NCBI GenBank assembly: GCA_014055495.1
Contig: WIAG01000035.1
Coordinates: 1 to 38,826, forward strand
Direction: 5' to 3'
DNA: 38,826 bases
Origin: Nitrospira sp. CR1.2
Lineage (GTDB): Bacteria > Nitrospirota > Nitrospiria > Nitrospirales > Nitrospiraceae
Below the pieces are notes generated by a model. It saw only the letters and a program-made list of their open reading frames with translations. It had not been told where the DNA came from and did no database searches. Positions 1 to 38,826 of this stretch are shown piece after piece (position 1 is the first letter of the stretch; each line of letters begins with the position of its first letter). Position numbers and translations under genes: made by a program.

Positions 1-116
1 GCGAAGGGGGCGTTTGGGAGTCGTGGCGGTCGTGCGTCTCGTTCGCGGGATGCGTTTGGCCATGTCGTCGTCCGCTCGCCTGCGGTCACTGATGACGGTT
101 CCGCCTCGCGGCGCCA

Positions 117-1121
117 TCAATCTTTATGGGTATGATGCACGAGGGTCAGCACTCCGGCTTGTTTGGCCCGGTTGCGCCCTTCCTGTTTGGCTTGGTAGAG
201 AGCCTGGTCGGCCGCTCGAATCAGGTCGGTCGGGGCGGCGACGCGGCTGGGCACCGTGCAGGCGAATCCCAGGCTGATGGTCACGGGATCGCCGTTCGGA
301 TGTTTCATCTCCGCTTCACAAACCTTCCGCCGGAGCGTGTCGGCGACCTGCGCCGCGCCGTCGACGGTGGTCCCGGGAAGGACGATCACAAATTCATCGC
401 CGCCGTACCGCGCGACCAAGTCGCCCGGACGATTGACATGGCTGGAAATCAGTTGCGCGACCTGGCGGAGGCATTCGTCTCCGGCCTGGTGTCCGTGGCT
501 GTCGTTGTAGGTCTTAAAGTAATCGATATCCAGCATGATAAGAGAGAGCGGCGTGGATTCACGCGCGGCGCGCCGCCATTCCTGATCGAGGAAGTCGTCG
601 AACTGCCGCCGATTGGTAATACCCGTGAGCCCGTCGAGGCAGGAGAGCCGCAACAGCATCTGGTTGGCTTCCTGCAATTGGCGCATGACTTCCAGCAGTT
701 CCTGCTCGCGCGCCCGGCGTCGTTCGATTTCATGGACGAGCCGGAGGACGCACCGTACACGGGTCAGTAATTCGATTTTGCTGATGGGTTTGGCGACGTA
801 GTCGATGGCGCCGGCTGCGAAGGCCAGTTGCAGGTCCACCGGATCGGTCTTGACCGTGACCATGATGATCGGGATGTCCCGATAGCGCTCCACCGCCTTG
901 ATCTGCCGACAGGCCTCGATACCGTTGGTCGAGGGCATGACGATATCCATCAGGATCAAATCCACTCGCCCGGTCATTTGCCGCATCCCGTCGAGGCCCA
1001 AGAGGCGGAAGGCGGCCGCAGCGGATTCCGCCACGAACGTTTCTTCGTACCCGGCATTGGCGAGGATGGATTGGATCAACAGACGATCGTCCGTCGAATC
1101 ATCGACGATCAGGATACCCAT
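117..1121 (-). CDS. Response regulator with diguanylate cyclase (REC-GGDEF) output
   Basis: This 334-residue protein should make cyclic di-GMP from two GTP when its receiver domain is phosphorylated. The N-terminal receiver has the acidic pair VDDS (about 6-9), the phospho-acceptor D59 in LILMDIVMP, and the conserved KP at 111-112. A helical linker (about 128-160) leads to a GGDEF domain that starts at [10 protein letters not shown] (163-172). The active-site GGDEF is intact at 240-244, and an RxxD inhibitory site (RPGD, 231-234) sits five residues upstream, so product inhibition is expected. It is a PleD/WspR-like single-receiver architecture. A second response regulator lies 42 bp upstream on the same strand, and both may be co-transcribed. 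No partner kinase is in the window. Catalytic activity is inferred from intact motifs. Confidence 0.93.
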
Positions 1122-1163
1122 GGTCAGTCCCCCTGAAAATGTGTCGTAGGGCGATGCTAGCAG

Positions 1164-1805
1164 CTAGTCTGGGTAAACACCAGGGTAATGCTTTTTGATG
1201 CACGGAGCGCAGAGGCCGTGACTGAATTCGGCCTCGGAGTGTTGCTGGATATATTCTTCTAATTGCTGCCAGAAGCCCTGGTCGTTGCGGATTTTTTTGC
1301 AGGACGCACAGATGGGCACGAGTCCCTTCAGGACTTTTACTTCCCGCAAGGCGCGTTGCAGCTCGTCATTGCTGCGGCGGAGTTCCACCTCGCGGGCTTT
1401 GCGGCAATCCATCTCCTGTTTCAGCATAAGGGCGGAATTGACCCGGGCGAGCAATTCCGTGCTGGTGACCGGCTTGGTAATGTAGTCCATGGCCCCGGCG
1501 GAAAATGCCGCCTGCAGGTCGCCCATGGCGGTCTTGGCGGTGACCACGATGATGGGAATATCCCGTAACGCGTCCAATCCCTTGATGTGCCGGGTTGCGG
1601 CGACGCCATCGATGCCCGGCATCAAAAAATCCATCAGAATCAAATCGACGGCGTGGGGGTTCTGCTGCGGCTGGTCGATGCCGAGTTGGGCGTAGGCCGA
1701 TGTCGCGGAGTCGGCGATGAGCAGGCTCTGATGGCCCGCCTTGGACAGAATGGTGTTGAGCAGGAGTTGTTGGTCCGGGGAGTCATCGACGATGAGAATG
1801 CTCAT
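1164..1805 (-). CDS. Response regulator: receiver domain with C-terminal Cys-cluster module
   Basis: The 213-residue protein has a complete receiver domain (VDDS at 6-9, phospho-acceptor D59 in LILMDFLMP, KP in the last strand), then a predicted coiled-coil linker (about 125-160). The C-terminal module begins near VPICASCKKIRNDQG and ends with FSHGLCAPCIKKHYP. This CxxC...CxxC layout is a recurrent tail in bacterial response regulators and PAS kinases; metal binding is plausible but not shown. There is no DNA-binding or enzymatic output domain, so it probably acts by protein contact. It lies directly upstream of the REC-GGDEF gene on the same strand. The receivers of the two are similar (both D59, similar spacing), which suggests an ancient duplication. 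Confidence 0.88.
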   Translation of the reverse strand: MSILIVDDSPDQQLLLNTILSKAGHQSLLIADSATSAYAQLGIDQPQQNPHAVDLILMDFLMPGIDGVAATRHIKGLDALRDIPIIVVTAKTAMGDLQAAFSAGAMDYITKPVTSTELLARVNSALMLKQEMDCRKAREVELRRSNDELQRALREVKVLKGLVPICASCKKIRNDQGFWQQLEEYIQQHSEAEFSHGLCAPCIKKHYPGVYPD

Positions 1806-1850
1806 GGAGTGCCTCTTCCGGCCGAGGTGGCGTCGGCTACGTCATGAATG

Positions 1851-1893
1851 CTGGCTCAGGCACGGGCAGGCGTCACGGTGCCGCCCGAGCCAG
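1851..1893. other. Long GC-rich hairpin between yqeY-like gene and response regulator
   Basis: CTGGCTC (1851-1857) pairs perfectly with GAGCCAG (1887-1893), and inside it GGCAC (1859-1863) can pair with GTGCC (1878-1882). Read on the minus strand it lies 50 bp after the stop of the YqeY-like gene and 45 bp before the response regulator start. No T-run follows on either strand, so it is not a textbook intrinsic terminator. It may be an attenuating or RNA-stabilising structure. Confidence 0.4.
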
Positions 1894-1943
1894 ATTCACT
1901 ATCGGCGGAAAGCGCGCAGAGGTTAAGTGGGGCCGGGGCAGGA

Positions 1944-2393
1944 CTACCGTTGCAGGGCCGTTTTGACCAGCTCGCTGACGATTTTGCCGTCGACGGAATG
2001 GCCGGCCAAGCGGGCCATGACCGTTTTCATGACCTGCCCCATGTCTTTGAGGGAAGAGGCGCCGGACTCCGTCACCACCACCCTGACCAGCTGTGCGATC
2101 TCGTCGGTGGAGAGTGCGGCGGGAAGATAGCCCTCGATGATGGTAATTTCCTGCCGTTCCTTAGCGGCGAGGTCTTGCCGGTTGCCCTTTTCGAACTGTT
2201 CAGCGGCTTCCTTGCGCTGCTTGATGAGCGTGGTCATGATGCGGCTCATCCCGGCGTCGTCGAGATCCTGCTTTAGCTCGACTTCCTTATATTGCACGGC
2301 GGCTTTGATCATCCGGATCACGTCGATACGCAGCTGATTGCGCGACTTCATTGCCGATTTGAGATCTTCGCTGAGTCGGTCATGGAGTGACAT
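1944..2393 (-). CDS. GatB/YqeY domain-containing protein
   Basis: A 149-residue protein of the stand-alone YqeY family, which shares the C-terminal tRNA-tail domain of GatB and GatE amidotransferase subunits. Family signatures are the N-terminal LHDRLSEDLKSAMKSRN, the RIDVIRMIKAAVQYKEVE segment, the IIEGYLPAALS motif and the terminal MGQVMKTVMARLAGHSVDGK. The start at 2393 fits the family N-terminus and has an upstream AAAGGA; a longer in-frame extension to 2597 is not typical of the family and was not used. The molecular role is not settled for the family; binding of tRNA-like substrates is the usual suggestion. It is probably a cytosolic housekeeping protein. Confidence 0.93.
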   Translation of the reverse strand: MSLHDRLSEDLKSAMKSRNQLRIDVIRMIKAAVQYKEVELKQDLDDAGMSRIMTTLIKQRKEAAEQFEKGNRQDLAAKERQEITIIEGYLPAALSTDEIAQLVRVVVTESGASSLKDMGQVMKTVMARLAGHSVDGKIVSELVKTALQR

Positions 2394-2566
2394 CGAATTC
2401 CTTTCCGCTTGGGGCCTGTCTGAGTCGTTGCGGAGGATAGCGCCTTTGGGAAAGGCAGTCAACGAGAGGGATCCGGTCTCGTTTTCATGTTGAGCGGAGC
2501 AGGGGAGTATCCCATAATGCGGCAACAGTGGTCGGGAGTGAGTGACTCTATCTGAGGGGGTGTGGA

Positions 2567-2779
2567 ATGGAACCAACGCGCAGCAAAGGTTCTGCATGGT
2601 CTCTGGGTGTCGGGATGGTCGGTGGTCTGGCAGTCGTGGTGGGGTTGCTGGCCGGTTGTGCGAGTGAAAAGCCGAAGCCGATGGCCCAACCGTCTTCAGA
2701 GCAGGTCAAAGGGAATGCCGATCGTGGCTTCGACCGCTTGAAGCAGGAAGAGCGGGAGCGCCGGCCGGCGGGAATGTAG
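2567..2779 (+). CDS. Small predicted lipoprotein
   Basis: A 70-residue protein with a short basic start (EPTRSKGS), a hydrophobic segment (about 12-28) and a lipobox LLAGC, after which the mature part would start at Cys30 or so. The mature part is short and hydrophilic (ASEKPKPMAQ...), with a charged helix at the end (DRLKQEERERR). GAGGGGG lies 6 bp before ATG. No domain is recognisable. It runs convergent to the MFS gene, 18 bp away. The length and lipobox are typical of small outer-membrane or inner-membrane lipoproteins of unknown role. Confidence 0.75.
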   Translation: MEPTRSKGSAWSLGVGMVGGLAVVVGLLAGCASEKPKPMAQPSSEQVKGNADRGFDRLKQEERERRPAGM

Positions 2780-2797
2780 GGCAGGGCCGTGAGCGGC

Positions 2798-4225
2798 TTA
2801 GGGGGCGACGCGCGGATTTTTCCAGGGCAGCAGCGCCGTGAGGGACTTCAGGAAGGGCAGTTCCCACACCAGATGTCCCGGTGGCGGGGAGACAATGCTC
2901 CGAGGCTCGGCGAATGTGCGTAGCAGGCTCATGGCGATGACGAGTCGCAATCCCCCGGAGAGGCAGAACAGAAAGGGCAGGTTCGAGGCCGGTGTCAGGT
3001 GCCACGAACCGAGCGAGAGTTCCGCCGGCATCAGGGTGGCAAGCCAACCGCCGGTCAGCGCGCCCAGCCCCCAACCCACCGTATTCATGGCATTGGCCAG
3101 CGCCACTCCCCTGGTGCGCTCTTCGGCCCGCAACGAATCGAAGACGTAATTCTGCAGGCCCAGCGACAGCCCCGCCCAGATCACGCCGCCGAAGAAGTTC
3201 ACGACCAGAAGAAAAAGGTACTGTTCGCTCAGCAGGTAACCCATCGGCAGAAAGGGCACAGCCGAAGCGGTCAGCGTCAGCAAGGCTTTGTTGCCGTAGC
3301 GATCGCCGATTCGACCCCAGGGCCTGAGGGTGAGGAATTGGGCGGAGATGCTGCTCGCCATCCAGCCGGCGTATTGCAGGTAGGACCAGTGGAGGTCCCG
3401 CAGGAGATAGAGCACAAAAAACGGCCCTGACAGCAGCACCGCGAAATGCATCAACCCGGAGAAGAGGAGAAAACGACGAAAGTCGCGGTTCGCGGCCTTG
3501 GTGAGGAAGTGCCGGAACCCATGCGGGGCCTCAAGCCGGTGTGCGGGCATCAGCCGCGAGACGTGGGCCTGGCAGGTGGTGGCCCCCATGCGCGCCGCCG
3601 CGGCGCCGAGAAAGATGACGAGAAAGCCGATCCAACTCATCTCCCATCGTTGCCCAAGTGTCAGGATGGCTCCGGCCAGCCCTAAGGCCAGAAAACTCGT
3701 AAGCGCCGTCGTCCTGGCTCGCCTGGCGAAATAGGCGCCGCGGCTTTCGGCTTCGGCTACGTCGACCAACAGGCTGTTCCAGATGGGAGTGGTCACATGG
3801 CCGAAGCCGAAGTAGAGCATGGCGCAGCCGATCAATAGCCAAGGGCCTTGATCAAGGGCGAGCAGAGGCAGGGACAAGATTGGGAGCCAACAAAACGCCT
3901 GTGCCCGGCCTCCGGCAATGAGGAGCCGGCTCGGGACACGAAGATACTGCAACAGCTTCACCGATGCGGGTTGAGCCCCCACGCCGATTAATTGAGGCAA
4001 GGCCGATAGGATGGCGATCTGGAACGGGGAGGCATGCAGGAGGAGGGCGAACGCCGAGAAATAGTTTTCTCCGCCGCCCTGCGCCGCGGCTTGGCAGGCC
4101 GCATCACGGACGCCATATTGCTGGCTCCTGGCTTTGGCCTCGCCTTCCGATGTCTCCAGCTCGTTCGCAAGGGGAATCTTCTCAGGAGATGAATGGGGGA
4201 GAGGGGCGGTGGCTGAGTGATTCAT
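2798..4225 (-). CDS. MFS transporter
   Basis: A roughly 475-residue polytopic membrane protein with about twelve hydrophobic segments and the major facilitator layout of two halves. The cytoplasmic loop after the second helix of the second half contains the RPWGRIGDRYGNK motif, a variant of the MFS loop signature. The ATG at 4225 (start MNHSATAP) is preferred over an upstream TTG at 4258, because there are no hydrophobic residues in the extension and neither has a strong ribosome site. The N-terminal 60 residues are hydrophilic. Substrate cannot be told from sequence; related proteins in environmental bacteria are annotated only as MFS permeases. It is convergent with the small lipoprotein gene and divergent from the next gene. 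Confidence 0.88.
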   Translation of the reverse strand: MNHSATAPLPHSSPEKIPLANELETSEGEAKARSQQYGVRDAACQAAAQGGGENYFSAFALLLHASPFQIAILSALPQLIGVGAQPASVKLLQYLRVPSRLLIAGGRAQAFCWLPILSLPLLALDQGPWLLIGCAMLYFGFGHVTTPIWNSLLVDVAEAESRGAYFARRARTTALTSFLALGLAGAILTLGQRWEMSWIGFLVIFLGAAAARMGATTCQAHVSRLMPAHRLEAPHGFRHFLTKAANRDFRRFLLFSGLMHFAVLLSGPFFVLYLLRDLHWSYLQYAGWMASSISAQFLTLRPWGRIGDRYGNKALLTLTASAVPFLPMGYLLSEQYLFLLVVNFFGGVIWAGLSLGLQNYVFDSLRAEERTRGVALANAMNTVGWGLGALTGGWLATLMPAELSLGSWHLTPASNLPFLFCLSGGLRLVIAMSLLRTFAEPRSIVSPPPGHLVWELPFLKSLTALLPWKNPRVAP

Positions 4226-4373
4226 GAGGCCTTGCACGGCGATGAGTGCCGGGCGCAACGATGTGTCGATTGAATGAATGGCATTATATCAGAGCTACCC
4301 GAATTGCCCCTGTTTCGACCAAATCGCAACAGGCCGGTTGACCCCTCCTTCTCACAGTGGTTACCATAACTCT

Positions 4374-5066
4374 ATGGACGCGATGGCGACACGAGGAGGG
4401 ATGGGTTTGATTCGCCGACAGGGACGACATGGTTCCCGGCGATTAGCGATCGCTCTGTGTGCCACGTTCATCCTGGGAGGGTGGTACTCTGGTGTCGAAG
4501 GGCGCGATCTGATGGTTCCCAAAGAGCAGGTGACGACGGAGTTCGAGCCGACGGAGACCCCGTCGCTGGATGTGCAACACAAGGGTGTCCCGCAATCGTT
4601 GTTCACCTGGATCAAGATGGCGCGCGGATACGAGGTGGAGTGGGACACGTTCGGCCGAAAAGGCTGGTTCACCCAGGATCCGCGTCTGAAACCCATTGCC
4701 CCAGGAACGACGGTGTTCACGACCGATACGCCGGCCGTCTACATTGTGTTCGAGGTCGCCCCGCTTGAGGATCCGGCCCAATTCGCGGCACAGGTGTTCG
4801 CGCTCGGTGCCGACGGCAAGGCGGGAGAGACTGTCGTCGTCCAGGATAGTTTGGAAGTGCCGGGGCATGAACGCTATGGGTTTCTGGAGTTCAAAAGGCC
4901 CGCGCCGCACTGGCCGGTCGGCACATATCTGGTGAAGATCTATATTACGTCGCTTGGGCAGCAACCGTTCCATGCCGTGAACCAAGTGGGCACGATGCGG
5001 TTTGTGATCACCGACAAACCGGCTTCGGATGCCTCGCCGGCCCTGTCTGATCCGTCCTCCCGTTGA
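4374..5066 (+). CDS. Exported protein of unknown function
   Basis: The protein has a basic stretch followed by a hydrophobic core (RRLAIALCATFILGGWYSG), which reads as a signal peptide or N-terminal anchor. The mature part (about 200 residues) looks beta-rich, with TFGRKGWFTQDPRLKPIAPG and later a region rich in VYIVFEV / YLVKIYI strands, suggesting an immunoglobulin-like or jelly-roll fold. The start is uncertain: ATG at 4374 has no good ribosome site, while AGGAGG at 4394-4399 sits 7 bp before an in-frame TTG at 4407, which would give the shortest and most signal-peptide-like N-terminus. No family is recognised. It stands between the MFS gene and another small unknown gene. Confidence 0.7.
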   Translation: MDAMATRGGMGLIRRQGRHGSRRLAIALCATFILGGWYSGVEGRDLMVPKEQVTTEFEPTETPSLDVQHKGVPQSLFTWIKMARGYEVEWDTFGRKGWFTQDPRLKPIAPGTTVFTTDTPAVYIVFEVAPLEDPAQFAAQVFALGADGKAGETVVVQDSLEVPGHERYGFLEFKRPAPHWPVGTYLVKIYITSLGQQPFHAVNQVGTMRFVITDKPASDASPALSDPSSR

Positions 5067-5150
5067 AACTCATCCCGCGCTTGGTCTAACGTGCTCCCAC
5101 CGCGCGCACAGGCGTGCGTGGGCTGTCGATTGTCATGAGGGAGCAGAGGC

Positions 5151-5426
5151 ATGAAGGAAACCGATGTGGACAAGTTGGCGCTTCTGTATGAGCGCTTCTG
5201 CGATGTCTGTTTGGTGGAGAAGGAAGTCTGGACGGAGATCTATATGCCGCGCACATTCAAAGACGGCACGGCCGTGCGGACCAATATTCAGGACCGCTAT
5301 CAGGTGGTGATCGACGACCGGGGCGTGGAGGATGCTCTGGAGGCCAATATTCCTCTTGGGAAGGCCGCATTGGCTGCGGCCATCCAAGAGTATCGTGCTC
5401 ACATCAGTTTCGAGAAACAGACCTGA
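5151..5426 (+). CDS. Hypothetical protein, 91 aa
   Basis: A soluble acidic protein with no signal peptide or membrane segment. It begins MKETDVDKLALLYERFCDVC and has two cysteines close together (C17, C20). GAGGGAGCAGAGGC precedes the ATG, which supports the start. No domain recognised. It is convergent with the glutathione peroxidase gene, only 6 bp apart, so the two must share or lack a terminator. The even hydrophobic pattern and good ribosome site argue for a real gene. Confidence 0.7.
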   Translation: MKETDVDKLALLYERFCDVCLVEKEVWTEIYMPRTFKDGTAVRTNIQDRYQVVIDDRGVEDALEANIPLGKAALAAAIQEYRAHISFEKQT

Positions 5427-5432
5427 CAGCGA

Positions 5433-6056
5433 TCAACTTTTCGCGAGAAACCGTTCGACGTCCTTCACGATGTTTTGCGCAAGCGGTTTCGTTCCATGGT
5501 GATAGCGGGCGACGACGTTGCCCGAACGATCGACCAGGTACTTCTGGAAGTTCCATTCTACTTCACCGGGGAAGGGGCTCTGTTCAGTCAGGTAGCGGTA
5601 GAGGGGATGTTTGTCTCCGCCTTTCACGCTGATTTTGCTGAAGAGCGGGAAGCCGACACTGTATTTAGTGAGGCAGAATCCCTTGATCTCCTCGTTGCTG
5701 CCCGGCTCTTGCTGGCCGAAATTGTTGGCCGGGAAGGCCAGGATCTCAAACCCCTTGTCCTTGTACGTCTCATACATCTGTTCGAGATCGGCATATTGCG
5801 GGGTGTTGCCGCAAAAGCTGGCCGTATTGACCAACAGGATGACCTTTCCCTTGTATTGGCTGAGTGAGACGGGTTTCCCGTCGATGTCGTTCAACGTGAA
5901 ATCATAGACGGATGATGCGTTGGCAGCCATGCGTGTTGCTCCTTGTTGTGCCGCATCGACCGAACCCAGGCCCATCGCGACGGCGCCAAGCCCGAGACCC
6001 ACTGCGAGCCCAAGGACCAGAACCTTCCATGAACATGTCGGTCGAGTGATCGGCAT
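5433..6056 (-). CDS. Glutathione peroxidase-like thiol peroxidase, exported
   Basis: A 207-residue thiol peroxidase of the glutathione peroxidase family, which reduces hydroperoxides, in bacteria usually at the expense of thioredoxin. The catalytic tetrad is visible: Cys82 in NTASFCGNTPQY (cysteine in place of selenocysteine), Gln in FPANNFGQQEPG (about 115), and Trp-Asn in EVEWNFQKY (168-169). Residues 10-36 form a signal peptide or anchor (WKVLVLGLAVGLGLGAVAMG), so it should act in the periplasm. The start at 6056 is chosen because GAAGGAG lies 8 bp upstream; an extension to 6218 adds a non-conserved segment. It lies 17 bp downstream of htpX on the same strand, so the two probably form an envelope-stress operon. 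Confidence 0.93.
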   Translation of the reverse strand: MPITRPTCSWKVLVLGLAVGLGLGAVAMGLGSVDAAQQGATRMAANASSVYDFTLNDIDGKPVSLSQYKGKVILLVNTASFCGNTPQYADLEQMYETYKDKGFEILAFPANNFGQQEPGSNEEIKGFCLTKYSVGFPLFSKISVKGGDKHPLYRYLTEQSPFPGEVEWNFQKYLVDRSGNVVARYHHGTKPLAQNIVKDVERFLAKS

Positions 6057-6073
6057 GGTAGGCACTCCTTCGG

Positions 6074-6991
6074 TTAGAGACGTTCCAGTGCCGCGACACG
6101 CTCCTCGATCGGAGGATGGGTCGCCAGCAAGTGCATGAACCCTGATGTGGTGCCTGAGATCTTCATCGTGGCCAGGGCATCTTGCGTTGAATATTCGAAC
6201 TGCGCGCGGTTGACCCAACGGTCGATCGCTTGCAGGGCCTTGATCATCGAGTCTTTGCCGTACACCCTGGCCGAGAAGGCATCGGCGGCATATTCCCGTC
6301 GACGGGAGTGCCAGCTGACGACCATCATAGCGAGGATCGAGAGCACGACCTGTAAGAAGAGATAGACGACGAAGCCCAAAATCGGGCTCCCGCTTTGCCC
6401 TTCCTCCCGATCGCTACCCTGCGGCTGGGCGACCAGTTGGTAGACGAAGTGACTGATGTAGTGCACGAAGGTGTTCATCAACCCGGCCAGGACGGTCGTG
6501 GAAAACATATCGCCGTTGAACACATGCCCCATCTCGTGCGCGAGGACGGCCTTCACTTCGTCTTCCCGCAGGTTCGCCAGCAGGCCGGTCGAGACCGCCA
6601 CCATCGCGTTGTTCTTGCTCGGCCCCGTGGCAAACGCATTGGGGTCCGGTGACTCGTAGACCCACACTTCCGGCATGGTGATCTGAAGGCGTTCCGCAAT
6701 CTCCCGAACCGACCCGTAGATCACCTGCTCCGCATGTGAGCGAGGCTCGGTAATCTGGGTGCAATCCAGCATGGCTCGCGCCATCTGCTTGGAAAACAGC
6801 AAACTGATAAACGCGCCGCCGAAGCCGATGACCAGCGACCAGACCAGCAACTCCTGACTGAACACCCCCCGGACATCGATGCCGAAAGCCGGCAGCACCA
6901 TGTTCACCAGCACACTGACGGTCACCGACAGCGTGAGGTAAATCAGAATGTTCGAAATAATCAGCAACCCGATACCCTTCAACGACTTCAT
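6074..6991 (-). CDS. htpX: HtpX-family membrane zinc metalloprotease
   Basis: A 305-residue M48 peptidase that degrades misfolded membrane proteins, working alongside FtsH in characterised bacteria. Two N-terminal helices (about 5-33 and 48-66) precede the peptidase domain. The zinc site is HEMGH at 152-156, and the third ligand is the glutamate in SRRREYAADAFSA further down, flanked by two more hydrophobic segments (about 165-230). The C-terminal THPPIEERVAALERL is the usual HtpX tail. The start MKSLKGIGLL is supported by AGGAGGAGA just upstream. It heads a pair with the exported peroxidase, and its promoter appears to lie at about 7057-7086. Confidence 0.95.
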   Translation of the reverse strand: MKSLKGIGLLIISNILIYLTLSVTVSVLVNMVLPAFGIDVRGVFSQELLVWSLVIGFGGAFISLLFSKQMARAMLDCTQITEPRSHAEQVIYGSVREIAERLQITMPEVWVYESPDPNAFATGPSKNNAMVAVSTGLLANLREDEVKAVLAHEMGHVFNGDMFSTTVLAGLMNTFVHYISHFVYQLVAQPQGSDREEGQSGSPILGFVVYLFLQVVLSILAMMVVSWHSRRREYAADAFSARVYGKDSMIKALQAIDRWVNRAQFEYSTQDALATMKISGTTSGFMHLLATHPPIEERVAALERL

Positions 6992-7056
6992 ATCTCTCCT
7001 CCTTGGAGGTCCGTGCGCCGTCCTTCTTCTACGGAGCGTCACGAACCTTGGATGTC

Positions 7057-7086
7057 ATTATACCGGACGCCGGGCCGATTGTTGGA
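7057..7086 (-). promoter_or_regulatory. Putative htpX promoter
   Basis: On the minus strand there is a perfect TATAAT (7062-7057) 66 bp upstream of the htpX start, preceded by CCGG and not by a good -35 box. The -35 area at about 7080-7085 reads CCAACA, matching TTGACA only at its last three bases. I see no heat-shock sigma factor consensus. Only the -10 is convincing. Confidence 0.4.
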
Positions 7087-7270
7087 TCCCAGTGCGGAGA
7101 TTTCACCTTCGTCCCGGTGTTCAGAGATAATACCAGGATTTAGGCCAGTCAAGACGCTCCGCTCCCGATTCAGGGGCAGGTGGGACCGTCGTGACTTCAG
7201 GGTACGGAGCAGATGGCCGCGTGGCCGTACCTGTTGACCGGTTCTGCAGCCTTCTGCTAGAAACCCTGTC

Positions 7271-7921
7271 ATGCGTCTAGCAGGATGCGGAAATAGTCCG
7301 CCAGCGGCGTTCTCGCGTCACTCAGCGGCTCACCGTACCGCAAGAGTACGATTCGCCCCTTTGCTCGCTGCGGCCTTGCTGGACGGCCTTTTTGCCCATC
7401 CTGTAGCGTGTAATGACACGGGACGGCACCTGGAGTCCAGCGAACGCGATCATGCAAAAAGTGAGTCTTTCCGCAACCTGCTAGGTCTCTGGTCCCGGCA
7501 GCTAGGCCTTTTGCTTTCGGCAATCGGCTTGGTGATGACAGCTTCAGTGCCAGGTACCGCAGCTGAGCCGGCATCGCCGGTACCCCCGCTCCAGGTGCCG
7601 GTTGATTTGGCGGACGGCCTTCAGCGGGCAACCGTGATTCTGGACAGCTATTCCTATACCCCGCAGCGCTTGATCGTGCAGGCCGGGAAACCAGTGGAGC
7701 TCCTCTTGACCAGTATTACCTCCATTACCCCGCACAACTTTGTCGTGAAGGATGAGGCCACCGGGCTCTCGATCGAACGGGATGTGAGCGCCGGGAAAAC
7801 CGTGACGGTGCAATTTACCCCGATGAAGCCGGGCATCTACACGTTTTATTGCGACAAGAAGCTCCTGTTTCTTCCAAGCCACAGAGAGAAAGGCATGGAA
7901 GGGACACTCGAAGTCAGATAA
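7271..7921 (+). CDS. Cupredoxin-domain protein, exported; start uncertain
   Basis: The C-terminal ~110 residues form a cupredoxin domain with a plausible type-1 copper set: His in TPHNFVVKD, Cys in YTFYCDKK, then His and Met in PSHREKGMEG. It is preceded by a signal-peptide-like stretch (LGLLLSAIGLVMTASVPGTAA). Such proteins carry electrons or bind copper in the periplasm. The frame is open back to an ATG at 7271, but that ATG has no ribosome site and the first ~70 codons lie inside the inverted-end repeat, so this N-terminus is probably not native. Between the repeat and the signal peptide there is no ATG or GTG in frame; TTG or CTG would be needed. The domain call is firm, the start is not. 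Confidence 0.75.
   Translation: MRLAGCGNSPPAAFSRHSAAHRTARVRFAPLLAAALLDGLFAHPVACNDTGRHLESSERDHAKSESFRNLLGLWSRQLGLLLSAIGLVMTASVPGTAAEPASPVPPLQVPVDLADGLQRATVILDSYSYTPQRLIVQAGKPVELLLTSITSITPHNFVVKDEATGLSIERDVSAGKTVTVQFTPMKPGIYTFYCDKKLLFLPSHREKGMEGTLEVR
7277..7484. repeat. Intergenic element with inverted termini (MITE- or REP-like)
   Basis: CTAGCAGGATGCGGAAA at 7277-7293 is matched in inverse by TTTCCGCAACCTGCTAG at 7468-7484 (16 of 17 bases). The interior holds further related pieces, for example GGCCTTTTTGCCCATCCTG near 7384-7404, which resembles the inverted end. The element is 208 bp with no plausible gene of its own. It lies across the 5' end of the cupredoxin gene. Its look recalls dispersed intergenic repeats I associate with Nitrospira genomes; copies elsewhere cannot be checked here. 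Confidence 0.65.
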
Positions 7922-8041
7922 GCAGGTCGAACCACGAGTACCCAGCCTTCCAAGCACGAACTCCTCCACGTCATTCTCAAGCAGGTATCCCGTTCGTTTT
8001 ACCTGACCCTGAATGTTCTGCCGTCGGATGTCCGCGACGAG

Positions 8042-8974
8042 ATGGGGTTGGCCTATTTGCTCGCACGGGCGGCCGATACGATCGCCGACACCGACCTGAT
8101 CGGGCGAGACCAACGCCTTCGGTATCTGAACATGTTTCGCGACCAGTTCAAAGGCGACGGGGTTCAGCCGCAGGCGGTGCAGGCGATTCAGGCGGGCCTA
8201 TTGCCGCATCAGACCGCCTCGGCCGAGCGCGTCCTACTTGAACGATTGCCGGACTGTTTGGCGCTGTATCGGCAGTTCGATCAGGGGGATCGCGAGCGTA
8301 TTCGTTGGCTGATGGACGTGCTGCCGAATGGAATGGAAATGGACCTGACCAGGTTTCCTGGCTCATCGGGCCAAGACCTGTCGGCGCTGGAGTGTCCGGA
8401 AGAATTGGATCGGTATACCTACTACGTTGCAGGTTGTGTGGGTGAATTCTGGACCAGAATGGTCTGCGCACATCGGCGGGCTATGGCGCACTGGGATGTC
8501 GACCGAATGTCTGCCATCGGCGTCCGCTTTGGGAAGGGATTACAGCTCACCAACATTGTGAAGGATCTCGCCCGCGATCTCCACAACGGTCGTTGCTATG
8601 TGCCGACACAATGGCTGGATGAAGTCGGGCTGAAGCCGGCGGATTTGCTCAGGCCTGAGCAGCTGCCGGCCTTTCGTCCGATCCTGTTACGAATGATAGG
8701 TCAGGCTGTGGAGCACTTAGATCAGGGCTGGCTCTACACCATGGCCCTACCGCGCTTTGAAATTCGGCAGCGACTTGCCTGCATGTGGCCGATTTTGCTG
8801 GCAGGCGAAACACTCAAACGTGTGGCTAGGGCGCCTGATCTCCTCGACCCGACCGTCAACATCAAGGCTCCGCGCTCGGTGGTCTATCGCGTGATGGCGC
8901 TCACCACGTGTACCGGCGCTTGCGGCTATGTCGGGACCGCGTATTGGGGCAGACTCCGCAAGCAGATTGTGTAA
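8042..8974 (+). CDS. Squalene/phytoene synthase family protein
   Basis: Head-to-head condensing prenyltransferase (farnesyl-PP to squalene, or geranylgeranyl-PP to phytoene). The two Mg-binding Asp motifs are present: DTIAD (12-16 from this ATG) and KDLARD within GLQLTNIVKDLARDL. YYVAGCVGEFW is the usual helix between them, and the pattern is nearer squalene than phytoene synthases. The ATG at 8042 cannot be the true start: the same frame upstream encodes the conserved SRSFYLTLNVLP segment (7988-8023), which belongs to the family and to the diphosphate site. The frame is open from 7922, right after the cupredoxin stop, yet holds no ATG, GTG or TTG; ACG at 7934 (then AGT ACC CAG) and ATT at 7973 are the only near-cognates in suitable places. 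AGCAGG lies 7 bp before that ACG. Confidence 0.88.
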   Translation: MGLAYLLARAADTIADTDLIGRDQRLRYLNMFRDQFKGDGVQPQAVQAIQAGLLPHQTASAERVLLERLPDCLALYRQFDQGDRERIRWLMDVLPNGMEMDLTRFPGSSGQDLSALECPEELDRYTYYVAGCVGEFWTRMVCAHRRAMAHWDVDRMSAIGVRFGKGLQLTNIVKDLARDLHNGRCYVPTQWLDEVGLKPADLLRPEQLPAFRPILLRMIGQAVEHLDQGWLYTMALPRFEIRQRLACMWPILLAGETLKRVARAPDLLDPTVNIKAPRSVVYRVMALTTCTGACGYVGTAYWGRLRKQIV

Positions 8975-9009
8975 ACCGGCCGCAGAATTTTTCTGCCAGG
9001 TGACCCCGC

Positions 9010-9306
9010 CTACTTCTTTTGCGGTTCCAGCAGCTTGTCGCCCTTCTTGAATACTGCATAAATCGCCTGTGAAGGGCAGGCATCCAGACACAGCCGACAG
9101 CTCTCCAGACAGCGTGAGGGGTCGAACTTATAGGGGGGGGTCGAGAGCCAGGCACTCGTGGGGCAGACCGGCATACAAATCGCCTGGTGGGTGCAACGGT
9201 CGGGGTGGCGCACCAGGTGATCGCGAATGAGCATCATAGGCTTCACTCCTTCGAAGAGACCTTGCGAGAAGATCTCGAACATGTTCTTTTGTGGCAGACT
9301 GCTCAC
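9010..9306 (-). CDS. 4Fe-4S ferredoxin-like protein
   Basis: A 98-residue iron-sulfur protein. Two cysteine groups are seen: C-x5-C-x3-CP (CTHQAICMPVCP) and C-x3-C-x2-C-x3-CP (CLESCRLCLDACP). This resembles a two-cluster ferredoxin in which the first motif is shortened, so it may bind one or two [4Fe-4S] clusters. The start chosen is GTG at 9306, which overlaps the stop of the upstream gene (GTGA) and has AAGGAG 5 bp before it; a GTG at 9312 overlaps that ribosome site and is less likely. It is translationally coupled to the 9303-9716 gene and belongs to a minus-strand group with another ferredoxin-like gene. Likely a low-potential electron carrier. Confidence 0.85.
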   Translation of the reverse strand: MSSLPQKNMFEIFSQGLFEGVKPMMLIRDHLVRHPDRCTHQAICMPVCPTSAWLSTPPYKFDPSRCLESCRLCLDACPSQAIYAVFKKGDKLLEPQKK

Positions 9307-9716
9307 TTCCACTCCTTGATCAGCTCGGCAAGCCGGTCTTTCAATTCCGGGATCTGCTCCGCATTGTTGCGAATCGCTCCCAGAATGTTCTCGAGGCGAG
9401 CGGTCCGTTGTGCCTCTTTATCCTGTTTCAGCAGTCGATCGTATTCGGCATAGGCTGCGGAGTGTGTGGGTTCGAGATGGGCTCGACCGGCCTGCAGCGC
9501 TTCGCCCACTTCGTAGGGCTCCGGACGTAACAACGGTACTACCATAAACGACCCGTCCGTGCAGATGAGTGCGGCGGACCCGGATTTGCTTTTGAGCGGT
9601 AACACCGTTTTCACGGTCTTTCCGATCAACTGATCCCAGGCGCCTAGGAGGCCGGGAAACGCTTTCATGTAGGCCACCTTCTCCATGTTGGCCTTCCATT
9701 TGTCATCGGCGGGCAT
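9303..9716 (-). CDS. Hypothetical protein, 137 aa
   Basis: A soluble protein with a mixed alpha/beta centre (KTVKTVLPLKSKSGSAALICTDGSFMVVP) and a long charged C-terminal helix (about 85-137, ending LKDRLAELIKEWK). No family recognised. The start MPADDKWKANMEK is the first Met of the conserved-looking part; upstream sequence in frame is Pro/Gly/Arg-rich and not protein-like. Its stop overlaps the GTG of the ferredoxin gene, so the two are likely made together. The central strand pair with a Cys (ALICTDGS) might be a small regulatory or scaffolding fold. Confidence 0.72.
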   Translation of the reverse strand: MPADDKWKANMEKVAYMKAFPGLLGAWDQLIGKTVKTVLPLKSKSGSAALICTDGSFMVVPLLRPEPYEVGEALQAGRAHLEPTHSAAYAEYDRLLKQDKEAQRTARLENILGAIRNNAEQIPELKDRLAELIKEWK

Positions 9717-9751
9717 AACGTTCTCGTATGATTCCGAAGGGGGTGACCAGC

Positions 9752-10102
9752 TTAGATTTTTAGAGGGGAGAGCAGTGGAGAAGGGGCCTGGTCGGGCATC
9801 AGGAGTCGATCGACCAACTTTCCCTGCATGATATGGCGCTCCATGATTTCCCTCACGTCGGCCTCCGAGCGGACGCGGTACCACACCCCTTCCGGATAGA
9901 CCACCACCGTGGGGCCTTGGGCACAATAGTCGAGGCAGCCCGCTTTGTTGGCGCGCACGACACCTTTGAGGTTGAGTCGCTTGGCTTCTTGTTTGAAACA
10001 GGCGTGCAGCGCGTCGGAGCCCAGTTTTGAGCAGCTACCGCGAGGATCATCCGGCTCGCGTTTGTTGGTGCAGACGAAAATGTGTCGTTGATAGCCGGTC
10101 AT
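9752..10102 (-). CDS. Thioredoxin-like [2Fe-2S] ferredoxin
   Basis: A 116-residue protein of the thioredoxin-fold [2Fe-2S] ferredoxin family (also found as NuoE-like domains). The four ligand cysteines are arranged as expected: FVCTN...GSC (C-x12/13-C) near the N-terminus and AGCLDYC (C-x3-C) after the central helix. GPTVVVYPEGVWY is the usual strand after the second pair. It is expected to pass electrons in the cytosol; a partner enzyme is not in view. Its stop is 35 bp upstream of the 9303-9716 gene on the same strand, and a Cys-rich gene follows upstream, so these four genes may act in one redox process. Confidence 0.9.
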   Translation of the reverse strand: MTGYQRHIFVCTNKREPDDPRGSCSKLGSDALHACFKQEAKRLNLKGVVRANKAGCLDYCAQGPTVVVYPEGVWYRVRSEADVREIMERHIMQGKLVDRLLMPDQAPSPLLSPLKI

Positions 10103-10147
10103 GGCAACAGTTCCGAGGCTGTGTCGTTCACTGGGTGGTATGCAAGA

Positions 10148-10516
10148 TCAGGCGCGCGCGTGGAATTGTTCGATCAGTTGTGTGACATCCGACGCGTTGA
10201 GCAGCGACGAGCCAGCCACCTGCGTGCCGGCAATGGCGGCAATTTCCCGGAGGCGCAATTGCGCGCGCTGTTTAGCCTCAGGTTCGGACAGCGCAGAAGC
10301 CTGGCCCTTGGTGAGCTTGTCGAATTCGGCGCGGATATCGCGAAAATCCCGCTGCAAATTCTTCATCATCGAGCAGGGCTCGCAATACCACTTCGGGCTC
10401 TGATCCGAGGACGGAGACAGCCGGTCGTACGTGCGTCCGAAGAAATCTTTGCCCAGCGAGAACTTCATGAGTGGTGTGCCTGCGGCGCTGCAGGCGTTAC
10501 AAGATCCGGCATCCAT
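10148..10516 (-). CDS. Cys-pair hypothetical protein, 122 aa
   Basis: Starts MDAGSCNACSAAGTP with a CxxC at 6-9, and carries a second CxxC (WYCEPCSMM) near 45-48. The two pairs could hold one zinc or an Fe-S cluster. The C-terminal part (about 50-122) is helical with many Arg and Glu residues. No family is recognised. It is the first gene of the minus-strand redox group and starts 162 bp from the divergent ald gene. Confidence 0.7.
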   Translation of the reverse strand: MDAGSCNACSAAGTPLMKFSLGKDFFGRTYDRLSPSSDQSPKWYCEPCSMMKNLQRDFRDIRAEFDKLTKGQASALSEPEAKQRAQLRLREIAAIAGTQVAGSSLLNASDVTQLIEQFHARA

Positions 10517-10608
10517 GCGCGAAGTGCTCCTCTCAGGGGAAGACGTCGATAGAAGCCGGATCTTACCGCACTGGTCTTAAGACTGGCAAGGTGGCCTTGC
10601 GGTCCACG

Positions 10609-10636
10609 TTGGCAATACCCTCGTCCCAGGTATAAT
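10609..10636 (+). promoter_or_regulatory. ald promoter (sigma70-like)
   Basis: TTGGCA (10609-10614), a 16-bp spacer and a perfect TATAAT (10631-10636), 42 bp before the ald start. A 10-bp palindrome GTCTTAAGAC (10574-10583) lies 25 bp upstream of the -35 and could be a regulator site. Confidence 0.7.
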
Positions 10637-10678
10637 GCAGTATAGCCAGGGACCGGTGATGCGGGTAAGGAGGCAGGT

Positions 10679-11782
10679 ATGGTGATCGGGGTACCGAAGG
10701 AGATCAAGGACTACGAATTTCGGGTGAGCGTCACACCAGACGGCGTTCGTGCTCTACGGCAGGCGGGCCATCAGGTGCTGGTCGAGCCGTCGGCCGGGCA
10801 GGGCAGCGGGTTTTCCGACGAGTCGTATCGGCAGGCCGGCGCCGACGTGGCACAGTCCAAGGAAGAGGTCTTTCACCGGTCAGAGCTGATCGTCAAGGTC
10901 AAAGAACCTCAGTTGTCGGAGTGCGCGCTTTTCCGGCCGGGTCAGGTGCTGTTTACGTATCTGCATTTGGCATCGCTGCCGGAGTTGACCAAGGCGTTGA
11001 TGGCGGCTGAGATGACCGCGATCGCCTATGAAACGGTGGAGGCCAGGGACCGTAGTTTGCCGATGTTGCGGCCGATGAGTGAAATCGCCGGGCGGCTGTC
11101 CGTGCAGGTAGGGGCGCATTATCTTGGGGCGGTCCAAGGGGGGCGCGGGGTCCTGTTAGCCGGAGTGCCCGGTGTTGAGCCGGGTCATGTGGTGGTGATC
11201 GGCGCTGGTGTCGTGGGGACCTCGGCTGTCCGACTCGCCGTCGGACTGGGCGCGCGGGTGACGGTGATCAATCTGGATGTGGATCGACTGCGGGCCCTCG
11301 ACGATCTCTACGGGGGCCGCATCGCAACCTGTGCCGCGTCTGCGTCGGCCATCGAACGGGCGGTTGCGGAGGCGGATCTCGTGGTCGGTGCGGTGTTGGT
11401 CCCGGGTGCGCGGGCGCCGAAAGTGGTGCCTCGCCCCCTCGTGGGACAAATGCGGCCCGGTTCCGTGATCGTCGATGTGGCGGTGGATCAGGGGGGCTGC
11501 TGCGAAACGACCAGGCCCACGACCCACTCGGATCCTGTGTATGTGGTGGACGGGGTCGTGCATTATTGTGTGACGAACATGCCTGGAATCGTCCCGCACA
11601 CGTCGACGCGCGCGTTGACCAATGCGACACTCCCGTATATTCTCCGTCTCGCATCAGAAGGGGTGGAGCAGGCCATTCGATCAGACGCCGGGCTGGCCAA
11701 GGGCGTGAACGTCAGGCACGGCAACATGACCTGTCAGGCGGTAGCTGAATCACACGGCTTGCGTTTTACCCCTCTCTTGTAA
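10679..11782 (+). CDS. ald: Alanine dehydrogenase
   Basis: A 367-residue NAD-dependent L-alanine dehydrogenase (L-alanine + NAD+ + H2O to pyruvate + ammonia + NADH). The start [20 protein letters not shown] is the family hallmark and includes the substrate-binding Arg15. Lys74 in KVKEP and His95/96 in TYLHLA match the catalytic pair. The nucleotide-binding fold has the glycine motif [16 protein letters not shown]. Length is normal. AAGGAGG lies 5 bp before the ATG. In chemolithotrophs it can assimilate ammonium or recycle alanine. It is a single-gene unit, followed 34 bp later by tRNA-Pro. Confidence 0.96.
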
Positions 11783-11816
11783 GACAATCCGCTCTCCGTT
11801 TTCTGATCCGCCCGGT

Positions 11817-11894
<78 letters not shown>

Positions 11895-11962
11895 CCTTCC
11901 CCTCCTGCTCATGCCCACCTCTCATCGTTCTCTTGCTGCGCTACCCCAACCAGTCAGCCTAT

Positions 11963-12172
11963 TCAGACAGCGTTTTTACGGCTGCGGGGTTTCTGAACAG
12001 GCTCGAATATCCCCAGCTCTCGCTCCACGTCCGGGATGGTCTTTTCAAGGGCATGCTTAATGAGGTAACTCTCAGTCTTCTCGCGATCGCGCGCCTTGAT
12101 CCGGCGCAAGCGGGCTTTCATTTCCCGCGGAATGTTCGCAAACGCTTGCGTGTTGCGTTCCAAGTTGATCAT
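11963..12172 (-). CDS. Small putative DNA-binding regulator (ribbon-helix-helix-like)
   Basis: A 69-residue basic protein, MINLERNTQAFANIPREMKAR..., with a short strand followed by two predicted helices (KARLRRIKARDREKTESYLIKHALEKT), which fits an Arc/CopG-like ribbon-helix-helix. The start at 12172 has a very strong AAAGGAGGTGAG upstream. A longer in-frame start at 12232 would run through an operator-like palindrome. It is the only minus-strand gene in this end of the prophage and faces away from the replication module, the position of a lysogeny repressor or antitoxin. The fold assignment is tentative. Confidence 0.65.
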   Translation of the reverse strand: MINLERNTQAFANIPREMKARLRRIKARDREKTESYLIKHALEKTIPDVERELGIFEPVQKPRSRKNAV

Positions 12173-12206
12173 GCCTCTCACCTCCTTTCGTGATCGTGTC
12201 ATGCGT

Positions 12207-12236
12207 GCCATGCATTCGCCATGCGTTTGCATGGCG
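12207..12236. promoter_or_regulatory. Operator cluster O1: three GCCATGC half-sites spaced 11 bp
   Basis: GCCATGC occurs at 12207-12213 and 12218-12224, and its inverse GCATGGC at 12229-12235. The last two make a perfect palindrome, CGCCATGC-GTTT-GCATGGCG. Start-to-start spacing is 11 bp each time, about one helical turn, as used by cooperatively binding ribbon-helix-helix dimers. It lies between the minus-strand promoter and the 12172 start. Confidence 0.75.
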
Positions 12237-12247
12237 TTACACTAGCA

Positions 12248-12276
12248 AGATTACCGTACAGTACCAGTGCTGTCAA
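12248..12276 (-). promoter_or_regulatory. Putative leftward promoter of the 11963-12172 gene
   Basis: On the minus strand a perfect TTGACA (12276-12271), a 17-bp spacer and TAATCT (12253-12248). The O1 operator cluster begins 11 bp downstream, so bound repressor would block the start. Confidence 0.5.
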
Positions 12277-12338
12277 GCACTTTTTGATGTCAATAAGTAC
12301 GTACATTGCCTAGGGCCGAAATAGTGGTATTTTTTTCA

Positions 12339-12368
12339 TTGACAGGATTATAGTGCTAGTACTATATT
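12339..12368 (+). promoter_or_regulatory. Putative rightward promoter with CTAGTAC element in the spacer
   Basis: TTGACA (12339-12344), 18-bp spacer, TATATT (12363-12368), followed six bases later by operator O2. The spacer holds CTAGTAC (12356-12362) within AGTGCTAGTACTAT, the first of the recurring prophage palindromes. This promoter would drive the replication module. Confidence 0.6.
12356..12362. repeat. CTAGTAC element, copy 1 (promoter spacer)
   Basis: First copy of a recurring element. Others: 15771-15777, 27346-27352, 27690-27696, 32368-32374, 36502-36508 and 38315-38321; close variants are CTAGCACTAGCACTAGG (12564-12580) and CACTAGTGCTCGG (27495-27507). Longer matches share CTAGTACTAG followed by GTGCTCG or GTCCTCG. 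Almost all lie in short gaps or in the first codons of a gene. Confidence 0.75.
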
Positions 12369-12373
12369 GCGAA

Positions 12374-12393
12374 CGCCATGCAGATGCATGGCA
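12374..12393. promoter_or_regulatory. Operator O2: GCCATGC palindrome
   Basis: CGCCATGC-AGAT-GCATGGCA. The two 7-bp half-sites (12375, 12386) are perfect inverse copies with the same 11-bp spacing as in O1. It lies just after the rightward -10 and 16 bp before the next gene start, so it would shut the replication module down when bound. Confidence 0.75.
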
Positions 12394-12408
12394 CTAACGG
12401 AGGGCAAC

Positions 12409-12567
12409 ATGAAGAAACCGATTCCAGCCATGAAGAACTGCACGATCCGGCTCCCGGAAGAGCAGATCAAGTACATCAAGAAGCGTGCCAAGGACCAGCG
12501 GCATTACAAGATGTCGGAGGTGGTTCGGCGCCTCGTCGCATCCGATATGGCAGGTCCAGCAAACTAG
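12409..12567 (+). CDS. Ribbon-helix-helix (CopG/Arc-like) transcriptional regulator
   Basis: A 52-residue protein with the typical layout: strand NCTIRLPEEQ, helix IKYIKKRAKDQ, then the second helix MSEVVRRLVASDM. TIRLPEEQ is the hallmark of CopG-type DNA-contacting strands. ATG at 12409 follows GGAGGG. It lies directly downstream of the rightward promoter and O2, so it may regulate itself and, through the same half-sites, the divergent gene. A second small basic regulator candidate is transcribed the other way; which one binds GCCATGC cannot be told. Confidence 0.8.
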   Translation: MKKPIPAMKNCTIRLPEEQIKYIKKRAKDQRHYKMSEVVRRLVASDMAGPAN

Positions 12568-12587
12568 CACTAGCACTAGGAGGCGTG

Positions 12588-12755
12588 ATGCCGTACCGTA
12601 TTGTCTTCCTCTCTGTAATCGGCTTCTGGGCACTCTGGACTATCTATGAAGTGGCCTGCGAAACCTGGAAGGGGATTGCGGCCAAGCGCCGACAGGAACG
12701 GCTGTGGATTGAGCGGCTCTGGATACAGGGCGTCGTCCGGAAGGTGTCGCGATGA
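12588..12755 (+). CDS. Small membrane protein, 55 aa
   Basis: MPYRIVFLSVIGFWALWTIYEVACETW gives one N-terminal membrane helix; the C-terminal half is basic (AKRRQERLWIERLW). AGGAGG lies 4 bp before the ATG, and the stop overlaps the helicase start (ATGA), so translation is coupled. The SD overlaps the CTAGCACTAGCACTAGG repeat. Function unknown. Confidence 0.7.
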   Translation: MPYRIVFLSVIGFWALWTIYEVACETWKGIAAKRRQERLWIERLWIQGVVRKVSR

Positions 12756-14443
12756 GCTGCCATGTCTTCTTGGCTGGTGAAACCCTTGCCATCCAGGCGC
12801 CCTACTATATGAAGGACGTCTGCAAATCGATTCCCGGGGCGCGCTGGAAGCCGGACCTCAAGATGTGGACCTACCCGGCGACGCCCTCCGCGGCGCGTGA
12901 GATTCACTTGACGTTGCCACAGGAGACGACGTCGTGGACTGAGACGGCGGCGGTGCTGCTCGTCGAAGCGGATCGGATGGCCAAGGCGCAGGCGCACAAG
13001 ACGGCGGCGGATCTGCCGGCGATACCCTGGAAGAGTAAGCAGCATTGGCATTTTCAGTTACAGGCGTTCCATTTTGCGAAGGAATCCAATGCGTTCATGC
13101 TTGCTGCCGACATGGGGTGCGGCAAGGGACGTATCGCAATCGATTTGGTGATGCATAAAGGCTGTCAGCGGGTTCTGATTATTTGCCCGAAGAGCGTGAT
13201 CGACGTATGGCCTGAGGAATTTGAAAAGCATGGGATTCGGCCGGTTGGGTGCCTGCCTCTCAGTGAAGGGACTATGGCCATTCGCGCGAAGCGGATGTGT
13301 GCGTTTCTCGATTTACAGCGAGCGCGTCTACAGCCAGCGATTGTTATCCTCAACTACGATGCTGTGTGGAGACCTGGGATGTCCGAGACATTACTGCGGA
13401 CGCAGTGGGACATGGTTATCTGCGATGAGGTCCATCGCATCAAGTCTACGAGTGGGAAGGCTTCGAGATTCTGTTCTCAGATTGGTGATCGGGCGACGAA
13501 TCGGATGGGTCTGACTGGCACGCCATTTCCACACGACCCGCTCGATGCGTTCGCACAATATCGATTCCTCGATAAGGGCATTTTTGGAACTAGCTTTACG
13601 GCGCATCGCGCTCGATATGCCGAACCTGCTGGGTACATGGGGAAACAAACGAGGTTCAAGGCGAAGTCTGATTTTAGTGGAGACAATCGCGTCGAGGGCA
13701 TGCTGAATCAGGAAGAGTTCTATCAAAAGTTTTACTCCATCGCTTTCCGCGTCAAATCGGAAGACGTTCAAGACCTCCCGGAAACGCTCGACATCCAACG
13801 ACATGTGACGCTCTCGAAGTACGCACGATCTGTTTATCAAACGCTCAAGAGCGAGTTCGTCGTCGGGGTGGCGGACGGCACAGTAACGGCGAGCAATGCC
13901 CTGACGCGGCTCTTGCGGCTGCAACAGATCGGCTCGGGGTGGGCGCGGCAAGATCGGAACATTGAAACGGGAGACGAAGGACAACTGTTACAAGTCGACA
14001 CGGCCAAGCAGGATGCGCTGGCCGATCTTATGGAGGACCTGAACGATGAAGAACCAATCGTTATCTTCTGCCGATTTCACCACGACCTCGACGCCGTGCA
14101 TACGGTGGCCGCTGCTCTTGGACGGGCCTCCCTCGAACTGTCTGGACGCAAGAATGAACTGCCTGCTTGGCAATCGGGTACGGCGCCAGTTCTTGCGGTC
14201 CAGATCCAGAGCGGAGGTGTCGGCATTAATCTTGTGCGGGCGCGTTATTGCGTCTTCTACTCGCTCGGCTTCTCTCTGGGCGAGTATCTCCAGGCGCGCA
14301 AGCGCATTCATCGACCGGGACAGTCCCACAACTGCACGTATTACCACCTGATTGCGAAGGACACGGTCGACGAGGCGGTCTACAAAGCGCTCGAGGCACG
14401 CCAGGATGTGGTCGAGAGCGTGTTGAAAGGAGTGAAGGCGTGA
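12752..14443 (+). CDS. SNF2-family DEAD/DEAH-box helicase
   Basis: A 563-residue superfamily 2 ATPase. The N-terminal ~60 residues (RWKPDLKMWTYPATPSA) look like a small HARP-like DNA-binding module, as in SMARCAL1-type proteins. ATPase motifs: Walker A MGCGKG (121-126), Walker B DEVH (225-228), GLTGTPF (motif III), and in the second RecA-like domain QSGGVGINLVRA and QARKRIHRPGQ (motifs V and VI). Proteins like this are common in phage replication modules next to VRR-NUC nucleases and are thought to remodel forks or displace proteins. It heads the replication operon and is coupled at both ends to tiny membrane-protein genes. Confidence 0.92.
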   Translation: MSCHVFLAGETLAIQAPYYMKDVCKSIPGARWKPDLKMWTYPATPSAAREIHLTLPQETTSWTETAAVLLVEADRMAKAQAHKTAADLPAIPWKSKQHWHFQLQAFHFAKESNAFMLAADMGCGKGRIAIDLVMHKGCQRVLIICPKSVIDVWPEEFEKHGIRPVGCLPLSEGTMAIRAKRMCAFLDLQRARLQPAIVILNYDAVWRPGMSETLLRTQWDMVICDEVHRIKSTSGKASRFCSQIGDRATNRMGLTGTPFPHDPLDAFAQYRFLDKGIFGTSFTAHRARYAEPAGYMGKQTRFKAKSDFSGDNRVEGMLNQEEFYQKFYSIAFRVKSEDVQDLPETLDIQRHVTLSKYARSVYQTLKSEFVVGVADGTVTASNALTRLLRLQQIGSGWARQDRNIETGDEGQLLQVDTAKQDALADLMEDLNDEEPIVIFCRFHHDLDAVHTVAAALGRASLELSGRKNELPAWQSGTAPVLAVQIQSGGVGINLVRARYCVFYSLGFSLGEYLQARKRIHRPGQSHNCTYYHLIAKDTVDEAVYKALEARQDVVESVLKGVKA

Positions 14444-14586
14444 GGCTCGGGGATTATGTGCTGTGCATCAACCTCGGGCTGAATGCCTTGGCCTGTAGCG
14501 CCTACGCCTACCAGGGGCACTACAAGCAAGCGGTCTATTGGATTGGTGTGGGGATCATTAACGGGAGCTTACTCACATGGCGTTGA
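14440..14586 (+). CDS. Small membrane protein, 48 aa
   Basis: Starts at GTG 14440, overlapping the helicase stop (GTGA), with AAAGGAG upstream. The product is MRLGDYVLCINLGLNALACS..., with one or two hydrophobic helices (about 5-20 and 28-43). Its end overlaps the methyltransferase start by 10 bp. No function recognised. Confidence 0.6.
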   Translation: MRLGDYVLCINLGLNALACSAYAYQGHYKQAVYWIGVGIINGSLLTWR

Positions 14587-15224
14587 AGCCCTACTACGAC
14601 GATGGAAACGGGATCGTGATTTACCACGGGGATTGCCGGGAGATTTTGCCGCACCTGGAGGCTGAAATCATTATTTCAGATCCACCCTACGGGATCTCCT
14701 ACCGACACGGTAAATGCAACGGATCTCAGGCTACCAAGTTTTACGACGAAACATCGAAAGTGCATGGGGACGATCAACCGTTTGATCCGTCATTCCTTCT
14801 TGGCTCATCGGCTCTTGTTCTGTGGGGAGCCAACAACTACGCCCGACATCTTCCGCATTCTGGGGGATGGTTAGTTTGGGATAAGCGGATCGGTACGGTT
14901 GTCAACGACCATTCTGACTGCGAGCTGGCATGGACGAATCTTATGAACACGGCCAGGGTCTATTACCACATGTGGGACGGCTTTAGGCGTGGACCGCAAA
15001 CCGGCATGGAGCGCGTTCATCCAACCGAAAAGCCTGTCAATCTCATGAAGTGGTGCATCGGCTTTTCCCCTGAAGCAGGTACCATCCTCGACCCGTTCAT
15101 GGGCTCTGGCACCACGCTCAGAGCAGCCAAGGATCTAGGCCGCAAGGCTATCGGCATCGAGATTGAAGAGAAGTATTGCGAGATCGCTGCCAAACGTCTA
15201 GCGCAGGAAGTGTTAGCACTATGA
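14577..15224 (+). CDS. Orphan DNA methyltransferase (N6-adenine or N4-cytosine type)
   Basis: A 215-residue enzyme that should transfer a methyl group from S-adenosylmethionine to an exocyclic amino group. The catalytic motif DPPYG follows the N-terminal region (about 34-38), and the AdoMet-binding FMGSGTT is near residue 180, giving the beta-class order. TEKPVNLMKWCI is the usual helix before the AdoMet motif. DPPY is typical of adenine methyltransferases, but N4-cytosine cannot be excluded. No restriction gene is adjacent, so it may protect phage DNA from host restriction or control gene expression. The target sequence is unknown. Confidence 0.92.
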   Translation: MALKPYYDDGNGIVIYHGDCREILPHLEAEIIISDPPYGISYRHGKCNGSQATKFYDETSKVHGDDQPFDPSFLLGSSALVLWGANNYARHLPHSGGWLVWDKRIGTVVNDHSDCELAWTNLMNTARVYYHMWDGFRRGPQTGMERVHPTEKPVNLMKWCIGFSPEAGTILDPFMGSGTTLRAAKDLGRKAIGIEIEEKYCEIAAKRLAQEVLAL

Positions 15225-15310
15225 TCAGCCGTGGGGATCGCGGGCTACTGGCTCGGCGGTCTCGTCTATATGTGCCGATAATAAGAGGGTCGCGAAAAAA
15301 AGGAGGATGT

Positions 15311-15754
15311 ATGGCAGCGACGACAGCGGATTTAGTGAACCAGTTCATTGAACTAGACAGGAGAAAGAAGCAGGCGGATGACGACCTGGAGGCCATCAAA
15401 GAGGAAATGGCCCAGTTGGAACCGCAAATCATGGAGCGGTTCGAGAACGCCGGGATGCAGTCGATGAAGAGCAAGTCCGGCGTGGTGCTCTATATACGCC
15501 GGCAGCTGTTCGCCGGTGCGGCCGAGGGCGCCACGGTGCTGCTGGCGGAATCACTCAAGTCGGCGGGACTTGGCGACCTAGTGAAAGAAGCCGTCAACAG
15601 TCAACGGCTCTCGTCCTGGGTGACGGAGTTCGAGGCCGAGCATTTCAACGGGACGAAGGTGCGGCCTGACGATTTAGTGCAGGCCATGCCGCCAGAGCTG
15701 CGAGAGTCGTTGAAGGTGACAGAGAAGTATTCGCTGAGGACCAAGAAGGGGTAA
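15311..15754 (+). CDS. Conserved-looking phage protein with N-terminal coiled coil
   Basis: 147 residues. The N-terminal half is a predicted coiled coil (LVNQFIELDRRKKQADDDLE...), followed by a mixed region with SKSGVVLYIRRQLFAG and a C-terminal charged tail. ATG at 15311 has AAAGGAGGATGT upstream; a longer frame to 15176 overlaps the methyltransferase and was not used. It lies between the methyltransferase and the putative ssDNA-handling protein, and so probably belongs to replication or recombination. No function recognised. Confidence 0.7.
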   Translation: MAATTADLVNQFIELDRRKKQADDDLEAIKEEMAQLEPQIMERFENAGMQSMKSKSGVVLYIRRQLFAGAAEGATVLLAESLKSAGLGDLVKEAVNSQRLSSWVTEFEAEHFNGTKVRPDDLVQAMPPELRESLKVTEKYSLRTKKG

Positions 15755-15770
15755 GCGTTGGACATGTGAT

Positions 15771-15777
15771 CTAGTAC
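15771..15777. repeat. CTAGTAC element, copy 2
   Basis: Lies in the 49-bp gap before the 15804 gene, between TTGGAC (15758-15763) and TACCAT (15780-15785), a promoter-like pair with 16-bp spacing. So, as in copy 1, the element would sit in a promoter spacer. Confidence 0.55.
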
Positions 15778-15803
15778 CGTACCATCAATCAGAAAGGAGA
15801 CGT

Positions 15804-16571
15804 ATGGCGAAGCACAAAGAAGAGACGATCAGCAAGGGCGATGTGGCGACGGTGCAGAGCGGGGAATTGGTGCCGTCCAATTTCAAGGCGTTGTCGGTGG
15901 ACGCGAAGCAGCTGACGACGTTCATGAAGGACAACCTGGGCGGGCAGGGATTCCGGTTGACAGACCTGGACAAGATCAAGGTGCCGTCCGGCGGGGGGAG
16001 CACCTGGGAAGTGCCGACGCTCCAGGGGAATAAGCCCTATCAGGTGCTCGAAGGAATCATTCTGCACTTCAAGGATGTGCGGGCGTACTGGAAGGAAAAG
16101 GACGGCGGGAACAAGCCGCCGGATTGCAGTTCCTCGGATAGTGCACATGGAGTCGGCGATCCGGGTGGAGATTGCCAGAAATGTCCGTTCGCGCAGTTCG
16201 GGTCGGCGACGGACGACCGTGGCAATGCGGCCGGCGGGCAGGCGTGTAAGGCGATGCGGTTGTTCTTGTTCCTGCGGGAAGACGACATGATCCCAATGAT
16301 CGTAGCCCTGCCGCCGACCTCGCTCCAGAACGCTAAGAAGTATTTCCTCCGGCTCGTGGCCAACGGGTACCCGTTCTATGGGGTGACGACGCAGATCAGG
16401 CTGGAGCAGGCCAAGAATCCGCAAGGCAAGCCGTACAGCAAGGCCGTCCTCAACATGGGCCGGAAACTCGAACCGGAAGAATTCGCGAACGCGAAGGCGA
16501 TCGGGCAGGCCATGAAGGACCTCTTTGACCAGGCCTCACAGGTGATTGATGCCGACGTTGCCGGCGAATAA
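15804..16571 (+). CDS. Phage protein with Cys cluster, possible ssDNA-binding protein
   Basis: A 255-residue protein. The middle part has a patterned Cys/His set: C in PPDCSSSDSAHG, CQKC in GGDCQKCPFAQFGS, and GQACKAMRLFLFL. This pattern is shared with a family of phage proteins found in replication modules and may bind zinc. The rest is alpha/beta with PPTSLQNAKKYFLRLVANGYP and a helical end rich in acidic residues (DLFDQASQVIDADVAGE), similar to acidic tails of ssDNA-binding proteins. The end overlaps the primase start by 23 bp. The ssDNA-binding role is inference from place and tail only. Confidence 0.6.
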   Translation: MAKHKEETISKGDVATVQSGELVPSNFKALSVDAKQLTTFMKDNLGGQGFRLTDLDKIKVPSGGGSTWEVPTLQGNKPYQVLEGIILHFKDVRAYWKEKDGGNKPPDCSSSDSAHGVGDPGGDCQKCPFAQFGSATDDRGNAAGGQACKAMRLFLFLREDDMIPMIVALPPTSLQNAKKYFLRLVANGYPFYGVTTQIRLEQAKNPQGKPYSKAVLNMGRKLEPEEFANAKAIGQAMKDLFDQASQVIDADVAGE

Positions 16572-18186
16572 CGATCTGCAGCGGTTCCTTGAGGCCGTCT
16601 GGCCGGACCTCGATGGACGGTGGCTCCTCTTCTGGGGGGCGCCGTCCAAGCGGTCGAGCTGGGTGCAGTCAATTACGCCGGACGAACTGGCGGCGATCGA
16701 CATCTGGGCCGCGAAGGAAAACGTGTATCTCGGGTGTGCGCTGCGAAGTGCCAACCTGGGGCCCACGTTGCGGGGGGAGAAGGTGGACTGTGTGGCGATT
16801 CCTGGGGTCTGGGCGGATTTAGACTACGCCGAAGGCGGGGGCCACAAGAAGCCGAACCTCCCCCAGACGGAAGACGACGCGATGCGACTGCTGGCCGAGA
16901 TGGGGCCACCTCCCTCCATCATTGTGCACAGCGGCCGTGGCTTGCAGGCCTGGTGGCTCTTCAAAGAGCCCTGGGCCTTCGAGTCGGACGACGATCGGGC
17001 AAAGGCCGAAGCGCTGACGAAGGGCTGGTGCTCGACGCTCCGTGCGCGGGCCAAGGTCCACGGCTGGGACGCCGATCAAGTGGGCGATCTGACGCGGGTC
17101 ATGCGCCTACCGGGAACCTGGAACCGGAAGGGGGTGCCGAAGAAGACGCGACTGCTTGAGCTGAACGAGCACCGGTATGAGCCGAGCGATCTGGAAGGGT
17201 ACTTGCTGCCGGAGACGGAAGAGAAAACGCAAGCCGCGAACCTGGCCTGGACCTTTGATCTCAGTCCGTCGGCCGAGCCGCCGGCCGAGAAGTTCATGCG
17301 GCTGTGCGAAATCGACAGCGCGTTCAAAAGTGCCTGGGAACATACTCGTACGGATCTCCAGGACCAGTCTGCCAGTTCCTATGATCTGAGCCTCGCGACC
17401 AAGGCCCTTGCGGCCTCCTGGACGGGCCAGGAAGTGGTCAACCTGCTCATTGCCCACCGGAGGCGCCACAACGCCGACCTGAAGCTCAGGAAAGACTATT
17501 ACGAGCGAACGCTGAACCTGGCCATGACCGGGAAGGGTGTCGAGGAGCGGCGGGCGCTGGCTGAGTCCCTGAAAAATGGGGAATCGTTGCCGGAACATGT
17601 GGCCACAGACCCCGCGGAGCTTCTGGCGCTGGTCTCGGACAAGTTGGGCGTGTCGATCACGAAATTTGTGCGATACCGCGGGGACGGCAATACGTATGAG
17701 TTGGATGTGAACGGCCGGACGGTCAGCGCGGCAGGCGTGGAAGACTTCGATTCTCAGACGAGATTCCGGCGCCTACTCCTCGACCATACCGACGTGCGCA
17801 TTGCCACGATGAAGGCGGATAAGTGGGACGAAATTATCCAGTGGCTCTTCCGGGCGATCGAGAATGTGGACGTTGAAATCGGGACCAAGAAGGGCACGTT
17901 TGAGAACTGGCTAGAGGTGTATCTGTCCTCGGCTGGCATTCAAGGGCAAGAGCGATGGATGGATGCCGCTATTATGGGGAACCCGTTCCGGCTCGACGGG
18001 GATGTCTATATCGTCTCGGAAACCTTCCGGCAATTTCTGATTGGGAAGATGAATGAACGGCTCACGTCGAAGGAACTGAGCTTCATGATGACGCAACTAG
18101 GGTACCGGCATGAACGGAAGAACGTGAAGAGTTCCAAGGGTGGCTCGTTCACGAAGCGGAGCGTGTGGAGAATCCAGTCGGCATGA
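16549..18186 (+). CDS. Archaeo-eukaryotic-type primase (RepB/PrimPol-like)
   Basis: A 545-residue protein with an AEP-type primase domain in the first ~220 residues: motif I VWADLDY (metal-binding DxD), motif II IIVHSGRGLQAWWLF, and motif III GDLTRVMRLPGTWNRKG. The order and spacing match RepB-like replicases of plasmids and phages. The C-terminal ~300 residues carry no helicase motifs but end in a winged-helix-like basic region (LTSKELSFMMTQLGYRHER). The start ATG at 16549 is preferred over the TTG immediately before it. It should make primers for phage DNA synthesis, probably with the origin-like region just downstream. Confidence 0.82.
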   Translation: MPTLPANNDLQRFLEAVWPDLDGRWLLFWGAPSKRSSWVQSITPDELAAIDIWAAKENVYLGCALRSANLGPTLRGEKVDCVAIPGVWADLDYAEGGGHKKPNLPQTEDDAMRLLAEMGPPPSIIVHSGRGLQAWWLFKEPWAFESDDDRAKAEALTKGWCSTLRARAKVHGWDADQVGDLTRVMRLPGTWNRKGVPKKTRLLELNEHRYEPSDLEGYLLPETEEKTQAANLAWTFDLSPSAEPPAEKFMRLCEIDSAFKSAWEHTRTDLQDQSASSYDLSLATKALAASWTGQEVVNLLIAHRRRHNADLKLRKDYYERTLNLAMTGKGVEERRALAESLKNGESLPEHVATDPAELLALVSDKLGVSITKFVRYRGDGNTYELDVNGRTVSAAGVEDFDSQTRFRRLLLDHTDVRIATMKADKWDEIIQWLFRAIENVDVEIGTKKGTFENWLEVYLSSAGIQGQERWMDAAIMGNPFRLDGDVYIVSETFRQFLIGKMNERLTSKELSFMMTQLGYRHERKNVKSSKGGSFTKRSVWRIQSA

Positions 18187-18500
18187 CAAAGTCAGCTGCC
18201 AATCGGTGACTCGAATGGTGACTACAGAAATGCATCAGCGTCAAATGTTTGACTATTCAGTAAAATCAGCATGTTATAGAATTCTCTCTTATAGGAAGAA
18301 TCATGCCAGAGTTACTAGTCAGCAAGTCAGCAAGTCAGCAAAAAAAATCGGCCCTGCAATCGGTACTGCCCATCGCGAAAAAAAATCTGCTGACTTGTGC
18401 AACTTTTTTCTCAACATATTGACTTATATGGGGAATTCCGTAGTCAGCACGAGTCAGCAGGCATCTAAACAGTTGAAAACATTATAAGTCAGGTCGAAAT
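18187..18500. other. Candidate replication origin: AT-rich region with AGTCAGCA iterons
   Basis: A 314-bp gap without a convincing gene. AGTCAGCA occurs three times in direct tandem (18317-18340), again at 18442-18449 and 18452-18459, and once inverted (18388-18395); another copy lies inside the next gene (18653-18660). Poly-A stretches (18340-18347, 18378-18385) and TTTTTTC (18414-18420) flank the repeats, and the region is visibly richer in A and T than its surroundings. Lying between primase and helicase, it is the best origin candidate. A TTGACT (18249-18254) with TATAGA (18275-18280) may be a weak promoter. A 115-codon open frame across it (18140-18487) is low-complexity and not supported. 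Confidence 0.6.
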
Positions 18501-20123
18501 ATGCCCAAAAAATCCAAAGAATTTCGCATCGTGGGGCCTCCCGGAACGGGGAAAACAACCACGTTAAGCCGTTTGATCGCCAAAAGTTGCAGCCAGTACG
18601 GGAGCGAGGCTGTCCTGGTGACTAGTTTTACGAAGGCTGCAGCGAGGGAATTAGTCAGCAGAAATCTCCCACTGAACGACGACCGGATCGGGACGCTACA
18701 TGCGCTCTGTTATCGGGCCCTGGAGCGGCCAAAACTTATCGACAGGGAACTCCTGAAAGACTGGAACGCCTCCTATCCGTCGATGCAGTTCGGGGGCATC
18801 GGCTCGAACCTTGACGATCCGTATGGGGATATTGAGTCCAGCGGGGCGAAGGACGGAGACGGGCTACTCCAGGAGTTGAATCGACTCCGTGGGCTCCAGG
18901 TGCCAGCGGACTTCTGGCCGATTCGCATCCAAAACTTCTCGCGGTACTGGGCGGATTTTAAGGATCAGACCTTTACCATCGATTTTACCGACCTAATTGC
19001 CCGGTGTGTGGAGGAGCGGGTTCCCATTCCACACGAGAGCCGGGTGATGTTCCTCGATGAGGTCCAGGATTTTAGCCCGCTGGAGCTCTCCCTTGCCCGC
19101 TGGTGGGGGTCGTCCTGTGAAGAGCTGTATTTAGGTGGGGACGACGATCAAGTGCTCTATAGGTTCAAAGGGGCGATTCCTGATGCCTTTATGTCGCCGG
19201 ACCTGCCGGCAGAGCAAGTCACGATTCTCGCGCAATCGTATCGGGTGCCTCGGGCCGTGCATGCGGCAGCGACGGCATGGGTTGAGCAGATCGAGAACAG
19301 AATCCAGAAGGACTACAAGCCTCGAGACGCTGAGGGCGCCGTGGGGCAACTCGATATCAATTACAAGTGGCATGAAACGCTGAAGTACCGGCTTGAAGAA
19401 TGGATTGATGCCGGGAAGACGGTCGCGATCCTGGCCTCTTGCAGCTTCTTCCTCGATCCGGTGAAGCACAAGCTGCGAGACTGGGGGTTCCCGTTCTGGA
19501 ATCCGTATCGAAAGACGCGGGGAGATTGGAATCCGTTGACGGGACGATCGGGGACGATCAGTGCCAGCGATCGCGTTCGGATGTACCGGAAGCCCGTCGA
19601 CGAAGCGGGATGGTGGACGTATCGGGATCTGTGGGAATGGGCGGGCTGCTTGAAGGCCGAAGACATTTTCCATCGTGGCGCGAAAACGCTCATGAGACGG
19701 AAGGCTGAAGGCGAAGAGACGTCCGGACTGGCCGTAGAAGTGGACGATCTCGAGCAGTGGTTCGCCGATCCGGTCGCGGCAGAGAAGGCCACAGCCGGTG
19801 ATGTGGGTTGGTTGCAGTCAAACCTGCTTGATACCTATCGGAAGCCGATCGGTTACGCCTGCAACATTCTTGAAGCGAGGGGCCCGAAGGCGCTGAAGGA
19901 TCAACCGAAAATCACGTTGGGGACGGTGCATTCCGTGAAGGGAGGAGAAGCGTCGATCGTCGTCTTGTTTCCAGATTTGAGCCCGGCTGGCTATCAGGAA
20001 TGGACGACGCCGGGCGAAGCCCGGGACTCGGTACGGCGGATGTTTTATGTGGGGATGACGCGAGCGAAGGAAGAACTGTATTGGGCGCAACCGGTCGGGA
20101 TGAGCATCTCGGGGTATCTATGA
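18501..20123 (+). CDS. UvrD/Rep-type superfamily 1 helicase
   Basis: A 540-residue SF1A ATPase. Motif I is GPPGTGKTT (12-20); TSFTKAAAREL is the Q/Ia region; MFLDEVQDFSPLE is motif II (DEVQD); QSYRVPRAVH is motif IV; GTVHSVKGGEASIVVL is motif V; and RRMFYVGMTRAKEELYW is motif VI. All are intact. It is shorter than UvrD, lacking most of the 2B insert. It follows the iteron region directly, so it may unwind the origin or act in recombination. Its stop overlaps the next start (ATGA). A copy of AGTCAGCA lies in its coding sequence. Confidence 0.93.
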   Translation: MPKKSKEFRIVGPPGTGKTTTLSRLIAKSCSQYGSEAVLVTSFTKAAARELVSRNLPLNDDRIGTLHALCYRALERPKLIDRELLKDWNASYPSMQFGGIGSNLDDPYGDIESSGAKDGDGLLQELNRLRGLQVPADFWPIRIQNFSRYWADFKDQTFTIDFTDLIARCVEERVPIPHESRVMFLDEVQDFSPLELSLARWWGSSCEELYLGGDDDQVLYRFKGAIPDAFMSPDLPAEQVTILAQSYRVPRAVHAAATAWVEQIENRIQKDYKPRDAEGAVGQLDINYKWHETLKYRLEEWIDAGKTVAILASCSFFLDPVKHKLRDWGFPFWNPYRKTRGDWNPLTGRSGTISASDRVRMYRKPVDEAGWWTYRDLWEWAGCLKAEDIFHRGAKTLMRRKAEGEETSGLAVEVDDLEQWFADPVAAEKATAGDVGWLQSNLLDTYRKPIGYACNILEARGPKALKDQPKITLGTVHSVKGGEASIVVLFPDLSPAGYQEWTTPGEARDSVRRMFYVGMTRAKEELYWAQPVGMSISGYL

Positions 20124-20437
20124 GCCTGTGGCAGCAAAAGAAGGCCGAACTCACCTTAGATTGGAGGGCAGCATGGCGGGAGATTGCACAGTGGACGGAG
20201 GGGGAGCAGCCGGCGGACGTGTGTCGGCTCGTGTCGGATTGCGACGACCAGTACAGGGCGGGAAACAAAAGCGGGTTCCTACAGTCAAAGGCACAGTTAA
20301 AGAGTCGGTTATCACCAGAAAGATCCTCACCTACCTCAACGGACTGCTCGGCTGCTACGCCAGAAAAGTCCCCGGGGGCTTCTTCTCCAGCGGATGGCCG
20401 GACATTGTCGGCTGCTACGCAGGGCGGGCTTTTCTGA
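20120..20437 (+). CDS. Hypothetical phage protein overlapping the VRR-NUC gene
   Basis: Starts with ATGA overlap at the helicase stop. The first ~55 residues look like a real protein (MSLWQQKKAELTLDWRAA..., ending AGNKSGFLQ); the remainder (about 56-105) is Ser/Pro-rich and reads like an out-of-frame copy of the nuclease. A G GGA AAC heptamer at 20260-20266 lies in this frame, and a -1 shift there would join the N-terminal part to the nuclease frame. It could thus be a short independent protein that overlaps the nuclease gene, or the front part of a fusion. Confidence 0.55.
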   Translation: MSLWQQKKAELTLDWRAAWREIAQWTEGEQPADVCRLVSDCDDQYRAGNKSGFLQSKAQLKSRLSPERSSPTSTDCSAATPEKSPGASSPADGRTLSAATQGGLF

Positions 20438-20586
20438 TTGAGGTCAAGGTGCCGGGGGGTAAGACCACACGGCTACAGGACCAGGAGTTGGGGCGATGGG
20501 GCGCGGCGAAAGCCCGGACCCTGATCGCCTATAGCGTCGATGACGTGGTGACGTTCATGAGCGGGTATCACGAAGGGGGGAAGTAA
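20173..20586 (+). CDS. VRR-NUC domain nuclease
   Basis: The C-terminal ~90 residues are a VRR-NUC domain: KESVITRKILTYLN, then GGFFSSGWPDIVGCY (catalytic Asp) and FLIEVKVPGG (catalytic E-x-K), ending LIAYSVDDVVTFM. This PD-(D/E)xK fold is found as Holliday junction or structure-specific nuclease in phages, typically beside SNF2 helicases as here. Start ATG at 20173 has GGAGGG 4 bp upstream, but the resulting first 44 residues are Gly/Arg/Val-rich and look like a frame shadow of the overlapping gene. Alternatives are TTG at 20239 or entry by -1 frameshift at 20260-20266. The domain call is firm. Confidence 0.82.
   Translation: MAGDCTVDGGGAAGGRVSARVGLRRPVQGGKQKRVPTVKGTVKESVITRKILTYLNGLLGCYARKVPGGFFSSGWPDIVGCYAGRAFLIEVKVPGGKTTRLQDQELGRWGAAKARTLIAYSVDDVVTFMSGYHEGGK
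20260..20266 (+). other. Possible -1 frameshift site GGGAAAC
   Basis: In the frame of the 20120 gene the heptamer reads G GGA AAC, the X XXY YYZ form needed for tandem slippage. A -1 move lands in the nuclease frame, continuing CAA AAG CGG GTT. No strong downstream structure is visible. Confidence 0.3.
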
Positions 20587-20729
20587 TGCGACGACTGAAG
20601 ATTCTCGAATGGGGCCAGCGGTTCATTGTGACAGAAGGCGGGCAGGCCTGGGACAAGCGAGACCATAAGCGGACGTATACGCTGACGGCAACGCATTTAC
20701 TCCCCACGAAAGGAGGGCGGCATGAGTGA
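20586..20729 (+). CDS. Small phage protein, 47 aa
   Basis: MRRLKILEWGQRFIVTEGG..., ending LPTKGGRHE. Strand-rich, basic. The ATG shares its first base with the end of the nuclease stop TAA, and its end overlaps the next gene by 8 bp. Function unknown. Confidence 0.6.
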   Translation: MRRLKILEWGQRFIVTEGGQAWDKRDHKRTYTLTATHLLPTKGGRHE

Positions 20730-20892
20730 GGATGAGGATGTATATGAATTTGATACATGCCCAGATTGTGACGATGAGGGATTTATTGTTGCAGGGTGTA
20801 TCGAAGATACCTGTTGCTGTTCTGACCCTGAGCTAGATCATGAGTGGATACCCTGTCCGCTATGTTCACCAAGGCCGGTGCCCCATGACTGA
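20722..20892 (+). CDS. Cys-rich small protein, zinc-binding candidate, 56 aa
   Basis: Acidic protein with CPDC near residue 13, GCIEDTCCCS in the middle and WIPCPLCS toward the end: three Cys pairs fit a zinc finger resembling a DnaJ-type or treble-clef knuckle. GGAGGG precedes the ATG. It ends in RPVPHD, the same six residues that end the 20956-21105 gene, because the DNA at the two ends is duplicated. Confidence 0.65.
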   Translation: MSEDEDVYEFDTCPDCDDEGFIVAGCIEDTCCCSDPELDHEWIPCPLCSPRPVPHD

Positions 20893-20959
20893 GGCGGGGG
20901 CTGTGAACGATCCAGAACGGTGCCCGCGCCGCACAGATCGAGAAAGGAGCGCGGCATGA
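20885..20959 (+). CDS. Very small open frame, 24 aa, doubtful
   Basis: MTEAGAVNDPERCPRRTDRE... begins with the repeated ATGACTGAGGCGG start and joins its neighbours by ATGA overlaps on both sides. It may be a remnant: a duplicated gene start followed by non-homologous sequence. Coding is uncertain. Confidence 0.35.
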   Translation: MTEAGAVNDPERCPRRTDRERSAA

Positions 20960-21105
20960 GTGAGCGAGAGTTTATCCGCAGAATAGCAGAACTGTGGATT
21001 GATTTAGGTGGGGATGTTGATGGTGTGAATTGGTTGCTAGAGCCGCTGAAGGCTGAAATTAGGCGACAACTTGAAGCTGAAGTCAGGCCGGTGCCCCATG
21101 ACTGA
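20956..21105 (+). CDS. Small phage protein, 49 aa
   Basis: MSEREFIRRIAELWIDLGGD..., helical, ending in LEAEVRPVPHD. GAAAGGAG precedes the ATG. It could be a small adaptor; no family recognised. The last 18 bases and the following gene start duplicate the end of the 20722 gene. Confidence 0.65.
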   Translation: MSEREFIRRIAELWIDLGGDVDGVNWLLEPLKAEIRRQLEAEVRPVPHD

Positions 21106-21238
21106 GGCGGAATTGGCGGCGGTCATTGTGACAGTGGGGCTAGGAACCGTACTCAGTAACCTGATTTTGTTCGGTCTCATGGTCAAGCTCTACACAGAGT
21201 TTGCCAAGCAGCGGATGCAGGAAGTGAGGAAGCCATGA
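21098..21238 (+). CDS. Small membrane protein, 46 aa
   Basis: MTEAELAAVIVTVGLGTVLS... has a single membrane helix (about 6-28) and a short charged tail (YTEFAKQRMQEVRKP). Begins with the repeated ATGACTGAGGCGG. It overlaps both neighbours. Holin-like topology is not evident; function unknown. Confidence 0.6.
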   Translation: MTEAELAAVIVTVGLGTVLSNLILFGLMVKLYTEFAKQRMQEVRKP

Positions 21239-21447
21239 CTGAGGCGGGGTGGACGAGCAAAGCACCAACAAAAGAGGGGTGGTATTGGTGGCGTAATCTA
21301 TTGACCGATAACGCACCAGAGGTGTGGGCGATAGTCGATCATGGGGATGGGCTCGAAGTTGTAGGCCCATTCGATGAAACGGCACTGGATGAGTGGGTGT
21401 CTGATATGGGCGGCGAATGGTACGGCCCGCTGGAGGTGCCGAAATGA
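21235..21447 (+). CDS. GWYW-type small phage protein, 70 aa
   Basis: Opens with MTEAGWTSKAPTKEGWYWWR and closes with GGEWYGPLEVPK. The WTS-x2-PT-x2-GWYW and EW-x-GP marks are repeated in the gene right after it, so the two are tandem paralogs. The layout fits a small beta fold seen in phage accessory proteins. It starts with the third copy of ATGACTGAGGCGG. Confidence 0.7.
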   Translation: MTEAGWTSKAPTKEGWYWWRNLLTDNAPEVWAIVDHGDGLEVVGPFDETALDEWVSDMGGEWYGPLEVPK

Positions 21448-21854
21448 CCTGGACAAGCGAGAAGCCGACAGTGGCGGGGTGGTATTGGATGCGAGCGCCA
21501 AAATGTGGGTGGCGTGATTGTGTCGTGTGGGTTGATAAGGACGAGGATGGATTCTATATCGACGTTGGGGATTGTGACAGCGAATATGTGATGGACATTG
21601 AGGCTGAATGGCTCGGCCCCATCACGCCCGACAGCTACCAGCATGGGCGGGCGGCGGGGGCAAGAGAGTGTGTAGAGAAAGTGCGGGCGCGGGCCGCTTT
21701 ATGGAGAGCACACGGAGGCGCGAAGATCGGTTTTCCTTATGGGCATCTCACAGTTGAGGGGGAATGCGATTCTATTGCCGACGAGTTAGGCAAATTCGCG
21801 CAGGCCGCGCAGGACGAGAAGGGGGTGGGGAATGCAAACATCAAAATGTCATGA
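21444..21854 (+). CDS. GWYW-type phage protein with extra C-terminal module
   Basis: 136 residues. The N-terminal ~60 repeat the fold of the preceding gene (MTWTSEKPTVAGWYWMR...EAEWLGPI). The C-terminal part (about 68-120) carries ALWRAHGGAKIGFPYGHLTV and EGECDSIADEL, which recurs nearly residue for residue in the 24501-24776 gene. So it is a mosaic of two modules each present elsewhere in the prophage. ATGA overlap with the upstream stop. No function known. Confidence 0.75.
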   Translation: MTWTSEKPTVAGWYWMRAPKCGWRDCVVWVDKDEDGFYIDVGDCDSEYVMDIEAEWLGPITPDSYQHGRAAGARECVEKVRARAALWRAHGGAKIGFPYGHLTVEGECDSIADELGKFAQAAQDEKGVGNANIKMS

Positions 21855-22188
21855 AGAACCCAATGAGCAGGGCTACGGCAAGTGCTCCGTGCCAATGTGG
21901 AGTGTGTATGGCCCTGCCGGATTTTGCGACGAGCCTGCCTATGGCAAACAAGAGCCGGGGCAGCGTCGCTACGGTGAGTGGTCGCGTGCATGGGGGAGGT
22001 GGTTTGCTGGATTTTGTTCTGGGCTGGCCTGCCATGCACATGGAGGACCTCTATCACGTGTATTCAGAGATGGCAATCAATGGTGTGCAGTCTATTCCGA
22101 TTTTATCAATCTGCAGGAAAGTTCGGCTGGTTTTGGGGATACACCAGAAGCGGCACGTATGGCTCTATTACAGAGCGAGGCGCAGTGA
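21832..22188 (+). CDS. Hypothetical phage protein, 118 aa
   Basis: A Trp/Gly/Cys-rich protein (PMWSVYGPAGFCDEPAYG) ending in SAGFGDTPEAARMALLQ, a tail seen in various phage accessory proteins. It overlaps its neighbours at both ends (22 bp, and TGATG). AAGGGGG lies upstream. This frame is chosen over two other open frames here because of its composition and junctions. Confidence 0.6.
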   Translation: MQTSKCHEEPNEQGYGKCSVPMWSVYGPAGFCDEPAYGKQEPGQRRYGEWSRAWGRWFAGFCSGLACHAHGGPLSRVFRDGNQWCAVYSDFINLQESSAGFGDTPEAARMALLQSEAQ

Positions 22189-22451
22189 TGGCGCGGCGGG
22201 AGGAGTTGTGGACAGTTAAGGTCGGCAAGCGTATTGCCAAGCTCAAGCGGACCCGTGAGCAGATCGCAGGACTCGCAGCACTGGCCGAACACGCGAGGGC
22301 GGTGAGGATTGTCAAGAAAAAGATACGCAGTCTTGAGGCGTGTATTGCCAGCGACAAGCGCGACGGGAACGAGGCTGGCGCGATGTTGCATGTGTATGCG
22401 CTATCTATCCTCAATTCGACGCTGGCTGATATGCAGAAGGGGAGGGCGTGA
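22188..22451 (+). CDS. Hypothetical phage protein, 87 aa, helical
   Basis: A basic, entirely helical protein: MARREELWTVKVGKRIAKLK..., then ALAEHARAVRIVKKKIRSLEACI. Probable coiled coil with dimeric or oligomeric form. Start overlaps the preceding stop. No family recognised. Confidence 0.6.
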   Translation: MARREELWTVKVGKRIAKLKRTREQIAGLAALAEHARAVRIVKKKIRSLEACIASDKRDGNEAGAMLHVYALSILNSTLADMQKGRA

Positions 22452-22452
22452 C

Positions 22453-23232
22453 GTGGAGCAACTAGAAGGGTGTTACGGGTGTCGGTCATTAGCGAGGCGT
22501 ATTACCGAAGCGGACGCGACCATTGCGGCGTTGCAGGCGCGGGTGCAGGAGTTGGAAGGTGTCTTGGCTGGCGATCTTGAATTGACCAAGCTGCATTATG
22601 AGCCAGGTCAGCCGCTTGAATTTCAGGCGAAGCATCCACTTATTGCGATCATGGCCGCATCAATGGCTCAGATGTGTGACGACCTGAAGGCAGAGAATTA
22701 CGTGGAAGTACAATTCAATCATCATGAGAAGGGCCATTTCATTTTGACCGTTCAAAAGATGTTCCATCCGACTCCGCACCAGTTGAGGCAGAAAGCTGAA
22801 TCCCAACTCACCCAACGCACGGCGGAGTGTGACGCGCTGAAGCTGGTCAATGACACGCACATGAAGACCGTCATGAAGCTATCTCATGTTGTGGAGCAAT
22901 GCACGGCGGAGTTGGAGGCGGCGAAGGATAAAGTGCAGTTTCTCGAAAAGAAGAACCGCAACTTGCTTGACTCCTCAAATATGGTACTGAAGGTGAAGGC
23001 CGATCAGGACGTGCGACTGGACGACCTGCAAGCCGAGCTGGAGCGCGGGAGGGGTTTGGTGAGAGCCTTGCCTGCTTACAAAGATATTAGCGTCTCTCAC
23101 CGCATCGATGAGAACGACTATGAATCGTGGCATGTGTGGGTAGACCATAACCCGCTAGCAGAGTGTGATACCGAGGAAGAAGCGAACGCAATTAAGGCCC
23201 TGTATGAGCACCGCCAGGGGATGGAGGGGTAG
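22453..23232 (+). CDS. Coiled-coil phage protein, 259 aa
   Basis: Starts at GTG 22453 (MEQLEGCYGCRSLARRITEAD) with a Cys-x2-Cys near the N-terminus, then a coiled coil (about 15-45), a compact alpha/beta part (about 50-115, FNHHEKGHFILTVQKMFHP), a second long coiled coil (about 120-210, VQFLEKKNRNLLDSSNM) and a small C-terminal domain (WHVWVDHNPLAECDTEEEAN). GGGGAGGG lies upstream. Larger than its neighbours. Function unknown. Confidence 0.7.
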   Translation: MEQLEGCYGCRSLARRITEADATIAALQARVQELEGVLAGDLELTKLHYEPGQPLEFQAKHPLIAIMAASMAQMCDDLKAENYVEVQFNHHEKGHFILTVQKMFHPTPHQLRQKAESQLTQRTAECDALKLVNDTHMKTVMKLSHVVEQCTAELEAAKDKVQFLEKKNRNLLDSSNMVLKVKADQDVRLDDLQAELERGRGLVRALPAYKDISVSHRIDENDYESWHVWVDHNPLAECDTEEEANAIKALYEHRQGMEG

Positions 23233-23234
23233 TC

Positions 23235-23498
23235 ATGAGTAAATGGTGTGGAGATGAAAATTGTTTGCAGTGTGCCGACAAGGAGCCTGATCCTTATGTG
23301 CATTTGCCGCGAGCAGATTATGAAGCACTCCGCGAGCAGAACCGGGTGTTGGTCAAGGCACTAGACGATATACGCAAGAAAAGCTATGAGCCTGATTCTG
23401 AACGTCCTGACAGGTTGTCTACTAGAGCGCAAATTCAACTGATGGCTGAAGCCGCCCTCACCGCCACGAGCCAGCCTGGAGGTACACATGAGATATAA
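23235..23498 (+). CDS. Hypothetical phage protein, 87 aa
   Basis: MSKWCGDENCLQCADKEPDP with three N-terminal cysteines (C-x4-C-x2-C), then a helical part (YEALREQNRVLVKALDDIRK) and a Ser/Thr/Pro-rich end. The Cys set could bind a metal. Overlaps the following gene by 11 bp. Confidence 0.6.
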   Translation: MSKWCGDENCLQCADKEPDPYVHLPRADYEALREQNRVLVKALDDIRKKSYEPDSERPDRLSTRAQIQLMAEAALTATSQPGGTHEI

Positions 23499-24066
23499 GG
23501 CGAGATGCCCACAATGCGACGAATGGATGGAAGTTGAGCGAGTGGATAACGGGGTGATGATGGTTTGGCATGGGGTACATTGCGGGTGGGGGCAAGCGTA
23601 CTTTGCTGATGAGGATGTGTACGCCACGAGCCTGGAGGGCAGCATGAAAGCCGGTAGAGAGTTGGATGCGTTGATTGCGGAGAAGGTGATGGGGTGGAAG
23701 CCACGGCAATCGAAACATGGCTATTGGAACCTAGACGGGCCAAATGGGGAGCATTTTACGGATATCGACCGGCGCGACTACACAGCACAGTACGACAAAG
23801 AGACAGGGCAGAAGGTTCAGCAGGCGCCATGGTGGGAGTATTTCTGGGACGAGATACCGTTCTACAGCACCGACATTGCGGCGGCGTGGGAGGTGGTGGA
23901 GAAAGCTGACTTGTGGTCCCTCTACGGTTCGATAGGGGATGGGCCATACAGAGCGTGTATTCAGTTTGAAGATCGTGAGGGCTTGATGACCGCCGACACA
24001 GCCCCACTCGCCATCTGCCTCGCAGCACTGAAAGCCAAAGGGGTGACGGGTGAACAGCATGGATAA
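23488..24066 (+). CDS. Phage ABA-sandwich-type protein with N-terminal zinc ribbon
   Basis: 192 residues in two parts. The first ~50 (MRYKARCPQCDEWMEVE...HCGWG) are a small Cys pair module. From Met53 on (MKAGRELDALIAEKVMGW) the sequence matches the start of phage ABA-sandwich proteins, which usually begin exactly there; ...IAAAWEVVEKADLW and ICLAALKAKGV fit the same family. GGAGGGCAGC lies just upstream of that internal ATG (23644), so a shorter product may also be made. Function unknown, widely found in phages. Confidence 0.75.
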   Translation: MRYKARCPQCDEWMEVERVDNGVMMVWHGVHCGWGQAYFADEDVYATSLEGSMKAGRELDALIAEKVMGWKPRQSKHGYWNLDGPNGEHFTDIDRRDYTAQYDKETGQKVQQAPWWEYFWDEIPFYSTDIAAAWEVVEKADLWSLYGSIGDGPYRACIQFEDREGLMTADTAPLAICLAALKAKGVTGEQHG

Positions 24067-24094
24067 CGAACAGCGGTGTGGGACGTGTAAGTAA
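24059..24094 (+). pseudogene. Truncated zinc-ribbon gene start
   Basis: MDNEQRCGTCK then stop. The RCGTCK opening is like that of small phage zinc-ribbon proteins (CxxC) but is cut after 11 residues. It overlaps the preceding stop. The next 99 bp have no gene and contain a TTGATA...TATCAA dyad (24104-24130). It could be a remnant left by replacement of the downstream gene. Confidence 0.35.
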
Positions 24095-24193
24095 TCAAGA
24101 ATTTTGATAGCGCGAAAGCGGGAATATCAATGGGTTACGTTCAGTAGTCAAAGAATCCTTTACAACTGAAATTGACGGAAAGGACTGCCCCAC

Positions 24194-24373
24194 ATGGCAC
24201 GCGAAATGACCCCGCAGGCAACGCGAAGTGACATTGATTCGTTCAAAATCTTCTACAACGTTAAGACAGACGAGGAGCTTATTGCGGCCATGCACTACCA
24301 TATCGAAAAGTTACAGGGCAAATTACGCCAGGTTCAGCCTTCAGGTCCGGCCGTGCGGCATGTGCGAGCATGA
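24194..24373 (+). CDS. Hypothetical phage protein, 59 aa
   Basis: MAREMTPQATRSDIDSFKIF..., helical with an AT-richer look than its neighbours. Codons 5-9 read ATGACCCCGCAGG, a sequence repeated at the next two gene starts. GGAAAGGA lies upstream. Function unknown. Confidence 0.55.
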   Translation: MAREMTPQATRSDIDSFKIFYNVKTDEELIAAMHYHIEKLQGKLRQVQPSGPAVRHVRA

Positions 24374-24504
24374 CCCCGCAGGAGACAAGCGAGCGCAAGT
24401 GTCGATTTTGTGGTGAGGCGATACGCAACCTAGCCTTCGGTCTGGAGTGTGCTAGATGTCGCGTCCTGGCCTTTCTATGTGGGGAAAAGAAGGTGAACCC
24501 ATGA
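24370..24504 (+). CDS. Small zinc-ribbon-like protein, 44 aa
   Basis: MTPQETSERKCRFCGEAIRN, then LECARC: two CxxC pairs 14-15 residues apart form a likely zinc ribbon. Overlaps both neighbours through ATGA. Starts with ATGACCCCGCAGG. Confidence 0.6.
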   Translation: MTPQETSERKCRFCGEAIRNLAFGLECARCRVLAFLCGEKKVNP

Positions 24505-24776
24505 CCCCGCAGGAGCGGGCGGCAGCGTTACTTGAGAGAATGGGTTTATGCGGACACCCCGCCGCGTCTCAGTTTGTTGGTGACATTATCGAGCATGACC
24601 AACAAACTCGCCGAGCGGCGCTGTTGGAGGCGGCTCACAAGGTTAGAGATCGAGCTTTGCTCTGGCGTTCTCATGGCGGCGCAAAGGTAGGCTTCCCATA
24701 CGGGCACCTAACGATTGAAGGCGAGTATGAATCAATGGCCGATGAGCTGGCCCGACTCGCCAGCGAGGGGGGATGA
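24501..24776 (+). CDS. Phage protein sharing the HGGAK module, 91 aa
   Basis: Begins MTPQERAAALLERMGLCGHP and ends with ALLWRSHGGAKVGFPYGHLT and EYESMADELARLA, the module that forms the C-terminal part of the 21444 gene. At protein level the two are nearly the same over about 36 residues, while the DNA has drifted, so the module is under selection. The N-terminal part differs. Starts with ATGACCCCGCAGG. Function unknown. Confidence 0.7.
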   Translation: MTPQERAAALLERMGLCGHPAASQFVGDIIEHDQQTRRAALLEAAHKVRDRALLWRSHGGAKVGFPYGHLTIEGEYESMADELARLASEGG

Positions 24777-24779
24777 GGG

Positions 24780-24956
24780 ATGGATAGCGAAGAAAGGGCA
24801 ATATGGCGTCGATTAGTTCGAGAGGCGAATCGACTTGGGCATGAGGGAAAGCGCGTACTCAATGCGGAGGTGTTTTGTCCAACAAGCGCAGCTAGCAACT
24901 ACACGCCCTTCCTGTTGTTGGATAATGGGCCGAAAACAGCGACGGAGAACTGGTAA
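24780..24956 (+). CDS. Hypothetical phage protein, 58 aa
   Basis: MDSEERAIWRRLVREANRLG..., a helix-rich start followed by NYTPFLLLDNGPKTATENW. GGGATGAGGG lies upstream. It is the last gene of the plus-strand accessory run, facing the minus-strand island. Confidence 0.55.
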   Translation: MDSEERAIWRRLVREANRLGHEGKRVLNAEVFCPTSAASNYTPFLLLDNGPKTATENW

Positions 24957-24985
24957 GCCCGAGGCCCTATGAGCGGGAGGGGGTA

Positions 24986-25022
24986 CCGATCGATTCGCCG
25001 GCGGATCGGATACTACGTTTTT
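24986..25022. terminator. Possible terminator between convergent modules
   Basis: CCGATC (24986-24991) pairs with GATCGG (25004-25009), and TTTTT follows at 25018-25022. The 8-nt gap before the T-run makes it weak. A 34-codon open frame (24969-25073) covers it and is not supported. Confidence 0.3.
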
Positions 25023-25059
25023 CGACCTGTCGCCCTTAAGGACATTTCGAGGCGCCTGG

Positions 25060-25176
25060 TTACGCGAGGATGAGATAGAGTGCCAGCGCGAATAGTACTC
25101 CCAGGACAAGCAGGGCGATCCGGATCAGTCGGATCGCCCTGCGCCATTGGTGCTCGAAGTAGTCGGCGGGGGTCAT
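25060..25176 (-). CDS. Small membrane protein, 38 aa
   Basis: MTPADYFEHQWRRAIRLIRI followed by a hydrophobic helix (ALLVLGVLFALALYLILA). AAGGAG precedes the ATG. It is the last gene of the minus-strand island and overlaps the one before it by ATGA. Confidence 0.6.
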   Translation of the reverse strand: MTPADYFEHQWRRAIRLIRIALLVLGVLFALALYLILA

Positions 25177-25328
25177 GGTCTCCTTGGGTAGCGATGCCGT
25201 GGCGTGTAGGGCCTCGGCGTGATGAGTTCCCGGCGGACTTGATGCCACAGGCTGGCGCCGGTGATGAGGACGAGGAGCCCCCAAAAGATCGGCGCGGCGT
25301 GGTGGATGAGCCAGACGATTACGGCCAT
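25173..25328 (-). CDS. Small membrane protein, 51 aa
   Basis: MAVIVWLIHHAAPIFWGLLV... has one membrane helix (about 2-24) and a basic C-terminal tail (TPRPYTPRHRYPRRP). AAGGAGG lies upstream. Coupled to the next gene. Function unknown. Confidence 0.6.
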   Translation of the reverse strand: MAVIVWLIHHAAPIFWGLLVLITGASLWHQVRRELITPRPYTPRHRYPRRP

Positions 25329-25507
25329 GGATCGGCCTCCTTCCTCGGGACTGGTGTATACCCTGCCTCGCGGATCGTGCGCACGCTCACGGTCGAGTAC
25401 AGGCAATGCCCTGGGATGGGTTCGAGCAAGGTGTAGAGCTCGAAGGATGGGATTCTCGGATTCTCGCTGAACTGGATACCGACAAAGCGGACCTGTACGG
25501 TATTCAT
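25319..25507 (-). CDS. Hypothetical protein, 62 aa
   Basis: MNTVQVRFVGIQFSENPRIP..., strand-rich; GAAAGGAG lies upstream. Possibly a small beta protein. Overlaps the following gene by 10 bp. Confidence 0.55.
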   Translation of the reverse strand: MNTVQVRFVGIQFSENPRIPSFELYTLLEPIPGHCLYSTVSVRTIREAGYTPVPRKEADPWP

Positions 25508-25522
25508 GATTAGGGCTCCTTT

Positions 25523-25831
25523 CTAAAACAGCGTTAAGGCGGATTCTGTGGGCACATTCTCAAGATATGGGCGGATGTACGCCTCTTCTCGATCCCATAA
25601 CTTCCTCAACGTACGCGGACACCCTGAATACATGCCGTCATTCGAGTTATAGGACGGCCAAGCCTTCATGCTGTGCCAGTCACCAGGCGGGAGCGTATTC
25701 CAGGCCGGTTCTCGCCATTCGTAGTCGGTGAAGGCTTTCGCGCCGAGATATCCGCGCGCGTCGTAGACCACTAGCCGCCACTCCTTCTTGCCTATAGGCA
25801 TCGGTGCGCTTTGATAGAGATACGGTCTCAT
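25523..25831 (-). CDS. Hypothetical protein, 102 aa
   Basis: MRPYLYQSAPMPIGKKEWRL..., with many aromatic residues (EWREPAWNTLPPGDWHSMKAWPSY). CGAAAGGAACC lies before the ATG; an extension to 26008 covers two other genes and was not used. No family recognised. Confidence 0.6.
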   Translation of the reverse strand: MRPYLYQSAPMPIGKKEWRLVVYDARGYLGAKAFTDYEWREPAWNTLPPGDWHSMKAWPSYNSNDGMYSGCPRTLRKLWDREEAYIRPYLENVPTESALTLF

Positions 25832-25950
25832 GGCTTCGGTTCCTTTCGTGTGGCGCACCAGGGACTTTTCGGCTCCTGGCGCTCCGGCATGTGGTACAGC
25901 CAACGGGTCACAGCGATTAAGGCAATGGTCAGAATGGCTAGGCTGAGCAT
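25828..25950 (-). CDS. Small membrane protein, 40 aa
   Basis: MLSLAILTIALIAVTRWLYH has a membrane helix, followed by a polar tail (ERQEPKSPWCATRKEPKP). GGAGG lies upstream. The stop overlaps the next start (ATGA). Confidence 0.5.
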   Translation of the reverse strand: MLSLAILTIALIAVTRWLYHMPERQEPKSPWCATRKEPKP

Positions 25951-25952
25951 GG

Positions 25953-26027
25953 TTAGGGCCTCCAGTAGCAGAGGAGTAAGGCGAACAAGATCGCGGCCAT
26001 GGTCGCAAAGAGGAAACGCGGGCTCAT
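25953..26027 (-). CDS. Tiny membrane protein, 24 aa
   Basis: MSPRFLFATMAAILFALLLC then YWRP. One hydrophobic helix. GGGAGG lies 6 bp upstream of the ATG, and it is joined to the gene before it by ATGA, which supports translation despite the size. Confidence 0.45.
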   Translation of the reverse strand: MSPRFLFATMAAILFALLLCYWRP

Positions 26028-26329
26028 GATTGCCTCCCTTCGGATTTGGCGATGAGGTCTTTTGATCGCTCCATCACTTCGAGTAAGGCTTTCCGCGTTC
26101 CCTTCACATAGAAGGCCTGGCGCATGCCCTTAATGATGGCTAACAGTTCAGGAGCAGCGGCGATGAGGGCGGCGTTAGCGAATCCGTCCGGTTCGCCATT
26201 GTCGCTACTACGATGAAGATTGACGTCAGCCACATACCCCTGTCTTGGGCTATCCGCTCCAACAATCGTCTTTTCGTTAATGATGTGCCACGGCCCGGGC
26301 GTATGTCTCGACTTCGGTGTCTGTCGCAT
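26024..26329 (-). CDS. HTPGPW-type phage protein, 101 aa
   Basis: Carries the common phage opening RHTPGPWHIINEK and the family tail GFANAALIAAAPELLAIIKG. Such proteins occur in many phages, with no known role. AAAGGAG precedes the ATG. Its presence on the minus strand fits an early or accessory module. Confidence 0.75.
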   Translation of the reverse strand: MRQTPKSRHTPGPWHIINEKTIVGADSPRQGYVADVNLHRSSDNGEPDGFANAALIAAAPELLAIIKGMRQAFYVKGTRKALLEVMERSKDLIAKSEGRQS

Positions 26330-26350
26330 GGTGTCGTCTCCTTTCGTTGG

Positions 26351-26554
26351 TTACAGGTTCATGCTGCCGTGATTCTTGCCACCACAACTGCAATCGCAGA
26401 TGAAGCCCTTCGCGTGGGTGCAGCGGGCATCGCAGCGGGTGGCGCGGTTGATCGTGACTCGGAGCTCTCGCCGATGGCGCGGGCTCCACACGTAGGAGAC
26501 TTTCGGCTCGTCGGTCTCCTCGATCGTCGGGAGTGTGAGTTGATCGGTGAACAT
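26351..26554 (-). CDS. Cys-rich phage protein, 67 aa
   Basis: The C-terminal half has RCDARCTHAKGFICDCSCGG followed by KNHG, a Cys-rich signature recurrent in phage and actinobacterial proteins of unknown role, likely zinc-binding. CAGGAG lies upstream. The start fits MFTDQLTLPTIEETDE. Confidence 0.7.
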   Translation of the reverse strand: MFTDQLTLPTIEETDEPKVSYVWSPRHRRELRVTINRATRCDARCTHAKGFICDCSCGGKNHGSMNL

Positions 26555-26556
26555 GG

Positions 26557-26730
26557 TTAGGCTCCTGCTGTGTGCTGGGCCAAGACTTCAATCAATTCCA
26601 TTTCGCAAGGCTGATCGGCTCGGCTCAGTCTGTCGTTGTACACGGTCATGGCTTCAATGTAGTTGCTGAAGCAATTCACCTCTTCCTCTCCGTTATCGTG
26701 AGTGATTCGCACCTGGAATTCTTGTCGCAT
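26557..26730 (-). CDS. Hypothetical protein, 57 aa
   Basis: MRQEFQVRITHDNGEEEVNC..., a beta-alpha-beta-like pattern. CCAAGGAGCC lies upstream, the same leader as in the next two genes. No family recognised. Confidence 0.55.
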   Translation of the reverse strand: MRQEFQVRITHDNGEEEVNCFSNYIEAMTVYNDRLSRADQPCEMELIEVLAQHTAGA

Positions 26731-26770
26731 AGTGTCGGCTCCTTGGTTAGTGTTCGTGGTTTCTCGTCTT

Positions 26771-27076
26771 CTACGCGCTGACCATATAGACCTTGGCGAG
26801 CGGTCGGTCTGTGCGGTAGCACGCGGTCATGGTGTCGCTATTCCAGCTTGATTTTCCGTATTGCTTGCCTCTGAAGGTGATGGCGTCGGGCAAGCTCTGA
26901 AAGCGCTCCAGGGCTTCGACGTAATCCGCCGGCAGCTTGATCTCGATGACGCTGACCTGGTTCGGCATGGTGTACGCGTTCATGATGGCGATAGAGTCGC
27001 GATCAATCCGGGCGCGCTCGGCCTCGTGCTCCCGATACCATTCCTCTAAGTTCACTTCGCTTCCGTAGATGCTCAT
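26771..27076 (-). CDS. Hypothetical protein, 101 aa
   Basis: MSIYGSEVNLEEWYREHEAE, then a mixed domain (PNQVSVIEIKLPADYVEALE, YRTDRPLAKVYMVSA). CCAAGGAGCC lies upstream. Function unknown. Confidence 0.6.
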   Translation of the reverse strand: MSIYGSEVNLEEWYREHEAERARIDRDSIAIMNAYTMPNQVSVIEIKLPADYVEALERFQSLPDAITFRGKQYGKSSWNSDTMTACYRTDRPLAKVYMVSA

Positions 27077-27098
27077 GATCTCGGCTCCTTGGTTGGTT

Positions 27099-27281
27099 TT
27101 AGGCTCCTGCGGCGTAGCTCATAATTGGGTGCGCTGCCGTCGTGGAGTAAATAACTCGGCCATTCTCGGCCACGTATCCGGCGGATGCGTTGGCGGCTGC
27201 TATGGCTCGGTGCAGGTAGCTGTAGGCCGAGACGGTCCCGTCCGGTCGGTGCACTCGATAGCGTTTCGTGATGCGGTACAT
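27099..27281 (-). CDS. Hypothetical protein, 60 aa
   Basis: MYRITKRYRVHRPDGTVSAY, a basic small beta-alpha protein; AANASAGYVAENGRVIY follows. CCAAGGAGG lies upstream. It is the first gene of the minus-strand island, next to the control region. Confidence 0.6.
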   Translation of the reverse strand: MYRITKRYRVHRPDGTVSAYSYLHRAIAAANASAGYVAENGRVIYSTTAAHPIMSYAAGA

Positions 27282-27345
27282 ATTGCCTCCTTGGTTCGTG
27301 TTCGTCGCGTTCATGCTGGGCTATAAAGCAAGACTGGTGCCAGTG

Positions 27346-27352
27346 CTAGTAC
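27346..27352. repeat. CTAGTAC element, copy 3
   Basis: Within CAGTGCTAGTACTCGG, nearly the same as copy 1 (AGTGCTAGTACT). It lies 65 bp upstream of the first minus-strand gene. Confidence 0.6.
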
Positions 27353-27646
27353 TCGGCGATTCATTGGGGTTTCGTGCGGATTGGCGCGGGGTGCGAGATT
27401 GGGGAGTGTGGAGAAATGCGCCAGGGAAAGACCGGGGTAATATGGTATATGGTAAGTGCGCGTAATTATTCAATTGTGGTGTGTGGCATTTGGCCACTAG
27501 TGCTCGGACTGGTACGAGGCAAATAGGGGCATCGAATGAAGGGGCCACGGTCGGGAATTCGGATGCTCCGTTTTTTTCTGCCCGTCTGGCTAGTTAGGAG
27601 GAGGAGAGAGAGAATTAGGTCCCCTATATAAAGGGGATATTCGGGC

Positions 27647-27676
27647 TTGACAGACTGTGGCCTCTGGGCGTAAAGA
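27647..27676 (+). promoter_or_regulatory. Putative rightward promoter of the packaging module
   Basis: TTGACA (27647-27652), 18-bp spacer, TAAAGA (27671-27676), close to the TerS-like start. The closeness to the ATG at 27683 suggests either a leaderless transcript or a later true start. Confidence 0.4.
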
Positions 27677-27682
27677 GGGGCC

Positions 27683-28216
27683 ATGCCAGCTAGTACTAGT
27701 GCTCGTCCCCATAGTCCACTCACTAAGGCTCGCATCAGTCAAGCCCTTCGGAAACCACGGAAAGCCCGGACCCTCAATCGTGATGCGGCTCTGGCCATGC
27801 GTCAAGCTGGGCATACCATGCCGGAAATCGCGGCAAAGCTCGGTGTGACAACCAGTGCTGTCTATAAGTTCCTCGATAAAGCTACCCCTGAGCATCAGGC
27901 CCTTGAGGCCTTCAAGCAGAATCGGGCGAACGTGTTCGCTGATCTGCAAGCGAAGGCGATTGATCTACAGCGCAAGGTGATTGATTCGTTCTATGAGAAC
28001 GGCGTTCTGGTGGCACTTACACCGCAGCAAAAGACCGGACTCATGATGTCGCTCAATGCGGTTAGTGGCACCATCTACGACAAGGAACGCCTTGAACTGG
28101 GGAAAAGCACCCAGAATGTCGGCCTGATTGCCCGGATGATGGGCGATTCCCTCGGCAGAATCGGTAAAGCCACTAGTAATGGTGGCGATCCTACGCCAGA
28201 GACCCCAGTTGAGTAG
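27683..28216 (+). CDS. Small terminase subunit-like HTH protein
   Basis: 177 residues. A helix-turn-helix (ALAMRQAGHTMPEIAAKLGV, then TTSAVYKFLDK) lies near residues 35-65, followed by long helices (ANVFADLQAKAIDLQRKV, LTPQQKTGLMMSLNAVSG) and the TerS-like end KERLELGKSTQNVGLI. This fits a phage DNA-recognition subunit of terminase, which binds pac or cos and feeds DNA to TerL. It is separated from TerL by nine small genes, unlike most phages. The first codons overlap CTAGTAC copy 4. A regulator cannot be excluded. Confidence 0.7.
   Translation: MPASTSARPHSPLTKARISQALRKPRKARTLNRDAALAMRQAGHTMPEIAAKLGVTTSAVYKFLDKATPEHQALEAFKQNRANVFADLQAKAIDLQRKVIDSFYENGVLVALTPQQKTGLMMSLNAVSGTIYDKERLELGKSTQNVGLIARMMGDSLGRIGKATSNGGDPTPETPVE
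27690..27699. repeat. CTAGTACTAG palindrome, copy 4
   Basis: Lies 5 bp after the ATG at 27683, inside codons 3-6, and is followed by GTGCTCG. Its neighbour in the control region (27495) shares the GTGCTCG extension. Confidence 0.6.
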
Positions 28217-28241
28217 CGCACCTAGTTTAGGACCGCTACTC
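28211..28241. other. Two-part hairpin over the TerS-like stop codon
   Basis: GAGTAGCG (28211-28218) pairs with CGCTACTC (28234-28241), and inside CCTA-GTT-TAGG pairs again. The gene's TAG stop lies in the left arm. No T-run follows, so it may protect or process the transcript; the next 168 bp to 28409 are noncoding, with an A/T-rich stretch (28371-28391). Confidence 0.5.
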
Positions 28242-28409
28242 ATGGCCTGTTGATCGCTGGATTGCGGGAGTCGAGGCCGTCCTATTGGTTCGGATTTCCA
28301 AGAAGAGGGCCGGCAGGGGGGCATTCAGGGTTCGATGTTGTGTTCGCATCCCGCACAGTACGACGGTGGACAAAAAATTTTCAAAAAAACTACGTAGGAG
28401 GTAAAAATT

Positions 28410-28709
28410 ATGTACCGCGATCAAGAAAAAACGATGTGCGCCGGGAAAAGCACGCTAGACGGGGCTCTGAAACCGATTGCCACCATGCCGCTGCAGGGCG
28501 TTCTGCTAGAGACGTTGTCGGCGCTGTATGCCGCGCGGCAGAACGTCGACATTGCGGACGCGAAGCTCTTTGGAGCGAAGGCCTGTGATGTGGCGACGCC
28601 GTGCGCGCCAGACAGTCCGAATGAGCCGATTGAAGTGTTGGCGTACAAGATTCGCGATTGCGTGCAAGCGCTGGTGAAGTCGACGGCGTCGATCGAAACG
28701 AGGTTGTAG
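28410..28709 (+). CDS. Hypothetical phage protein, 99 aa
   Basis: MYRDQEKTMCAGKSTLDGAL..., with LETLSALYAARQNVDIADAK as a helical centre and an AcDVATPC Cys pair. GTAGGAGGTAAAAATT before the ATG is a very strong ribosome site, suggesting high expression. Function unknown. Confidence 0.65.
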   Translation: MYRDQEKTMCAGKSTLDGALKPIATMPLQGVLLETLSALYAARQNVDIADAKLFGAKACDVATPCAPDSPNEPIEVLAYKIRDCVQALVKSTASIETRL

Positions 28710-28711
28710 CC

Positions 28712-28939
28712 ATGGACCTCCCCAAGCTCATCGCGCAGTGGACGGAGCTCCACGATGCCTGTCTCGCCGAAGCGCAAACCTTAATCGACGTGCCGGGTAA
28801 CGAAGCGGTGATTCATTCCCTCGCGTCGACAGCACTCCTCTGTGTGGACGCTATGCGGAAGTTCTATGGTGAACCGCAACCGATACCCAGTGTGCGCGAT
28901 CTCGTGTACGGGGATCCTACCAGGAGCGATATCCCATGA
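28712..28939 (+). CDS. Hypothetical phage protein, 75 aa
   Basis: MDLPKLIAQWTELHDACLAE..., helical in the first half, ending in VRDLVYGDPTRSDIP. Overlaps the next start by 4 bp. No family recognised. Confidence 0.6.
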   Translation: MDLPKLIAQWTELHDACLAEAQTLIDVPGNEAVIHSLASTALLCVDAMRKFYGEPQPIPSVRDLVYGDPTRSDIP

Positions 28940-29220
28940 ACGGCGTGATGACCTTCTCAGCGATCTCAGACCCGTTGCGATGGACGACGATCGAGATGCT
29001 GCGATTGAGGGAAGAAGCCAGGAATCGCCTTGAACGGTCATGGGCCTCGCGCGACGTGCAGGACGCGCACGACCGGTTCCGGCGGTGCTATCTCCGTAAC
29101 GGGACGACGATGAGCCTCTGCCGGTGCATGGCGCATGTGGAACCCCATCTGCACGCGCCGCGACGGCTGAGACGGATTGGGCACCTCCCCATGATGACGA
29201 TGAAGGAGCTGCCGGAATGA
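28936..29220 (+). CDS. Hypothetical phage protein, 94 aa
   Basis: MNGVMTFSAISDPLRWTTIE..., then an Arg/Glu-rich helix (LREEARNRLERSWASRDVQD) and a basic, His/Met-rich end. ATGA-coupled on both sides. Function unknown. Confidence 0.55.
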   Translation: MNGVMTFSAISDPLRWTTIEMLRLREEARNRLERSWASRDVQDAHDRFRRCYLRNGTTMSLCRCMAHVEPHLHAPRRLRRIGHLPMMTMKELPE

Positions 29221-29504
29221 GTGAACCGGCCTGCCCCCGCTGTGCCGGGCTGGTGGCCGAGCTCTACGATGACCCGCACTGCCTGAACTGCGGCTGGCGG
29301 CGGTGCGAGCCGGTGCAGCGGAATCAGATCGAGCGGGAAGTGATCGACGAGGGGCGACCATTGCGGCGAAGGGGGCGGAAGTCGTCCATGACGGTCGAGG
29401 AACGCAAGGAACGGAATCGGCAGTACATGCGGGCCTACTGGGAGCGGAAAAAGAAGGGCGTGAAGCCACGGGCCTACGTGAAGCGAAAGGCGGCACAAGC
29501 ATGA
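29217..29504 (+). CDS. Zinc-ribbon phage protein with basic tail, 95 aa
   Basis: CPRC (6-9) and CLNC (22-25) form a zinc ribbon, followed by a strongly basic helical part (RRRGRKSSMTVEERKERNRQ...KRKAAQA). The combination of ribbon and basic tail suggests nucleic acid binding, possibly near packaging. Overlaps both neighbours by ATGA. Confidence 0.65.
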   Translation: MSEPACPRCAGLVAELYDDPHCLNCGWRRCEPVQRNQIEREVIDEGRPLRRRGRKSSMTVEERKERNRQYMRAYWERKKKGVKPRAYVKRKAAQA

Positions 29505-29647
29505 GCCATGATTACCAGCAGAAGAACGGTCCACGGGTATACCAGTGCCCGAAGTGTGGCGCGACGTATGCGCATGACGAGGCGGTGAACCATGCGGTGT
29601 ATTTCTGCCCCAAGAGGGAAAAGGCGTCATGCGCTTCGATCCGATGA
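29501..29647 (+). CDS. Zinc-ribbon-like small protein, 48 aa
   Basis: VYQCPKCGATYAHDEAVNHA then YFCP: Cys-x2-Cys-x9-His/x-Cys could bind zinc in a C2HC-like knuckle. ATGA overlap at the start; the end overlaps the next gene by 19 bp. Confidence 0.6.
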   Translation: MSHDYQQKNGPRVYQCPKCGATYAHDEAVNHAVYFCPKREKASCASIR

Positions 29648-29817
29648 AACCGCACTGCCTGGCGTGTCCGTACAAACCGCCATTGGAGCGGGAGAAGGTC
29701 GTGGCGGTGCGAGAAGTGACGGGTGAGGAGAAGGAGCGGGCGATGCATGAATTGTTTGCGGTGGTCGAAGATCGCGACCTGTTTTATCGAGGATGGAGGC
29801 AGATGAGCGGAAGGTGA
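29629..29817 (+). CDS. Hypothetical phage protein, 62 aa
   Basis: MRFDPMKPHCLACPYKPPLE has an N-terminal CxxC, then a helical acidic region (EEKERAMHELFAVVEDRDLF). GAGGGAAAAGG lies upstream. Possible zinc-binding small protein. Confidence 0.55.
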   Translation: MRFDPMKPHCLACPYKPPLEREKVVAVREVTGEEKERAMHELFAVVEDRDLFYRGWRQMSGR

Positions 29818-29820
29818 TCC

Positions 29821-30018
29821 ATGATCCTCGCCATTGTGGCCTGGTACGGGCTCGCGTTCCTGGGGGGCCAGTGGACGCTCGTTGGGCCCTATGCCGATCG
29901 GGAAGCGTGCAGTGGGGTGGTGGAGTGGCTGGAGACGCAGGGCATTGAGACAGAGAGTTGCACGATGGTGACGACGGACGTGGACGCGGTGCTGATCCAG
30001 ATTGGAGAACGGCCATGA
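29821..30018 (+). CDS. Small exported or membrane-anchored protein, 65 aa
   Basis: MILAIVAWYGLAFLGGQWTL... begins with a hydrophobic stretch; GPYADREACSGVVEWLETQG and CTMVTTDVDAVLIQI follow. Two cysteines could pair outside the membrane. GGAAGGTG precedes the ATG. Function unknown. Confidence 0.55.
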   Translation: MILAIVAWYGLAFLGGQWTLVGPYADREACSGVVEWLETQGIETESCTMVTTDVDAVLIQIGERP

Positions 30019-30299
30019 GTGGAGATGTGGTCGATTTGGCGCAAGCGCGGATAGATCGCTCTCCTCATGGATCGGGGCCGGCCATGTGTTTAGGGTGCGG
30101 GCATGAATGGGTTGCGGTGGTGCCAATAGGAGTCGTTGGATTTGCCTGTCCCGCATGCCATCTCGATAAAGGCGTCATGAAGGGGCTCTATTCTTCCGAT
30201 CGGTACGATTGGACCTGTGCGTGCGGCAATATCCTCTATCGAATCTCAGAAAAGCGACTGTACTGCATTCTCTGCGGGAAGGAGCCAGATTTATCATGA
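30015..30299 (+). CDS. Double zinc-ribbon phage protein, 94 aa
   Basis: CLGCGHEW (24-), ACPACH, WTCACGN and YCILCGK make two CxxC/CxC...CxxC ribbons, one after the other. ATGA overlap with both neighbours. It may bind nucleic acid or a packaging partner; no function known. Confidence 0.65.
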   Translation: MSGDVVDLAQARIDRSPHGSGPAMCLGCGHEWVAVVPIGVVGFACPACHLDKGVMKGLYSSDRYDWTCACGNILYRISEKRLYCILCGKEPDLS

Positions 30300-30547
30300 G
30301 TAGTCCCTTGCAGCCAGTGGACAAGTTCGGCAAGACACAGTTCAGGCCCTACCGGCTGGAGATTCCGGTGCCGGCCGAGGCGGTGGGGTTCGCGTTCACG
30401 GTGTTCGTGATGAAGAACGGCGCGGTGCAGGTGTACGGGCCGCTCCAGGATGTGGACAGCTGCGTCAAGTGCCTGGAGTTGGGGATTGATCGCGTGAAGC
30501 AGTTCGCGGCCGAGCGCGCGGCGAAAGAGGAATCGAAAACCGCATGA
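30296..30547 (+). CDS. Hypothetical phage protein, 83 aa
   Basis: MSSPLQPVDKFGKTQFRPYR, then a strand pair (VGFAFTVFVMKNGAVQVYGP) and a C-terminal helix. ATGA-coupled to TerL. A chaperone-like role is possible but not supported. Confidence 0.6.
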   Translation: MSSPLQPVDKFGKTQFRPYRLEIPVPAEAVGFAFTVFVMKNGAVQVYGPLQDVDSCVKCLELGIDRVKQFAAERAAKEESKTA

Positions 30548-32187
30548 CCGCTCCCCGTATCTCCGAACGCGAAGTTGATAGCTGGATCTATGAACCGATC
30601 CGGTGGGCGCGGAAATTCGGGGGCGATCGGTTTGACCCCTGGTCGGGGCAAGAGGAGTTTTGGATTGAGTACGGCAAGCTCTTGAACGCGAAGATTCTTC
30701 GCTGGAAGGGGCTGCCGATGACCGATGAGCAGAAGAAGTACGCGCGCAAGCTCGGGATCAGCATCATGGCGGGGCAAGGCGTGGGGAAGGGTGCCACGAT
30801 CTCGCTCTGCGGGCTGCACTATATGTTCGTGCTCCAGTCGGTGCGGCCGAAGATCGTCTGCACGGCGCCGGCCGGTCCCCAGCTCCACTCCTCACTGTGG
30901 CCAGAGTACGGCGAATGGTTGCAGCGGAATCCCCTACTGGCGGAGATTTTCGAGAAGAACGCGCATCGGATCTTTTTGAAGGAGGATACCGGGCGTGGGA
31001 CGGTATCGAGGATTGAGCCGCGGACCGTGCAACCGAACGCTTCGCCGGAAGATCAGAAGGTCGTCCTGGCCGGTGTCCACGCGCTCGGGGTGATGTATCA
31101 GGTCGATGAAGGCTCTGGGGTGCCGGAAGCGGTGTTCGAGCCGCTGGAAGGCGGACTGACGGATCCGCTCTCGATGATCATTCTGCTGTTCAATCCGACG
31201 AAGCGCGACGGGTTCGCGATGGAGACGCATCGCCGGAACCGTGACCAGTGGATTCCGCTCCAGTGGGACGGCGAAGTGCTCGCGGCTGAGAAGCGGAAGC
31301 CGGAGAATTACGGGCGGTTTTTGTGGTTCAACGAGGAAGTGCAGGAGTCGCATGCCAAGAAGTACGGGAAGGACTCGGACTTCTATCGGGTGCGCGTGAA
31401 GGGCCTCCCGCCGAACCAGTCCGGGGATATGCTCATCTCGTTCGAGTCGGCGATCGCGGCGCAAACCCGGGTGATCGAGACGCTGGATTCCGACCCGCTG
31501 GTGATTGCCGCGGACATTGGCGGACCGAACCGCGGCGCGGACCCGTCGATTATCATTCCGATGCGTGGTCCCCAGGTGCTGGATCTCCATGAGCATAACG
31601 AGAAGGACACGACCCAGCTGTCGGATCGGATAGCCGGGCACCTGCGGGACCACTTGGCGAGCGTGGGGAGTGATGTGCAGTACGCGATCGGCGTCGATGT
31701 GATCGGAATTGGGCGCGGGGTGCGGGATCAGCTCGTCAATGTGCAGAAGTTGCGGGTGTTTTCGATCGATGTCTCGCAAAAGCCGTTGAATGAGGGCCGG
31801 TATCATCGCATGCGCGACCAAATGTACTGGGAACTGCGGGAAGGGTTCATGGATGCGCTGGAAATTAGCCTCCGGATCATGAAAAAGGGTATGCCGGTGA
31901 CGGATGATGAGTTGATCGGGCAGCTCACGTCGATTCGATGGGCTGAAGTCGACGGCAAGATCAAAATTCAAGGGAAAGGGCTCTCGTCGGGGATTCCGCA
32001 TGTGCCACCGTTGGCAAATTCTCCAGACAAGGCGGACGCATTGGCGATTGCCTGGTGGTTGTATAAGCACTGTACGTCGAAGATGCCGCCCGGGCAACGC
32101 CGGCAGCGTCGGCAGCGGAACGCGAATACGGATGCGGCGCTGTTGGGGTTCCGGTCGATGGCGGCGAGAATGGGGAGAGGTCGATGA
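30544..32187 (+). CDS. Terminase large subunit
   Basis: A 547-residue packaging motor and nuclease. ATPase domain: Walker A AGQGVGKG (76-83), Walker B MYQVDEG (D188, E189), and the coupling motif near IILLFNPTK. The RNase H-like nuclease has D324 in IAADIGG with NRGADPS, D385 in GVDVIGIGRG, and the late Asp in SPDKADALAIAWW. It pumps phage DNA into the procapsid through the portal and makes the packaging cuts. Coupled to the gene before it by ATGA. Confidence 0.93.
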   Translation: MTAPRISEREVDSWIYEPIRWARKFGGDRFDPWSGQEEFWIEYGKLLNAKILRWKGLPMTDEQKKYARKLGISIMAGQGVGKGATISLCGLHYMFVLQSVRPKIVCTAPAGPQLHSSLWPEYGEWLQRNPLLAEIFEKNAHRIFLKEDTGRGTVSRIEPRTVQPNASPEDQKVVLAGVHALGVMYQVDEGSGVPEAVFEPLEGGLTDPLSMIILLFNPTKRDGFAMETHRRNRDQWIPLQWDGEVLAAEKRKPENYGRFLWFNEEVQESHAKKYGKDSDFYRVRVKGLPPNQSGDMLISFESAIAAQTRVIETLDSDPLVIAADIGGPNRGADPSIIIPMRGPQVLDLHEHNEKDTTQLSDRIAGHLRDHLASVGSDVQYAIGVDVIGIGRGVRDQLVNVQKLRVFSIDVSQKPLNEGRYHRMRDQMYWELREGFMDALEISLRIMKKGMPVTDDELIGQLTSIRWAEVDGKIKIQGKGLSSGIPHVPPLANSPDKADALAIAWWLYKHCTSKMPPGQRRQRRQRNANTDAALLGFRSMAARMGRGR

Positions 32188-32360
32188 CAGGTGGAGAGGG
32201 GGTGGTGATCCGTGAAGGGCAAAAAGAAGAAGGGCAAAGGGGGCAAGTGCTAACCCTCAAGCAGAAGCATGAGATCCATGAGCTGGCGCGGAAGGTCAAG
32301 GGGACCTACGTCCAGCTCATGCGTCTCTGTAAGGAACTTGACATTCCATTTCCGTCGTGA
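32184..32360 (+). CDS. Small phage protein, 58 aa
   Basis: MTGGEGVVIREGQKEEGQRG, then LTLKQKHEIHELARKVKGTY and LMRLCKELDIPFPS. Helical and charged. ATGA overlap with TerL. A lysine-rich 13-codon frame (32211-32252) in another frame was not preferred. Function unknown. Confidence 0.6.
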   Translation: MTGGEGVVIREGQKEEGQRGQVLTLKQKHEIHELARKVKGTYVQLMRLCKELDIPFPS

Positions 32361-32450
32361 TATCGCACTAGTACTAGTGAAACCACTAGGACGTTGACCG
32401 GTGTCAGTCCCCCGCCGTTTCGGCGACCCGCTGACAGGATTGTTGATCCT
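32338..32450 (+). promoter_or_regulatory. Portal gene leader: palindrome, hairpins and possible promoter
   Basis: TTGACA (32338-32343) and an extended -10 TGATATCGC (32358-32366) give a possible promoter. The palindrome CACTAGTACTAGTG (32366-32379) would overlap its start. Then TGTCAG (32402-32407)/CTGACA (32431-32436) enclose CGCCG-TTT-CGGCG (32413-32425), and AGGAT-TGTTG-ATCCT (32436-32450) lies right before the portal ATG. There is no good ribosome site, so structure may control portal translation. Confidence 0.45.
32366..32379. repeat. CACTAGTACTAGTG palindrome, copy 5
   Basis: A perfect 14-bp palindrome in the 92-bp gap before the portal gene, followed by a partial CCACTAGG. Confidence 0.7.
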
Positions 32451-32452
32451 GT

Positions 32453-34627
32453 ATGGCGACGGCCGCACCCACGAAAAAATCACGCTACGAAGACAAGCTG
32501 GCGTATGCCTCCGAGCAGGATAAGCTCGACTTTCTCGTCGACTCCGTCCGGAACGAGGATGAAGACTGTATCCGGTTGCGCCTGCACCGCATGGTCTACG
32601 AAGCGGTCAATCATCCGCTCAGGACCATGTACGAGCTCGAAAGCTCGCTGAATTATCAGTACACCGAAAACGAATTCTATACTGAAGCGGAGCTGGCCCA
32701 GTTTCTTGAGCGGGGCCAACCGCCGACGCGACGCAATGAACTGGCGCCGATTCTTGAGCGGATCGCCGGGCAGTTTATTCAAACGCGGCAGGTCTGCAGT
32801 TTCCTCGGGCGCAATACGCCGGCCGACGACGGAGTCGGCGCGGTGCTCCAAGACACGCAGCGGTGGATTGATCAGACCAACCTCGCTGAGTTCGAGGAAC
32901 AAGACCAGACCTGGGACGGGCTGGTCGGTGGGGTGGGCTGGATCAAGGCCTGGATCGAGCGCAACGAGCTCGGGCAGCCCTGCGAGAAGTTCAAGAGCCG
33001 TAATCCCTTCACGATTTTCAAGGATCCCTACTCTCAGCGGTATGACCCGAACGAGGATGCGAAGTACATCTGCGAAGGCGCATGGATGGACGTCGAGGAC
33101 GCCATTGAGCGCTGGCCGGATAAGGAGGACGAACTCCGGGATTTGACCGTGTCGAACGGGCTGGAGTTTTTCGGTGGCTCAGCGGTCGACCCGTCGCTGT
33201 TGAATGACACCTACATGCAGAACTTGCCGACTGGCGGGCCGGTGCTCTCCGGAAACGGGCAGCGTAGACGCGTGCGGCCGTTCGAGGTCTGGTACAAGCG
33301 CAAGGTTAAGCTCTACTACATTTTCAAGGATGACGGCGTGCTCGCCGTGCCGGTGCCCGTCGACAACGACGAAGCGAAGTCGATCCTGAAGGACCTGAAA
33401 GGCTCCGACGGGATCTACGCCGAGCCGGTGTGGAAAGAACGGATGTATGTCGGCGTCATTCTCGGGAATATCCTTATCCATCATGACGTCTCACCGCACG
33501 AAACGAACCGGTTCCCTTATGTGCCGTTCTATTCGGGGCTGAAGAAAAACGGTGCGCCACTCGCGCTCGCGAGCCGGCTGGTCCCAATCGTCGAATCCAT
33601 CAATAAGCGGGAAAGTAAAGCACTGGCGCTGCTGACGAACCGGCAGATCGTCGCGGAAGAAAATTCCTTCGACGATGCCGAATTGTTGCAGACCGAGCAC
33701 GCGAAGCCGGACGGGTTCCTCGAGGTCAAGGAAGGCGCCGTCTCGGGTAACCGGATTCTGTTCCGCGACAACTTGGATATGGGCCAGGCCCAGCTCGCGC
33801 TGCTCCAGGAAGACAAGGACGCCATTCGCCGGGTGTCGGGCCAGGGCAATGAGTCGATGGGGATGCCGTCGGAGGTCCGGAGCGGGCTCGGGATCGCGAA
33901 AAAGCAGGCCATGGGCAACCTGATTGTGCTGCCGATGCAGAACAACTTGCGCCGGTCGCGGTACATGAAGGCGCGGCTCTCCTACGAATACACGAAGCAG
34001 TGGCTGACCGAAGAGATGGCGTTTCAGATCACCGATGATCCGAACGCGCCGCGTACCGTTCAGATTACGAAGAGCCATATCAAGGCCCTCAAGGAACGGC
34101 TCTACGATCTCGTCATTACCGAGACGAAAGACTTCACGGTCCTGCGTGAGCAACAGGCGGAAATGCTGCTCCAGGCGATCCCGGCGCTGGCGCCGTTGGG
34201 CCCGGCCTACATGAAGCTCGGCATTCAGTTGACCGAGCTCCGGGACAAAGAAGGCCTGATGAAGATGATCGATGAGCAAGCGCAGCCGCAACCGGAGCGG
34301 CCGAAGATGACGATTGCCATGGACTGGAAGGAATTCACGCCGGAGATGAAGGCGTACATCGCCATGACGGCGTTTCAGAGCCAGGAATTGGCCCAGGTGT
34401 TTATTCAACAGAGCGAGGACCCGGCCTTCGTGCAGAAGATCGAAGCGGAAATGGCGATCGCGCAAGTCAAGGAAGGTACGCGAAGCCAGGTGGAGCGCGG
34501 GAAGATCGACTTCCAGGCGTTACAGACCGCGGTGCAGGGCCGGATGGAGATGCAAAAGATTCGTGACAAAGGCAAGCCCCAAGGCGGGGCGCCGGAACAA
34601 TCTGAACCTGAAGGAGAAGCTGCATGA
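32453..34627 (+). CDS. P22-type portal protein
   Basis: 724 residues, about the size of the P22 gp1 portal. It forms the dodecameric ring at the procapsid vertex through which DNA passes. Characteristic marks are RNPFTIFKDPYSQRYDPNED in the clip/wing region, FPYVPFYSGLKKNG, the long helical stem (SINKRESKALALLTNRQIVA) and the acidic/helical C-terminus rich in Gln and Glu. The C-terminal barrel-like helix (AEMAIAQVKEGTRSQVE) fits this class. It lies after TerL and before the scaffold in standard order. Its ATG has no clear ribosome site (see leader). The end overlaps the scaffold start. Confidence 0.88.
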   Translation: MATAAPTKKSRYEDKLAYASEQDKLDFLVDSVRNEDEDCIRLRLHRMVYEAVNHPLRTMYELESSLNYQYTENEFYTEAELAQFLERGQPPTRRNELAPILERIAGQFIQTRQVCSFLGRNTPADDGVGAVLQDTQRWIDQTNLAEFEEQDQTWDGLVGGVGWIKAWIERNELGQPCEKFKSRNPFTIFKDPYSQRYDPNEDAKYICEGAWMDVEDAIERWPDKEDELRDLTVSNGLEFFGGSAVDPSLLNDTYMQNLPTGGPVLSGNGQRRRVRPFEVWYKRKVKLYYIFKDDGVLAVPVPVDNDEAKSILKDLKGSDGIYAEPVWKERMYVGVILGNILIHHDVSPHETNRFPYVPFYSGLKKNGAPLALASRLVPIVESINKRESKALALLTNRQIVAEENSFDDAELLQTEHAKPDGFLEVKEGAVSGNRILFRDNLDMGQAQLALLQEDKDAIRRVSGQGNESMGMPSEVRSGLGIAKKQAMGNLIVLPMQNNLRRSRYMKARLSYEYTKQWLTEEMAFQITDDPNAPRTVQITKSHIKALKERLYDLVITETKDFTVLREQQAEMLLQAIPALAPLGPAYMKLGIQLTELRDKEGLMKMIDEQAQPQPERPKMTIAMDWKEFTPEMKAYIAMTAFQSQELAQVFIQQSEDPAFVQKIEAEMAIAQVKEGTRSQVERGKIDFQALQTAVQGRMEMQKIRDKGKPQGGAPEQSEPEGEAA

Positions 34628-35463
34628 GTACTGTTGTGGAACAGACCCCCGCGAAGGCGGGTTCCCCCGTTGAGCCGTCGATTGCCGACGTGCTCTACGC
34701 CACGGAGCCCGCGCAAGCTGCGGACACGTCTGTGGTGTCGACGACCGAGCCCGCGCAGAAGCAGGACACGGACCTCGCTCCGGCCAACAAGGCCGATGCG
34801 ACTCCCCCGGCGGATGCCAAACAAGAGCCTGTGGCGAAGGCTGAAGGGAAGACGGAGGAGAAGCCGGACCCGAAAGACGAGCAGCTGAAGGCGCAAACCG
34901 CCGCGGCGCGTCGATTGGGGAAGGAGAAGGCTGAGCTCGAGCGCAAGCTCGAAGACCAGTCGGCGCAAATCGAGGAATTGAAAGCGCGGATCGAAGGCAC
35001 CTGGAAGGAGCCGCCGAAGCCGTCCGACGAGCAGATTCGGAAAAAGCTCGCGTTCGAAGCCCGGGTGGATGCGTCGCGAGCGATTGCGGATCAGGACTTC
35101 GGGGCGGAGGAAGTCGAGCAGGCGATCTTTGGTGGGAAGGATGCCCCATGGGTGGCACTGACAAGTCGGCCAGAGAAAAAGCATCTGCTGGTCGAGGTCT
35201 CCGAGCATCCGCAACCGCCGGTCGCGGCAATGCGGATCCTGGCGCGTGAAGCGTTCATGGAGAAATTCGGCGAAGACCCGCGCAAGTGGGAAGAAAAGAT
35301 TCTGGAAGCCGCGAAGCCGAAACTCTTCGCGGAATTCAAAAAACAACTGGAACAGCAACCCGTCGGGAAAGACGTGCCGACTGTATCGACGGCGCGGCAG
35401 TCCGGAGGGCCGGCCGCGCGCAAAGAGCAGCGGATTGCGGACGTGCTGTACGGCGGGGACTGA
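34624..35463 (+). CDS. Scaffolding protein
   Basis: 279 residues between portal and major capsid, the usual scaffold position. It is low-complexity and acidic/Ala-Pro rich in the first ~90 residues, then a coiled coil (LGKEKAELERKLEDQSAQIE) and a C-terminal mixed part. IADVLY appears twice, at 20-25 and 271-276, near the two ends. Scaffolds of this kind guide coat assembly and leave before or during packaging. The assignment is by position and composition; sequence identity with known scaffolds is not recognised. Confidence 0.75.
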   Translation: MSTVVEQTPAKAGSPVEPSIADVLYATEPAQAADTSVVSTTEPAQKQDTDLAPANKADATPPADAKQEPVAKAEGKTEEKPDPKDEQLKAQTAAARRLGKEKAELERKLEDQSAQIEELKARIEGTWKEPPKPSDEQIRKKLAFEARVDASRAIADQDFGAEEVEQAIFGGKDAPWVALTSRPEKKHLLVEVSEHPQPPVAAMRILAREAFMEKFGEDPRKWEEKILEAAKPKLFAEFKKQLEQQPVGKDVPTVSTARQSGGPAARKEQRIADVLYGGD

Positions 35464-35479
35464 GCGAAAGGGATAGACG

Positions 35480-36487
35480 ATGACGACCATCAATACAACG
35501 GTAATGAGCCTCCTGGATCTGGCGAAGCGGACCGATCCGAACGGCAAACGGACCACGTCCATTGTCGAACTGTTGGCGCAATCGAACGAGATGCTGGCCG
35601 ACATGGTGTGGCGTGAAGGGAACCAGGATACCGGGCACCGGATTACGGTCCGGACCGGGCTCCCGTCGGTGACGTGGCGATTGCTGAACCAGGGTGTGAC
35701 GCCGAGCAAGTCCACCACGGCACAAATCGAAGAGAAGACCGGCATTCTCGAGGCCTGGTCAGAGGTTGAAGAGGAAGTCGCGAAGCTGGGTGGCGATATC
35801 AATGCGAACCGGCTGTCCGAAGGCATGGCGTTCCTGGAGGCGATGAACCAGGAAATGCAACAGACCTTGATCTACGGGAACAGCGGAACGGCGCCTGAAG
35901 AGTTCATGGGGCTGGCACCGCGGTACGCGACCAAGTCCGGCGCGACCAACGGGGCGAACGTGATCGATGGCGGCGGAACCAGTACCGACAATACCTCGAT
36001 CTGGCTCGTGTACTGGGGTGAGAACACGGTCTTTGGTCTGGTGCCGAAGGGCAGCAAGGCCGGGATTCAGCATAACGATTATGGCCTGCAGACCGTACAG
36101 GGGTCGACGGGACTCGGGACGGAGCGCATGCGCGCGTATCAAGAGCGCTGGCAGTGGAAGGCCGGGATTGCGCTCAAGGACTGGCGGTACGTGGTTCGGA
36201 TCGCGAACATCGATGTGTCGAACATGGTCGCGCAAGTCTCCGCGGCGGACCTGCTGAAGCTCATGGCGACGGCGACGCATGTGCCGCCGACGCAGGGACT
36301 CGGGAAACCGGTCTTCTATATGAACCGGAGCGTGTTTGCCGCGCTCGACGTGCAGCGATTCGATGCGGTGCAGGTTGGTGGAGGCATCACCTACGACAAT
36401 GTGGACGGGAAGCGGGTCTACTCGTTCCGTGGCATTCCGATCCGGATTGTCGACTCCATCCTGGAGACCGAAGCGCGCGTCGTCTAA
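35480..36487 (+). CDS. Major capsid protein (epsilon15 gp7 / BPP-1-like)
   Basis: A 335-residue coat protein with an HK97-like fold expected. The length equals that of epsilon15 gp7, and the layout (LLDLAKRTDPNGK..., EMLADMVWREGNQDTGHRI, LIYGNSGTAPEEFMGLAPRY, MNRSVFAALDVQ) fits that family, which BPP-1 shares. AAAGGGATAGACG precedes the ATG. It follows the scaffold by 16 bp and precedes a cement protein. Family placement is from recognition, not alignment. Confidence 0.85.
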   Translation: MTTINTTVMSLLDLAKRTDPNGKRTTSIVELLAQSNEMLADMVWREGNQDTGHRITVRTGLPSVTWRLLNQGVTPSKSTTAQIEEKTGILEAWSEVEEEVAKLGGDINANRLSEGMAFLEAMNQEMQQTLIYGNSGTAPEEFMGLAPRYATKSGATNGANVIDGGGTSTDNTSIWLVYWGENTVFGLVPKGSKAGIQHNDYGLQTVQGSTGLGTERMRAYQERWQWKAGIALKDWRYVVRIANIDVSNMVAQVSAADLLKLMATATHVPPTQGLGKPVFYMNRSVFAALDVQRFDAVQVGGGITYDNVDGKRVYSFRGIPIRIVDSILETEARVV

Positions 36488-36501
36488 GTTGGCGCGTTGA
36501 G

Positions 36502-36511
36502 CTAGTACTAG
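36502..36511. repeat. CTAGTACTAG palindrome, copy 6
   Basis: In the 50-bp gap between major capsid and cement genes, followed by GGACCAGTAC, which echoes the CAGTAC/GTACTG near copy 1. Confidence 0.65.
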
Positions 36512-36537
36512 GACCAGTACAACGAAAGGACTCGACC

Positions 36538-36975
36538 ATGATTCTCGATAAACAGAACCAACTGTCGGACTCGCAGGCGTTCACAATCGACGCCGTGTCG
36601 ACGAATACGATCGATTGTGGGAATCCGACGCCGAAGAACGACATCGGTTCCGGTGAGCCGATGTGCATTGCGGTGAACGTGGAAGTGGCGGCGACCGGCG
36701 GCGGGGCCTATGAATTCCAGGCGATTCAGTCGGCGAATGCCGACCTGTCGTCTCCGGACGTTCTGGCGTCCGTCTTCCCGGCTGAAGCCACGCTGGCGGC
36801 AGGCTACACGTTCATGATCCCGATTCCTGCCGGGTCGGTGTCGAAGCGGTATATCGGGATGAAATTCAACAACGTCTCCGGGACCACGGGCGTGACGGTG
36901 TCCGCGCACCTGATCCCGGTGAGCCATTTCCAGAATTCCAAACCGTACGCGAAGAACTACACGATCACGGTGTAA
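36538..36975 (+). CDS. Capsid cement/decoration protein (Bbp16-like)
   Basis: 145 residues starting MILDKQNQLSDSQAFTIDAV, with STNTIDCG and DIGSGEPMCIAV, the hallmark opening of the Bbp16 family from BPP-1. These proteins bind the outer capsid surface at local axes and stiffen the shell. The later strands (AGYTFMIPIPAGSVSKRYIG) fit its jelly-roll. AAAGGACTCGACC precedes the ATG. It follows the major capsid gene as in BPP-1. Confidence 0.88.
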   Translation: MILDKQNQLSDSQAFTIDAVSTNTIDCGNPTPKNDIGSGEPMCIAVNVEVAATGGGAYEFQAIQSANADLSSPDVLASVFPAEATLAAGYTFMIPIPAGSVSKRYIGMKFNNVSGTTGVTVSAHLIPVSHFQNSKPYAKNYTITV

Positions 36976-36983
36976 CGACCGGG

Positions 36984-37013
36984 GCCGCTGCGGGGCGCAG
37001 GCCTCGCGGCGGC
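36984..37013. terminator. Strong GC hairpin after the cement gene (no T-run)
   Basis: GCCGCTGCGGGG pairs with CCTCGCGGCGGC over 12 bp with two wobble pairs and loop CGCAGG. No T-run follows, so partial termination or mRNA protection are both possible; it may set the ratio of capsid genes to later genes. Confidence 0.45.
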
Positions 37014-37035
37014 TCAGACAAAAGGGAGTGTGGCT

Positions 37036-37599
37036 ATGCCGCTCAAAACATCATTGTTCTCTCGGGTCGCGGGACGGCTGCGCTGGATGGTCGGCGGGGT
37101 GCAGCCGATCGTGGCTGGCGGGTCGACCAAGTGGCTGACCTGGCCGGCGGTGACAGCGTTGACTGGTGGTACGGATACCGCGCCGGTCGCTGGGACGCGG
37201 TTCAGCTGTGAAGTGTTTGTCCCGTACAACATGATCATGACGGGGATCGGGTACCTCATCGGGACCGTGGGTGGGACTGATAAGGCGATCGTTGAATTGC
37301 ACGATGCCAACGGGAAGCTGCTCGCGAATTCTGATCTGGCGGGCGTGACGGTTGGCACGTTGGCCACCTATCAGGAGATCCCGTTTACGGCGCCGGTCGA
37401 AGTGATCGGGCCGCAAAAGTATTACCTGTCCGTGACGATGAACGGGACAACGGCGCGGCTGCGCACAGTGCCGACGGCGGTGGGCGCTGCGCAAATGCTG
37501 ACGGCGAAATCGGCAGCGGGGACGTTCGGGACCGTGGGCGATTTGACCGTGCCGACGACCTTCACGGCGGACAAGGGTCCGATTGCCTACACCTACTAA
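37036..37599 (+). CDS. Beta-rich virion protein candidate, 187 aa
   Basis: MPLKTSLFSRVAGRLRWMVG, then strand-rich sequence (FSCEVFVPYNMIMTGIGYLI, AIVELHDANGKLLANSDLAG, YYLSVTMNGTTARLRTV). The pattern resembles carbohydrate-binding or fibre-type beta sandwiches. AAAGGGAG lies 7 bp before ATG 37036; a GTG two codons upstream is less likely. It lies in the virion gene run after the cement protein, so it may be a capsid fibre or head accessory protein. No family recognised. Confidence 0.65.
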   Translation: MPLKTSLFSRVAGRLRWMVGGVQPIVAGGSTKWLTWPAVTALTGGTDTAPVAGTRFSCEVFVPYNMIMTGIGYLIGTVGGTDKAIVELHDANGKLLANSDLAGVTVGTLATYQEIPFTAPVEVIGPQKYYLSVTMNGTTARLRTVPTAVGAAQMLTAKSAAGTFGTVGDLTVPTTFTADKGPIAYTY

Positions 37600-37624
37600 C
37601 CTTTGAACGAAACGGAGCGATTCG

Positions 37625-37849
37625 ATGGTCAAAGTTAAAGCGAAAGAAACCCTGTTCGATGGGATGCAGCGGCGTGAGCCGGGCGAAGTGTTCTATGTGG
37701 CCGACATGAAGTTGGTGAGTGCCCGATCCATGGAAGTGCTCGACGACCATGTCGGCGAAGAGGAAGCCAGAGCCGCGGCGGAAGAGGAAGAAGAGAAGGG
37801 CCGCAAAAAGGACAAGTCGAAGCTGGACGGCCGCAAGAAGGCCGACTAA
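37625..37849 (+). CDS. Small charged phage protein, 74 aa
   Basis: MVKVKAKETLFDGMQRREPG, with a compact start (GEVFYVADMKLVSARSM) and a highly charged tail (EEEARAAAEEEEEKGRKKDK...). Similar short proteins follow capsid genes in many phages and may be head-tail accessory proteins. Function unknown. Confidence 0.65.
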   Translation: MVKVKAKETLFDGMQRREPGEVFYVADMKLVSARSMEVLDDHVGEEEARAAAEEEEEKGRKKDKSKLDGRKKAD

Positions 37850-37863
37850 CCAAAGGACGCACC

Positions 37864-38304
37864 ATGAAGAAGAATCTTTCGACATGGCTGCTGGTTGCGG
37901 TGCTCCTCCTGACTGGAGGGGCGCCGTTTGCCATGGCCGATACGTATATCCTCCAAAAGCATCCGGACGGTACGTCGACCAGGCTTGGGTTGGTGACGAT
38001 TACGACGGTGATGTCTGGGGCGACGACGAACGCCACGGCGGCGGCGGTGGGGATTTCGCCGGGGCCGAAATCGTTCTACGGGCAAGTCTCCGGAACCGGC
38101 GCCGTGACGCAGACACAGGCGATTTATGGCGATGCGGACGACGATGAAGCGAACGGGGTGCTGCTCTGTACGATCACGTTATCAGGGACGACCAAAGCAG
38201 CCGACGCCTGCCCTGTAGTAACGGCGAACTTTGCCTTTTATTACGTGGTGACGACGAATACGACCGGAACAGGGGCAACGGGGGTAGTCTATGCGATGCA
38301 CTAA
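37864..38304 (+). CDS. Exported protein in the virion gene run, 146 aa
   Basis: MKKNLSTWLLVAVLLLTGGA then PFAMADTYILQ: a clear Sec signal peptide with an AxA-like cleavage site (AMA, about 23-25). The mature part is beta-rich and Thr/Gly-rich (TNATAAAVGISPGPKSFYGQ, VTTNTTGTGATGVVYAMH) with one Cys pair. Secretion signals are uncommon among virion genes, so this may be an envelope-located or surface-modifying (moron) product. GGACGCACC is the only weak ribosome site. Confidence 0.72.
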   Translation: MKKNLSTWLLVAVLLLTGGAPFAMADTYILQKHPDGTSTRLGLVTITTVMSGATTNATAAAVGISPGPKSFYGQVSGTGAVTQTQAIYGDADDDEANGVLLCTITLSGTTKAADACPVVTANFAFYYVVTTNTTGTGATGVVYAMH

Positions 38305-38826
38305 GCCGATGATACTAGTACTAGTCCTCGTGCTGTGTGCATGGGGAGGGCCTGTCTATGCCGATGGGGTTCTGACGCCTGCCGCTGGCGGGTTCGCTCG
38401 CATGAAATCACAGTTCTTCACCACGACCGGGGCCAACTCTTTTACCTGCCCTGCGTCAGGGGTGGTCTTTGCCACGCTGATAGGCGGGGGCGGTGGTGGC
38501 GGTGGTGGGCTCAACAATGCCTCATTCGGTGGAGGTGGTGGAGGATCGTCAGGGCAAGTTAATAGTCGGTACACGGTCCCCTGTACGCCCGGCGCAACCT
38601 TGACCGTCACTGTCGGCGCGGGGGGAAGCGGTGGGACAGGTGGTGCAAGCCCTTCAGCTGGCTCATCTGGCTGGGACACCTCGATCAGCGGGGGGCTCAT
38701 CAGCACCGTGTCTGCCCGCAACGGGGTGGGAGGCTCGGCAGGTATCGCGGCGGGTGGGCCTGGTGGTGGGGGAGGCACAAAACGGATCGTGTCCGCTCCA
38801 GCTGGTGCGACGATCTCGAATTATTC
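38291..38826 (+). CDS. Glycine-rich exported protein, partial (cut by window edge)
   Basis: The frame starts at ATG 38291 or 38309 and is open to the window end. MRCTKPMILVLVLVLCAWGG then PVYADG is a signal peptide with AxA-type cleavage (VYA). The mature part has long glycine runs (LIGGGGGGGGG, FGGGGGGSSG) and beta-type segments (VFATLIGG, TLTVTVGAGG). This composition fits the glycine-rich domains of tail fibre or adhesin-like proteins. It overlaps the previous stop by 14 bp. CTAGTACTAG copy 7 lies within the signal-peptide codons. Confidence 0.68.
   Translation, partial: MRCTKPMILVLVLVLCAWGGPVYADGVLTPAAGGFARMKSQFFTTTGANSFTCPASGVVFATLIGGGGGGGGGLNNASFGGGGGGSSGQVNSRYTVPCTPGATLTVTVGAGGSGGTGGASPSAGSSGWDTSISGGLISTVSARNGVGGSAGIAAGGPGGGGGTKRIVSAPAGATISNY
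38314..38325. repeat. ACTAGTACTAGT palindrome, copy 7
   Basis: A perfect 12-bp palindrome in the first codons of the glycine-rich gene (codons for ILVLV), followed by CCTCG as copy 4 is followed by GCTCG. Confidence 0.65.

Follow-up and report, generated by a model that had tools for sequence, protein, structure and literature searches.

In phage lambda, CI and Cro work from shared operators at divergent promoters, and a small DNA-binding protein is encoded first in the rightward operon. The immI region of phage P22, with Arc and Mnt, has divergent promoters controlled by small phage regulators of the ribbon-helix-helix (RHH) type, with half-sites lying about one helical turn apart. Dispersed repressor sites are found in mycobacteriophage L5 and other Cluster A phages, which carry operators and stoperators, the latter proposed to block elongation; each L5 site is an asymmetric 13-bp sequence whose orientation follows that of transcription (PMC9283540). 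In SPbeta, the repeated element SPBRE, with its repressor MrpR, a recombinase-fold protein, marks the regulon (PMC10516654).

Here we compare these systems with a locus in the window, a stretch of 38,826 nucleotides from Nitrospira sp. CR1.2, and in G175 (IMG/VR contig IMGVR_UViG_3300033067_000977, 48,565 bp), the sole near-complete relative compared. Like lambda, the locus has divergent promoters, shared operators, here termed class A, and a small DNA-binding-like first rightward gene, but leftward it encodes RHH1 or an integrase and a further motif, class B, is dispersed over the phage; no HTH CI/Cro was found in the window. Small, putatively RHH-type regulators, divergent promoters and a similar half-site spacing connect the locus with P22 immI, from which the window differs in the weak match of its RHH2 protein to Arc, in its unrelated operator sequence and in the presence of a second operator class. 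Class B resembles the L5/Cluster A sites in its many copies per phage genome, in its placement at promoters and in short gaps or gene starts, and in its restriction to the phage: there are nine clusters in the prophage vs none in the adjoining host DNA, and 13 in G175. Unlike L5 stoperators, the class B sites are near-palindromic arrays of hexamers, for which a strand-free motif model beats an orientation-fixed one (484.7 vs 467.7), and their orientation relative to transcription is not fixed. Because of this lack of orientation, and because the class B reader is only putative, we do not file class B with the L5-type stoperators. SPBRE, too, is a short, prophage-dispersed motif, recognised in the sequence before its repressor was known, but the motif differs from class B, and no MrpR-like recombinase-fold protein was seen besides the G175 integrase.

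This region forms the left end of a prophage and adjoins a tRNA-Pro(CGG) gene called by ARAGORN (11817-11893, + strand). The last 48 bases of this gene, 11846-11893, are the likely attL core and are repeated at the very end of the host contig C74, with host genes beyond that include one sigma factor (assigned by eye), which is the pattern expected of attR. The 48-base repeat is thus consistent with integration of the prophage at tRNA-Pro. Rightward of the promoter PR lie the genes for RHH2, a membrane-like 55-aa ORF (12588-12755, + strand) that is conserved in G175, an SNF2-type helicase, a methylase, a primase-like protein and a UvrD-like helicase. Structural genes, among them that for a GP7-type capsid protein, follow these early and replication genes, and contig C126 stops within the late region. 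Neither a clear continuation of the prophage nor a close integrase was found on the other contigs of the assembly. G175 is collinear with the window and circularly permuted, and the proteins common to both are mostly 54-94% identical. At one locus the methylase has been swapped, an N6/N4-type enzyme in the window (14577-15224) standing against one that is C5-type by eye in G175 (L003 6990-7820).

The earlier note had described oppositely directed TTGACA promoters with a half-site group just downstream of each, and the coordinates read from the sequence agree with it. PL, on the minus strand (12248-12276), consists of TTGACA at 12276-12271, a 17-bp spacer and TAATCT at 12253-12248; PR, on the plus strand (12339-12368), consists of TTGACA at 12339-12344, an 18-bp spacer and TATATT at 12363-12368. 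A consensus promoter scan returns PR only, since the -10 hexamer of PL is weak, and the hexamers of PL, like those of PR, are kept in G175. The hexamer positions, with the start points inferred from them, place the class A sites at roughly +1 to +18 relative to PR and +6 to +35 relative to PL. Between the promoters, window positions 12297-12315 (TACGTACATTGCCTAGGGC) are near-identical in G175 despite differing surroundings.

All five perfect GCCATGC half-sites are exactly where the earlier note had placed them, in two groups with 11-bp spacing. The array O1 (12207-12235) has three, at 12207(+), 12218(+) and 12229(-), and O2 (12375-12392) has two in inverted orientation, at 12375(+) and 12386(-). 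They make up three exact pairs at 11-bp spacing, with no others in the window, and across the 4.06-Mb genome the 18-bp palindrome GCCATGCNNNNGCATGGC has just two occurrences, 12218-12235 and 12375-12392. An 11-bp step of this kind suits RHH dimers, as in the Arc family. Comparison with a related phage contig for covariation, of the kind proposed with the original description, supports the reading of the sites as operator-like: both promoters, both site groups and RHH2 are retained in G175, and the site layout is kept while the half-sites change together. There O2 reads GCCTTGC/GCATTGC and O1 reads GCCTTGC/GCCCTGC followed by a degenerate third half-site. Position 4 is altered in 4/4 core half-sites, in both groups, whereas the remaining 24 positions of these half-sites show one change (p about 2e-4 for such a concentration). 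Since the alterations fall at one position in both groups, they point to a single shared binding protein rather than to decay, and that protein is most likely RHH2. Being placed close to the start sites, class A would fit an autoregulator.

Two small proteins that had been described as RHH-like do flank the sites, but their assignment to this family consists of sub-threshold profile matches. RHH1 (69 aa; 11963-12172, - strand), whose gene would be driven by the predicted PL, is CopG/RelB-like by weak matches below the cut-off (phrog_7325, E=0.003; RelB-like, E=0.009). RHH2 (52 aa; 12409-12567, + strand), encoded first in the rightward operon, weakly resembles Arc/CopG proteins, with scores all under the curated cut-offs (Pfam RHH_1, E=0.024; Arc, E=0.12; the Arc-like phrog_2639, E=0.0055); its G175 homologue matches Arc at an E of 0.06, also sub-threshold. 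An AlphaFold2 model of RHH2 from a two-sequence input gave one long helix with a pTM of 0.39 and no PDB match. RHH2 is 81% identical between the window and G175; in its presumed DNA-contact ribbon, C11F is the sole difference, and N10, T12 and R14 are conserved in both phages. Searches for further relatives with RHH1, RHH2 and the neighbouring early proteins led to G175 alone among viral contigs, and to none among genome contigs or among phages; searches with the early proteins within the phylum returned distant RHH-type matches only, all in settings that have no class B sites. G175 has a 106-aa ORF of its own (L019 4137-4457, - strand), RHH-like by eye and adjoining three class B sites, which has no profile match and is not present in the window.

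While the description of the locus as a phage control region with operator-like sites has held up, it had missed the second motif, class B (consensus CTAGYACTAGTACTAG), which occupies both promoter spacers, the rhh2 stop codon and six further places in the prophage. B1 (12258-12273; matrix score 15.6) lies in the PL spacer and is conserved in G175, B2 (12350-12365; 21.9) lies in the PR spacer and overlaps the -10, and this spacer placement at both promoters is conserved in G175. B3 (12564-12579; 24.5) contains the stop codon of rhh2 and lies in a run of 23 consecutive bases identical between the window and G175. The other elements are found upstream of the leftward ORF 27099-27314 (27340-27355; 20.0); at 27497-27512, the weakest of the nine (12.4); in codons 3-8 of the gene for a 177-aa HTH protein (27690-27705 in 27683-28216; 24.3); in the gap that separates ORF 30544-32187 from ORF 32453-34627 (32362-32377; 19.7); just past the capsid gene (36502-36517; 20.6); and in the first codons of ORF 38291 (38315-38330; 20.0). 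Only the last of these has no syntenic counterpart, so that 8/9 clusters are syntenic between the two phages; in G175, the opening codons of a different signal-peptide-like ORF hold an element. For one more site of G175, a decayed counterpart is seen near window position 15766, and in a third fragment, L029, the site past the capsid gene is identical to that of the window. Upstream of the 177-aa HTH gene and of a TTGACA there is also a near-palindrome, CCCCTATATAAAGGGG (27621-27636), and similar CCCCTATATA(A/G)AGG elements occupy the same place in G175 and L069.

The abundance of class B in the phage is far above expectation. Relaxed matches number 33 in the window vs 3.7 expected, with 0/100 shuffles coming close, and in a plain count of 9-mers across the phage part, CTAGTACTA ranks highest. 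Scanned with a matrix trained on the G175 sites, the phage portion of the window yields the nine clusters (shuffles: mean 0.5, maximum 2) and the 11.9 kb of adjoining host DNA yields none; the reciprocal scan gives the 13 clusters in G175. Zero-mismatch matches number four genome-wide, all within the prophage. In 78 other relatives chosen by their capsid genes, there were 11 clusters in a total of 0.93 Mb, a sparse background; of 174 other genomes of the family, two carry the exact 14-mer, once each, in settings that are not comparable. Host LexA/SOS boxes were considered and rejected: the genome has no PF01726 match, and the control search was positive in 10/14 known genomes. The sparse background in relatives, the lack of a host LexA and the rarity of the exact 14-mer together indicate that class B is a motif of the lineage of G175 and the window phage. 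As promoters the dispersed sites were likewise rejected, since by eye they have no -10. Pattern scans for the spacer motifs of PR and PL met mostly apparently unrelated coding sequence, with two exceptions. In an unrelated GC-rich phage contig (L124 8300-8336), two class B 14-mers, 23 bp apart, surround a promoter, and the second gene behind this promoter is RHH-like by eye, without Pfam support. In the other (L139 1842-1855), TAGTACTAGTACTA lies inside the promoter spacer of a Chloroflexi gene that is PadR-type by eye, so the 14-mer can arise independently.

We tentatively favour a reading, which we regard as plausible, in which the locus serves a temperate tailed phage as its early control region, with RHH2 acting on class A and another phage regulator on class B. 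PL and PR would be divergent sigma70-type promoters, each with class B in its spacer and class A at its start, and the class A arrays would cover the start site and the first transcribed bases. RHH2, whose gene opens the rightward replication operon, would be an early autorepressor placed as Cro is in lambda: its dimers most likely bind class A cooperatively, at a distance of one helical turn, and would throttle both promoters. We infer this repression, and the assignment of proteins to sites, from sequence comparison, with moderate confidence for the reading of class A by RHH2 and low to moderate confidence for the reading of class B by a phage regulator distinct from it. This putative class B regulator, most likely phage-encoded, would exclude RNA polymerase from PL and PR when bound to their spacers. 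At gene starts, the dispersed class B sites may act in a stoperator-like manner to silence the prophage, where they could block elongation or mark the regulon; their presence at gene starts across the prophage suggests a genome-wide off-switch rather than a simple two-protein switch.

For class A, two other explanations were weighed. The earlier note had proposed a lysogeny switch made of RHH proteins, and under such a model RHH1 and RHH2 would compete at these sites in the manner of CI and Cro; both proteins do flank the sites and have weak RHH-type profile matches. G175, however, is without RHH1, and its PL faces a leftward tyrosine integrase gene instead, while its class A sites are retained and still under pattern constraint. 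RHH1 is therefore not a necessary partner of the sites, and the conserved core of the locus does not consist of an RHH pair standing in for CI/Cro; we consider a switch made of two RHH proteins quite improbable. Alternatively, the inverted repeats could be hairpins in the 5' leaders, serving mRNA stability or translation, and not operators. Both leaders fold better than shuffled sequences (z -2.6 and -3.8) and some of the G175 changes preserve pairing, but hairpins would not require the third, same-spaced half-site of O1 or identical 7-mers in 5/5 places, and the O2 stem of G175 contains a C-U mismatch, which leaves this explanation very unlikely.

The identity of the class B reader admits two further possibilities. 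RHH2 could itself read class B as the master repressor, with B3 insulating rhh2 so that a lysogen makes RHH2 and not the downstream replication genes, and with class A read otherwise or secondarily. B3, which spans the stop codon of rhh2, is unchanged between the window and G175, N10, T12 and R14 are conserved between the phages together with the class B motif, and the L124 promoter combines two class B sites with its RHH-like second gene. Against this, the co-changing class A sites would be left without a reader, the L124 protein is without Pfam support and the Chloroflexi PadR-type gene has the same 14-mer without an RHH protein; we judge this possibility unlikely, and rather more so its specific form, in which the 52-residue RHH2 reads the dispersed hexamer arrays as stoperators and B3 insulates its cistron from the lytic genes. 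Class B could also consist not of roadblocks but of sites at which late or delayed genes are activated or antiterminated, read for instance by the 177-aa HTH protein. Many of the sites lie at gene starts, and the HTH protein is common to both phages and has a site within its own first codons. The element fills the spacers of PL and PR, however, which is a repressing position; L069, with a 40% HTH homologue, has one background-level match in 21 kb; and the HTH protein may be a small terminase. We regard this account as improbable.

With the conserved parts of the locus now identified, its interpretation as a two-RHH-protein switch is corrected. The preferred scheme, RHH2 on class A and a different phage regulator on class B, leaves a short list of candidate readers and is therefore directly testable. 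Dispersed, possibly transcription-stopping operators are well described in mycobacteriophages, and the class B sites would be a further case, of unrelated sequence. The promoters would also carry a two-layer code, with one operator class in the spacer and another over the first transcribed bases.
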